Assembly: GCA_902810735.1 (NCBI GenBank) | Contig: CADDYX010000008.1 | Location: forward strand, 1 to 32,086 | Reading direction: 5' to 3' | Length of the DNA: 32,086 nucleotides | DNA from: Verrucomicrobiota bacterium | GTDB taxonomy: Bacteria; Verrucomicrobiota; Verrucomicrobiia; Chthoniobacterales; UBA10450 | Shown here: piece after piece, positions 1-32,086 of the stretch | Numbering within the stretch: the stretch's first letter is position 1 | Layout: each line of letters begins with the position of its first letter | Made by a program: the position numbers and the translations under genes | The notes under the pieces: model-generated | What the model was told of the DNA's origin: nothing | Databases searched by the model: none | The model's input: the letters and a program-made list of their open reading frames with translations, nothing else

Positions 1-1428
1 CTGTTTCGGCGCTGGCGGTGGTGACTGCGCCACGGGAGGCGATGGCTGCCGTGGCGCCGGCGTGGGCGAATTCTTCGCCACAACCGGGGGAGACGGCGCC
101 GGCGCGTCCGGCATGACCTCCTCTGGAGTCGGCGAAGTTTCCTCCGGCGCAGGAGCCACAGGCGGCGAATTTGCGGCAACGACCGGCGCCGCCGGCGAAG
201 CGTTCGGCGGCGGGGCAGCAGGTTCATCCTGCTCCTGTTCCGAACGCGCGGGAGCTGCGCTGCCGTCCTGGTTCACGGCGGGCGCGGCGCCGACGAGGTG
301 CTGGGTGTTGCTGGCCGGGATGATCGCGGCGGAATCAGGCGCAAGCGTCGAGACGTCGCGCGCGATCAGCGTTCCACCAAGCTGGCGCTGGTAATCGGCG
401 AGCATCATCGGGCGCTGACGCTTGTCGACGAGCAGCTTGTAATTTTCGATGCCGATGCTGATGGCCTGCGCGTACTTTGCGCGCCACTCGCTGTTCGCAA
501 TCTCGCGGCCTTCGTGGCGCTCGGTGAGGAAGCCGCCTTCGACCAGCACGGCGGGGATCTTGGTCAGGCGCAGCACGGCGAACCGGGCGCGCTTAATGCC
601 TCGGTCAGGCTCGGCGAGGTGGCCGACGATCGAGTGATAAATAGACATCGAAAGCGCAAGGCTGGGGGCATCGACCGGGCTGCCGATCTGCACATTGAAG
701 AAGCGGAGGGCGAGCGCGTCGTCCTGCGTGGAAGGCGCACCGCGCGGAGTGAGCGAGTAGATTTCAAATCCGGCGGCGGCGGGATTCCAGTCGGTCGCAT
801 TGAGGTGAATGCTGACGAAGATGCTGTCGCGCGTGCTGTTCGCGATCCGGGCGCGCTGCTCGAGCGGGATGAAGACATCGCTGTCGCGAGTCATGATGAC
901 CTTGAAGCCTTTGGCCTCGAGCAGCGGCTTGAGCTGGCGCCCGATGTCGAGGGTGTAATCCTTTTCGCAACCGAAGCTGCTGCACGCACCTTTGTCGTAG
1001 CCGCCGTGACCCGGATCGAGCACGACGGTGTTGAACCGGCCGAGGTTCGGAATCATGTGCGGCCGGAGTTGCGGCTCGATCGTTTTTGCGAGGTCAACGC
1101 GGGAAATGAGGAACTGGTTGTCCTTCGCGATGACTGGAAACGACAGCCAGTTGCGGACGCCATTGATCACGCATTCGCGGCTGTCCAGCGTGACCTGGAG
1201 CTGGTTGCGGCCGTTGTCGAGGTTGAGCGTCTTGCCCTGCGGGCCGCTCGGTTTCACATCGGCCGGAAAGCCGTAGAATTTCGCGACGTTCTCGGCCGAA
1301 AGATAATCGCGCGGGCCGACTTTGATGATCTTCCATTCGGAAGCGGCGTGCAGCGTCGGGGTGAAAATTACCAGCGCGGCCGCAAGACAGAACAGGCCGA
1401 AGCGAGTCCTGATCCGGGCGGCAAGCAT
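1..1428 (-). CDS. N-acetylmuramoyl-L-alanine amidase (Amidase_3), C-terminus cut by window edge
   Basis: Periplasmic zinc amidase that cleaves the bond between MurNAc and L-Ala in peptidoglycan. The minus-strand frame is open from ATG at 1428 to the left edge (476 codons visible, no stop). Seen: a signal peptide at residues 1-28 ending TLHA, and an N-terminal domain of about 90 residues that may be AMIN- or Cu-amine-oxidase-N-like. The Amidase_3 domain runs from about 133 to 335 with the expected zinc ligands: His141 in DPGHGG, Glu155 and His208 in SIHLNA, plus catalytic Glu297 in VEGGFLTE. After about residue 340 the protein becomes a long Pro/Ala-rich tail, which could span the envelope or be a linker to a missing C-terminal domain. 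It is divergent from the M13 peptidase gene. Family assignment is secure; the role in cell separation or recycling is inferred. Confidence 0.93.
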   Translation of the reverse strand, partial: MLAARIRTRFGLFCLAAALVIFTPTLHAASEWKIIKVGPRDYLSAENVAKFYGFPADVKPSGPQGKTLNLDNGRNQLQVTLDSRECVINGVRNWLSFPVIAKDNQFLISRVDLAKTIEPQLRPHMIPNLGRFNTVVLDPGHGGYDKGACSSFGCEKDYTLDIGRQLKPLLEAKGFKVIMTRDSDVFIPLEQRARIANSTRDSIFVSIHLNATDWNPAAAGFEIYSLTPRGAPSTQDDALALRFFNVQIGSPVDAPSLALSMSIYHSIVGHLAEPDRGIKRARFAVLRLTKIPAVLVEGGFLTERHEGREIANSEWRAKYAQAISIGIENYKLLVDKRQRPMMLADYQRQLGGTLIARDVSTLAPDSAAIIPASNTQHLVGAAPAVNQDGSAAPARSEQEQDEPAAPPPNASPAAPVVAANSPPVAPAPEETSPTPEEVMPDAPAPSPPVVAKNSPTPAPRQPSPPVAQSPPPAPKQ

Positions 1429-1743
1429 AGCCGGTAAGATGCAGGAAAAGTGCCATTTCGCCAGCTCACGCCGGGACGAACCGCGGGCGAATCGCGCCCA
1501 GAAGTTTCTCGGGATTCGCAAAACTGACGGTCGACTCACGTCCGATACGACGCGGCGCACTGCGTTGCCTGCGCTGAGCGAGCTCACTATCGTTAATCGT
1601 CCTTTCCCATAGCGGTGCGCTGCTTTTCGCTGCGGTTACGTCGGCGCCGATCTGTTGCGTGCGCCCGTCATAAGCTGGAGCAGTTGTAGGACTTCCCGAA
1701 AATTCGCGATTGGACAACGCGCGGCATTGGTTTTCCTTTGCTG
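1429..1743. other. divergent intergenic region without a supported gene
   Basis: This 315-nt region between the divergent amidase and M13 genes should hold both promoters. Short open frames on the minus strand (for example 1466-1717, TTG start) have Arg/Ser-rich, unrecognisable products. A 19-codon ATG frame at about 1726 has a good GGAAAA ribosome-binding sequence but no recognisable product. I see no convincing -35/-10 pair or RNA structure. Confidence 0.4.
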
Positions 1744-3939
1744 ATGCTCAAGTCCATCTGCCTTCTGCTCGCCAGTGTCGCCGCAGGCGGGGCGCTGTTC
1801 GCGCAAAGCGAACCGCAAAAATCACCAGCCGCGGCGGCGACCGCTTCGATCCCGCCGAACGTTCACGATGCCGCAAAACCGAACGCCGGAAAGCAGCCGC
1901 CCCCACCGCCGCTCGCCACCGCGACGGTCGCGGCAACGGGCGAAGCCGCGAAACCGCAGATCGAAAAAAACCCGCCGCCGCTCGATCCGAAGAACATGGA
2001 TACGTCAGTTAACCCGGCGCAGGATTTTTACCTTTACGCGAATGGCGGCTGGGTGAAGCGCAATCCGATTCCGCCGGAGTTTTCGCGCTGGGGCAGCTTC
2101 AATGAGCTGACCGAGAAGAACAACGACGCGCTGCACGACATCTGCGAAAAAGCCGCGCAGCCGCAAGCAGGTGCGAAGGCGGATCCATCCGTCCAGAAGG
2201 TCGGCGATTTCTACGCGAGCGGCATGAACGAGGAGGCGATCAACGCTGCAAAGATCGGACCGATCAACGACGAGCTGAAGCGGATCGATGCGATCAAGGA
2301 CCGGAACGGCGTGCTCGATGAAATCGCGCACCTGCATTCCATCGGCGCGACGGCGTTCTTCGGGTTCACCTCGGGTCAGGATGACAAGAACAGCACGCAG
2401 GTCATCGCGCAGGCGTATCAGGGCGGGCTCGGGCTGCCGGACCGCGATTACTACACGAAAGACGACGAAGGCTCGAAAAAGCTGCGCGACGCGTACGTGC
2501 AGCATGTGACGAAAATGCTGACGCTGGCGGGCGAAGCGGCCGACACGGCGGCGAAGGACGCGCAGAAGATCATGGCGCTCGAGACTTCGCTGGCGAAGCC
2601 AGCACGGACGCGCGTCGAGCTGCGCGATCCGCAAAAGAATTACAACAAGATGACGGCGGCAGACCTGCAGAAGTTGATGCCCGATTTCAAGTGGAACCAA
2701 TACTTCAAGGCCATTGATCTTCACGAGCCAGGTGAGATCAACGTCGGCCAGCCCGACTTTTTCAAAGCGGCCGACCAGGTGTTCGCGCAGACTGCGGTCG
2801 AAGATTGGAAGCCGTACTTTCGCTGGCACCTGATTCACGCCGTCGCTCCGACGCTCTCGACCGACTTTGTGAACGAGAACTTCGATTTCTACTCGAAAAC
2901 GCTGACCGGCGCGCAGCAGATCAAGCCGCGCTGGAAGCGTGTGGTGACCGCCACCGATGGCGTGATCGGCGAAGCGCTAGGAAAGCTCTACGTCGACGAG
3001 CATTTCCCACCGGAAGCAAAAGCGCGCGCGCTCGAGATGGTCAACAATCTGAAGGCAGCGCTCTCCGACCGGATCAACACACTGGAGTGGATGGATGAGC
3101 CGACCAAAAAAGCCGCGCAGAAGAAGCTCGCGGCGTTCACGGTCAAAATCGGCTATCCGGACAAGTGGCGCGATTATTCGAAGCTGCAGATCGATCGCGG
3201 TCCGTATGTCTTGAACGTGCTGCGCGGCGAGAAGTTCGAAGAGCAGCGCGAGCTGAACAAGATCGGCAAGCCGGTCGACAAAGGCGAGTGGGGGATGACG
3301 CCGCCGACGGTGAATGCGTATTACAACCCGAACCTCAACGAGATTGTTTTCCCGGCCGGCATCTTGCAGCCGCCATTCTTCGATCCGAAAGCGGATGACG
3401 CGGTGAACTACGGCGGCATGGGCGCAGTTATCGGCCACGAAATGACGCACGGCTTCGACGATCAGGGCCGGCAGTACGATGAAGTCGGCAACCTGCGGAA
3501 CTGGTGGAGCGACGCTTCGGCGAAAGCGTACGACGAGCGGCGCAAAGTCGTTGTCGCGCAATATTCGGCCTACGAGCCGCTGCCGGGCCAGCACATCAAC
3601 GGCGAGCTGACGCAGGGCGAAAATATTGCCGACATCGGCGGCATTAAGATCGCGTACGCGGCGTTCAAGAAAGCGCAGGCGAAGAACCCCGCGTCGGCCG
3701 ACCAGAAGATCGACGGCTTTACGCCGGACCAGCGATTCTTCCTCGCGTTCGCGCAGATCTGGCGCAACAACCAGCGCGATGAAGACCTGAAGCTGCGGCT
3801 CAACACCGATCCGCATTCGCCGGGACGCTTCCGCACGATCGGGCCGCTCTCCGACGATCCCGACTTCCAGAAGGCATTCAATCTGCCGGATAATTGCCCG
3901 ATGGTGCGGCCGGCGAACGAGCGCGTAAACATCTGGTAA
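1744..3939 (+). CDS. secreted M13 family metallopeptidase (neprilysin/PepO-like)
   Basis: Zinc endopeptidase of the neprilysin/PepO family, predicted periplasmic or surface-exposed, cleaving oligopeptides. It has 731 residues, the usual full length. Seen: a signal peptide at about 1-20 ending LFA, then a Pro/Ala-rich linker of about 70 residues before the M13 N-domain. The substrate-binding motif NAYYNP is followed by the zinc motif HEMTH with His565, Glu566 and His569, then ENIADIGG with the third ligand Glu626 and Asp630. The usual C-terminal Cys of the family's CxxW ending is absent: the protein stops ERVNIW, so the normal terminal disulfide cannot form. ATG 1744 is preferred over TTG 1738 because it gives the same signal peptide. 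No clear Shine-Dalgarno sequence is visible. Confidence 0.95.
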   Translation: MLKSICLLLASVAAGGALFAQSEPQKSPAAAATASIPPNVHDAAKPNAGKQPPPPPLATATVAATGEAAKPQIEKNPPPLDPKNMDTSVNPAQDFYLYANGGWVKRNPIPPEFSRWGSFNELTEKNNDALHDICEKAAQPQAGAKADPSVQKVGDFYASGMNEEAINAAKIGPINDELKRIDAIKDRNGVLDEIAHLHSIGATAFFGFTSGQDDKNSTQVIAQAYQGGLGLPDRDYYTKDDEGSKKLRDAYVQHVTKMLTLAGEAADTAAKDAQKIMALETSLAKPARTRVELRDPQKNYNKMTAADLQKLMPDFKWNQYFKAIDLHEPGEINVGQPDFFKAADQVFAQTAVEDWKPYFRWHLIHAVAPTLSTDFVNENFDFYSKTLTGAQQIKPRWKRVVTATDGVIGEALGKLYVDEHFPPEAKARALEMVNNLKAALSDRINTLEWMDEPTKKAAQKKLAAFTVKIGYPDKWRDYSKLQIDRGPYVLNVLRGEKFEEQRELNKIGKPVDKGEWGMTPPTVNAYYNPNLNEIVFPAGILQPPFFDPKADDAVNYGGMGAVIGHEMTHGFDDQGRQYDEVGNLRNWWSDASAKAYDERRKVVVAQYSAYEPLPGQHINGELTQGENIADIGGIKIAYAAFKKAQAKNPASADQKIDGFTPDQRFFLAFAQIWRNNQRDEDLKLRLNTDPHSPGRFRTIGPLSDDPDFQKAFNLPDNCPMVRPANERVNIW

Positions 3940-3948
3940 ACGACGACG

Positions 3949-4022
3949 CAATGTGGGAGCGGCCTGAGTGCCGCGACCGGAGCAGTCGGGACACTGAGGT
4001 CCCTCCCACATTGAGGTCCCTC
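3949..4022. repeat. REPIN-like palindromic element with partial tail copy
   Basis: A perfect 10-bp inverted pair, CAATGTGGGA (3949-3958) and TCCCACATTG (4004-4013), encloses two smaller hairpins: GCGGC-ctgagt-GCCGC and GGGAC-actgag-GTCCC. The GTGGGAGCGGC...GCCGCGA half closely resembles REP sequences known from other bacteria. Two REPs in inverted orientation with a short spacer is the REPIN arrangement. Immediately after, TGAGGTCCCTC is repeated directly (4012-4022), a partial extra copy. It lies between the stop of the M13 gene and the next start, so it could also shape the 3' end of the mRNA. No second full copy is visible in the window. Confidence 0.75.
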
Positions 4023-4035
4023 ATTGGTTTGCGGT

Positions 4036-4644
4036 ATGTCGAAGAGAGATCCGCGGGTTGACGCCTACATCGCGAAGTCGGCGGATTTCGCGCAGCCGAT
4101 CCTGAAGCACTTCCGAAAACTCGTGCATCAAGCGGCACCGGAAATCGAGGAGGCGATCAAGTGGTCGATGCCGGCGTTCGTGCAGAAGGGGATCGTCTGC
4201 GGAATGGCTGCATTCAAAAACCATTGCGTGATCCATTTCTGGAAAGGCGATCTGATTTTCGACGGCGACTCGAAGAAGCGGGAACAAGCGATGGGCGACT
4301 TCGGCCGGCTGACTTCGCTCGATCAGCTGCCCAGCGACCGCACGATGATCGGCTACATAAAACGAGCGGTGCAGTTGAACGAGGAGGGCGTAAAGAAAGC
4401 GCCGCGGCAAAGGACGGCGCGCAGTGAGATTGTTGTGCCTGACGATCTCGGCGCGGCGCTACGCAAGAATAAGCGCGCGGCAACGGCATTTGAGAATTTC
4501 AGCTACAGCCATCGCAAGGAATACGTCGACTGGATCACCGGCGCGAAACGCGACGAGACGCGGTCGCGTCGGCTTGCGACTGCGATTGAATGGCTGAGCG
4601 AAGGTAAGTCGCAGAATTGGAAATACGAAGCGGCGCACAGATGA
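4036..4644 (+). CDS. DUF1801 plus OmdA (YdeI/OmpD-associated) protein
   Basis: A cytoplasmic protein of 202 residues with an N-terminal DUF1801/YdhG-like domain (about 10-125, including IKWSMPAF and HCVIHFWKG) and a C-terminal OmdA-type domain (about 135-200, PDDLGAALRKNKRA ... WLSEGKSQNWKYE). This architecture is common in soil bacteria and is usually named YdeI/OmpD-associated. The biochemical role is not known; OmdA was linked to bacteriocin resistance in enterobacteria, and that should not be assumed here. ATG 4036 is chosen over TTG 4024. The stop overlaps the next start as ATGA (4641-4644), so translation of the two genes is probably coupled. Confidence 0.85.
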   Translation: MSKRDPRVDAYIAKSADFAQPILKHFRKLVHQAAPEIEEAIKWSMPAFVQKGIVCGMAAFKNHCVIHFWKGDLIFDGDSKKREQAMGDFGRLTSLDQLPSDRTMIGYIKRAVQLNEEGVKKAPRQRTARSEIVVPDDLGAALRKNKRAATAFENFSYSHRKEYVDWITGAKRDETRSRRLATAIEWLSEGKSQNWKYEAAHR

Positions 4645-5600
4645 GCCGCCAGACAGTTCGCGGGCTGCACCACGTGACGGCGATTGCCGGGCCGGCGCAG
4701 GAAAACCTCGACTTCTACGCCGGCATTCTCGGCATGCGGCTGGTGAAGAAGAGCGTCAACCAGGACGATCCCGGCACCTATCACCTTTTCTACGCCGACG
4801 CTGAAGGTCATCCGGGCACCGACCTGACATTTTTCCCGTGGTCGGAAATTGCGCCGAGCCGCGAAGGCTGGGGGCTGAGCAGCGAAGTTTCGCTCGCGGT
4901 GCCGCCGGGCAGTCTCGGCTACTGGAGTGGACGACTGCAGCGGAACGGTGTGCAGCTAAGCGAACCGGAGGTCCGGTTCGGCGAACACGTTTTGCCGCTG
5001 CGCGATCCGCATGGCCTGCGCGTCGCGCTGGTTGAAAGTGACGAGTCGTTAGGCCGCTCTTTTGGTCCGTGGAGCGACAGTCCGGTGCCGGCTGAGCATC
5101 AGGTCCGCGGGCTCCACGGCGCGCGCTTGGTTGAGCGCGATCTCGTCACGACGACCGGCTTTCTAACGAATGCGATGGGATTTCGGCATGCCGGCACCGA
5201 AAACGGCTGGCACCGTTACACTGTCGGCGAACACACCTCCGGCGGACACGTGGACCTGATCGAAGCTCCGCTCGCGAATCGCGGCGCGTGGGGAACCGGC
5301 AGCATTCACCATCTGGCGTGGCGCGTTGACGATGATGCGCACGAAGCCGAAATGCGCGCTGCCGTCACCGCAGCCGGCGCGCAGCCGACACCGGTGATCG
5401 ACCGCTTCTGGTTTCACTCCGTTTATTTCCGCGAACCGGGCGGCGTGCTGTTCGAACTGGCGACTGACGGGCCCGGCTTCGGCGTCGATGAAGATCGCGC
5501 GCGTCTCGGCGAGAAGCTGGTTCTGCCGCCGTGGCTCGAGCCAAACCGCGGCGCGATTGAGGCTGTGCTGCCGAAATTAACGCGGGCGGCGGTGGCGTAG
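4641..5600 (+). CDS. ring-cleaving dioxygenase-like VOC family protein (MhqO/MhqA type)
   Basis: A two-module glyoxalase/extradiol dioxygenase (VOC) protein of 319 residues, similar in layout to Bacillus MhqO/MhqA-type hydroquinone dioxygenases. Seen: GLHHVTAIAG at the N-terminus (His10/His11), a second module starting near residue 155, GSIHHLAWRV (His223/His224) and GGVLFELATDGPGF with Glu272. Together these make the His-His-Glu metal site of the family. Expected chemistry is metal-dependent opening of a hydroxylated aromatic ring or quinone/electrophile detoxification; the substrate cannot be read from sequence. ATG 4641 overlaps the upstream stop. The gene is convergent with the SDR gene, 3 nt away. 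Confidence 0.9.
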   Translation: MSRQTVRGLHHVTAIAGPAQENLDFYAGILGMRLVKKSVNQDDPGTYHLFYADAEGHPGTDLTFFPWSEIAPSREGWGLSSEVSLAVPPGSLGYWSGRLQRNGVQLSEPEVRFGEHVLPLRDPHGLRVALVESDESLGRSFGPWSDSPVPAEHQVRGLHGARLVERDLVTTTGFLTNAMGFRHAGTENGWHRYTVGEHTSGGHVDLIEAPLANRGAWGTGSIHHLAWRVDDDAHEAEMRAAVTAAGAQPTPVIDRFWFHSVYFREPGGVLFELATDGPGFGVDEDRARLGEKLVLPPWLEPNRGAIEAVLPKLTRAAVA

Positions 5601-5603
5601 CGA

Positions 5604-6452
5604 TTAGCTGCCGTTGGCGGCGGCGTCTTTCTCGAGATCGCCGCGTTCGCGTCGATCGTTCGCGTCCACAGACACGTCTTCGTAGAACCTCATGTTCAAC
5701 TTCGCCTGCGCTGGTTCCGACAACAGACGGCGCGCTGCGACAAGCGCCTTGTTCATTCCGCCAGGAACGACAAACAACTCACCACTCATCAACGCGTCAT
5801 AGCCGGCTTTCGCGACGTCCTGTGGCGCTGACACGCTCGCCTTCTGAAATGCACGCGTGTCGAGCATGCCGGCTTTGGGAAAGAAATCGGTGTCGGTTGG
5901 CCCCGGGCACAACGCTGTAACGGTGACGCCGGTGCCTTCAAGCTCGATCGCGAGCGCTTCGCTCCACGAGAGGAGGAACGCTTTCGTCGAGTGATACACG
6001 TTCAGGAGCGGCCCGGGCTCGAAGGCGGCAACGGACGCGGTGTTTAGAATGCGGCCCTGCTCGCGCTGCAGCATCGGAAGAATAAAGAGTTTCGTCAGGC
6101 GTAGCGGCGCCTCGATGTTCAGCCGCAACATCGAGATGTCCTTCTCGATCGGTATCTCCCAGGACTTACCGCGGAAACCGTGGCCGGCGTTGTTGACCAG
6201 TATGTGCACGTCGATCGCACGACGCCTCAGCTCGTCGAAAATCTCCTGCGCGGCGTTCGGCTGTTCGAGGTCGCGACCGATCGCGAGAACTTCGACGCCG
6301 TGCTCGGATCGGATCTGCGCCGCTACGTGTTCAAGCTCCGCCTGCACCGGCGCGACAAGCACAAGCGGATGGCCGTGCTCGGCAAATTGATGCGCAAGGT
6401 GAAGTCCGATTCCACTCGAGGAGCCGGTGATTAAAGCCCGTTCAGCGTCCAT
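5604..6452 (-). CDS. short-chain dehydrogenase/reductase (SDR)
   Basis: A classical NAD(P)-dependent SDR oxidoreductase of 282 residues. Seen: Rossmann motif TGSSSGIG (residues 9-16), NNAG (87-90), and the catalytic Ser140, Tyr153 and Lys157 in YHSTK, followed by CPGPTDTDF after the active site. The C-terminal 60 residues (VPGGMNKALVAARRLL...) resemble the DltE/YqjQ-type SDRs often called dehydrogenases of unknown substrate. ATG 6452 is preferred over TTG 6458. It lies 56 nt downstream of the secreted hypothetical gene on the same strand; there is no functional hint in the context. Confidence 0.93.
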   Translation of the reverse strand: MDAERALITGSSSGIGLHLAHQFAEHGHPLVLVAPVQAELEHVAAQIRSEHGVEVLAIGRDLEQPNAAQEIFDELRRRAIDVHILVNNAGHGFRGKSWEIPIEKDISMLRLNIEAPLRLTKLFILPMLQREQGRILNTASVAAFEPGPLLNVYHSTKAFLLSWSEALAIELEGTGVTVTALCPGPTDTDFFPKAGMLDTRAFQKASVSAPQDVAKAGYDALMSGELFVVPGGMNKALVAARRLLSEPAQAKLNMRFYEDVSVDANDRRERGDLEKDAAANGS

Positions 6453-6508
6453 GCCCAACTGATCGCCTCTCGCACCATGACGAGATGTGCTGAAACGCTG
6501 CCGCGCGT

Positions 6509-7402
6509 TTACCGCAGATCGGTGGCTGAGATCGGAAGAATCTGCGTTTCGCCCATGAACTGCACGCGTACTGTGGTGGCGTCGCGACTAACGAGCGGAA
6601 GCTTCGTTCCCGGTTGCAGGATTGTTTCGCCGTAGGCGATCTTCACTCGCACTGGCTGCGTGATGGTGACCAGCTGGTTTGTCGTCGGTGAAGCGAGCGC
6701 AGGAGTTTGCGTCGGCGCGATCGCCGTTGAAATCGGCGGCGGAGTTGTCGGCGACGGCGGTGGCGCGGTTGGCGGGGCGCCGGCATTCACGACCTCCATT
6801 TTCATCACCGGGTGAATTTCCCAGACTGCCTTCTCTTTCTCGCGCGGCCGACGGTTGTTCCTGACATCCTTTCCCGAATGGTCCGTGTCATAGAACGCCT
6901 TGCCGATTACGGTAACGACGGGCCGTTGCACCAGCCGGAACGGCGTGTGTTGCCAATCCGCAGTGAAGGGGAAGACGGCGTCCGTCCACGAAAACGCAGT
7001 CGTTCGAACCGCGCACCAGCGCGTGCCGAGCGGCATCTCGACGACAACTTTGCCCGGCTTGTCATCGGCGGCATCCACCAGCACCAGGTGCACGTCGCCG
7101 TCGTTCTCAGCTCCCATCGAGACCACGCGACCGGTAAGGGCAAACCAGCGCAGCTCGTTCCCGGTGCGACCACCGCCACGCGGAATAATTCCCGGTCCCT
7201 CCCAGCCGAAAATATCGGATGGCACGACCGGCTGAATGTCAGCTGGATTGTTCGGCGGCTCGGAGCGGTCGGTCTTGGCACGCCAGCGCGCGACGCCGTG
7301 GTCGTCCTCGCATGAACATTCCGATGTGTAGGTGACGGAGCGGACTCGCGCCGCGCCGGGGGCGTTAGTCACACCGATCGTGGTGCCGACTAGCACGACC
7401 AC
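6509..7402 (-). CDS. secreted protein of unknown function with a WEIHP motif and Pro-rich linker
   Basis: I do not know a function for this protein. Seen: a hydrophobic N-terminus (VVVLVGTTIGV) consistent with export, a Cys pair in ECSCEDDHG, then a domain of about 130 residues with FALTGRVV, KVVVEMPLGTRWC, VIGKAFYDTDHSGKD, NRRPREKEKA and VWEIHPVMKMEV. A linker rich in Pro/Thr leads to a C-terminal module of about 60 residues (LVTITQPVRVKIAYGETILQPGT...) that could be SH3-like. I recall the GKAFYDxDH and WEIHP segments from other bacterial hypothetical proteins. Start is uncertain: GTG 7402 leaves room for a divergent promoter, but the frame extends up to an ATG at 7549 that overlaps the ATG of the PAP2 gene on the other strand. 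Confidence 0.75.
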   Translation of the reverse strand: MVVLVGTTIGVTNAPGAARVRSVTYTSECSCEDDHGVARWRAKTDRSEPPNNPADIQPVVPSDIFGWEGPGIIPRGGGRTGNELRWFALTGRVVSMGAENDGDVHLVLVDAADDKPGKVVVEMPLGTRWCAVRTTAFSWTDAVFPFTADWQHTPFRLVQRPVVTVIGKAFYDTDHSGKDVRNNRRPREKEKAVWEIHPVMKMEVVNAGAPPTAPPPSPTTPPPISTAIAPTQTPALASPTTNQLVTITQPVRVKIAYGETILQPGTKLPLVSRDATTVRVQFMGETQILPISATDLR

Positions 7403-7547
7403 TCCGCGCGATAAGTGGCGGCTCAGTCGCGTCGAAATTCCGTGGTGCCCCGCGATTGCACACCCGCAACGGTTTGGCTGAACGCGAACCAATCTTCGGG
7501 AGAGAAGGCGCGCCGCCGCTCTGACCGGCCGCCGATTCACAACCTGC

Positions 7548-8243
7548 ATGAACAGCTTCGACGCCGCGATCAGCGCATCCTTGAATTCAGCCGCACAAAA
7601 ATGGCCGGCGTTTGACCAGGCGGTGGTGTTTTTGAGCAATAGCGATCTCGTCAAAGGCGGCGTGGTGATGGCAGCTGTGTGGGCGGCTTGGTTTTATACC
7701 AAAGGAGATCGAGAGACAAACCGCTCGCTGCTCCTGTCGGCGATCGTTGCCGCGCTGTTCGCATTGTTCATCGCGCGGGTCGTCGCTTTGGTCACACCGC
7801 TTCGCGTCCGTCCGCTGCTGAATCCCGATCTTCATTTTCGCGCGCCGATCGGGTTGCCGTCCGAAACGAACTGGACTTCCTGGAGCTCCTTTCCAAGTGA
7901 TCACGCTGCGCTGTTCGTCGCCCTCGCGACTGGTGTCTGGCTGGTCTCACGCCGCGCCGGTTTCACGCTGTTTGCCTACGTTGCTATCATTATTTGTCTG
8001 CCACGGATGTATGTTGGGATTCACTACTTGAGCGACATCCTGTCCGGTGCCGCACTCGGTGCGCTGGCGGTCGCGGTCTGCGTGGCGACGCCGATCCGAA
8101 CCCGGCTGATTCTGCCGATCCACCGTTGGGGCGAGCGGCACCCGGCAGCGTTTTATCTGCTGCTGTATCTGCTGACGTTCCAAATCGCCACGCTCTTTTG
8201 GGACGTGCGCGTAGCGCTCAGTCTTTGCGGTTTTTCCACCTGA
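7548..8243 (+). CDS. PAP2 superfamily membrane phosphatase
   Basis: An integral inner-membrane phosphatase of 231 residues. The three PAP2 signatures are present in order: RVRP (Arg88-Pro89), FPSDHA (Ser117, Asp118, His119) and RMYVGIHYLSDI (Arg153, His159, Asp163). About six hydrophobic segments surround them, with the active site expected on the periplasmic face. The family dephosphorylates lipid pyrophosphates or phosphates, such as undecaprenyl pyrophosphate or phosphatidic acid. A role in undecaprenyl-phosphate recycling would fit but is inferred. It is divergent from the secreted hypothetical gene and followed by 223 nt without a gene. Confidence 0.93.
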   Translation: MNSFDAAISASLNSAAQKWPAFDQAVVFLSNSDLVKGGVVMAAVWAAWFYTKGDRETNRSLLLSAIVAALFALFIARVVALVTPLRVRPLLNPDLHFRAPIGLPSETNWTSWSSFPSDHAALFVALATGVWLVSRRAGFTLFAYVAIIICLPRMYVGIHYLSDILSGAALGALAVAVCVATPIRTRLILPIHRWGERHPAAFYLLLYLLTFQIATLFWDVRVALSLCGFST

Positions 8244-8451
8244 GGCCGCGATATTGCGGTAATTTGAAGCGGCCAGCCCATTGAGTTATTCCGATCTTGT
8301 AGTGACAACAACGGCCGGGCCGGCCGGATGTTCAGATAATTCGGACCGTTCCGGGTAATATCTGAAGCATCTCGACGGCTCGGGTTTTCGTCGGGAGCGC
8401 GTCTAAGCGAACTCAGGCGACGTAATCGGTGAAATTCACAACACCAACAAT

Positions 8452-8458
8452 AGGAGGG
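8452..8458 (+). promoter_or_regulatory. strong Shine-Dalgarno sequence for the SPTPRT-repeat protein
   Basis: AGGAGGG lies 8 nt upstream of ATG 8467 and matches the CCTCC at the 3' end of the 16S rRNA in this same window. It is one of the strongest ribosome-binding sites here and suggests high expression of the downstream protein. The preceding 200 nt (from 8244) hold no gene; a CAGATA...TATCTG inverted pair at about 8333-8362 is the only structure seen. Confidence 0.7.
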
Positions 8459-8466
8459 TATAGGGA

Positions 8467-8973
8467 ATGAAATTAACTAATTCACATAAACTAGGAATCG
8501 CGGCGGCATGTTGCCTCGCCGTCGCTTCAGTCATTGCGGCCCCGGGCAGCGGGGGCGGTCGTGCAGGCGGCACCGGCACGGCCGGCGGTTCCAGAGCGGG
8601 TACCGGATCGGGAGGCAACTCCTCGTTCGGACAGTCGCAGGCCGGCAATCCTACGACAGGTTCACAGAATTCGAGCTACGGCCGCAACACAGCGCAGCAG
8701 GCGCAACAGCAGGGGACGAAAAACACGCAGAACAACAAGTCCGATAAACAGAAGTCGAAGCAAAAGACACACGCGAGCCCAACGCCGCGGACGAGTCCGA
8801 CACCTCGAACGAGTGCGACGCCGCGCACGAGTCCAACGCCGCGGACGAGTCCAACGCCGCGCACAAGTCCGACGCCTCGGACGAGTCCAACGCCGCGCAC
8901 GAGCCCGACGCCTCGGACCAGCCCGACACCTCGGACGAGTCCGACGCCGCGAACCAGCGCGACTCCTCACTAA
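8467..8973 (+). CDS. secreted low-complexity protein with SPTPRT hexapeptide repeats
   Basis: A 168-residue exported protein without a known domain. Seen: a signal peptide (about 1-25, ending VIAA), a Gly/Ser/Thr-rich stretch (27-72), a Gln/Asn/Lys-rich stretch (73-102), then ten SPTPRT-type hexapeptides and a final SATPH (104-168). The repeated DNA is 18-bp units at 8776-8970. Units differ almost only at third codon positions, so the peptide rather than the DNA seems conserved; two units read SATPRT or SATPH. The region is very basic and probably extended, so it could bind polyanions, the cell surface or be a substrate for modification of Thr/Ser. It has a strong ribosome-binding site upstream and a strong terminator downstream, so it is a monocistronic and probably abundant product. 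Confidence 0.85.
8776..8970 (+). repeat. 18-bp coding tandem repeat
   Basis: About ten and a half units of the form AGYCCRACRCCKCGRACN, each encoding SPTPRT. Variation is concentrated at synonymous sites. The repeat is in frame, so copy-number change would lengthen or shorten the protein without a frameshift. Confidence 0.9.
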
Positions 8974-9015
8974 AGAGGCGAACGGAGGATCTGCCGATCT
9001 TCCAGTGAATCACAG

Positions 9016-9051
9016 CTGCGACAGGAGCGTGTCTCCTGTCGCAGTTTTTTT
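9016..9051 (+). terminator. intrinsic terminator after the SPTPRT-repeat gene
   Basis: A perfect 12-bp stem, CTGCGACAGGAG (9016-9027) and CTCCTGTCGCAG (9033-9044), with a 5-nt loop and seven T residues (9045-9051). It sits 43 nt past the stop of the repeat-protein gene and just before the convergent DUF4019 gene. This is the best terminator in the window. Confidence 0.95.
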
Positions 9052-9057
9052 GTACCG

Positions 9058-9498
9058 TCAGTACATCCGGTAATCGACGACGCGCCAGGTGCCGTGATCG
9101 TTGATTAGGATGACGCGCTCACCAGTTACGGCTTTGTATTCAAACGACGTGCGGAAGAGCACGCTGACGTATTCGGCATCGGGCGCGCCGGTAAGACGAT
9201 GGGAACGGCCGGCACCGAGAAACTTGCGTGAAAGCACACGGCCAAAAGGCGTTCGACGCGACGTCATCGAGCGCGAAAACTGTCGGACCGTGCCACCGGC
9301 GCGGACGCGTGCTGCCTCGCGGTCGTAGGCCGCTTCGTAATCACGATCGTCGAGAAGTTCGAGCCATTCGAGAGCCGCTTCGCGCGCGGCTTGCTCGTGC
9401 GCACGCATGACGGCGCGCGCGGCGCGATGGCGCTCGCCTCCGCAGCTCACAACGAGCGTGGCCAGCGCGCAGACGAGAAGAAGAGCGGCGCGATCCAC
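9058..9498 (-). CDS. DUF4019 family lipoprotein
   Basis: A small predicted lipoprotein of 146 residues. The N-terminus carries a hydrophobic signal and a lipobox V-V-S-Cys19, so the mature protein should be lipid-anchored. The remainder (about 35-145) matches the DUF4019 pattern: AAREAALEWLELLDDRDYEAAYD, RTPFGRVLSRK, VLFRTSFEYK and a closing GTWRVVDYRM. The function of DUF4019 is not known. The gene is convergent with the SPTPRT-repeat gene across the terminator, and its start faces the LMF-like gene with 80 nt between them. Confidence 0.8.
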   Translation of the reverse strand: MDRAALLLVCALATLVVSCGGERHRAARAVMRAHEQAAREAALEWLELLDDRDYEAAYDREAARVRAGGTVRQFSRSMTSRRTPFGRVLSRKFLGAGRSHRLTGAPDAEYVSVLFRTSFEYKAVTGERVILINDHGTWRVVDYRMY

Positions 9499-9578
9499 GG
9501 CCGCAGGTTTTAGCTAGCGTCAGGCGCGACCGCAATCGCAAAACGGCGCCGCGCGCTGCGGCGCGCGATCATCTTTGT

Positions 9579-11075
9579 GTGAGCGGCAGAACGGAAAGTT
9601 ACTGGCTAACGCGCTTCGTCATTCTTCGACTGCTCGGCGCGATCTACGCGGTTGCGTTTGTTGTCGCCGCGAACCAGGCGGTGCCTTTGATCGGCGCGAA
9701 CGGATTAACGCCGTTGCCGCTGTTTGTGGCGCGGGTGCACGATGCGCTCGGTTCGACGATGGCCGCATTCCTGCGGTTACCGTCGTTGTTTTGGCTGAAC
9801 AGCGGCGACGCGGCACTTGTCGGCGTGGCGTGGATCGGCTGCGCGCTCGCCCTGGTCGTGATGGCAGGTTACGCGAACGCGATTATGATGGCGCTGCTCT
9901 GGGCGCTCTACATGTCCTTCGTTCACGTGGGGCAGGAGTGGTACGGCTATGGCTGGGAAGTCCAGCTCCTCGAGACCGGATTTCTCGCGATCTTTCTTTG
10001 CCCGCTTCTCGATCCGCGGCCATTTACGCGCAAGCCGCCGCCGGTCGCGATCATCTGGCTCTACCGCGCGCTGATTTTTCGCATCATGCTCGGCGCGGGG
10101 CTGATCAAAATCCGCGGCGACAACAGCTGGCGCGACCTAACGGCGCTGACTTATCACTTTGAGACGCAGCCGATCCCAAACGGCCTCAGCCGCTGGTTCC
10201 ATTTTCTGCCGCGCGCCGTGCTGAAAGGCGGCACGCTGTGTAATCACATCGCAGAGCTTGGAGCGCCATGGTTCGTCTTTTGGCCGCGGATCGGACGCTA
10301 CATTGCCGGCGTAGTGATTATCGCGTTTCAATTGGTAATCATCGCGAGCGGCAATCTGTCGTTTCTAAACTGGCTCACGATCGTGCCGGCGCTCGCCTGC
10401 TTCGACGATTCGGCGTGGCGCAGAGTGCTTCCCGCCGCGCTGGTTCGGCGCGCAGAAATCGCCGCGGCGTCGCCGCAGGCCTCGCAGATGATGCGCCGAA
10501 CTTCATATGCAGTCGCTGCGGTTGTCGCAGTGCTCAGCATCAATCCGCTGGTGAACATGTTCTCCTCACGACAGATCATGAACACCTCGTTCGATCCGCT
10601 CGATCTCGTGAATACGTACGGCGCGTTTGGTTCAGTTGGCAAAGAACGCCTCAATGTCGTGTTCGAAGGTTCAGCCGATGGCGAGACCTGGCGCGAGTAT
10701 CCATACAAAGGTTTGCCGGTCGCGCTGAACGAGCGGCCGCCGCAGATCGCGCCGTATCAACTGCGGCTCGACTGGCAAATGTGGTTCGCCGCCATGGCCA
10801 CGCCTGCCGAATATCCGTGGACGCTCAATCTCTGCTGGAAACTGCTGCACAACGATCGTGACGCGGTGAGTCTGTTTCGCGGCAATCCGTTTCCCGATGC
10901 GCCGCCGCGCTATGTCCGCGCGATTTTGTATCGCTACAAATTCGTTAGGCCGAATCGCGAAGGCATTTGGTGGCAGCGCGAGAAACTCGGCGATTGGCTG
11001 CCAAGCTTATCCGTCGATAATCGTGAGCTTGTCGACGTGTTGGAACGCGCCGGCTGGATTGATGAGCATCGCTGA
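9579..11075 (+). CDS. lipase maturation factor (LMF)-like membrane protein
   Basis: A polytopic membrane protein of 498 residues of the lipase maturation factor family (vertebrate LMF1 helps fold lipoprotein lipase in the ER; the role of bacterial members is not established). Seen: SYWLTRFVILRLLGAIY at the N-terminus, about eight hydrophobic segments up to residue 330, the family segments GYGWEVQLLETGF and FRIMLGAGLIKIRGD, and a soluble C-terminal part with NERPPQIAPYQLRLDWQMWF, the most conserved LMF signature. Start is GTG 9579; a 7-bp GC hairpin (9546-9564) lies 15 nt upstream. Its stop overlaps the yggS start by 14 nt, so it probably heads an operon with yggS and the glycosyltransferase. 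Confidence 0.93.
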   Translation: MSGRTESYWLTRFVILRLLGAIYAVAFVVAANQAVPLIGANGLTPLPLFVARVHDALGSTMAAFLRLPSLFWLNSGDAALVGVAWIGCALALVVMAGYANAIMMALLWALYMSFVHVGQEWYGYGWEVQLLETGFLAIFLCPLLDPRPFTRKPPPVAIIWLYRALIFRIMLGAGLIKIRGDNSWRDLTALTYHFETQPIPNGLSRWFHFLPRAVLKGGTLCNHIAELGAPWFVFWPRIGRYIAGVVIIAFQLVIIASGNLSFLNWLTIVPALACFDDSAWRRVLPAALVRRAEIAAASPQASQMMRRTSYAVAAVVAVLSINPLVNMFSSRQIMNTSFDPLDLVNTYGAFGSVGKERLNVVFEGSADGETWREYPYKGLPVALNERPPQIAPYQLRLDWQMWFAAMATPAEYPWTLNLCWKLLHNDRDAVSLFRGNPFPDAPPRYVRAILYRYKFVRPNREGIWWQREKLGDWLPSLSVDNRELVDVLERAGWIDEHR

Positions 11076-11784
11076 GAATCTTGAGCGCGTTCGCGGACGG
11101 ATCGCGACTGCCTGCGCGAAATGCGGACGAAACGTTGACGAGGTCGAGCTCGTCGCGGTCACGAAAACGCATCCCGCCGAGCGCGTGCGCGAAGCAATCG
11201 ATGCCGGCCAGACGTTGTTCGGCGAAAATAAAGTGCAGGAGGCGCGAGCGAAAATTCCCGAGCTGCCGTCGAGTGCGCGCTGGCATTTCATCGGTCACCT
11301 GCAGAAGAACAAGGTTCGCCACGCGCTGCCGCTCTTCGAGTTGATCCACAGTGTCGACTCGCTCGATCTCGCCGCCGCGATCAGCCGGATTGCGGACGAA
11401 AACGGCTACCGCCCGCGCGTGTTGCTCGAAGTGAATGTAGCGGGCGAGGGGAGCAAGTTTGGGTTCAAGCCAGAGACGCTGCGCGCGCAGTTCGAAGAAC
11501 TTCTCGCGTTACCTCGCCTGGTGATTGAAGGATTAATGACGATCCCGCCGCTCGCCGAAGAACCAGAGTCATCCCGCAAATTTTTCGTTCAATTGCGCGA
11601 GCTGCGACAACAGCTGCAGAGCACCGGTGGCAGTGATCTGCCGCAGTTATCGATGGGAATGAGCGACGATTTCACCGTCGCGATCGAAGAAGGCGCAACG
11701 CTGGTCCGCGTCGGCACTGCGATTTTCGGCAAGCGCACGCCATTGCGCCAGCGCATCGCCGCCAGCGGCGGCTTGGATGACTGA
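11062..11784 (+). CDS. yggS: YggS/PLPBP family pyridoxal phosphate homeostasis protein
   Basis: A cytoplasmic PLP-binding TIM-barrel protein of 240 residues that buffers pyridoxal 5'-phosphate and influences amino-acid balance; no enzymatic activity is known for the family. Seen: the PLP lysine Lys35 in LVAVTKTHP, FGENKVQEA, WHFIGHLQKNKVR, HSVDSLDLA, VNVAGEGSKFGF, GLMTIPP, LSMGMSDDF and a C-terminal GTAIFGKR, all diagnostic. ATG 11062 lies inside the 3' end of the LMF-like gene, and the stop overlaps the glycosyltransferase start by 8 nt. This suggests coupled translation of all three. In many bacteria yggS neighbours cell-division or proline genes; that context is absent here. Confidence 0.96.
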   Translation: MSIAENLERVRGRIATACAKCGRNVDEVELVAVTKTHPAERVREAIDAGQTLFGENKVQEARAKIPELPSSARWHFIGHLQKNKVRHALPLFELIHSVDSLDLAAAISRIADENGYRPRVLLEVNVAGEGSKFGFKPETLRAQFEELLALPRLVIEGLMTIPPLAEEPESSRKFFVQLRELRQQLQSTGGSDLPQLSMGMSDDFTVAIEEGATLVRVGTAIFGKRTPLRQRIAASGGLDD

Positions 11785-12517
11785 GCCGGCCGCGGGAGCG
11801 ACCGGGCAACCGGTCATCAACTCGTTCTGGTATGGCGAGCGGCTGTCGACGCTCGAGCGCATGTGTATGTCTTCCTTCGTTCAGCAGGGGTTCGCGTATC
11901 ATCTCTATGTCTACGAAGATCCGAAGGGCGTGCCGTCTGGAGTCGAGCTTCGCGATGCGGAAGCGATCGTGCCGCGGTCGAAAATTTTTCGCTATTCCGC
12001 CGGCGAATTCGGCGTCGGCAGCTTCGCGGGTTTTTCAGATCTATTTCGTTACACGTTGATCCACCAGATCGGCGGCTGGTGGGCGGACACTGATCACGCT
12101 TGCGTTGAGCGGTTCCAGATCGACGCGGAGGAAGCATTATTTCTCGAGGAAACGAAGAACGACCGGTTCCGCGTCGTGGCTGGATTCTACAAACTGCCGG
12201 CCGGAAGCGATGTTCTCGCATACTGCCTCGACGCGATTGCCAAAAAAAACCTGAACGAGATCGTGCATGGAGAAATCGGCCCGGACCTCATCACCGCCGC
12301 GGTTGCTGCGAATCACCGGATTCCTCTGCCGCCGCATCGGTTTTTGCCGGTTCCCTGGTGGGATTATCAGCGGCTCCTGTACGATGAAGCGTTGTCGACG
12401 GACGGCTGGTTAACGGTTCACTTCTGGAACGGGATGATCACGTCGGCTGCGATCGATAAAGCCGGCACGTTCCCGCCGAACAGCGTGTTCGAGCGGCTCA
12501 AGCGGCGGTACTTGTAG
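11777..12517 (+). CDS. DXD-type sugar-binding glycosyltransferase
   Basis: A glycosyltransferase of 246 residues resembling the GT32/TcdA-TcdB-like 'DXD sugar-binding' families. Seen: INSFWYGERLSTLERMCMSS at the N-terminus, FSDLFRYTLIHQIGGWWADTD with the metal/nucleotide-sugar DXD motif Asp104-Thr-Asp106, and a HFWNGM segment near the C-terminus. No signal peptide or membrane helix is visible, so it is probably cytoplasmic. Donor and acceptor are unknown. ATG 11777 overlaps the yggS stop. A small CACGAA-gcg-TTCGTG hairpin without a T-run follows the stop (12521-12535). Confidence 0.85.
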   Translation: MTEPAAGATGQPVINSFWYGERLSTLERMCMSSFVQQGFAYHLYVYEDPKGVPSGVELRDAEAIVPRSKIFRYSAGEFGVGSFAGFSDLFRYTLIHQIGGWWADTDHACVERFQIDAEEALFLEETKNDRFRVVAGFYKLPAGSDVLAYCLDAIAKKNLNEIVHGEIGPDLITAAVAANHRIPLPPHRFLPVPWWDYQRLLYDEALSTDGWLTVHFWNGMITSAAIDKAGTFPPNSVFERLKRRYL

Positions 12518-12549
12518 CCTCACGAAGCGTTCGTGTAGGCTCTCACTCC

Positions 12550-12870
12550 ATGCGTTTGGAGCTGGCGAACGCGCAGATGATCGGGAACGAGCTCGCGTTG
12601 CGCTGGAGCGACGACGTCGAAGCGTATCTCGGTTTCGAATTTTTGCGGCGGGCCTGCCCGTGTGCTGTTTGTGGCGGCGAGCCGGACGTTCTTGGCAATC
12701 TGATTCGACCAGAAGTCACGTACACGCGCGACAGCTTCGTGCTGACCGGATGGCAGGCAGTCGGCGGATACGCGCTCCAGCTGCAATGGAAGGATGGGCA
12801 CAACAGCGGCCTCTACAGCTTCGATTACCTGCGGCGCCTGAATTCTGCTGTAGCAGGTGAAACGAAATGA
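12550..12870 (+). CDS. DUF971 family protein
   Basis: A small cytoplasmic protein of 106 residues with the DUF971 fold, equivalent to the N-terminal domain of gamma-butyrobetaine hydroxylase. Seen: LRWSDD, the Cys cluster RRACPCAVC (Cys36, Cys38, Cys41), which may bind a metal, and the conserved end WKDGHNSGLYSFDYLRRL. Family members occur near Fe-S cluster genes or Mrp-type ATPases in other bacteria; none is seen here. The stop overlaps the next start as ATGA (12867-12870), so it is probably translated together with the DUF4864-like gene. Confidence 0.92.
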   Translation: MRLELANAQMIGNELALRWSDDVEAYLGFEFLRRACPCAVCGGEPDVLGNLIRPEVTYTRDSFVLTGWQAVGGYALQLQWKDGHNSGLYSFDYLRRLNSAVAGETK

Positions 12871-13319
12871 ACAGCAAAGCCAAAGCGGCGGTTCTGGCAT
12901 TTTCCTTTGCGCTTTGCGCAGCGTCGGCACTGATCACCCACGTCGCGCGGGTGCGAATGCCCGCGCCGGCTCCGCGCGAGCTCTATGCAGTGGTTAACCG
13001 GCAGATCGCGGCGTTCCGATCGGGCGATTTCCCGAGCGCCTATCGATATGCCGCCACTGGTGTGCAGCAGAAATTCACGCTCGCGCAGTTCGCCGCGATG
13101 ATCCGCCGCGATTATCCGGAGCTGGCCCGCGCGCGCGACATCGAGTTCGGCCAGGTCCACACCCGCGGCGCATCAGCTGTTGTTCAGGTGTTTTTCAGCG
13201 GCAGAGACAAGCTCTCGCATTCCGTCTTCTACAATCTCGTGGCCGAAAACGGCGTCTGGAAAATCGCCGGCGCCGACGAAATCAGGACCGCTCGGCCGCG
13301 CCAGTTCATTCACGCTTAG
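12867..13319 (+). CDS. DUF4864-like exported or anchored protein
   Basis: A 150-residue protein with one N-terminal hydrophobic segment (about residues 7-27), either a signal peptide or an anchor. The rest resembles DUF4864: VNRQIAAFRSGDFPSAYRYA, FAAMIRRDYPELARARDIEF, and a closing beta-rich VYFxLVxENGxWKIAGA-type pattern. The function of this family is unknown; the fold is likely NTF2-like. Its stop codon overlaps the stop of the convergent manA gene: plus-strand TAG (13317-13319) and minus-strand TAA (13316-13318) share two bases. Confidence 0.75.
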   Translation: MNSKAKAAVLAFSFALCAASALITHVARVRMPAPAPRELYAVVNRQIAAFRSGDFPSAYRYAATGVQQKFTLAQFAAMIRRDYPELARARDIEFGQVHTRGASAVVQVFFSGRDKLSHSVFYNLVAENGVWKIAGADEIRTARPRQFIHA

Positions 13320-14254
13320 CGCGGTGCGCCGCTCGTCACACGCAGCAGCTCGGTGTTGCGTTCAAGCGGCTGCACAAGTGCGGAGTTAAGCGCGGCTGGC
13401 AGCAGCGCAAAGTTGCCAGGCGTCAGCTGCACGCCCCCGCATTCCACGCTTCCCGAGACGCAGCAGATGATCGCGAACCGGCCCCGGGCGGCAGCGTCGC
13501 GCGGCCTGTCGATCTTCCACTTCTCGACGTGAAACAGCTCGTGCCGGACGAGCGATTCGCCCTCCGGTTCGGCAAGCGAAGGCCGCACGTCGTTGAAATC
13601 GATGCAGCGAAGTGATTGCTCAACGTGCAGCTCGCGCTCGTTCCGGTTCCAGTCGAAAACGCGGTAGGTCGTATCGCTGTTCTGCTGGATCTCGACGATC
13701 ACGTTTCCCGCGCCGATCGCATGCACGCGCCCGCTCGGCAGAAACATGGCGTCGCCCGTTTTGACGCCGATCCGATGCACGTGTTCATGCACATCGCCTC
13801 GCTGAATCGCATCGGCGAAGTGCGTCTCCGAGGAGGCGCCCGCAAGTCCGACATACAGCTCGGCCGCCGGGGCGGCTTCCGCGATGTACCAGAACTCCGT
13901 CTTCGGTTCGCCCCCAAGCTCCGCCGCCGCGTCCGCCGGCGGATGCACTTGCACCGAGAGTTTTTCCTGCGCATCCAGTAGCTTAATCAGCAACGGAAAC
14001 CGCGGCGCGTCGGGCAGATCGCCGAAGATTTCTCCGCGTCGTTTCGTCCACAGGTCGTGTAGTGTTTCGCCGCGGAGCGGGCCGGCATGGACGACGCTCT
14101 GCGCTTCGGCACGATCGACAATCTCCCATGACTCGCCGATTCGCACGCCAGCCGGAAGGCGTTTCCCAAACAGTGATTCGAGCCTGCGGCCGCCCCAGAC
14201 ACGCTCCATAAAAATGGGTTCGAAAACGAGCGGCTGTGAGAGTACGGCGAGCAT
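13316..14254 (-). CDS. manA: mannose-6-phosphate isomerase, class I type
   Basis: A zinc-dependent phosphomannose isomerase converting fructose-6-phosphate and mannose-6-phosphate, supplying GDP-mannose synthesis or mannose catabolism. It has 312 residues, the short bacterial class I form. Seen: FEPIFMERVWGGRRL at the N-terminus, KLLDAQEKLSVQVHPP with Gln102 and His104, EPKTEFWYI with Glu120, SGRVHAIG with His178, and the catalytic Arg198 in TYRVFDWNR. All four zinc ligands are present. ATG 14254 matches the usual family start. It is divergent from the MFS sugar-porter-like gene across a 101-nt gap filled by a heptamer inverted repeat, so shared regulation is possible. Confidence 0.95.
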   Translation of the reverse strand: MLAVLSQPLVFEPIFMERVWGGRRLESLFGKRLPAGVRIGESWEIVDRAEAQSVVHAGPLRGETLHDLWTKRRGEIFGDLPDAPRFPLLIKLLDAQEKLSVQVHPPADAAAELGGEPKTEFWYIAEAAPAAELYVGLAGASSETHFADAIQRGDVHEHVHRIGVKTGDAMFLPSGRVHAIGAGNVIVEIQQNSDTTYRVFDWNRNERELHVEQSLRCIDFNDVRPSLAEPEGESLVRHELFHVEKWKIDRPRDAAARGRFAIICCVSGSVECGGVQLTPGNFALLPAALNSALVQPLERNTELLRVTSGAPR

Positions 14255-14267
14255 TCGGAATGAGAAA

Positions 14268-14350
14268 GCAAACGTTCAACGTGCAACGTCCAACGTGCAA
14301 TCCTGCTGCGTTCGGCGTTGGACGTTGAGCGTTGAACGTTGGACGTTTGC
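14268..14350. repeat. heptamer (AACGNNC) inverted repeat filling the manA-MFS gap
   Basis: The left arm has four consecutive 7-nt units AACGTTC, AACGTGC, AACGTCC, AACGTGC. The right arm, read on the other strand, has AACGTCC, AACGTTC, AACGCTC, AACGTCC, AACGCC. The two arms can form a long imperfect hairpin with a loop of about 18 nt. The element ends 5 nt before the MFS ATG and begins 13 nt from the manA ATG, so the promoters or the mRNA leaders of both genes must overlap it. Comparable heptamer runs are, as far as I recall, dispersed in verrucomicrobial genomes. Confidence 0.85.
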
Positions 14351-14355
14351 CGCCC

Positions 14356-15789
14356 ATGAACGCCGGCACGTGGATTCAGACGCACATTCCAGCTCGGCTG
14401 GATCGGCTGCCATGGCATCGCTGGCATTGGCTGATCGTGGCGGCGCTGGGCGCGACCTGGATTCTCGACGGTCTTGAAGTCACGCTCGCCGGAGCGGTCG
14501 GCGGAATGCTGACGCGCCACGATACGCTCGCGTTCACTGACGCGCAGGTCGGCGCGACCGCGACTTTTTACCTGATCGGCGCTGTCATTGGTGCGTTGCT
14601 ATTCGGCTATGCGACCGACCGGTTTGGACGCAAGCGTCTCTTTTTTGTGACGGTCACCGTTTATCTGGTCGGCACGGCGCTGACCGCTTTATCGTGGAAT
14701 TTCGCGAGCTATGCGATCTTCCGCGCGATCACTGGCGCAGGGATCGGGGGTGAATACGCGGCGGTGAACTCGGCCATCGACGAGCTGATTCCAGCGCGCG
14801 TTCGCGGGCGGGTGGACTTGACGATCAACGGTTCGTATTGGGTCGGCGCCGCAACCGCGTCCGCCGCAGGAGTCCTCGTGCTCAATCCCGCGCACGTCGC
14901 GCCGTGGCTCGGCTGGCGTCTTGTGTTCCTAATTGGGGCAACGCTGGGACTGATCGTGATCTTCTTTCGCCGCTGGATCCCGGAGAGCCCGCGGTGGCTG
15001 ATGATTCACGGCCGGCCGGAAGCAGCGGAGCAGATTGTTGCCGAGGTGGAAACGATGATCGGCATCGGGTCGGGCGCAACTGAGCTGGTCGACGCCGAGG
15101 CGACACACATCTGCATGCGCAGCCATACCCCTTGGTCGCAGATCTGGAATGCAATCGCACACGAGCATCGCCGTCGCTCAGTACTCGCATTCGTGTTGAT
15201 GATCTCGCAGGCGTTTTTCTACAACGCGATCTTCTTCACCTACGCGCTCGTCCTGATGCGCTTCTACGGTGTGCCGCCGGAGCGCGCCAGCAGCTATCTG
15301 TTGCCATTCGCGATCGGCAACGTTCTCGGACCGCTGTTGATCGGACGACTCTTCGATACGATCGGACGGAAGCCGATGATCGTGGCGACCTACGCGATCT
15401 CGGGAATCCTGCTCGCGCTTACCGGTGCACTGTTTCGCGCGGGGCTGTTGAATGCGCAGACGCAAACGATTGCCTGGACGGCGATCTTCTTCGTTGCTTC
15501 CGCCGCTGCCAGTTCCGCCTATCTCACGGTGAGCGAAATTTTCCCGCTGGAGATTCGCGCTCTCGCCATCGCGATCTTCTACTCGATCGGCACCTTCGCT
15601 GGTGGAGTGTTCGCGCCGCTGCTTTTCGGCGTGCTGATTGGCACCGGCTCGGCGAATGCGCTGTTCATCGGCTATCTCGTGGGCGCTAGCCTGATGATTA
15701 TTGCAGCCGGATTCGAAGCATGGATCGGCGTCGCTGCCGAGCGACGACCGCTCGAAGAAATTGCCGTGCCGCTCTCGAGCCGTCGGTGA
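14356..15789 (+). CDS. MFS transporter, sugar-porter-like
   Basis: A major facilitator superfamily secondary transporter of 477 residues with 12 predicted membrane helices. Seen: the MFS signature DRFGRKR in the loop after helix 2, GAGIGGEYAAVN in helix 4, the sugar-porter-type PESPRWL at the end of helix 6, a central cytoplasmic loop, and GRKPMI in the second half. TM1 contains LDGLEVTLAG with charged Asp and Glu, typical of proton-coupled metabolite:H+ symporters. The substrate is unknown; a sugar or organic acid is likely, and divergence from manA favours a sugar. ATG 14356 is chosen because upstream codons (from 14332) lie in the heptamer repeat. Confidence 0.9.
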   Translation: MNAGTWIQTHIPARLDRLPWHRWHWLIVAALGATWILDGLEVTLAGAVGGMLTRHDTLAFTDAQVGATATFYLIGAVIGALLFGYATDRFGRKRLFFVTVTVYLVGTALTALSWNFASYAIFRAITGAGIGGEYAAVNSAIDELIPARVRGRVDLTINGSYWVGAATASAAGVLVLNPAHVAPWLGWRLVFLIGATLGLIVIFFRRWIPESPRWLMIHGRPEAAEQIVAEVETMIGIGSGATELVDAEATHICMRSHTPWSQIWNAIAHEHRRRSVLAFVLMISQAFFYNAIFFTYALVLMRFYGVPPERASSYLLPFAIGNVLGPLLIGRLFDTIGRKPMIVATYAISGILLALTGALFRAGLLNAQTQTIAWTAIFFVASAAASSAYLTVSEIFPLEIRALAIAIFYSIGTFAGGVFAPLLFGVLIGTGSANALFIGYLVGASLMIIAAGFEAWIGVAAERRPLEEIAVPLSSRR

Positions 15790-15797
15790 ATGCCAGA

Positions 15798-16259
15798 ATG
15801 AAAGGAAATATCTCTCGACTGCTCAGTGCGTGGATGCCCGTTGCGCTTTGGCTGTTGCTGATGTTCATCGGCTCGACCGAGTTGCTGTCGGCGGAACATA
15901 CCTCGCGTTTTCTGACACCGTTTCTCCGCTGGCTCTATCCGGACATTTCTCAACGTGCCATTGCGACCGTCCACTTCGTTGTCCGAAAGGCTGCCCACGT
16001 AACGGAGTACGCGATCCTGACGTCAGTGCTCTGGCGCGCCCTTCGCATTTCGCTCGCCGGCAAATCTCGCGCGCTGATCGCTGCGATTGCGTGCGTCGGC
16101 CCGGCGCTCTTTGCCGCGTCGGACGAGTTCCACCAGTCGTTTATGCCATCGCGAACCGCCTCCCCGAATGACGTGCTGGTTGATTGCGTCGGCGTTTTGC
16201 TCGCTGCCGCGCTTTGCTGGACGGTGACGCGACCGGGCGCGCCGGACCCGAACAGATAG
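15798..16259 (+). CDS. VanZ family membrane protein
   Basis: A small membrane protein of 153 residues with four hydrophobic segments. VanZ-family features: HFVVRKAAHVTEYAIL and the conserved SDEFHQSFMPSR followed by NDVLVDCVGVLLA. VanZ itself gives low-level teicoplanin resistance in enterococci; most family members have no known role. It begins 8 nt after the MFS stop (GTG 15786, overlapping that stop, is an alternative), so it is likely co-transcribed with the MFS gene. Confidence 0.9.
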   Translation: MKGNISRLLSAWMPVALWLLLMFIGSTELLSAEHTSRFLTPFLRWLYPDISQRAIATVHFVVRKAAHVTEYAILTSVLWRALRISLAGKSRALIAAIACVGPALFAASDEFHQSFMPSRTASPNDVLVDCVGVLLAAALCWTVTRPGAPDPNR

Positions 16260-16278
16260 GGCTTCAAATAGGGCCGCG

Positions 16279-17043
16279 ATGCAGCAGCAGTTCGTTGTTC
16301 AACTGCGATTCCACGGCGATCTCGGTTTGTTCGTGCGCCGGCGACGTTCAACCGATCCGGTCATCAGAACGTTCCGCGAGAAAACCTCAATCAAGGACGT
16401 GATCGAGTCGTGCGGTGTTCCGCATCCGGAGGTTGACGGCATTCTCGTCAATCGCCTTTCCGTCGCATTCGCATTCCATCTCACTTCCGATGCGACGGCC
16501 GAAGTGTTTCCATTTCCCGCTCCCGCGAAGATGCTGCGGCTGCAGCGCCGCGGTCTCGCCCGCTTCGTCGCTGATGGACATCTCGGCAAGCTCGTGCGGC
16601 GTCTGCGCCTGCTCGGCATTGATACGTGCTACAACAACATTGTGTCGGACGCGGCATTGGTATCGACCGCGCGCGCCGAGGAGCGAGCGCTGCTCACACG
16701 CGATCGGCGCCTGCTCATGCACGCCGCGGTGCGGGACGGATATTATCCACGCTCGCAGCTCCCGGACGAGCAAGCGGTGGAAGTGATCCAACGATTTGAG
16801 CTGCAAAGCGCGCTGCGCCCGTTCACGCGCTGCCCGACCTGCAACGGCTTGCTTCATCGCGCCGAAAAACAGGATGTGCTCGAGCAGCTGGAGCCCCTCA
16901 CGCGGATATACTACGACGATTTCCGCCGCTGCAGCGATTGCCGGCAAATCTTCTGGCCGGGCTCTCATTTTCCTAAACTGCAGGCGCAACTGCGACGGCT
17001 CGGTGTCCCGGATTGCGATTGCGAACCGAAAGCCGAGCGTTAG
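16279..17043 (+). CDS. Mut7-C ubiquitin-like plus Mut7-C RNase domain protein
   Basis: A cytoplasmic protein of 254 residues. Residues 1-80 match the ubiquitin-like domain found N-terminal to bacterial Mut7-C proteins. Residues 94-240 match the Mut7-C RNase (PIN-like) domain: FVADGHLGKLVRRLRLLGID with Asp99, LLTRDRRLL with Asp142, and a zinc ribbon Cys185/Cys188 plus Cys218/Cys221. Homology to the exoribonuclease Mut-7 C-terminus predicts RNA cleavage, but substrates of the bacterial proteins are not established. The stop is only 14 nt before tRNA-Ile, so the gene and the tRNA are probably on one transcript. It lies 19 nt after the VanZ-like gene. Confidence 0.92.
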   Translation: MQQQFVVQLRFHGDLGLFVRRRRSTDPVIRTFREKTSIKDVIESCGVPHPEVDGILVNRLSVAFAFHLTSDATAEVFPFPAPAKMLRLQRRGLARFVADGHLGKLVRRLRLLGIDTCYNNIVSDAALVSTARAEERALLTRDRRLLMHAAVRDGYYPRSQLPDEQAVEVIQRFELQSALRPFTRCPTCNGLLHRAEKQDVLEQLEPLTRIYYDDFRRCSDCRQIFWPGSHFPKLQAQLRRLGVPDCDCEPKAER

Positions 17044-17057
17044 AGTTGTCGCTCCTC

Positions 17058-17131
17058 GGGCCTGTAGCTCAGCTGGTTAGAGCATGCGCTTGATAAGCGC
17101 AGGGTCAAAGGTTCAAATCCTTTCAGGCCCA
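17058..17131 (+). tRNA. tRNA-Ile (anticodon GAT)
   Basis: A 74-nt cloverleaf. Acceptor stem GGGCCTG/CAGGCCC, D-arm GCTCAGCTGGTTAGAGC, anticodon stem TGCGC/GCGCA with loop TTGATAA (anticodon GAT at 17092-17094), T-arm AAAGG/CCTTT with loop TTCAAAT. The discriminator is A and CCA is not encoded. It lies between protein genes: 14 nt after the Mut7-C gene and 9 nt before the GTG start of an M16 peptidase gene. In most bacteria this tRNA sits in the 16S-23S spacer. Confidence 0.97.
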
Positions 17132-17140
17132 CACCTCTTC

Positions 17141-18523
17141 GTGAAGTTTCCGATCGCTGCGGCTACCCTGTCTCTCTGCGCAATGGCGTACGGCGCCGCG
17201 CCGAAGTCGCCGCCTCCGCCGCAGGTCGTGATTCCGAAGATCGACTTCAAACGTTCAACGCTGCCGAACGGCCTCGAGGTCTACACCGTCGAAGATCACA
17301 AGAGTCCCACGGTTGCGGTGCAGGTCTGGTATCGCGTCGGTTCGAAAGACGATCCGCAGGGCCGCAGCGGCTTCGCGCATTTATTCGAGCACATGATGTT
17401 CAAGGGGAACGCACATCTCTCGCCCGATGCATTTGAGGAGCTCACGGAAAACGTGGGCGGCGAAAACAACGCGTTCACTGCCGATGATATGACCGTTTAC
17501 CACGAAGTGGTGCCATCGAACTATCTGGAGCCGATTCTCTGGGCGGAAGCAGAGCGAATGTCGTCCCTTGCGATCACGGCGGCGAACTTCACCTCCGAGC
17601 GCGATGTCGTGAAGGAGGAATTTCGGCAGCGAATTGCGGCGAACCCGTACGGCGATTTTTATCTTGCGATTCCAAAGCTGTCGTACGCTGTGCATCCGTA
17701 CAAACGCCCGGGCATTGGCAGCATCGAAGAGCTCGACGCGTCGAAGCTCGACGAAGTGCAGGCGTTTCACTCCACCTTTTACCGGCCGGACAACGCCACG
17801 CTGATCGTGGTGGGAGACTTCCAACCGCAACAGCTCAATGATTGGATCAACAAGTACTTCGGCGCGGTCCCGAAACCTCGGACGGAAATTCCACGCGTGA
17901 GTGTGAAAGAACCTGCGCGAAAAGAAGATAGGCGGCAGGTAATTTATAGTCCCAAGGCGCCACTGCCGGCACTCGCGGTGACATATCTGGCGCCATCAGC
18001 GCGGAACGACGACTCGCCCGCGCTTGATGTAGCGGACGATATTCTGTCAGGCGGTGCCTCGTCGCGGTTGTACCAGTCGCTCGTTTATCAGCAGCAACTC
18101 GCGCAATCCGTCTCCTTCAACGCCGACCTGAAACAGGATCTCGGATTACTGACGTTTACTATGACACTGGCCAGCGGCAAAAGCGTAGCGGATGCGGAGA
18201 AGGCGCTCGACGCCGAAATCAGCAAGGTGCTGAAGGACGGCGTCACGAGTGGCGAAGTCGAGAAGGCGAAAAACCGCGCACTCACTGCCAAGTTGTTCAA
18301 CATCGAGACGTCGAACGGCAAAGCGAGCGAACTCGGCGAAGCCGCCGTCGTGCTCGGCGACGCGAACCGCGTGAACACTCAGCTCGAGAAGATCAATGCT
18401 GTCACGCCCGAGCAGGTCAAAGCCGCGTTGAGGAAATATATCAGCGGACAAAAACGCGTCGTAATTGAGTTTCTGCCCGAGTCAATGAAAGCGGACGCGC
18501 CAAAACCGCCGGAGACGAAATGA
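17141..18523 (+). CDS. M16 family zinc metallopeptidase, catalytic subunit type
   Basis: An exported insulinase-family peptidase of 460 residues, expected periplasmic. Seen: a signal peptide (about 1-19), RSTLPNGLEVY, the inverted zinc motif His80-x-x-Glu83-His84 in FAHLFEHMMFKG, the third-ligand region ERDVVKEE near residue 160, and two M16 halves with GGASSRLYQSLV in the second. The frame is open into the tRNA, but GTG 17141 gives a proper signal peptide. It starts 9 nt after the mature tRNA-Ile end, leaving no space for a separate promoter or ordinary ribosome-binding site. The stop overlaps the next gene as ATGA. Together with the next protein it likely forms the usual active/inactive M16 heterodimer. 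Confidence 0.93.
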   Translation: MKFPIAAATLSLCAMAYGAAPKSPPPPQVVIPKIDFKRSTLPNGLEVYTVEDHKSPTVAVQVWYRVGSKDDPQGRSGFAHLFEHMMFKGNAHLSPDAFEELTENVGGENNAFTADDMTVYHEVVPSNYLEPILWAEAERMSSLAITAANFTSERDVVKEEFRQRIAANPYGDFYLAIPKLSYAVHPYKRPGIGSIEELDASKLDEVQAFHSTFYRPDNATLIVVGDFQPQQLNDWINKYFGAVPKPRTEIPRVSVKEPARKEDRRQVIYSPKAPLPALAVTYLAPSARNDDSPALDVADDILSGGASSRLYQSLVYQQQLAQSVSFNADLKQDLGLLTFTMTLASGKSVADAEKALDAEISKVLKDGVTSGEVEKAKNRALTAKLFNIETSNGKASELGEAAVVLGDANRVNTQLEKINAVTPEQVKAALRKYISGQKRVVIEFLPESMKADAPKPPETK

Positions 18524-19968
18524 AAACGCTGCCGACGGCTCTGTGGATTGTTATCGCGAGTGCTTTGCATGCGTACGCGATCGGCGGCATCGACAAAGCG
18601 CCAGCACCTTCCGCTCCGCGCCAGACGAACTTCATCAAACCGAAAGAGACGGCTCTACCAAATGGCCTCCGCGTGATTGTAGCGGAGCGTCCGGACCTTC
18701 CCTTGTTAGCCGCGCAAATGGTCATCCGCAACGGCTCGGAAGTAGATCCGGACGGTCGAGCAGGGACCGCGACGATGACCGGATCGTTGCTGACCAAAGG
18801 CACTGAGAAAATGTCAGCGCCTGAAATCGCCGGAGCGGTCGAATCGTTAGGCGGCGCAATCGGTTCCTCAGCGGGTTGGGATGCGTCCAGCGCGTTTGTA
18901 GTCGTTATGTCAAACAAGGCGGACGCCGCGCTGGCCATTTTATCAGACGTTGTGCTGCATCCGGGTTTCAAACCGGAGGAAATTGACCGCCTGAAAAAGC
19001 AGACGCTCGACCGGCTGCGCGTCGGTCTCGAACAACCGGGAGTGCTGACCAGCTACGTCGGCACGCGCGTTGTATTCCCGAACGGCGAATACGCGCACCC
19101 AAGTGGAGGCACGATTCAAACCGTCCAGGAAATCACGCGCGACGACATTGTCGCGCTTCATCGGACGTTCTACCGGCCAGACAATGCGGTTTTCATTTTG
19201 TCTGGGAACGTGACGCTGGAGCAGGGGAAGGCGTACGCAGAGAAGTTCTTCGGCAGCTGGAAGGCGGAAGGACCTCTCGCGGCACGAAATCACTCAGGAG
19301 AAGTGAAGGATTGGAAGCCGCAAAATATCGTCGTCGACATGCCACAGGCCGGCCAGGCTTCCGTGATGGTTGACCAGCCGACGATCAGGCGCGATTCGCC
19401 GGACTACTACACCGCGCAGGTGGCAAACGCGGCGCTCGGCAACGGCTTTGCCTCGCGGCTGAATCGCGAAATTCGCATCCGGCGCGGCCTCAGTTACGGC
19501 GCGAGAAGCGCGCTCGACGCGCGGCGTGACGCCGGCGTTTTCACCGCCAGTGCACAGACGAAGAACGAGTCCGCGGCAGAGGTCGCGAAGCTGCTCCAAG
19601 CGGAACTGAAGCGGCTCGGGGACGAACCGGTGCAAGGCGACGAGTTGAAGTCACGCCAGGCATTGCTGACCGGCGGCTACGCCCGCGCGATGGAGACGAA
19701 CCTCGGAGTCGCCGGTGAAATTTCCTCGCTGGCGGTGCACAATCTCCCGCTCGACACGTTGGAGAAGTATATTCCTGCAATCAACGCCGTCGGAAGCGAG
19801 GCGATCACCACGTTCGCAAAAACTCACTTCGCGTCGCCAAGCGCGATCGTAATCGCGGGGCAGGCGGCAGCGTTTGTCGACGCGCTCAAGCGACAAGTGC
19901 CGGACGTGAAGGTGATCCCGAAAAACGAGCTTGACCTGAACCGGCCGGAGCTCGTCCGAGCAAAGTAG
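18520..19968 (+). CDS. M16 family peptidase-like protein, non-catalytic partner
   Basis: A second exported M16 protein (482 residues, signal peptide about 1-20). It aligns without gaps to its neighbour around the zinc site, but the HLFEH position reads TMTGS, so it cannot bind zinc there. Its second half keeps the substrate-binding Arg...Tyr pattern in RRGLSYGARS, which is not seen in the catalytic partner. This complementary loss is typical of bacterial M16B pairs that work as a heterodimer, like the mitochondrial processing peptidase alpha and beta subunits. The start overlaps the upstream stop (ATGA), giving near-equal translation. It is convergent with tRNA-Ala 50 nt away. Confidence 0.93.
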   Translation: MKTLPTALWIVIASALHAYAIGGIDKAPAPSAPRQTNFIKPKETALPNGLRVIVAERPDLPLLAAQMVIRNGSEVDPDGRAGTATMTGSLLTKGTEKMSAPEIAGAVESLGGAIGSSAGWDASSAFVVVMSNKADAALAILSDVVLHPGFKPEEIDRLKKQTLDRLRVGLEQPGVLTSYVGTRVVFPNGEYAHPSGGTIQTVQEITRDDIVALHRTFYRPDNAVFILSGNVTLEQGKAYAEKFFGSWKAEGPLAARNHSGEVKDWKPQNIVVDMPQAGQASVMVDQPTIRRDSPDYYTAQVANAALGNGFASRLNREIRIRRGLSYGARSALDARRDAGVFTASAQTKNESAAEVAKLLQAELKRLGDEPVQGDELKSRQALLTGGYARAMETNLGVAGEISSLAVHNLPLDTLEKYIPAINAVGSEAITTFAKTHFASPSAIVIAGQAAAFVDALKRQVPDVKVIPKNELDLNRPELVRAK

Positions 19969-20018
19969 CTGTTGCTCGGCCACGATCGCGCGGCTCTCGG
20001 CCGCAACCGAATGTGGAA

Positions 20019-20091
20019 TGGAGGCAAGGGGATTCGAACCCCTGACTTCCAGCTTGCAAAGCTGGCGCTCTACCAACTGAGCTATGCCCCC
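20019..20091 (-). tRNA. tRNA-Ala (anticodon TGC)
   Basis: A 73-nt cloverleaf on the minus strand. Acceptor GGGGGCA/TGCCTCC (one G-U pair), D-arm GCTCAGTTGGTAGAGC, anticodon stem CCAGC/GCTGG with loop TTTGCAA (anticodon TGC, plus-strand 20056-20058), T-arm AGGGG/CCCCT with loop TTCGAAT. The discriminator is A and CCA is not encoded. It follows the 16S gene on the same strand, 252 nt away, but beyond an intrinsic terminator. What follows it is a convergent protein gene, not 23S rRNA. A promoter of its own in the 44 nt between terminator and tRNA could not be identified with confidence. Confidence 0.97.
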
Positions 20092-20132
20092 GGAAGAATT
20101 TCGAATGTCGATTGCCGACGTCCGATTGCAAC

Positions 20133-20165
20133 AAAAAAGCCGGACAGCATCAGCCGTCCGGCTTT
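20133..20165 (-). terminator. intrinsic terminator between 16S rRNA and tRNA-Ala
   Basis: On the minus strand, a 10-bp stem AAAGCCGGAC/GTCCGGCTTT (plus-strand 20136-20145 with 20156-20165) with a 10-nt loop is followed by further T residues (six T in a row in total, the first three within the stem). Orientation is right for stopping transcription that comes out of the 16S gene. It lies about 180 nt past the 16S 3' end and 42 nt before tRNA-Ala. Confidence 0.85.
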
Positions 20166-21904
<1,739 letters not shown>

Positions 21905-22309
21905 ACTTGGAGGGCGAACAGGAATCAGCTTCCCGCTCGACCAAAGTTTGTGACCGGCGCCGCTAAGCACCGGCCGATCTGACTTTCTTACCTGCTGCGA
22001 ACCGAAGTCCGCGGCAGGGTTCGTCCGATCTTTAAATCATTCGCCAGTCGTGAAACCGGCAAAGTTTTGTTCAAAGAAACTCGACGTATAACGCACAATT
22101 CAATCTTCGCTGACTAACTTCCACCTTCTGATCTCACTTCGTCTTGTCGTGATCGCGAGATCCAGAATCGCACTGTCAAAGATCAATCGTCCTTTCCCGA
22201 CGCGTTCACGTACAACACCAGCCGTTTCGATTGGTTTCGATCCGATTGGCTCGCCAGTGAGCCGAGAGGGGAAGAACATCCGGCCTGCTGCCGAATCCCG
22301 TGTCGCGGG
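21905..22309 (-). other. long 5' leader of the 16S rRNA transcript
   Basis: About 400 nt between the predicted start site and the 16S 5' end, without a supported protein gene. Such leaders carry processing and antitermination signals; no boxA-like element could be confirmed by eye. A TTGACA at about 22174-22179 (minus strand) has no matching -10 at the right distance. Confidence 0.5.
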
Positions 22310-22315
22310 ACGAGC

Positions 22316-22343
22316 AACATAGTGTGCCCGGCGAACCCGTCAA
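22316..22343 (-). promoter_or_regulatory. predicted rRNA promoter driving the 16S gene
   Basis: On the minus strand: -35 TTGACG (22338-22343), 16-bp spacer, -10 TATGTT (22316-22321). An A/T-rich stretch just upstream (AAAAAGTTGAAGATTTTGTG) looks like an UP element. The bases just after the -10 are GC-rich (GCTCGTCCCGCG), the kind of discriminator associated with stringent control. The predicted start is near 22309. Confidence 0.7.
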
Positions 22344-22605
22344 CACAAAATCTTCAACTTTTTCGGCGGATTTTCCGCGAGGCAACGGCTGCAAGCCGCT
22401 CCGCGCGTTGCCCGTCCAGACCGTCCACGGCTGCCGATGTGTCGGAATCTCGTCGATTCGATCTGCCGCACGCCCTTCGGGTGCTCGCGGCGTCGACTGT
22501 TAGCCAACATAAGCGGAGCGATTCCTGCCGATTGCGCCGGTAGCGCGCGCACCTACTGTCGGGTGTTCAACGTCGAATCAAGTGCGATCAGTGGCTCACG
22601 CGCAG

Positions 22606-24222
22606 ATGAAAAGCGGTTATGATGTCGTAATTCTCGGCGCCGGCCACAATGCGCTAGTCGCCGCGAGTTATCTCGGACGCGCTGGTTTGAGCGTGCTGTT
22701 GCTGGAAAAAACCAAGCAGATCGGCGGCGCGACAGTATCGGATAAACTCTTTCCGGATTACGATGCCTGGCTCTCGCGCTACTCGTACCTCGTCAGTCTC
22801 TTCCCGGAGAAAATTGCCCGCGACCTCGGCTTGAACTTTGAGCTGCGTCGCCGCGCCACAGCCTCGTTCACGCCGTACGTTCGAGAGGGGCGCCACCATG
22901 GACTGCTTTTGAGCAACGTGGATGAAGAGAGGAGCCGGCGATCGATGCTGAATCTAACCGGCAACGCTCGCGAGTACCAGCAGCTGCAGCGATTCTATCG
23001 TTTGGCGCGCGTTTTCGCGGAGCATTCGTGGGACGCGATGTTGGAGCCGCTCGTTGCGAAAAGCGAATTTCGTAGACGGTTCGCTGGTGATGAAGTTTCG
23101 CGCGAAGCGTGGCGCAGTCTTGTCGAAGAACCAATCGGTTGCGCGATCGAGCGTTATCTCGAGGATGATCTCGTCCGCGGGCTCGTCGTGACGGATGCGA
23201 AAATCGGGATATTTACGCATCCGCACGACGATTCATTGGTCCAGAACCGTTGCTTCCTCTATCACCTGGTCGGCAATAAGACCGGTGAATGGAAAGTGCC
23301 GGTCGGTGGAATGGGCGCGGTGGCGCGCGAACTCGAGCAAGCTGCGCGGAAAACCGGGGCGGAATTCCGGACCAACGTCGAAATTGCTCGCCTCGATCTT
23401 AGCGCGAAGAAGAAGACCGTCGCTTTTGCGGTAGATGGCGTGGAGCACACCGTCGAAGCGAAATATTTGCTGGTGAACTTCGGTCGCAATGTCCTGGCGA
23501 GATACACCGGAAAATCTTACCAGCCGCAGCCGATCGATGAAGGCAGCGTGTTTAAAATGAACATCCTGCTGCGCAAACTGCCGCGGCTGAAAGCGAGCAC
23601 CTATTCAGCCGAAGAGGCGTGGTGCGGCACGTTTCACAGCGACGAAGGTTACGAGCAGATGAATCTCAGCTACCGGCAGGCGGCAAACGGGCAACTGCCG
23701 GACCGGCCGCCGGGCGAGGTCTATTGTCATACTCTGACCGACGACAGCATCCTTGCACCGGACCTGCGCGCGCAAGGCTTCCATACGATGACCTTGTTCG
23801 GCATCGACACGCCGTATGCGCTCTTCGAGCGTGACAATGAGACGATGCGCCGCACCGCCGAGGAAAGATTTATCGCCAGCATCGACCAATGGGTGGAAGA
23901 ACCGCTGCGCGATTGCTGCGCCGTCGCGCGCGACGGTTCGCTCTGCGTCGAAAGTAAGAGCCCGGTCGATATTGAAGCCTCGTTAGGCATGTATCATGGC
24001 AACATCTTCCACGATGCGCCGAGCTGGCCGTTTGCCGCGGTTGAGGACCACGCGGGCACGTGGGGCGTCGAGACGGAGTGGGAGAACGTCTTTCTCTGTG
24101 GCTCGAGTGCACAACGCGGTGGTGCCGTCAGTGGCATTCCCGGGCACAACGCCGCGATGAAGGTGCTCGAAGAGGTCGGCGCGATCGAGCGTGAGCGGGC
24201 GACGACGAGCTATTGCAGGTGA
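22606..24222 (+). CDS. PYROXD2/phytoene-desaturase-like FAD oxidoreductase
   Basis: An FAD-dependent amine-oxidase-fold protein of 538 residues, close in layout to PYROXD2 and CrtI-like proteins. Seen: the dinucleotide-binding motif DVVILGAGHNALVAASYLG (residues 6-24) with LLLEK ending the second strand, GGATVSDKLFPDY, the middle VPVGGMGAVARELEQAARK typical of phytoene desaturase relatives, and the C-terminal FAD motif VFLCGSSAQRGGAVSGIPGHNAA. No other carotenoid genes are nearby, so a carotenoid role is not supported. ATG 22606 is preferred over GTG 22582, since the FAD motif then starts at the usual place. The last 13 nt overlap the convergent PKD-protein gene. Confidence 0.9.
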   Translation: MKSGYDVVILGAGHNALVAASYLGRAGLSVLLLEKTKQIGGATVSDKLFPDYDAWLSRYSYLVSLFPEKIARDLGLNFELRRRATASFTPYVREGRHHGLLLSNVDEERSRRSMLNLTGNAREYQQLQRFYRLARVFAEHSWDAMLEPLVAKSEFRRRFAGDEVSREAWRSLVEEPIGCAIERYLEDDLVRGLVVTDAKIGIFTHPHDDSLVQNRCFLYHLVGNKTGEWKVPVGGMGAVARELEQAARKTGAEFRTNVEIARLDLSAKKKTVAFAVDGVEHTVEAKYLLVNFGRNVLARYTGKSYQPQPIDEGSVFKMNILLRKLPRLKASTYSAEEAWCGTFHSDEGYEQMNLSYRQAANGQLPDRPPGEVYCHTLTDDSILAPDLRAQGFHTMTLFGIDTPYALFERDNETMRRTAEERFIASIDQWVEEPLRDCCAVARDGSLCVESKSPVDIEASLGMYHGNIFHDAPSWPFAAVEDHAGTWGVETEWENVFLCGSSAQRGGAVSGIPGHNAAMKVLEEVGAIERERATTSYCR

Positions 24223-26330
24223 TACGCTTCGACGAGCGCCACACCGGTTGCGCCGTTCACTCCTGATACAATGGCCGTGTAACCGCCGGGCCTGAGGTTC
24301 GCGATCACCACTGATTCGGCGTCGGCCGTGGGCGCGAGGCCGGTTGTGCGCACGGCGTTTTCGTTGCGCTTCCAGTTGTCGTTAGACGCGAGCTTTGCGC
24401 CGTTGCTGTTGAAGAGCTCAAGCTGGGGATCGCGAAGCGCGTTCGGGATTCCGGCCGCGGCGAGCGATGGACCGATTGCGCGAAATAGAACATGTGCGCT
24501 GTCCGGTCCGGTGACGATTGTGCCGCCGATCATCACCTGGCCCGCGGTTCCGGCAAACCCACGCGTGCTGATGTTCGCCAGCTTCGATGAGGGGCTCTCC
24601 TGCAAGTCATAAACCTCCACAAGCGCGATCCCGCTGCCGGCATTGTTTCCGGAGACGACCGCGGTGTATGCGCCCGGTCGCAGCGTCGCGAAAATCGCCG
24701 CTTCACGATCGTCCTTCGGCGCGAGTTTTGTCTGCTGAATCGCGCTCTCCTGCCTGCTGCGCCAGTTATCGTTCGCTGCGATGGGCATTCCTTTTGAGTC
24801 GAACAGCTGCAGTTTCGGATCCGCCAGTGCGCCGCTCACGCCGTTCCGCACAAGCGACGGACCAAGTGCGCGGATGATCACTTGCTTCCGCTCCGCGCCG
24901 CCGATGATAAAGCCGCCGATCGCAACGCTGTTCCCCGCGGCCACCGCAACGCGCGTCGAGATGTTCGCCATCGCGTCGCGCTTGGTGACGTGTACCACGA
25001 CTGCGTCGTATGCGATTGCGTGCACGCCGTCGTCCGCGCTCAGCATCAGCGTGTAAACGCCGGGTGTGTTGAAGGTCACGCTGCTTGAAGCGTGCTGCGG
25101 ACTGGCGAAGTTCACCGCCGCAGGTCCCGAATACATGCGCCACTGCACAGTGGCGCTGCTACTCGGGTCATTCACATTTCCGCTCAGCGCGATCGTCGCC
25201 GGCGCTTCGGCGAGCAAATCCGGCCCGGCGTTCACACTCGGCGCGCCCGGCGACCGCGGCCCTTCGTTAGGCCCGGTGGACTGCACCACCTCGAAATTGT
25301 TGATGTCGATCGCCGACAGACGATCAAAGGCGTGCGCCGGAAACCGGTTGTCGGGACAGACCGAGACGGAGAAGAAATTTCCGTTGTCGGCGACGAGCGC
25401 GCCGTATTTCTTCAGAGCGCGCAGCACCGCTTTTTCCTCGATTGTCCAGTTCTCCGGAATCGTGAAGTTCGCCTTCAGTCGAAAGCGCTGCCCCATCGCC
25501 GGATAATTCACGGCGGTCGCTGGAATCGAAGACGCGTCATGCCGCGCCGGATAAATGTATTCGCGCCGCGTCTTCGCGACGACGAGCCGCAACGCGTGCT
25601 CGACCATTCCGCGCTGACATTCGTCGTAGCGCACCAGCGCCGGAAACATCGGCAGCCCAGCGGCGTCGCCGGAGGTCCATCCAGCCGGCCGCAGCGCGTT
25701 GGAATCGAGATCAAACTTCGCACCGTTCGAGGCTTCCCAGCCGTTCGCCGTCAATTTCGTCAGCCATGTCTCCCAAATCGCGCCCGCGCCGGGTGCCACC
25801 ACGATCGCGTGGCGGTCGCCGCCCGTGTCGTTCACGTCGCGCTGCCATTGCTCGAGCGTCAGGCCGCCGGTTTCGCGCGGCCAGCCTTCGATCGGCAGAT
25901 TGGCCGGAATCGGATAGCGCCCGTTCGGGAATTTGCCGCCATCGAGGTCCGACTCGTCCGGGTAGTTGAAAAACGGAATCGTCACCCGCGGCTGCGAGTC
26001 CGGCACGAGCACGTAATTCATCTCATAAAACGGCTGCAGCGTCTGCCGGCTCGACGACAGGTCGGCTTTGATCTGCGCGATCATCGCGTCGGAATTCGCG
26101 AGCACTGGCCGGCGCGAAACATCTTCGTTCCACGCGCTGTCCACCGGCATGATCTGCATCGCGGAAACGATCGCATCTGCCGCCTCCGTGTTGAACAGGA
26201 CCGGCTCGGTCACGACCGGCTCGGGCCCGAGGATTCGCCCTTCCTGATTGATCCGCTCAGCGAACGCGCTGGATGTCACCAGCAGCACGATCGTGACGCC
26301 CAGCTTGCACAGCTTGTTCGCGCTCACCAC
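24210..26330 (-). CDS. secreted PKD-domain protein with two C-terminal ANISTR repeats
   Basis: A large exported protein of 706 residues. Seen: a signal peptide (about 1-24, ending AFA), an N-terminal region of about 340 residues without a recognised family (VDSAWNEDVSRRPV, FPNGRYPIP, GDRHAIVV, LRALKKYGALVADNG), a PKD-like beta domain (about 370-450, VNAGPDL ... WRMYSGP ... YTLMLSADDGVHA), and two similar repeats of about 120 residues at the C-terminus. Each repeat begins ANISTR, contains IRALGPSL or FRAIGPSL, NDNW and LRPGxYTA(I/V)VSG, and ends ALVE(V/A)Y(D/H)LQ. The repeats are common in verrucomicrobial secreted proteins. An adhesive or polysaccharide-related function is a guess. Start GTG 26330 (or 26327) lies 3 nt after the stop of the upstream remnant. 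Confidence 0.88.
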   Translation of the reverse strand: MVSANKLCKLGVTIVLLVTSSAFAERINQEGRILGPEPVVTEPVLFNTEAADAIVSAMQIMPVDSAWNEDVSRRPVLANSDAMIAQIKADLSSSRQTLQPFYEMNYVLVPDSQPRVTIPFFNYPDESDLDGGKFPNGRYPIPANLPIEGWPRETGGLTLEQWQRDVNDTGGDRHAIVVAPGAGAIWETWLTKLTANGWEASNGAKFDLDSNALRPAGWTSGDAAGLPMFPALVRYDECQRGMVEHALRLVVAKTRREYIYPARHDASSIPATAVNYPAMGQRFRLKANFTIPENWTIEEKAVLRALKKYGALVADNGNFFSVSVCPDNRFPAHAFDRLSAIDINNFEVVQSTGPNEGPRSPGAPSVNAGPDLLAEAPATIALSGNVNDPSSSATVQWRMYSGPAAVNFASPQHASSSVTFNTPGVYTLMLSADDGVHAIAYDAVVVHVTKRDAMANISTRVAVAAGNSVAIGGFIIGGAERKQVIIRALGPSLVRNGVSGALADPKLQLFDSKGMPIAANDNWRSRQESAIQQTKLAPKDDREAAIFATLRPGAYTAVVSGNNAGSGIALVEVYDLQESPSSKLANISTRGFAGTAGQVMIGGTIVTGPDSAHVLFRAIGPSLAAAGIPNALRDPQLELFNSNGAKLASNDNWKRNENAVRTTGLAPTADAESVVIANLRPGGYTAIVSGVNGATGVALVEAYHLQ

Positions 26331-26333
26331 GCA

Positions 26334-26543
26334 CTAAAAAGCAGCAACAATTGCGCCGCCACTACTTGTAAAACACGCCTTGATGATCAGCTCGCCGCGC
26401 CGAACTTTCCGCCGCGTCCCGAGCGGTTCGAGCATCGCGAGCTGCCGGTCATCGAGCTTCGCGTGAGCGATGCTCTCGGTGTCGCGGTAGAACTGCTCGT
26501 CTTTCTCCTCCTCTGTCATCACGCGCATCTCGCCGCCATTCAT
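26334..26543 (-). pseudogene. remnant of a cyclic-nucleotide-binding domain protein
   Basis: A 69-codon frame whose middle (EEKDEQFYRDTESIAHAKLDDRQLAMLEPLGTRR, given here as EEKDEQFYRDTE ... LDDRQLAMLEPLG ... RRGELIIKA) looks like the start of a cNMP-binding domain, as in proteins where this domain precedes a thioredoxin-reductase-like module. Similarity stops after the first beta strand: the next residues (CFTSSGGAIVAAF) do not fit, and the stop follows. All downstream parts are missing, so I read it as a truncated gene rather than a functional small protein. The PKD-protein gene starts 3 nt after, so the junction may mark an old insertion or deletion. Confidence 0.55.
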
Positions 26544-26611
26544 ACGACGGCGCGGCGAAATTGCACTCTTAACGACAACCGCTCCGCAACGTGCCTTCGG
26601 ACGAGCAACAG

Positions 26612-26818
26612 CTACGGTACGCGATCGGCCCGGCGGGTCGAGATCAGCAGGAGAATCGCGCTGACGCAAAGCGACGTGAGCCCGCCGCTGACCAGCGGCT
26701 GCAGGTGCCCGCGGGTGAATGAGTGATAAACGCCCAGCGCCACCACCACCAGCGAAAGCAAAACAGCGACGAGCGCTGCATACCGTAGAACTGTCCGGCT
26801 ATCGGTTCGATCGGTCAT
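26612..26818 (-). CDS. small two-helix membrane protein
   Basis: A 68-residue protein of unknown function, with ATG at 26818. Two hydrophobic segments are clear: about 14-36 (LRYAALVAVLLSLVVVALGV) and about 43-61 (VSGGLTSLCVSAILLLIS), with charged ends (MTDRTDSR and STRRADRVP). No family recognised. It lies on the same strand as, and 68 nt upstream of, the cNMP-binding remnant. Confidence 0.55.
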   Translation of the reverse strand: MTDRTDSRTVLRYAALVAVLLSLVVVALGVYHSFTRGHLQPLVSGGLTSLCVSAILLLISTRRADRVP

Positions 26819-27004
26819 AAATCCATTTCGCAGATCGCGTGCATCGCGGCTGCGCGGGCGAGGTGGATGAATCACGACAGAGACCAAGCTACGGCCTGCT
26901 CCTCTGCACACCGGCCGCGGACGAGTTCAACCTAGATAAACATCCGCATCCGCTTCATGAGGCGCTTGCGAATTAGCTGCGGGACCCGATGCCGCAGCAG
27001 TCGA

Positions 27005-27772
27005 TTACTGCACCTTTATGCTTAGCGGCTTAACGACCGGAACGGTAAACGGCAGGGTCGCTGGAGTGAGAGTCACCGGGGCAGCCCCATCGGACGTGTC
27101 GCCGTAAGACCGGCACTGCGGAGTTGAATCTTCAGAGTAGAAAGACTGGAAGACCGTACCGGCAGCCACCGGAGGGCCGGACGTCGGAAAGGTGACGAGG
27201 TTCCCCTGATATCGACGAAGGACTTGTCCCGAAACCAACTGGTTCGGCTCCTCGATGTATGGTGTGCCGGAACAATCTGCGGTCGTGTACAATAAACCCG
27301 AAATCCCCAGCACGTTGCCGTCGTCCTCGAACGTAACGATCAGGTTCGATGAGGGAATGATGATTACTGGTTGCTGTGCACCTTCCACCAGAAGTCCGAG
27401 AAACTGGCCATTGCCATCATACAGACCAACGGAAGGAGTGTTGGCCGTCGCCGCCGCCGTGATCGTGACATCGAGATTTGCCGTGCCTCCGGCTGTCGTG
27501 ACGACAAGATGATAGGAGCCAGCGGTCGTGTTCGGCGGCAGCGTCGCAACGATCTTGTGTGCGCTCGACGAAGTGACCGTGAGCGGCAGGTTTTTCAGCG
27601 TGACGGTGAGATTTGGGCCGGAGAAATTGCCTCCGTTGATGGTGACCGTGTTAGCGACCGTGTCCACCACGGCCTTTTTGATATGCGGCGGATTGGCGAG
27701 AGCGGAACAGGGTATTGCGACGATCGCCGCGAAGAACGCGACTCTTAACAAGCTTCCAGCGGTGGATTTCAT
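27005..27772 (-). CDS. secreted IPT/TIG-domain protein
   Basis: An exported protein of 255 residues. Seen: a signal peptide (about 1-26, ending ALA), then an IPT/TIG-type immunoglobulin-like domain (about 28-105: PPHIKKAVVD, TITINGxNF-like TVTINGGNFSG, VATLPPNTTAGSYHLVVTT). The C-terminal 145 residues are beta-rich (SVGLYDGNGQFLGLLV, IVTFEDDGNVLGISG) with two or three Cys that could form a disulfide; this C-terminal part resembles domains that follow collagen-like or TIG repeats in other secreted proteins. ATG 27772 is chosen over TTG 27787; AAAGG lies about 8 nt upstream of it. Function unknown, probably extracellular. Confidence 0.85.
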   Translation of the reverse strand: MKSTAGSLLRVAFFAAIVAIPCSALANPPHIKKAVVDTVANTVTINGGNFSGPNLTVTLKNLPLTVTSSSAHKIVATLPPNTTAGSYHLVVTTAGGTANLDVTITAAATANTPSVGLYDGNGQFLGLLVEGAQQPVIIIPSSNLIVTFEDDGNVLGISGLLYTTADCSGTPYIEEPNQLVSGQVLRRYQGNLVTFPTSGPPVAAGTVFQSFYSEDSTPQCRSYGDTSDGAAPVTLTPATLPFTVPVVKPLSIKVQ

Positions 27773-28264
27773 AATTGTGCCTTTCAAGTCGAGTGTAAAC
27801 TAAGACTCGCAACCACGGTTGTAGTTACCCGCGAAAGAGGGGTCAACAAAATTCCCTACCTAACGAGTATTCTCGGAGTCAGAGCGGCTGTTTTCGGCTT
27901 CTATTTGTCGCCAACTTAGCCCGAGTCGAGTGCGGGTCGGCCGGCCCGGACACAAGCGCCCACGACGCCGAGAATGCCGATCGACACAACCCGCGATTCC
28001 GCGCAGCGGCGGCATCTCTTCTTCGCGATCACGGGCCTGCAGTGATAGCCGTATCGCGAGCTGATGAGTGCTCGTCTTTCTCCGCAGTCGGTCATCAGCA
28101 AACGCATGGTTCCGTACGACGTTGGCCTGCAATCGCCGTCACTGTTCCAGTGAGCGATAGCGCGTGGCCGGCACGCTTGTGATCGCCGCATCGCAGCTTG
28201 GTCACGATGTAAGCGTTCCAATTCCCGGTGGAACGCAGCGCAAAACAGGGTCTAGTTTTTCGTC
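27773..28264. other. intergenic region without a supported gene
   Basis: About 490 nt between divergent genes. Minus-strand frames at 27916-28102 (62 codons, Cys/Arg-rich, with KKRCRRC) and 27860-28132 overlap each other in different frames, and neither has a recognisable product or ribosome-binding site. A 12-bp palindrome CAACC-ac-GGTTG (about 27809-27820) lies upstream of the TIG-protein gene and could be an operator. Confidence 0.4.
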
Positions 28265-28513
28265 ATGAAGAGGACACCTGAGGAAGTTGCCAACACGATT
28301 GAAGATTTCGTCAACGGCAGGGACAACCAATGGGCTTGGGATGGGTTCACCTCCATTCGGCTCGATGATCCGGAACTGGAGGCGATCCGGCAAAAGATCG
28401 TCGCGCTGCCGGTGGAGTTCCCGCCTTCCGACCCGAAGGATTACTGCAGCGAAGCCGGCAAAGAGCGGATGCGGCAGATCGCACGTGACTTGCGCGCGCA
28501 CGCCACTGCCTAA
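28265..28513 (+). CDS. small conserved hypothetical protein
   Basis: An 82-residue acidic cytoplasmic protein starting with ATG at 28265. The segments TIEDFVNGRDNQWAWDGFTS, IRLDDPELEAIRQKIV and YCSEAGKERMRQIARDLR look conserved in small hypothetical proteins from many bacteria, but no function is known to me. Composition and codon use match real genes. It is not clearly linked to the next gene (about 93 nt gap). Confidence 0.75.
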   Translation: MKRTPEEVANTIEDFVNGRDNQWAWDGFTSIRLDDPELEAIRQKIVALPVEFPPSDPKDYCSEAGKERMRQIARDLRAHATA

Positions 28514-28606
28514 TTCGCGCCGCGGTCTGGCGGGTCTGAAGCGTTGTGGTGGCGATGAGCCACGCGCGGTGGTTGGCATCTACAAAGTGAACACGGCGGG
28601 TGGCGC

Positions 28607-29071
28607 CTGAAAATTGTCTCTGGCGGGCAGACCGGGGTGGATCGCGCCGCGCTCGACGTGGCGCTGAATCAACGCATCGCCTGCGGCGGCTGGTGCCCGG
28701 CGGGTCGGCTGGCAGAGGATGGAATCATCCCAACGCATTACCCGGTGCAGGAACTGGTCGGCGGCGGCCCGGCTGAGCGGACACGGGAGAATGTGCGCGA
28801 CTCGGATGCGACGGTGATTTTCTGCTGGGGCAAGCCGCGCGGTGGAACGGCGGAGACGATTCGCTGCTGCGTCGAAGCGACACGGCCGCACCTCGTACTC
28901 GACGCCGAGCAGATGGAGGTGGCTGATGCAGCCGCTGCAGCCGTCGCGTTTGTGCGTCAACACGCGATCGAAATCCTGAACGTCGCCGGCCCGCGCGAGA
29001 GCGAATGGCCGAACGGCTACGCCTACACGGCGCGCGTGCTCATCGACGTCGTGGCGGAGCTGACGCGCTAA
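28607..29071 (+). CDS. putative molybdenum carrier / SLOG-family protein, non-canonical start
   Basis: A protein of about 154 residues of the 'putative molybdenum carrier' (cpYpsA-related, SLOG/Rossmann) family. Seen: LKIVSGGQTGVDRAALDVAL with the nucleotide-binding GGQTG loop, GGWCPAGRLAEDG, RTRENVRDSDATVIF, GGTAET and ILNVAGPRES. The function is unproven; SLOG proteins generally bind nucleotides or nucleotide-like ligands. The frame is open from 28559, but no ATG, GTG or TTG precedes the GGQTG loop. The first canonical start is GTG 28637, inside the motif (TGVDRA), which would delete the first strand and loop. CTG 28607 gives the expected family start and is used here; ATT 28613 is another possibility. 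Confidence 0.8.
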   Translation: MKIVSGGQTGVDRAALDVALNQRIACGGWCPAGRLAEDGIIPTHYPVQELVGGGPAERTRENVRDSDATVIFCWGKPRGGTAETIRCCVEATRPHLVLDAEQMEVADAAAAAVAFVRQHAIEILNVAGPRESEWPNGYAYTARVLIDVVAELTR

Positions 29072-29074
29072 CGA

Positions 29075-29308
29075 TCAGCGGCTGGAGGGCCGCTTGACCG
29101 ATCGCGTTTTGCCGGCCGGCCGGCTAGCGACGTCGCGCTGCCGCGCACCCTGTCCGACGCGTGCGTTGCCGCTCCCGATGCGGCGTTCCTGCGTCGTGCG
29201 CCCGGCTGTGACGCCGTGGGCCTGTTCGACCGAGCGGCCGACGTTTTCCCGTGTGCTCTTTTTGTTTCGTTGCCATACGAGAAGGAAATCGCCGCGGCTG
29301 CGCGCCAT
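29075..29308 (-). CDS. possible small basic protein downstream of the Lol-type permease
   Basis: A 77-codon frame with ATG 29308, 5 nt after the stop of the permease gene on the same strand. The product is very basic and low in hydrophobic residues (FLLVWQRNKKSTRENVGR ... KTRSVKRPSSR), so it would be disordered and possibly RNA- or DNA-binding. No family recognised and no clear ribosome-binding site. It could be a real co-transcribed gene or a chance frame in the operon's 3' end. Confidence 0.35.
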   Translation of the reverse strand: MARSRGDFLLVWQRNKKSTRENVGRSVEQAHGVTAGRTTQERRIGSGNARVGQGARQRDVASRPAGKTRSVKRPSSR

Positions 29309-29313
29309 GGCTG

Positions 29314-30606
29314 CTATTCGTAGCGCAGCGCTTTGACCGGATCGAGGCGCGCGGCGCGATACGCCGGCAAGAGCGCGAAGATCCAGCAGATGATGAACGC
29401 GCCGATGCAGATCTTCGCGACGTCAATCGGCACCACTTCGGCGGGAATCTCAGAGAATTGGTAGACCTGCTTAGGAAAAATCTCGATGTGCAGCGTGCTC
29501 GCAAGCCAGTGGCTGAATTCGTTGCGATAGCGGATCAGCGTCATGCCGAGAGCAAGTCCGGTCGCGGTGCCGAACAGTCCGACGACAACGCCCTGGCCGA
29601 GGAAAACCCAGATGATCTGCCAGATGTTCGCGCCGATCGCTTTCATAATCCCGATATCGCGCGTCTTCTGCACGGTCACGGTGATCAGCGTGTTCATGAT
29701 CCCGAACGCCGCGACGATGATGATGAAAAAGAGCAGGAAAAACATGACCGTGCGCTCGAGGCGGACCGCCTCGAAGTACTGGTTGTTCATGTCGATCCAT
29801 GTCTGCGCGTACTCTGGCGGGCTCAGGTAACGCTCGATGTCGTGTTTCACTTTCTCGGCGCCATATGGATCAACTGTCCGGACGGTGATGCCGTGGAGCG
29901 CGTCGCCAAGGCCGTAGAGTTCCTGCGCGACAAAGAGCGGCACGAGGATGAACTCGGAGTCGTGCAGGTAGTGACCGGTCTCGAAAATCCCGGTGACCGT
30001 CAGCTCTTTCGGCAGCACCACCTCCCGCAGCTTGTCGACCGCTTTGCGTTCGTCGGCCCCTTTGCTCTTCTCGAGCTGTTTAATCCCGTCCATCACTTCA
30101 CTCAGATTGCCGGGCGAATAGATCGTCAGCTTGTCGCCAATCCCGATCATCAGTTTGCGCGCGAGCTCGGAGCCGATGACCGCCGATTCGCCTTCGAGAT
30201 TCAGTTCACCCTGTTTGATGAACTTCTTCAGCGGCACAACCTTCTCTTCTTCGTCCGGGTCAATGCCGCGGATCATCGGCGCGAGACGGCGATTCTGAAA
30301 CTCGGCGATCACCGGGCCCTGCACATACGGCGCGGTCGCGACGACGTCCGGCGTGTTCCGAATCTTTACCGTCAGGTCGCGCCAATCGTTCAGGACGCTT
30401 TCGGTTGTGACGAGAATGTGCGCGTCCCAGTCGATCACTTTCTTGCGCAGCTCGCGATCGAATCCCGTCATCACCGAAATGACCAGGATCAGCACCGTCA
30501 CGCCGAGCATGACGCCGAGGATCGAGATCAGGGTGATGATCGAGACGTAGGTGCGCTTCGGTTTGAGATAACGAAGCGCGAGGAAGAGACTGAACGGCAG
30601 TTTCAA
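29314..30606 (-). CDS. LolC/LolE family lipoprotein-releasing ABC permease
   Basis: An inner-membrane permease of 430 residues for the Lol system, which extracts lipoproteins from the inner membrane for transfer to LolA. Seen: FSLFLALRYLKPKRTYVS and a first membrane helix (about 20-50, TLISILGVMLGVTVLILVISVM), a MacB-like periplasmic domain (about 60-290), then three helices at the C-terminus including FFIIIVAAFGIMNTL and QKTRDIGIMKAIGA, ending PAYRAARLDPVKALRYE. TTG 30606 fits the usual family N-terminus; the frame extends to TTG 30678, which overlaps the DUF2237 gene. The ATPase LolD, often adjacent, is not in the window next to it. Confidence 0.93.
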   Translation of the reverse strand: MKLPFSLFLALRYLKPKRTYVSIITLISILGVMLGVTVLILVISVMTGFDRELRKKVIDWDAHILVTTESVLNDWRDLTVKIRNTPDVVATAPYVQGPVIAEFQNRRLAPMIRGIDPDEEEKVVPLKKFIKQGELNLEGESAVIGSELARKLMIGIGDKLTIYSPGNLSEVMDGIKQLEKSKGADERKAVDKLREVVLPKELTVTGIFETGHYLHDSEFILVPLFVAQELYGLGDALHGITVRTVDPYGAEKVKHDIERYLSPPEYAQTWIDMNNQYFEAVRLERTVMFFLLFFIIIVAAFGIMNTLITVTVQKTRDIGIMKAIGANIWQIIWVFLGQGVVVGLFGTATGLALGMTLIRYRNEFSHWLASTLHIEIFPKQVYQFSEIPAEVVPIDVAKICIGAFIICWIFALLPAYRAARLDPVKALRYE

Positions 30607-30655
30607 ATCGGCGATACCGTTCGCGCGATTTGGCGCGTTGTCATTTTTTACAACC

Positions 30656-31030
30656 TCAGGAGGAGCGCTGCGCGGCAATTGCGTTCGCCCTCAGCTCTTC
30701 GAGCGAAACGAATTCGAGAGCCGAGGAGTGCGTCGCCTCGAGGTCGATCGGCGCCGCGCGATTCCGCCGCAGCGCTTCCACCCAGCGGGTGACGCAAACG
30801 CACCAGCGGTCGCCGGGTTTCAGGCCGGGAAAGTTGAACTCCGGATGCGGCGTGACGAGGTCGTTGCCATCGAGAACAGAGAAGTCGAGGAACTCCTGCG
30901 TCACTTCCACGCAGACGGTGTGCAGCCCTAGGTCTTCCGGTCCGGTGCGACAATAGCCGTCGCGGTAGAAGCCGGTGAGCGGATCGCGGCAGCAGCATTT
31001 GAGTTCAGTTCCGAGAACGTTCGTCGGCAT
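30656..31030 (-). CDS. DUF2237 family protein
   Basis: A 124-residue cytoplasmic protein of the DUF2237 family, function unknown. Seen: NVLGTELKCCCRDPLTGFYR, DGYCRTGPEDLGLHTVC, FLDFSVLDGNDLVTP, FPGLKPGDRWCVCVTRW and the C-terminal THSSALEFVSLEELRA. These Cys, His and Trp-containing segments are the family's most conserved parts and may bind a metal. ATG 31030 gives the usual start; the frame is open further upstream without support. It precedes the Lol-type permease on the same strand and is divergent from the 2H phosphoesterase gene (38 nt gap). Confidence 0.92.
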   Translation of the reverse strand: MPTNVLGTELKCCCRDPLTGFYRDGYCRTGPEDLGLHTVCVEVTQEFLDFSVLDGNDLVTPHPEFNFPGLKPGDRWCVCVTRWVEALRRNRAAPIDLEATHSSALEFVSLEELRANAIAAQRSS

Positions 31031-31068
31031 GGCAGACGATATATGAATGTGAGCACGGCGAGAGATCA

Positions 31069-31584
31069 ATGATTGGCTACTGGCTTGTCCCGGCCGAACC
31101 GGCGCGGACGTGGTTTTCCGCACAAATCGCAGAGCTGGCGCGGCGCTACGACGCGCCGGTGTTCGACCCGCACGTCAGCGTGTATTCGAGCGAGGACGAC
31201 GAAGACTACGCGCGTGTGTTGATGAAGCGCGTCGCTCCCGAATTCACCTCCATTCAACTAACGATCGAAGCGGTGAGCTGGTCGGAAAAATTCACCAGGA
31301 CGCTCTTCGTGCAGTTTGCGCAAAGCAGTCAGGTGCAGCAGTTGAGCGATAGTTTGCGCGCGGGATCGAGATCGCGACGCGAGTACGAGTTGAATCCGCA
31401 CCTCAGCCTCTTGTACGCGCTCGTCTCCGGTGAGGCGAAAGCCGCAGAAGCGCACCGCATCGCGCTGCCGTTCGACGACGTGGAGTTCGATGCGATCAGC
31501 GCGATCTCGTTTTCGAAATCAATCAAAACTCGCGCCGACGTAGAAGCGTGGCGGACAATCGGAGGGACGCAGCTCAGCGGCTGA
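31069..31584 (+). CDS. 2H phosphoesterase (2'-5' RNA ligase / cyclic phosphodiesterase-like)
   Basis: A cytoplasmic protein of 171 residues with the two-histidine phosphoesterase pattern: PHVSVYSS (His35, Ser37) and PHLSLLYA (His111, Ser113). The layout, starting MIGYWLVP and with a second half SKSIKTRADVEAWRTI, is closest to the cyclic phosphodiesterase (CPDase)-like group, which opens ADP-ribose 1'',2''-cyclic phosphate or RNA 2',3'-cyclic phosphates. The actual substrate cannot be told. It is convergent with the glycosyltransferase fragment, 1 nt away. Confidence 0.88.
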   Translation: MIGYWLVPAEPARTWFSAQIAELARRYDAPVFDPHVSVYSSEDDEDYARVLMKRVAPEFTSIQLTIEAVSWSEKFTRTLFVQFAQSSQVQQLSDSLRAGSRSRREYELNPHLSLLYALVSGEAKAAEAHRIALPFDDVEFDAISAISFSKSIKTRADVEAWRTIGGTQLSG

Positions 31585-31585
31585 G

Positions 31586-32086
31586 TTACAGCCATTCCTT
31601 CAGCTTGGGCCACAGCTCATCGAAGGTGCCTTTCAGATCGCGACAAACGTAGATGTGCAGCCGCCGCTCCCAGGGCATTGCCCATTGGCTACTCTCGATC
31701 GCGCCGTGATCTTCCACCGACCGGAACTGCTCCCGCTCGTCGGTGTCGCGCCGGTCGAGAACGATCACGAGTTCGCCGGTCGCGCGGCGGGGGCCCCAGT
31801 AATAATAATTCTGGTGACCCGAGATCGCCGCCGGCAACCCGTATTTCGCTCCGAAGAAATCGATCGCGCCCGCTTCGCCATAGTTCTGGCAGTAAATCGC
31901 GGCGCGGCGCTGGTCCTCGGCTGGAAGAGCGGCGTAGACGCGCGCCACCGACCGCACCAGCTCTTCCCAGCCGAATTGATCGGCGAAGAGCTGCGGCAGC
32001 GCGGCCGTGTGCGACGTCTCGGTTCGCGGCGGCTCGAAGTGGATCGCGTGCATGTAAGCAATCAGCCGTGCCGGCGAAAGAATCGG
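31586..32086 (-). CDS. C-terminal part of a probable GT39-type membrane glycosyltransferase, cut by window edge
   Basis: The minus-strand frame is open from the right edge to the stop at 31586 (166 codons visible). The Met at 32053 is internal: upstream codons still read PILSPARLIAYMHA. The visible part matches the soluble C-terminal region of bacterial dolichyl-phosphate-mannose mannosyltransferase-like (GT39/ArnT-type) proteins: AIYCQNYGEAGAIDFFGAKY, AISGHQNYYYWGP and a closing YVCRDLKGTFDELWPKLK. The membrane and catalytic N-terminal part is outside the window, so family assignment is moderate and substrate unknown. Confidence 0.72.
   Translation of the reverse strand, partial: PILSPARLIAYMHAIHFEPPRTETSHTAALPQLFADQFGWEELVRSVARVYAALPAEDQRRAAIYCQNYGEAGAIDFFGAKYGLPAAISGHQNYYYWGPRRATGELVIVLDRRDTDEREQFRSVEDHGAIESSQWAMPWERRLHIYVCRDLKGTFDELWPKLKEWL

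Follow-up and report, generated by a model that had tools for sequence, protein, structure and literature searches.

An inverted array of AACGNNC heptamers between manA and an MFS transporter gene, a probable copy of a dispersed palindromic element in a family of Verrucomicrobiota

Although heptamer repeats were reported to be over-represented in many bacterial genomes, their role, in the passages of that report covered here, is still to be found (PMC4692102). GGGAATC in Xanthomonas and GGGGA(C/T)T in Nostoc form intergenic arrays in which four units are commonest, and arrays of GGGAATC, with about 185 repeats per Xanthomonas genome, often occur as inverted pairs close together (70 cases in Xcc and 75 in Xac) (PMC4692102). 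Another heptamer, TAACTGA, occurs in Beggiatoaceae, Cyanobacteria and Bacteroidetes as mostly intergenic sets of two to six units in the main genome (PMC4679880). In a literature search on the unit strings described below, on heptamer repeats of Verrucomicrobia, on palindromes of Chthoniobacterales and on inverted heptamers, nothing among the results listed concerned the present element, which is no proof of absence.

The window analyzed here is a stretch of 32,086 nt (contig CADDYX010000008.1) from a Verrucomicrobiota bacterium. Its genes manA and MFS diverge from a 101-nt gap (the manA ATG ends at 14254 on the minus strand and the MFS ATG lies at 14356 on the plus strand), for which an earlier note had claimed an inverted array of AACGNNC heptamers over about 83 nt. 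This description was borne out, far above chance: an inverted repeat covers 83 nt at 14268-14350, with 33-nt arms that are 85% complementary and a 17-nt centre Table 1, and TRF delimits period-7 arrays at 14271-14300 and 14316-14347. The pattern AACGNNCAACGNNC has six matches in the 32-kb window, all of them inside this array, compared to a mean of 0.26 and a maximum of two in 100 dinucleotide shuffles of the window. As the note held, the array occupies the space where promoters or leaders of the two genes would lie; it takes 83 of the 101 nt. Matches to manA are present in 50 of the 61 family genomes (the host's own counted). Close orthologs of the MFS protein, complete or partial and 69-79% identical to it, occur in 34 of the 60 family genomes other than the host's, and genome G021 has an additional fragment. 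Read from 14332, the MFS ORF scores 153.8 bits against the Pfam profile Sugar_tr and 105.7 bits against MFS_1. Position 14332, within the array, is a TTG in frame that is an alternative start codon, but the ATG at 14356 is likelier: when the protein is started there, its 30 full-length alignments with orthologs begin at residues 1-5.

Table 1. Features of the gap between manA and the MFS gene and of its flanking genes (positions in the window)
Feature	Position	Strand	Remark
manA, class I mannose-6-phosphate isomerase	13316..14254	-	NCBIfam TIGR00218, 136.7 bits (cut-off 116.2); start 13 nt from array
Spacer, manA start to array	14255..14267		13 nt
Left arm	14268..14300	+	GCA, AACGTTC, AACGTGC, AACGTCC, AACGTGC, AA
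Palindrome centre	14301..14317		Right part carries on the right-arm units imperfectly
Right arm	14318..14350	-	Minus-strand GCA, AACGTCC, AACGTTC, AACGCTC, AACGTCC, AA
Spacer, array to MFS start codon	14351..14355		5 nt
MFS transporter gene	14356..15789	+	Sugar porter / aromatic acid symporter superfamily

According to the sequence comparisons, this array is most probably a copy of a palindromic element that is dispersed in the host's bacterial family (probably Chthoniobacterales). Related arrays were found in 20 places on 20 contigs of the host's own assembly (3.01 Mb, 310 contigs). The common form of the element is GCA-(AACGYYC)n-core-(GRRCGTT)n-TGC, where n ranges from about two to six; ten inverted copies delimited in the host genome span 70 to 102 nt, end triplets excluded, and one-arm arrays also exist (for example at loci L040, L043, L050 and L053). 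The pattern AACGNNCAACGNNCAACG occurs in 34 of the 58 genomes searched, namely 31 of 37 from the same family and three of 21 from outside it, compared to 0-2 matches per genome for a reversed-pattern control, and the inverted form of the element is present in 28 of the 61 family genomes. Of 32 elements, 18 have CAGA or TCTG in their core; shuffling the cores gives 5.5 such elements on average and at most 14 in 2000 runs. Among the ten elements of the host genome, however, only three have it. Two arrays located at contig ends (C51 and C139) are 92% identical over 194 nt and carry four versus five units; this one pair, which could be paralogs or one locus in two haplotypes, suggests that the arrays change by whole units. 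Arrays of AACGNNC are also found across phyla (at least 119 stretches). Among the matches listed, 12 of 119 show both orientations within 160 nt, three of these with the core, and only 292 of 642 units follow the pyrimidine rule described below; since the rule is absent there and few arrays are inverted, most of these are probably unrelated heptamer arrays.

The array has the features of an intergenic heptamer repeat: a period of seven, several units, a dispersed distribution and a mostly intergenic location. Like GGGAATC arrays, it occurs in inverted pairs, varies between relatives and adjoins genes that share no function, but GGGAATC and GGGGA(C/T)T are G-rich and quadruplex-forming, and the known arrays lie nearer to the 5′ neighbouring ORF and are rare between divergent genes (8% and 7%); no replacement of promoter gaps in orthologs is reported for GGGAATC arrays in the passages covered (PMC4692102). 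The run of at least three G per unit that marks these repeats is absent from the units of the window (AACGTTC, AACGTGC, AACGTCC and AACGCTC) and from their complements; of the four units common in the family, a GGG in the complement is found for AACGCCC alone, which makes up 13 of the 187 units. Sets of TAACTGA resemble the element in being oriented toward gene starts, at a distance of a few nt, at genes with few Shine-Dalgarno sites and with no pattern of gene function; in contrast, they are direct arrays of one fixed unit with one inverted case in 170 sets, without palindrome of core and ends in the parts of the report covered (PMC4679880), and the unit is different (AACGYYC here). The ATCTTTC repeats of the Haemophilus influenzae hmw1A promoter also have a 7-bp unit; they are placed between promoter and gene and change by whole units, but form a long direct array at one type of locus, involved in adhesin phase variation, in the passages considered (PMC8262952). 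Likewise, REP elements are dispersed intergenic palindromes, but they are described, in the part of the source covered, as 20-40 bp long, tagged by an unpaired GTAG or CGTC and located mainly downstream of coding regions (PMC3733652), whereas the array extends over 83 nt and its end triplets are paired. The inverted GGGAATC arrays of Xanthomonas and the TAACTGA arrays of Beggiatoaceae are thus its closest known relatives. Overall, the element differs from them by its unit, its palindromic form, in which the ends are paired and the core often carries a motif, the many sister units found in one family and the filling of orthologous promoter gaps.

Comparison of the units and of the arms indicates which part of the element is conserved. 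Of 187 units from 29 of the 32 elements (L064, L391 and L404 were left out), 178 have a pyrimidine at each of the two free positions, so that the unit is AACGYYC. In the same 29 elements, the two arms of an element match no better than arms taken from different elements (617 matches compared to a permuted mean of 619, p 0.62). As the arms do not co-vary, the constraint seems to bear on the heptamer unit and not on the pairing. The copy of the window includes two AACGTGC units that go against the pyrimidine rule and lacks the core motif CAGA/TCTG. Its two strands fold far better than shuffles (z of -5.7 and -5.3 as RNA, -6.3 as DNA), and the end triplets GCA/TGC are paired in the fold of the plus strand. 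The cruciform proposed by the earlier note is therefore physically possible as DNA, against which stands the lack of co-variation between arms. No Rfam family matches the array at gathering score, the only matches in the window being 16S rRNA and two tRNAs. A scan for sigma-70-like sites found none in or near the array, and hence no canonical sigma-70 promoter inside it, but it was equally blank at the array-free ortholog gap and so carries no weight either way.

Orthologous gaps reveal how arrays relate to the sequences found at the same place in relatives. In genome G068, the only array-free gap available for this comparison, manA and the MFS gene diverge from 98 nt without array, versus 101 nt in the window. 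An inverted array was seen by eye in none of the 29 other loci within 170 nt upstream of manA, where the upstream neighbour mostly differs. Joint insertion of the MFS gene and the array was dropped as an explanation because the divergent pair is array-free in G068 and because G021 has the decayed remnant of an MFS gene next to manA. G071 also carries the pair (L428, G071:C44), but there the manA match begins only at residue 24; a complete manA would run into the start of the divergent MFS gene, which suggests a lost manA 5′ end or a lost gap, and this gap was left unused. The second case is the gap between usp and coaD, which are divergent with a measurable gap at 48 of 50 loci (L109 and L117 lack a usable gap). 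The gap is filled by an array in three genomes only, from three genera (the host's own, G028 and G060; 114, 122 and 124 nt), two gaps (L128 and L316) are intermediate and belong to neither class, and the other 43 have a median of 140 nt. The motif TTCGGCAA, with one mismatch allowed, is present in 37 of these 43 gaps and in none of the three array-filled ones, and a second motif near the coaD start is present in 18 of 43 and again in none of the three. At both manA-MFS and usp-coaD, the array thus occupies the place taken in orthologs by ordinary promoter or leader sequence, without lengthening the gap. This modifies the proposal of the earlier note that the repeat landed in a promoter region: the location stands, but, in two orthologous gaps, the array takes the place of ordinary sequence at about the same length. 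By contrast, at a third gap, mreB-rpe, the gaps with arrays are long; the array sits towards rpe while the mreB side is still recognisable, and some array-free gaps measure only 112 to 141 nt. Next to the rpe start, genomes of one genus carry AACG heptamers (G018, G070), GATTCAC heptamers (G032) or ATTACTCC-like octamers (G025, G059). In G061 and G034, the array is located between a TATATAT stretch, also found in array-free relatives and likely a promoter, and the rpe start.

The position of arrays relative to genes was assessed with gene calls from our own codon model, which are imprecise at starts, and with element borders set by hand within a few nt. Among the 20 arrays of the host genome, 13 lie in gaps, five inside or overlapping called genes (L040, L049, L051, L054 and L056) and two at contig ends. 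Ten of the 13 gap arrays adjoin a start codon within 8 nt, compared to 5.4-5.5 expected for random positions in the same gaps (p about 0.0005), and the excess is also found in gaps with at least 80 nt of free space (five of seven arrays, 0.6 expected); stop codons show no excess in this genome (two, compared to 1.9 expected). In other genomes, seven of 16 gap elements lie within 8 nt of a start (4.4 expected, p 0.04) and ten within 15 nt (5.8 expected, p 0.001 to 0.003). After removal of three loci with called gaps over 1 kb, these values fall to five of 13 within 8 nt (4.3 expected, p 0.41) and seven of 13 within 15 nt (5.7 expected, p 0.24); therefore, the start excess holds for the host genome only. 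Arrays are thus not scattered at random with respect to genes in the host genome, an outcome that the earlier note had named as refuting its proposal, but their proximity to starts elsewhere is not robust. With L040 counted as lying in a gap, nine of 14 gap arrays of the host lie between divergent genes, in gaps that hold 28% of non-coding DNA; divergent gaps are not enriched in six other genomes (seven of 21 arrays). Some arrays occur in tandem gaps, where a promoter is not required, and the genes that adjoin arrays have unrelated functions. Concerning arrays within genes, half-element arrays are found inside ORFs that by eye encode a metal-binding-type protein (L049:2436-2485) and a DNA ligase D-like protein (L051:3134-3174), and an array at the start of a prepilin-like gene (L056:717-757, contig C200) has heptamers that appear translated as a leader (MKQTFNLQRSTFNVETRQAFTLIELLV).

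A Shine-Dalgarno tetramer stands ahead of 12.4% of the 531 ATG genes whose upstream gap is at least 60 nt long, and of 7.1% of 56 such genes in the host genome, where the loci counted are biased to array neighbourhoods, compared to a background of 6.6% across six sampled genomes plus the host's own; the 16S rRNA end retains CCTCC. As this usage is near background, there is little that an array could disrupt. Leaderless transcription was not supported: no peak of TATAAT-like hexamers was found near the 531 starts, whose calls are imprecise.

The seven-base step extends beyond the AACGYYC unit. Among tandem repeats in the non-coding DNA of six genomes (196 kb), period 7 is over-represented, with 25 arrays compared to 12 of period 15 (eight of them in one genome) and at most seven for any other period that is not a multiple of 7; in one list of period-7 arrays, two of the 23 rows are runs of N and were dropped. 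Among 267 family loci, 35 of the 41 inverted array pairs with periods 6-9 have period 7; widening the range to periods 4-14 gives 47 pairs, of which 35 have period 7 and five have period 14. Three shuffled locus sets gave one inverted pair in total. In eleven of these 35 pairs the unit lacks AACG, and such units are of about ten different kinds; the share of AACG is inflated since the presence of AACG arrays was the reason for choosing many of the loci.

Two readings of these data are put forward as equally likely. The first, which we hold tentatively and at somewhat less than an even chance, is that a dispersed heptamer element fills the gap and serves as an outward-facing 5′ regulatory or leader sequence of the flanking genes. 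The arms face outward as (GRRCGTT)n-TTGC, followed by the start codon usually within 2-13 nt, so that each diverging gene has the same type of sequence ahead of its start. At manA-MFS and usp-coaD, the element stands where orthologs have ordinary promoter or leader DNA; it would most likely have this regulatory or leader role for the genes on either side, and the constraint on the unit would be explained most simply if a protein or the transcription or translation machinery read it. Promoter or leader activity, like such a reader of the unit, is what we infer from this arrangement. The regulatory array with 7-nt periodicity suggested by the earlier note is thus possible, and is the reading put forward here. 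Against it stand a start excess limited to the host genome, the lack of a sigma-70-like site (although none was found at the array-free ortholog either), arrays located in genes or tandem gaps beside genes of unrelated functions, the lack of enrichment of divergent gaps in six other genomes and the deviations of the window's own copy from core motif and pyrimidine rule; furthermore, the comparison of gaps involves three array-filled coaD gaps and one array-free manA-MFS gap. The other reading is neutral or selfish spread: heptamer palindromes would arise and spread by slippage, recombination or a mobilising enzyme and persist where harmless, bases next to starts being tolerated given the scarce use of Shine-Dalgarno sites and promoters being located upstream of the array or inside the neighbour gene. 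This would account for arrays in tandem gaps or overlapping genes, for the many unrelated units that share one architecture, for the difference in unit number between two contig ends, for a start-side excess that is not robust beyond the host genome and for the rpe array of G061 and G034, which lies downstream of a likely promoter shared with array-free relatives; it fits less well with abutment of starts but not stops in the host genome, even where at least 80 nt are free, with divergent gaps filled at about constant length and with the pyrimidine constraint at variable positions.

A functional hairpin, whether a DNA cruciform or an RNA leader hairpin that would control transcription, translation or mRNA stability, appears unlikely: despite the strong folding of both strands, a hairpin kept by compensating changes is unsupported, same-element arms matching no better than arms of different elements, and several arrays have one arm. 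Even less probable is that the array is REP-like and mobilised by the family's Y1_Tnp tyrosine transposases (RAYTs). Such transposases have matches in 59 of the 61 family genomes and their number is weakly correlated with AACG pattern counts (rho 0.34, p 0.04, 37 genomes), a rank correlation that ignores genome size, completeness and relatedness; but the four Y1_Tnp loci of the host (L058-L061, 2.7-3.3 kb each) contain no cluster of at least three units, the palindrome with GTAG beside one of these matches (L061:1870-1970, contig C7) differs from the array, and the array is devoid of unpaired GTAG or CGTC tag and longer than 20-40 bp. Mobilisation by RAYTs was therefore rejected, on the weak correlation and the lack of arrays at the host's own Y1_Tnp genes. 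A broader scheme, which we consider doubtful, is a family-wide process that would build inverted arrays with a seven-base step from almost any unit, spread one or few unit types per lineage and overwrite promoter or leader regions of ordinary and essential genes, each lineage having its own reader and unit and reader turning over together.

The host family thus has inverted heptamer arrays of many units, some of which lie at the same orthologous starts and which in a few gaps take the place of conserved promoter-region sequence. Therefore, comparison of close relatives offers a test of how the seven-base step arose and of what it does to gene expression. If the arrays carry the promoter or leader function tentatively proposed above, they would offer a route for parallel re-wiring of ordinary genes.

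Other repeats and gene arrangements were observed besides this element. Two 91-nt divergent gaps (L042:535-625 and L044:346-436) hold a palindrome of another family, CGAG..AAGTCGAGGAACCC ... CTCGACT, which resembles one found at mreB-rpe in genus g4; palindromes other than the AACGYYC element thus also fill entire divergent gaps. The GTAG-type palindrome at L061 fills the divergent gap beside the Y1_Tnp match and is REP-RAYT-like. The window itself includes, at 8774-8951, a tandem repeat of 18/54 nt with about ten 18-nt copies in an open frame. Its rRNA genes look unlinked: 16S rRNA is followed by tRNA-Ala at 20019-21903 with no 23S rRNA match in the window, and tRNA-Ile lies apart on the opposite strand (17058-17132).

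Follow-up and report, generated by a model that had tools for sequence, protein, structure and literature searches.

A tRNA-Ile gene set 9 nt before an M16 peptidase gene in a Verrucomicrobiota genome: a probable lineage-specific juxtaposition with loss of the peptidase promoter

Introduction

In the 32,086-nucleotide stretch of DNA analysed here (hereafter the window; contig C8 of a 3.0 Mb soil Chthoniobacterales MAG made of 310 contigs with 4.33% contamination), a tRNA-Ile gene lies among protein genes of the same strand and ends 9 nt before the GTG codon of an M16 peptidase gene. Such a layout raises the question of how the peptidase mRNA acquires its 5' end. The original prediction was that excision of the tRNA from a common transcript yields a leaderless peptidase mRNA, and that peptidase output could thus depend on tRNA maturation. 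These proposals were assessed by analysis of the junction, of the other tRNA genes of the same genome and of the orthologous loci of its nearest relatives, which are Chthoniobacterales / Spartobacteria MAGs.

Results

Organization of the locus

The following features were assigned in the window, the evidence being given in brackets.

14332..15789, + strand: MFS/sugar transporter gene, first of the run (ORF; Pfam PF00083/PF07690)
15798..16259, + strand: VanZ-like gene, ATG at 15798, 8 nt past the MFS stop (ORF; Pfam PF04892)
16279..17043, + strand: Mut7-C RNase-domain gene with a Ub-Mut7C domain (ORF; Pfam)
17019..17046, + strand: candidate sigma70-type promoter of tRNA-Ile, TTGCGA-16-TAGAGT (sequence; -10 enrichment before the tRNAs of the genome)
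17058..17131, + strand: tRNA-Ile(GAT), without encoded CCA (ARAGORN; Rfam tRNA model)
17132..17140, + strand: 9-nt spacer from tRNA to GTG, CACCTCTTC, the leader if the M16a mRNA is tRNA-processed (sequence; tRNA end)
17141..18523, + strand: M16a peptidase gene, GTG start, signal peptide, HLFEH (HxxEH) motif (Pfam PF00675/PF05193; orthologs)
18520..19968, + strand: M16b partner peptidase gene, ATGA overlap with M16a (ORF; Pfam)
20019..20091, - strand: tRNA-Ala(TGC), convergent with M16b (ARAGORN)

The genes from MFS to M16b thus form a one-strand run in which the successive gaps are 8, 19, 14, 9 and -4 nt. The M16a reading frame is intact and the pair carries the M16 N and C Pfam domains, as expected of an M16 metallopeptidase pair; no HxxEH motif was found in M16b at the place equivalent to the HLFEH of M16a. 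M16b adjoins M16a in nearly all orthologous loci, and a VanZ-like gene is found upstream of tRNA-Ile/M16a in many relatives as well. The neighbourhood tRNA-Ile / M16a-M16b / tRNA-Ala also recurs in relatives, and these two tRNA genes are here located outside an rRNA operon.

The junction between tRNA-Ile and M16a

Both ARAGORN and the Rfam tRNA model call tRNA-Ile(GAT) on the + strand at 17058-17131/17132. Its discriminator A is position 17131 and is followed by CAC (17132-17134), hence the CCA end is not encoded. The Mut7-C stop codon ends at 17043, 14 nt before the tRNA, and the GTG at 17141 follows the mature tRNA end after 9 nt, so that the predicted spacings are borne out by the tRNA calls, the open reading frames and the Pfam assignments. 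A single gene for an Ile-GAT tRNA was found in the assembly, the tRNA-Ile region giving one full match. The need of the signal peptide for the GTG was likewise confirmed: with the next in-frame start downstream, ATG 17183, most of the signal peptide would be lost. Upstream, the nearest in-frame start, ATG 17084, is within the tRNA and was rejected, the conserved orthologous start being the GTG beside the signal peptide.

No Shine-Dalgarno motif was found before the GTG, in agreement with the predicted absence of an ordinary ribosome-binding site, yet none of the 24 M16a orthologs possesses such a motif either, and this absence was therefore discarded as an unusual trait of the window. Between the tRNA-Ile start and the GTG, no -10-like box (TANNNT) was detected; the sole one in the 100 nt before the GTG is TAGAGT, 94 nt away. 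Nor was a + strand terminator found between tRNA-Ile and M16a. Being on the same strand with neither a promoter-like box nor a terminator between them, the two genes have the layout of a tRNA-mRNA co-transcript.

A promoter-like site for tRNA-Ile and the packing of tRNA genes

Room for a promoter is lacking, as stated, in front of M16a, but not in front of tRNA-Ile. The sequence TTGCGA-16-TAGAGT (17019-17046) matches 8/12 consensus bases, its -10 overlapping the Mut7-C stop codon and ending 11 nt before the tRNA. A consensus promoter scan at 9/12 bases gave no match, this site being below the threshold. In the genome, a TANNNT ending 7-16 nt before the tRNA is present for 12/44 tRNAs versus 0-4 (mean 1.6) in the control windows, which were eleven windows of the same width further upstream. 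Because TAGAGT occupies the position at which TANNNT is enriched, tRNA-Ile likely has its own promoter overlapping the Mut7-C stop, and consequently would not have to be excised from the transcript of an operon. The view that no promoter is possible for tRNA-Ile was abandoned on account of this box.

The stretches around all 44 tRNAs of the genome were surveyed with a crude gene call based on codon usage. In about 8/44 cases, several of them with an uncertain start, a candidate CDS start on the same strand was present at most 20 nt after the tRNA, with gaps of -1 nt (Val-CAC), 8 (Ile, from the ARAGORN end), 14 (Asn), 14 (Leu-TAA), 15 (Pro-TGG), 18 (Lys), 19 (Phe) and 20 (Met). Close tRNA-to-CDS packing is, by this count with its several uncertain starts, a general trait of the genome, so that the tightness of the Ile/M16a gap is not exceptional. 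A fixed tight spacing was also sought for three other tRNA-CDS pairs of the genome (GNAT, FMN reductase and tRNA-Pro/secreted protein), and none keeps one: FMN reductase is found 29-115 nt from tRNA-Leu in relatives where this tRNA is nearby, and the tRNA-Pro/secreted protein spacing varies among relatives.

The GNAT acetyltransferase gene (L129 1501-1997, on contig C134 of the same genome) is an extreme case, since the A of its ATG is the discriminator base of tRNA-Val(CAC). Maturation of the tRNA-Val 3' end would cut this start codon, and no other start looked plausible for GNAT. Among 19 related loci, GNAT is preceded by a tRNA only in L174, where a tRNA-Arg lies 43 nt upstream. Several GNAT orthologs of the family have a -10-like box just before the start codon; since boxes similar to those of M16a are seen there, promoters set directly at the start codon are probably frequent in the clade.

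Position of tRNA-Ile in related genomes

Close orthologs of M16a (66-72% identity) were found in 23 other genomes of the family, with a partial copy in a 24th. Conservation of the 9-nt spacing, a check proposed with the original prediction, was examined in the 23 genomes, and both distance and strand were found to vary. In 4/23 (L004, L005, L008, L011), the tRNA-Ile gene precedes M16a by about 57-85 nt on the same strand; it is co-directional at 340-1350 nt in five (L007, L013, L014, L015, L121) and on the opposite strand in seven (L006, L009, L010, L114, L115, L116, L118). In the remaining 7/23, no tRNA-Ile was found near M16a in the DNA examined, partly since contigs end. The 9-nt junction is in none of the 23 and belongs to the window's genome only, which rules out a conserved spacing. 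A conserved co-directional operon including Mut7-C was rejected as well: Mut7-C adjoins tRNA-Ile in few relatives, and in L034 it is downstream of M16b.

The orientation of tRNA-Ile switches within well-supported groups of the M16a tree. L008 (+) is sister to L115 (-), and L006 (-) falls in a group with + genomes. Despite their opposite tRNA-Ile orientations, L008 and L115 have nearly identical M16a promoter and start regions.

Other observations concern the tRNA genes themselves. In closely related genomes, tRNA-Ile occurs in either orientation at one locus (L008 1332-1405, L115 1258-1331), and the same is true of tRNA-Pro (L216, L226-L228), a pattern that repeated in-place inversion of single tRNA genes would produce. 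In L214 and L218, tRNA-Pro is located about 290-340 nt upstream and a repeat of its 3' end (CACCCCGACCA) stands directly ahead of the downstream gene, an arrangement resembling a short insertion at the 3' end of the tRNA. Finally, the T-stem of tRNA-Ile is of the AAAGG/CCTTT type in L003, L005, L011 and L115 versus the CTGG/CCAG type in L004, L006, L008, L009 and L010. The alternation of the two types among closely related genomes suggests compensatory change or gene conversion.

A leaderless-type start of M16a in the family

A TANNNT box is present 8-12 nt before the M16a start in 19/24 orthologs (one outside the family), the script having counted 18/24 and L116 being added after re-anchoring from a wrong GTG. 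The 18/24 obtained by script compares with 1.4 in shuffles and 0-4 in windows of the same width further upstream; the orthologs are related, so that the 19/24 are not independent and represent about four distinct upstream sequences. In most of genus g7 the box is TACGGT, 10-12 nt ahead of GTGAAA; in g10 it is TATGGT, 10-12 nt ahead of the GTG; much of g4 has TAAGGT at 9 nt, and L114 and L116 have TACGTT or TACTTT at 9 nt. All these boxes are putative, TANNNT being a generic consensus. With a close -10-like box in 19/24 and a Shine-Dalgarno motif in 0/24, the orthologs have the features of leaderless-type genes. As the -10 is so near the start codon, M16a would ordinarily be a leaderless-type gene in the family, with its own promoter and a leader of at most about 6 nt. 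The window's M16a departs from this type: the -10 of the relatives is absent, and the acceptor stem of the tRNA stands at that place.

Maturation of the tRNA 3' end

The 3' end of a tRNA without encoded CCA is normally matured by RNase Z. No protein of the window's genome reaches the cut-off of the canonical RNase Z model (TIGR02651, cut-off 293), the best scores being 41 bits in the genome search and 74 bits for a whole 438-aa protein. The low-scoring matches are metallo-beta-lactamase-fold proteins, and the 438-aa one also carries a response-regulator domain. Similarly, no protein of 29 relatives is at the cut-off (best 107 bits), and the RNase BN model also gave no match at its cut-off. Weak TIGR02651 scores were also obtained for some control genomes (e.g. 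Caulobacter, Thermus, Corynebacterium), so that a divergent enzyme is possible. As no protein is at the RNase Z cut-off, an endonucleolytic 3' cut that would give the mRNA a definite 5' end cannot be taken for granted; were the trailer removed by 3'-5' exonucleases instead, the downstream mRNA would need a separate cut. As a more general observation, most tRNAs of the window's genome have no encoded CCA, yet no protein is at the canonical RNase Z cut-off in the sampled Chthoniobacterales.

Discussion

The reading that we favour, and regard as probable from the comparison of sequences, is that a local rearrangement removed the M16a promoter and that M16a now rides on the tRNA transcript, in a lineage-specific juxtaposition. 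In the family state, M16a would be read from its own promoter, with a -10 box 9-12 nt ahead of the conserved GTG and a leaderless or near-leaderless mRNA; tRNA-Ile, under a promoter of its own, would form an independent unit in about the same location, free to change orientation and distance. A small deletion or rearrangement, deduced from one genome, may then have set the tRNA 3' end 9 nt from the GTG and taken away the -10. Transcripts of M16a and M16b would most likely arise by read-through that begins at the tRNA promoter, which overlaps the Mut7-C stop, with a possible contribution of the Mut7-C operon. Maturation of the tRNA would leave a 9-nt leader, and a lineage poor in Shine-Dalgarno motifs can probably translate such an mRNA. 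A processed 5' end followed by so short a leader would be possible because M16a was already used to near-leaderless mRNAs. If M16a does depend on tRNA maturation, this would be a side effect of the layout, as opposed to a conserved means of regulation.

A hidden, non-consensus promoter in the tRNA gene could also drive M16a independently of tRNA processing and give a short-leader primary transcript like those of the orthologs. This would suit a leaderless-type family whose members have their own promoter, and the T arm (GGTTCAAATCCTTT), about 17-30 nt before the GTG, is AT-richer. We hold it to be rather unlikely, since no TANNNT occurs from the tRNA start to the GTG and the same T-arm sequence is found in relatives that keep a separate -10 (L005, L011). 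Much less credible still is the loss of 50-100 nt between tRNA-Ile and M16a by collapse or omission during assembly. The MAG is fragmented and contaminated to the extent given above, and the spacer is longer in every relative that has a tRNA nearby; against this, the reading frames, the tRNA and the promoter-like sites are intact on both sides, the flanks are unique sequence and other tight tRNA-CDS junctions exist in the genome. As the putative deletion is known from one genome, an assembly error keeps this small share of probability.

A selected switch, in which excision of tRNA-Ile from a common transcript is the sole source of the peptidase mRNA and the peptidase level is regulated via tRNA processing, would account for the same-strand gene run and for the 9-nt junction devoid of a ribosome-binding site and of a -10. 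It is nevertheless highly improbable: relatives differ in the spacing, the strand and even the upstream presence of tRNA-Ile and have a separate promoter for M16a, tRNA-Ile has its own promoter-like site and no protein is at the canonical RNase Z cut-off. The outcome observed in close relatives, a variable spacing together with separate promoters, is one that had been named beforehand as speaking against the original prediction. A conserved regulatory coupling of tRNA-Ile and M16a is thus refuted by the comparison of the loci, and with it the idea of a peptidase output tied to tRNA maturation as a kept coupling. The proposed excision to a leaderless peptidase mRNA fares better: co-transcription and a short-leader mRNA are plausible in this genome, since there is no -10 in between, no ribosome-binding site and the gene family is of leaderless type, the weak point being the RNase Z cut. 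In other words, the junction as a conserved regulatory switch does not hold, and the layout would be an accident of one genome. If the M16 pair is expressed only via the tRNA transcript, a leaderless-tolerant lineage can lose a promoter beside a tRNA and keep expression, and the level of a secreted peptidase would be linked to an essential tRNA.

The locus can be compared with known systems. As in the tRNA punctuation model of mitochondrial RNA processing (Ojala et al. 1981, as cited in PMC8003010), tRNA-Ile directly abuts M16a and its excision would leave a very short 5' UTR. In contrast with that genome-wide plan, M16a is one junction in one bacterial genome, where processing is only predicted and the tRNA has its own promoter-like site; the relatives do not keep the arrangement, their spacing and strand being variable and a promoter-like box standing beside the start. 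Co-transcripts of a tRNA and an mRNA include secG-leuU of E. coli (Mohanty and Kushner 2008, as cited in PMC3985628) and, in archaea, the tRNA-Lys in the 5' UTR of TK0306 of T. kodakarensis (PMC4247193). The locus would resemble them in having a tRNA and a protein gene on a shared transcript from which the tRNA is freed by processing; it differs in that the co-transcription is deduced and that the M16a CDS begins only 9 nt past the tRNA, without a ribosome-binding site. The M16a orthologs, with a -10-like box before the GTG and no Shine-Dalgarno motif, recall the leaderless genes of mycobacteria, in which GTG is an effective leaderless start (PMC4633059), and the Verrucomicrobia, listed among bacteria in which this motif is scarce (PMC10783764). 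Unlike those genes, the window's M16a has lost its -10, and either tRNA processing or upstream transcription would provide its 5' end. More speculatively, and with rather low probability, tRNA 3' maturation could replace lost promoters in leaderless-rich soil Verrucomicrobia, arising repeatedly as relocating tRNA genes land before leaderless genes. With tRNA-Ile/M16a and tRNA-Val/GNAT (the shared base) as its cases, both from one genome, such a promoter-replacing maturation would be a bacterial counterpart of mitochondrial tRNA punctuation.
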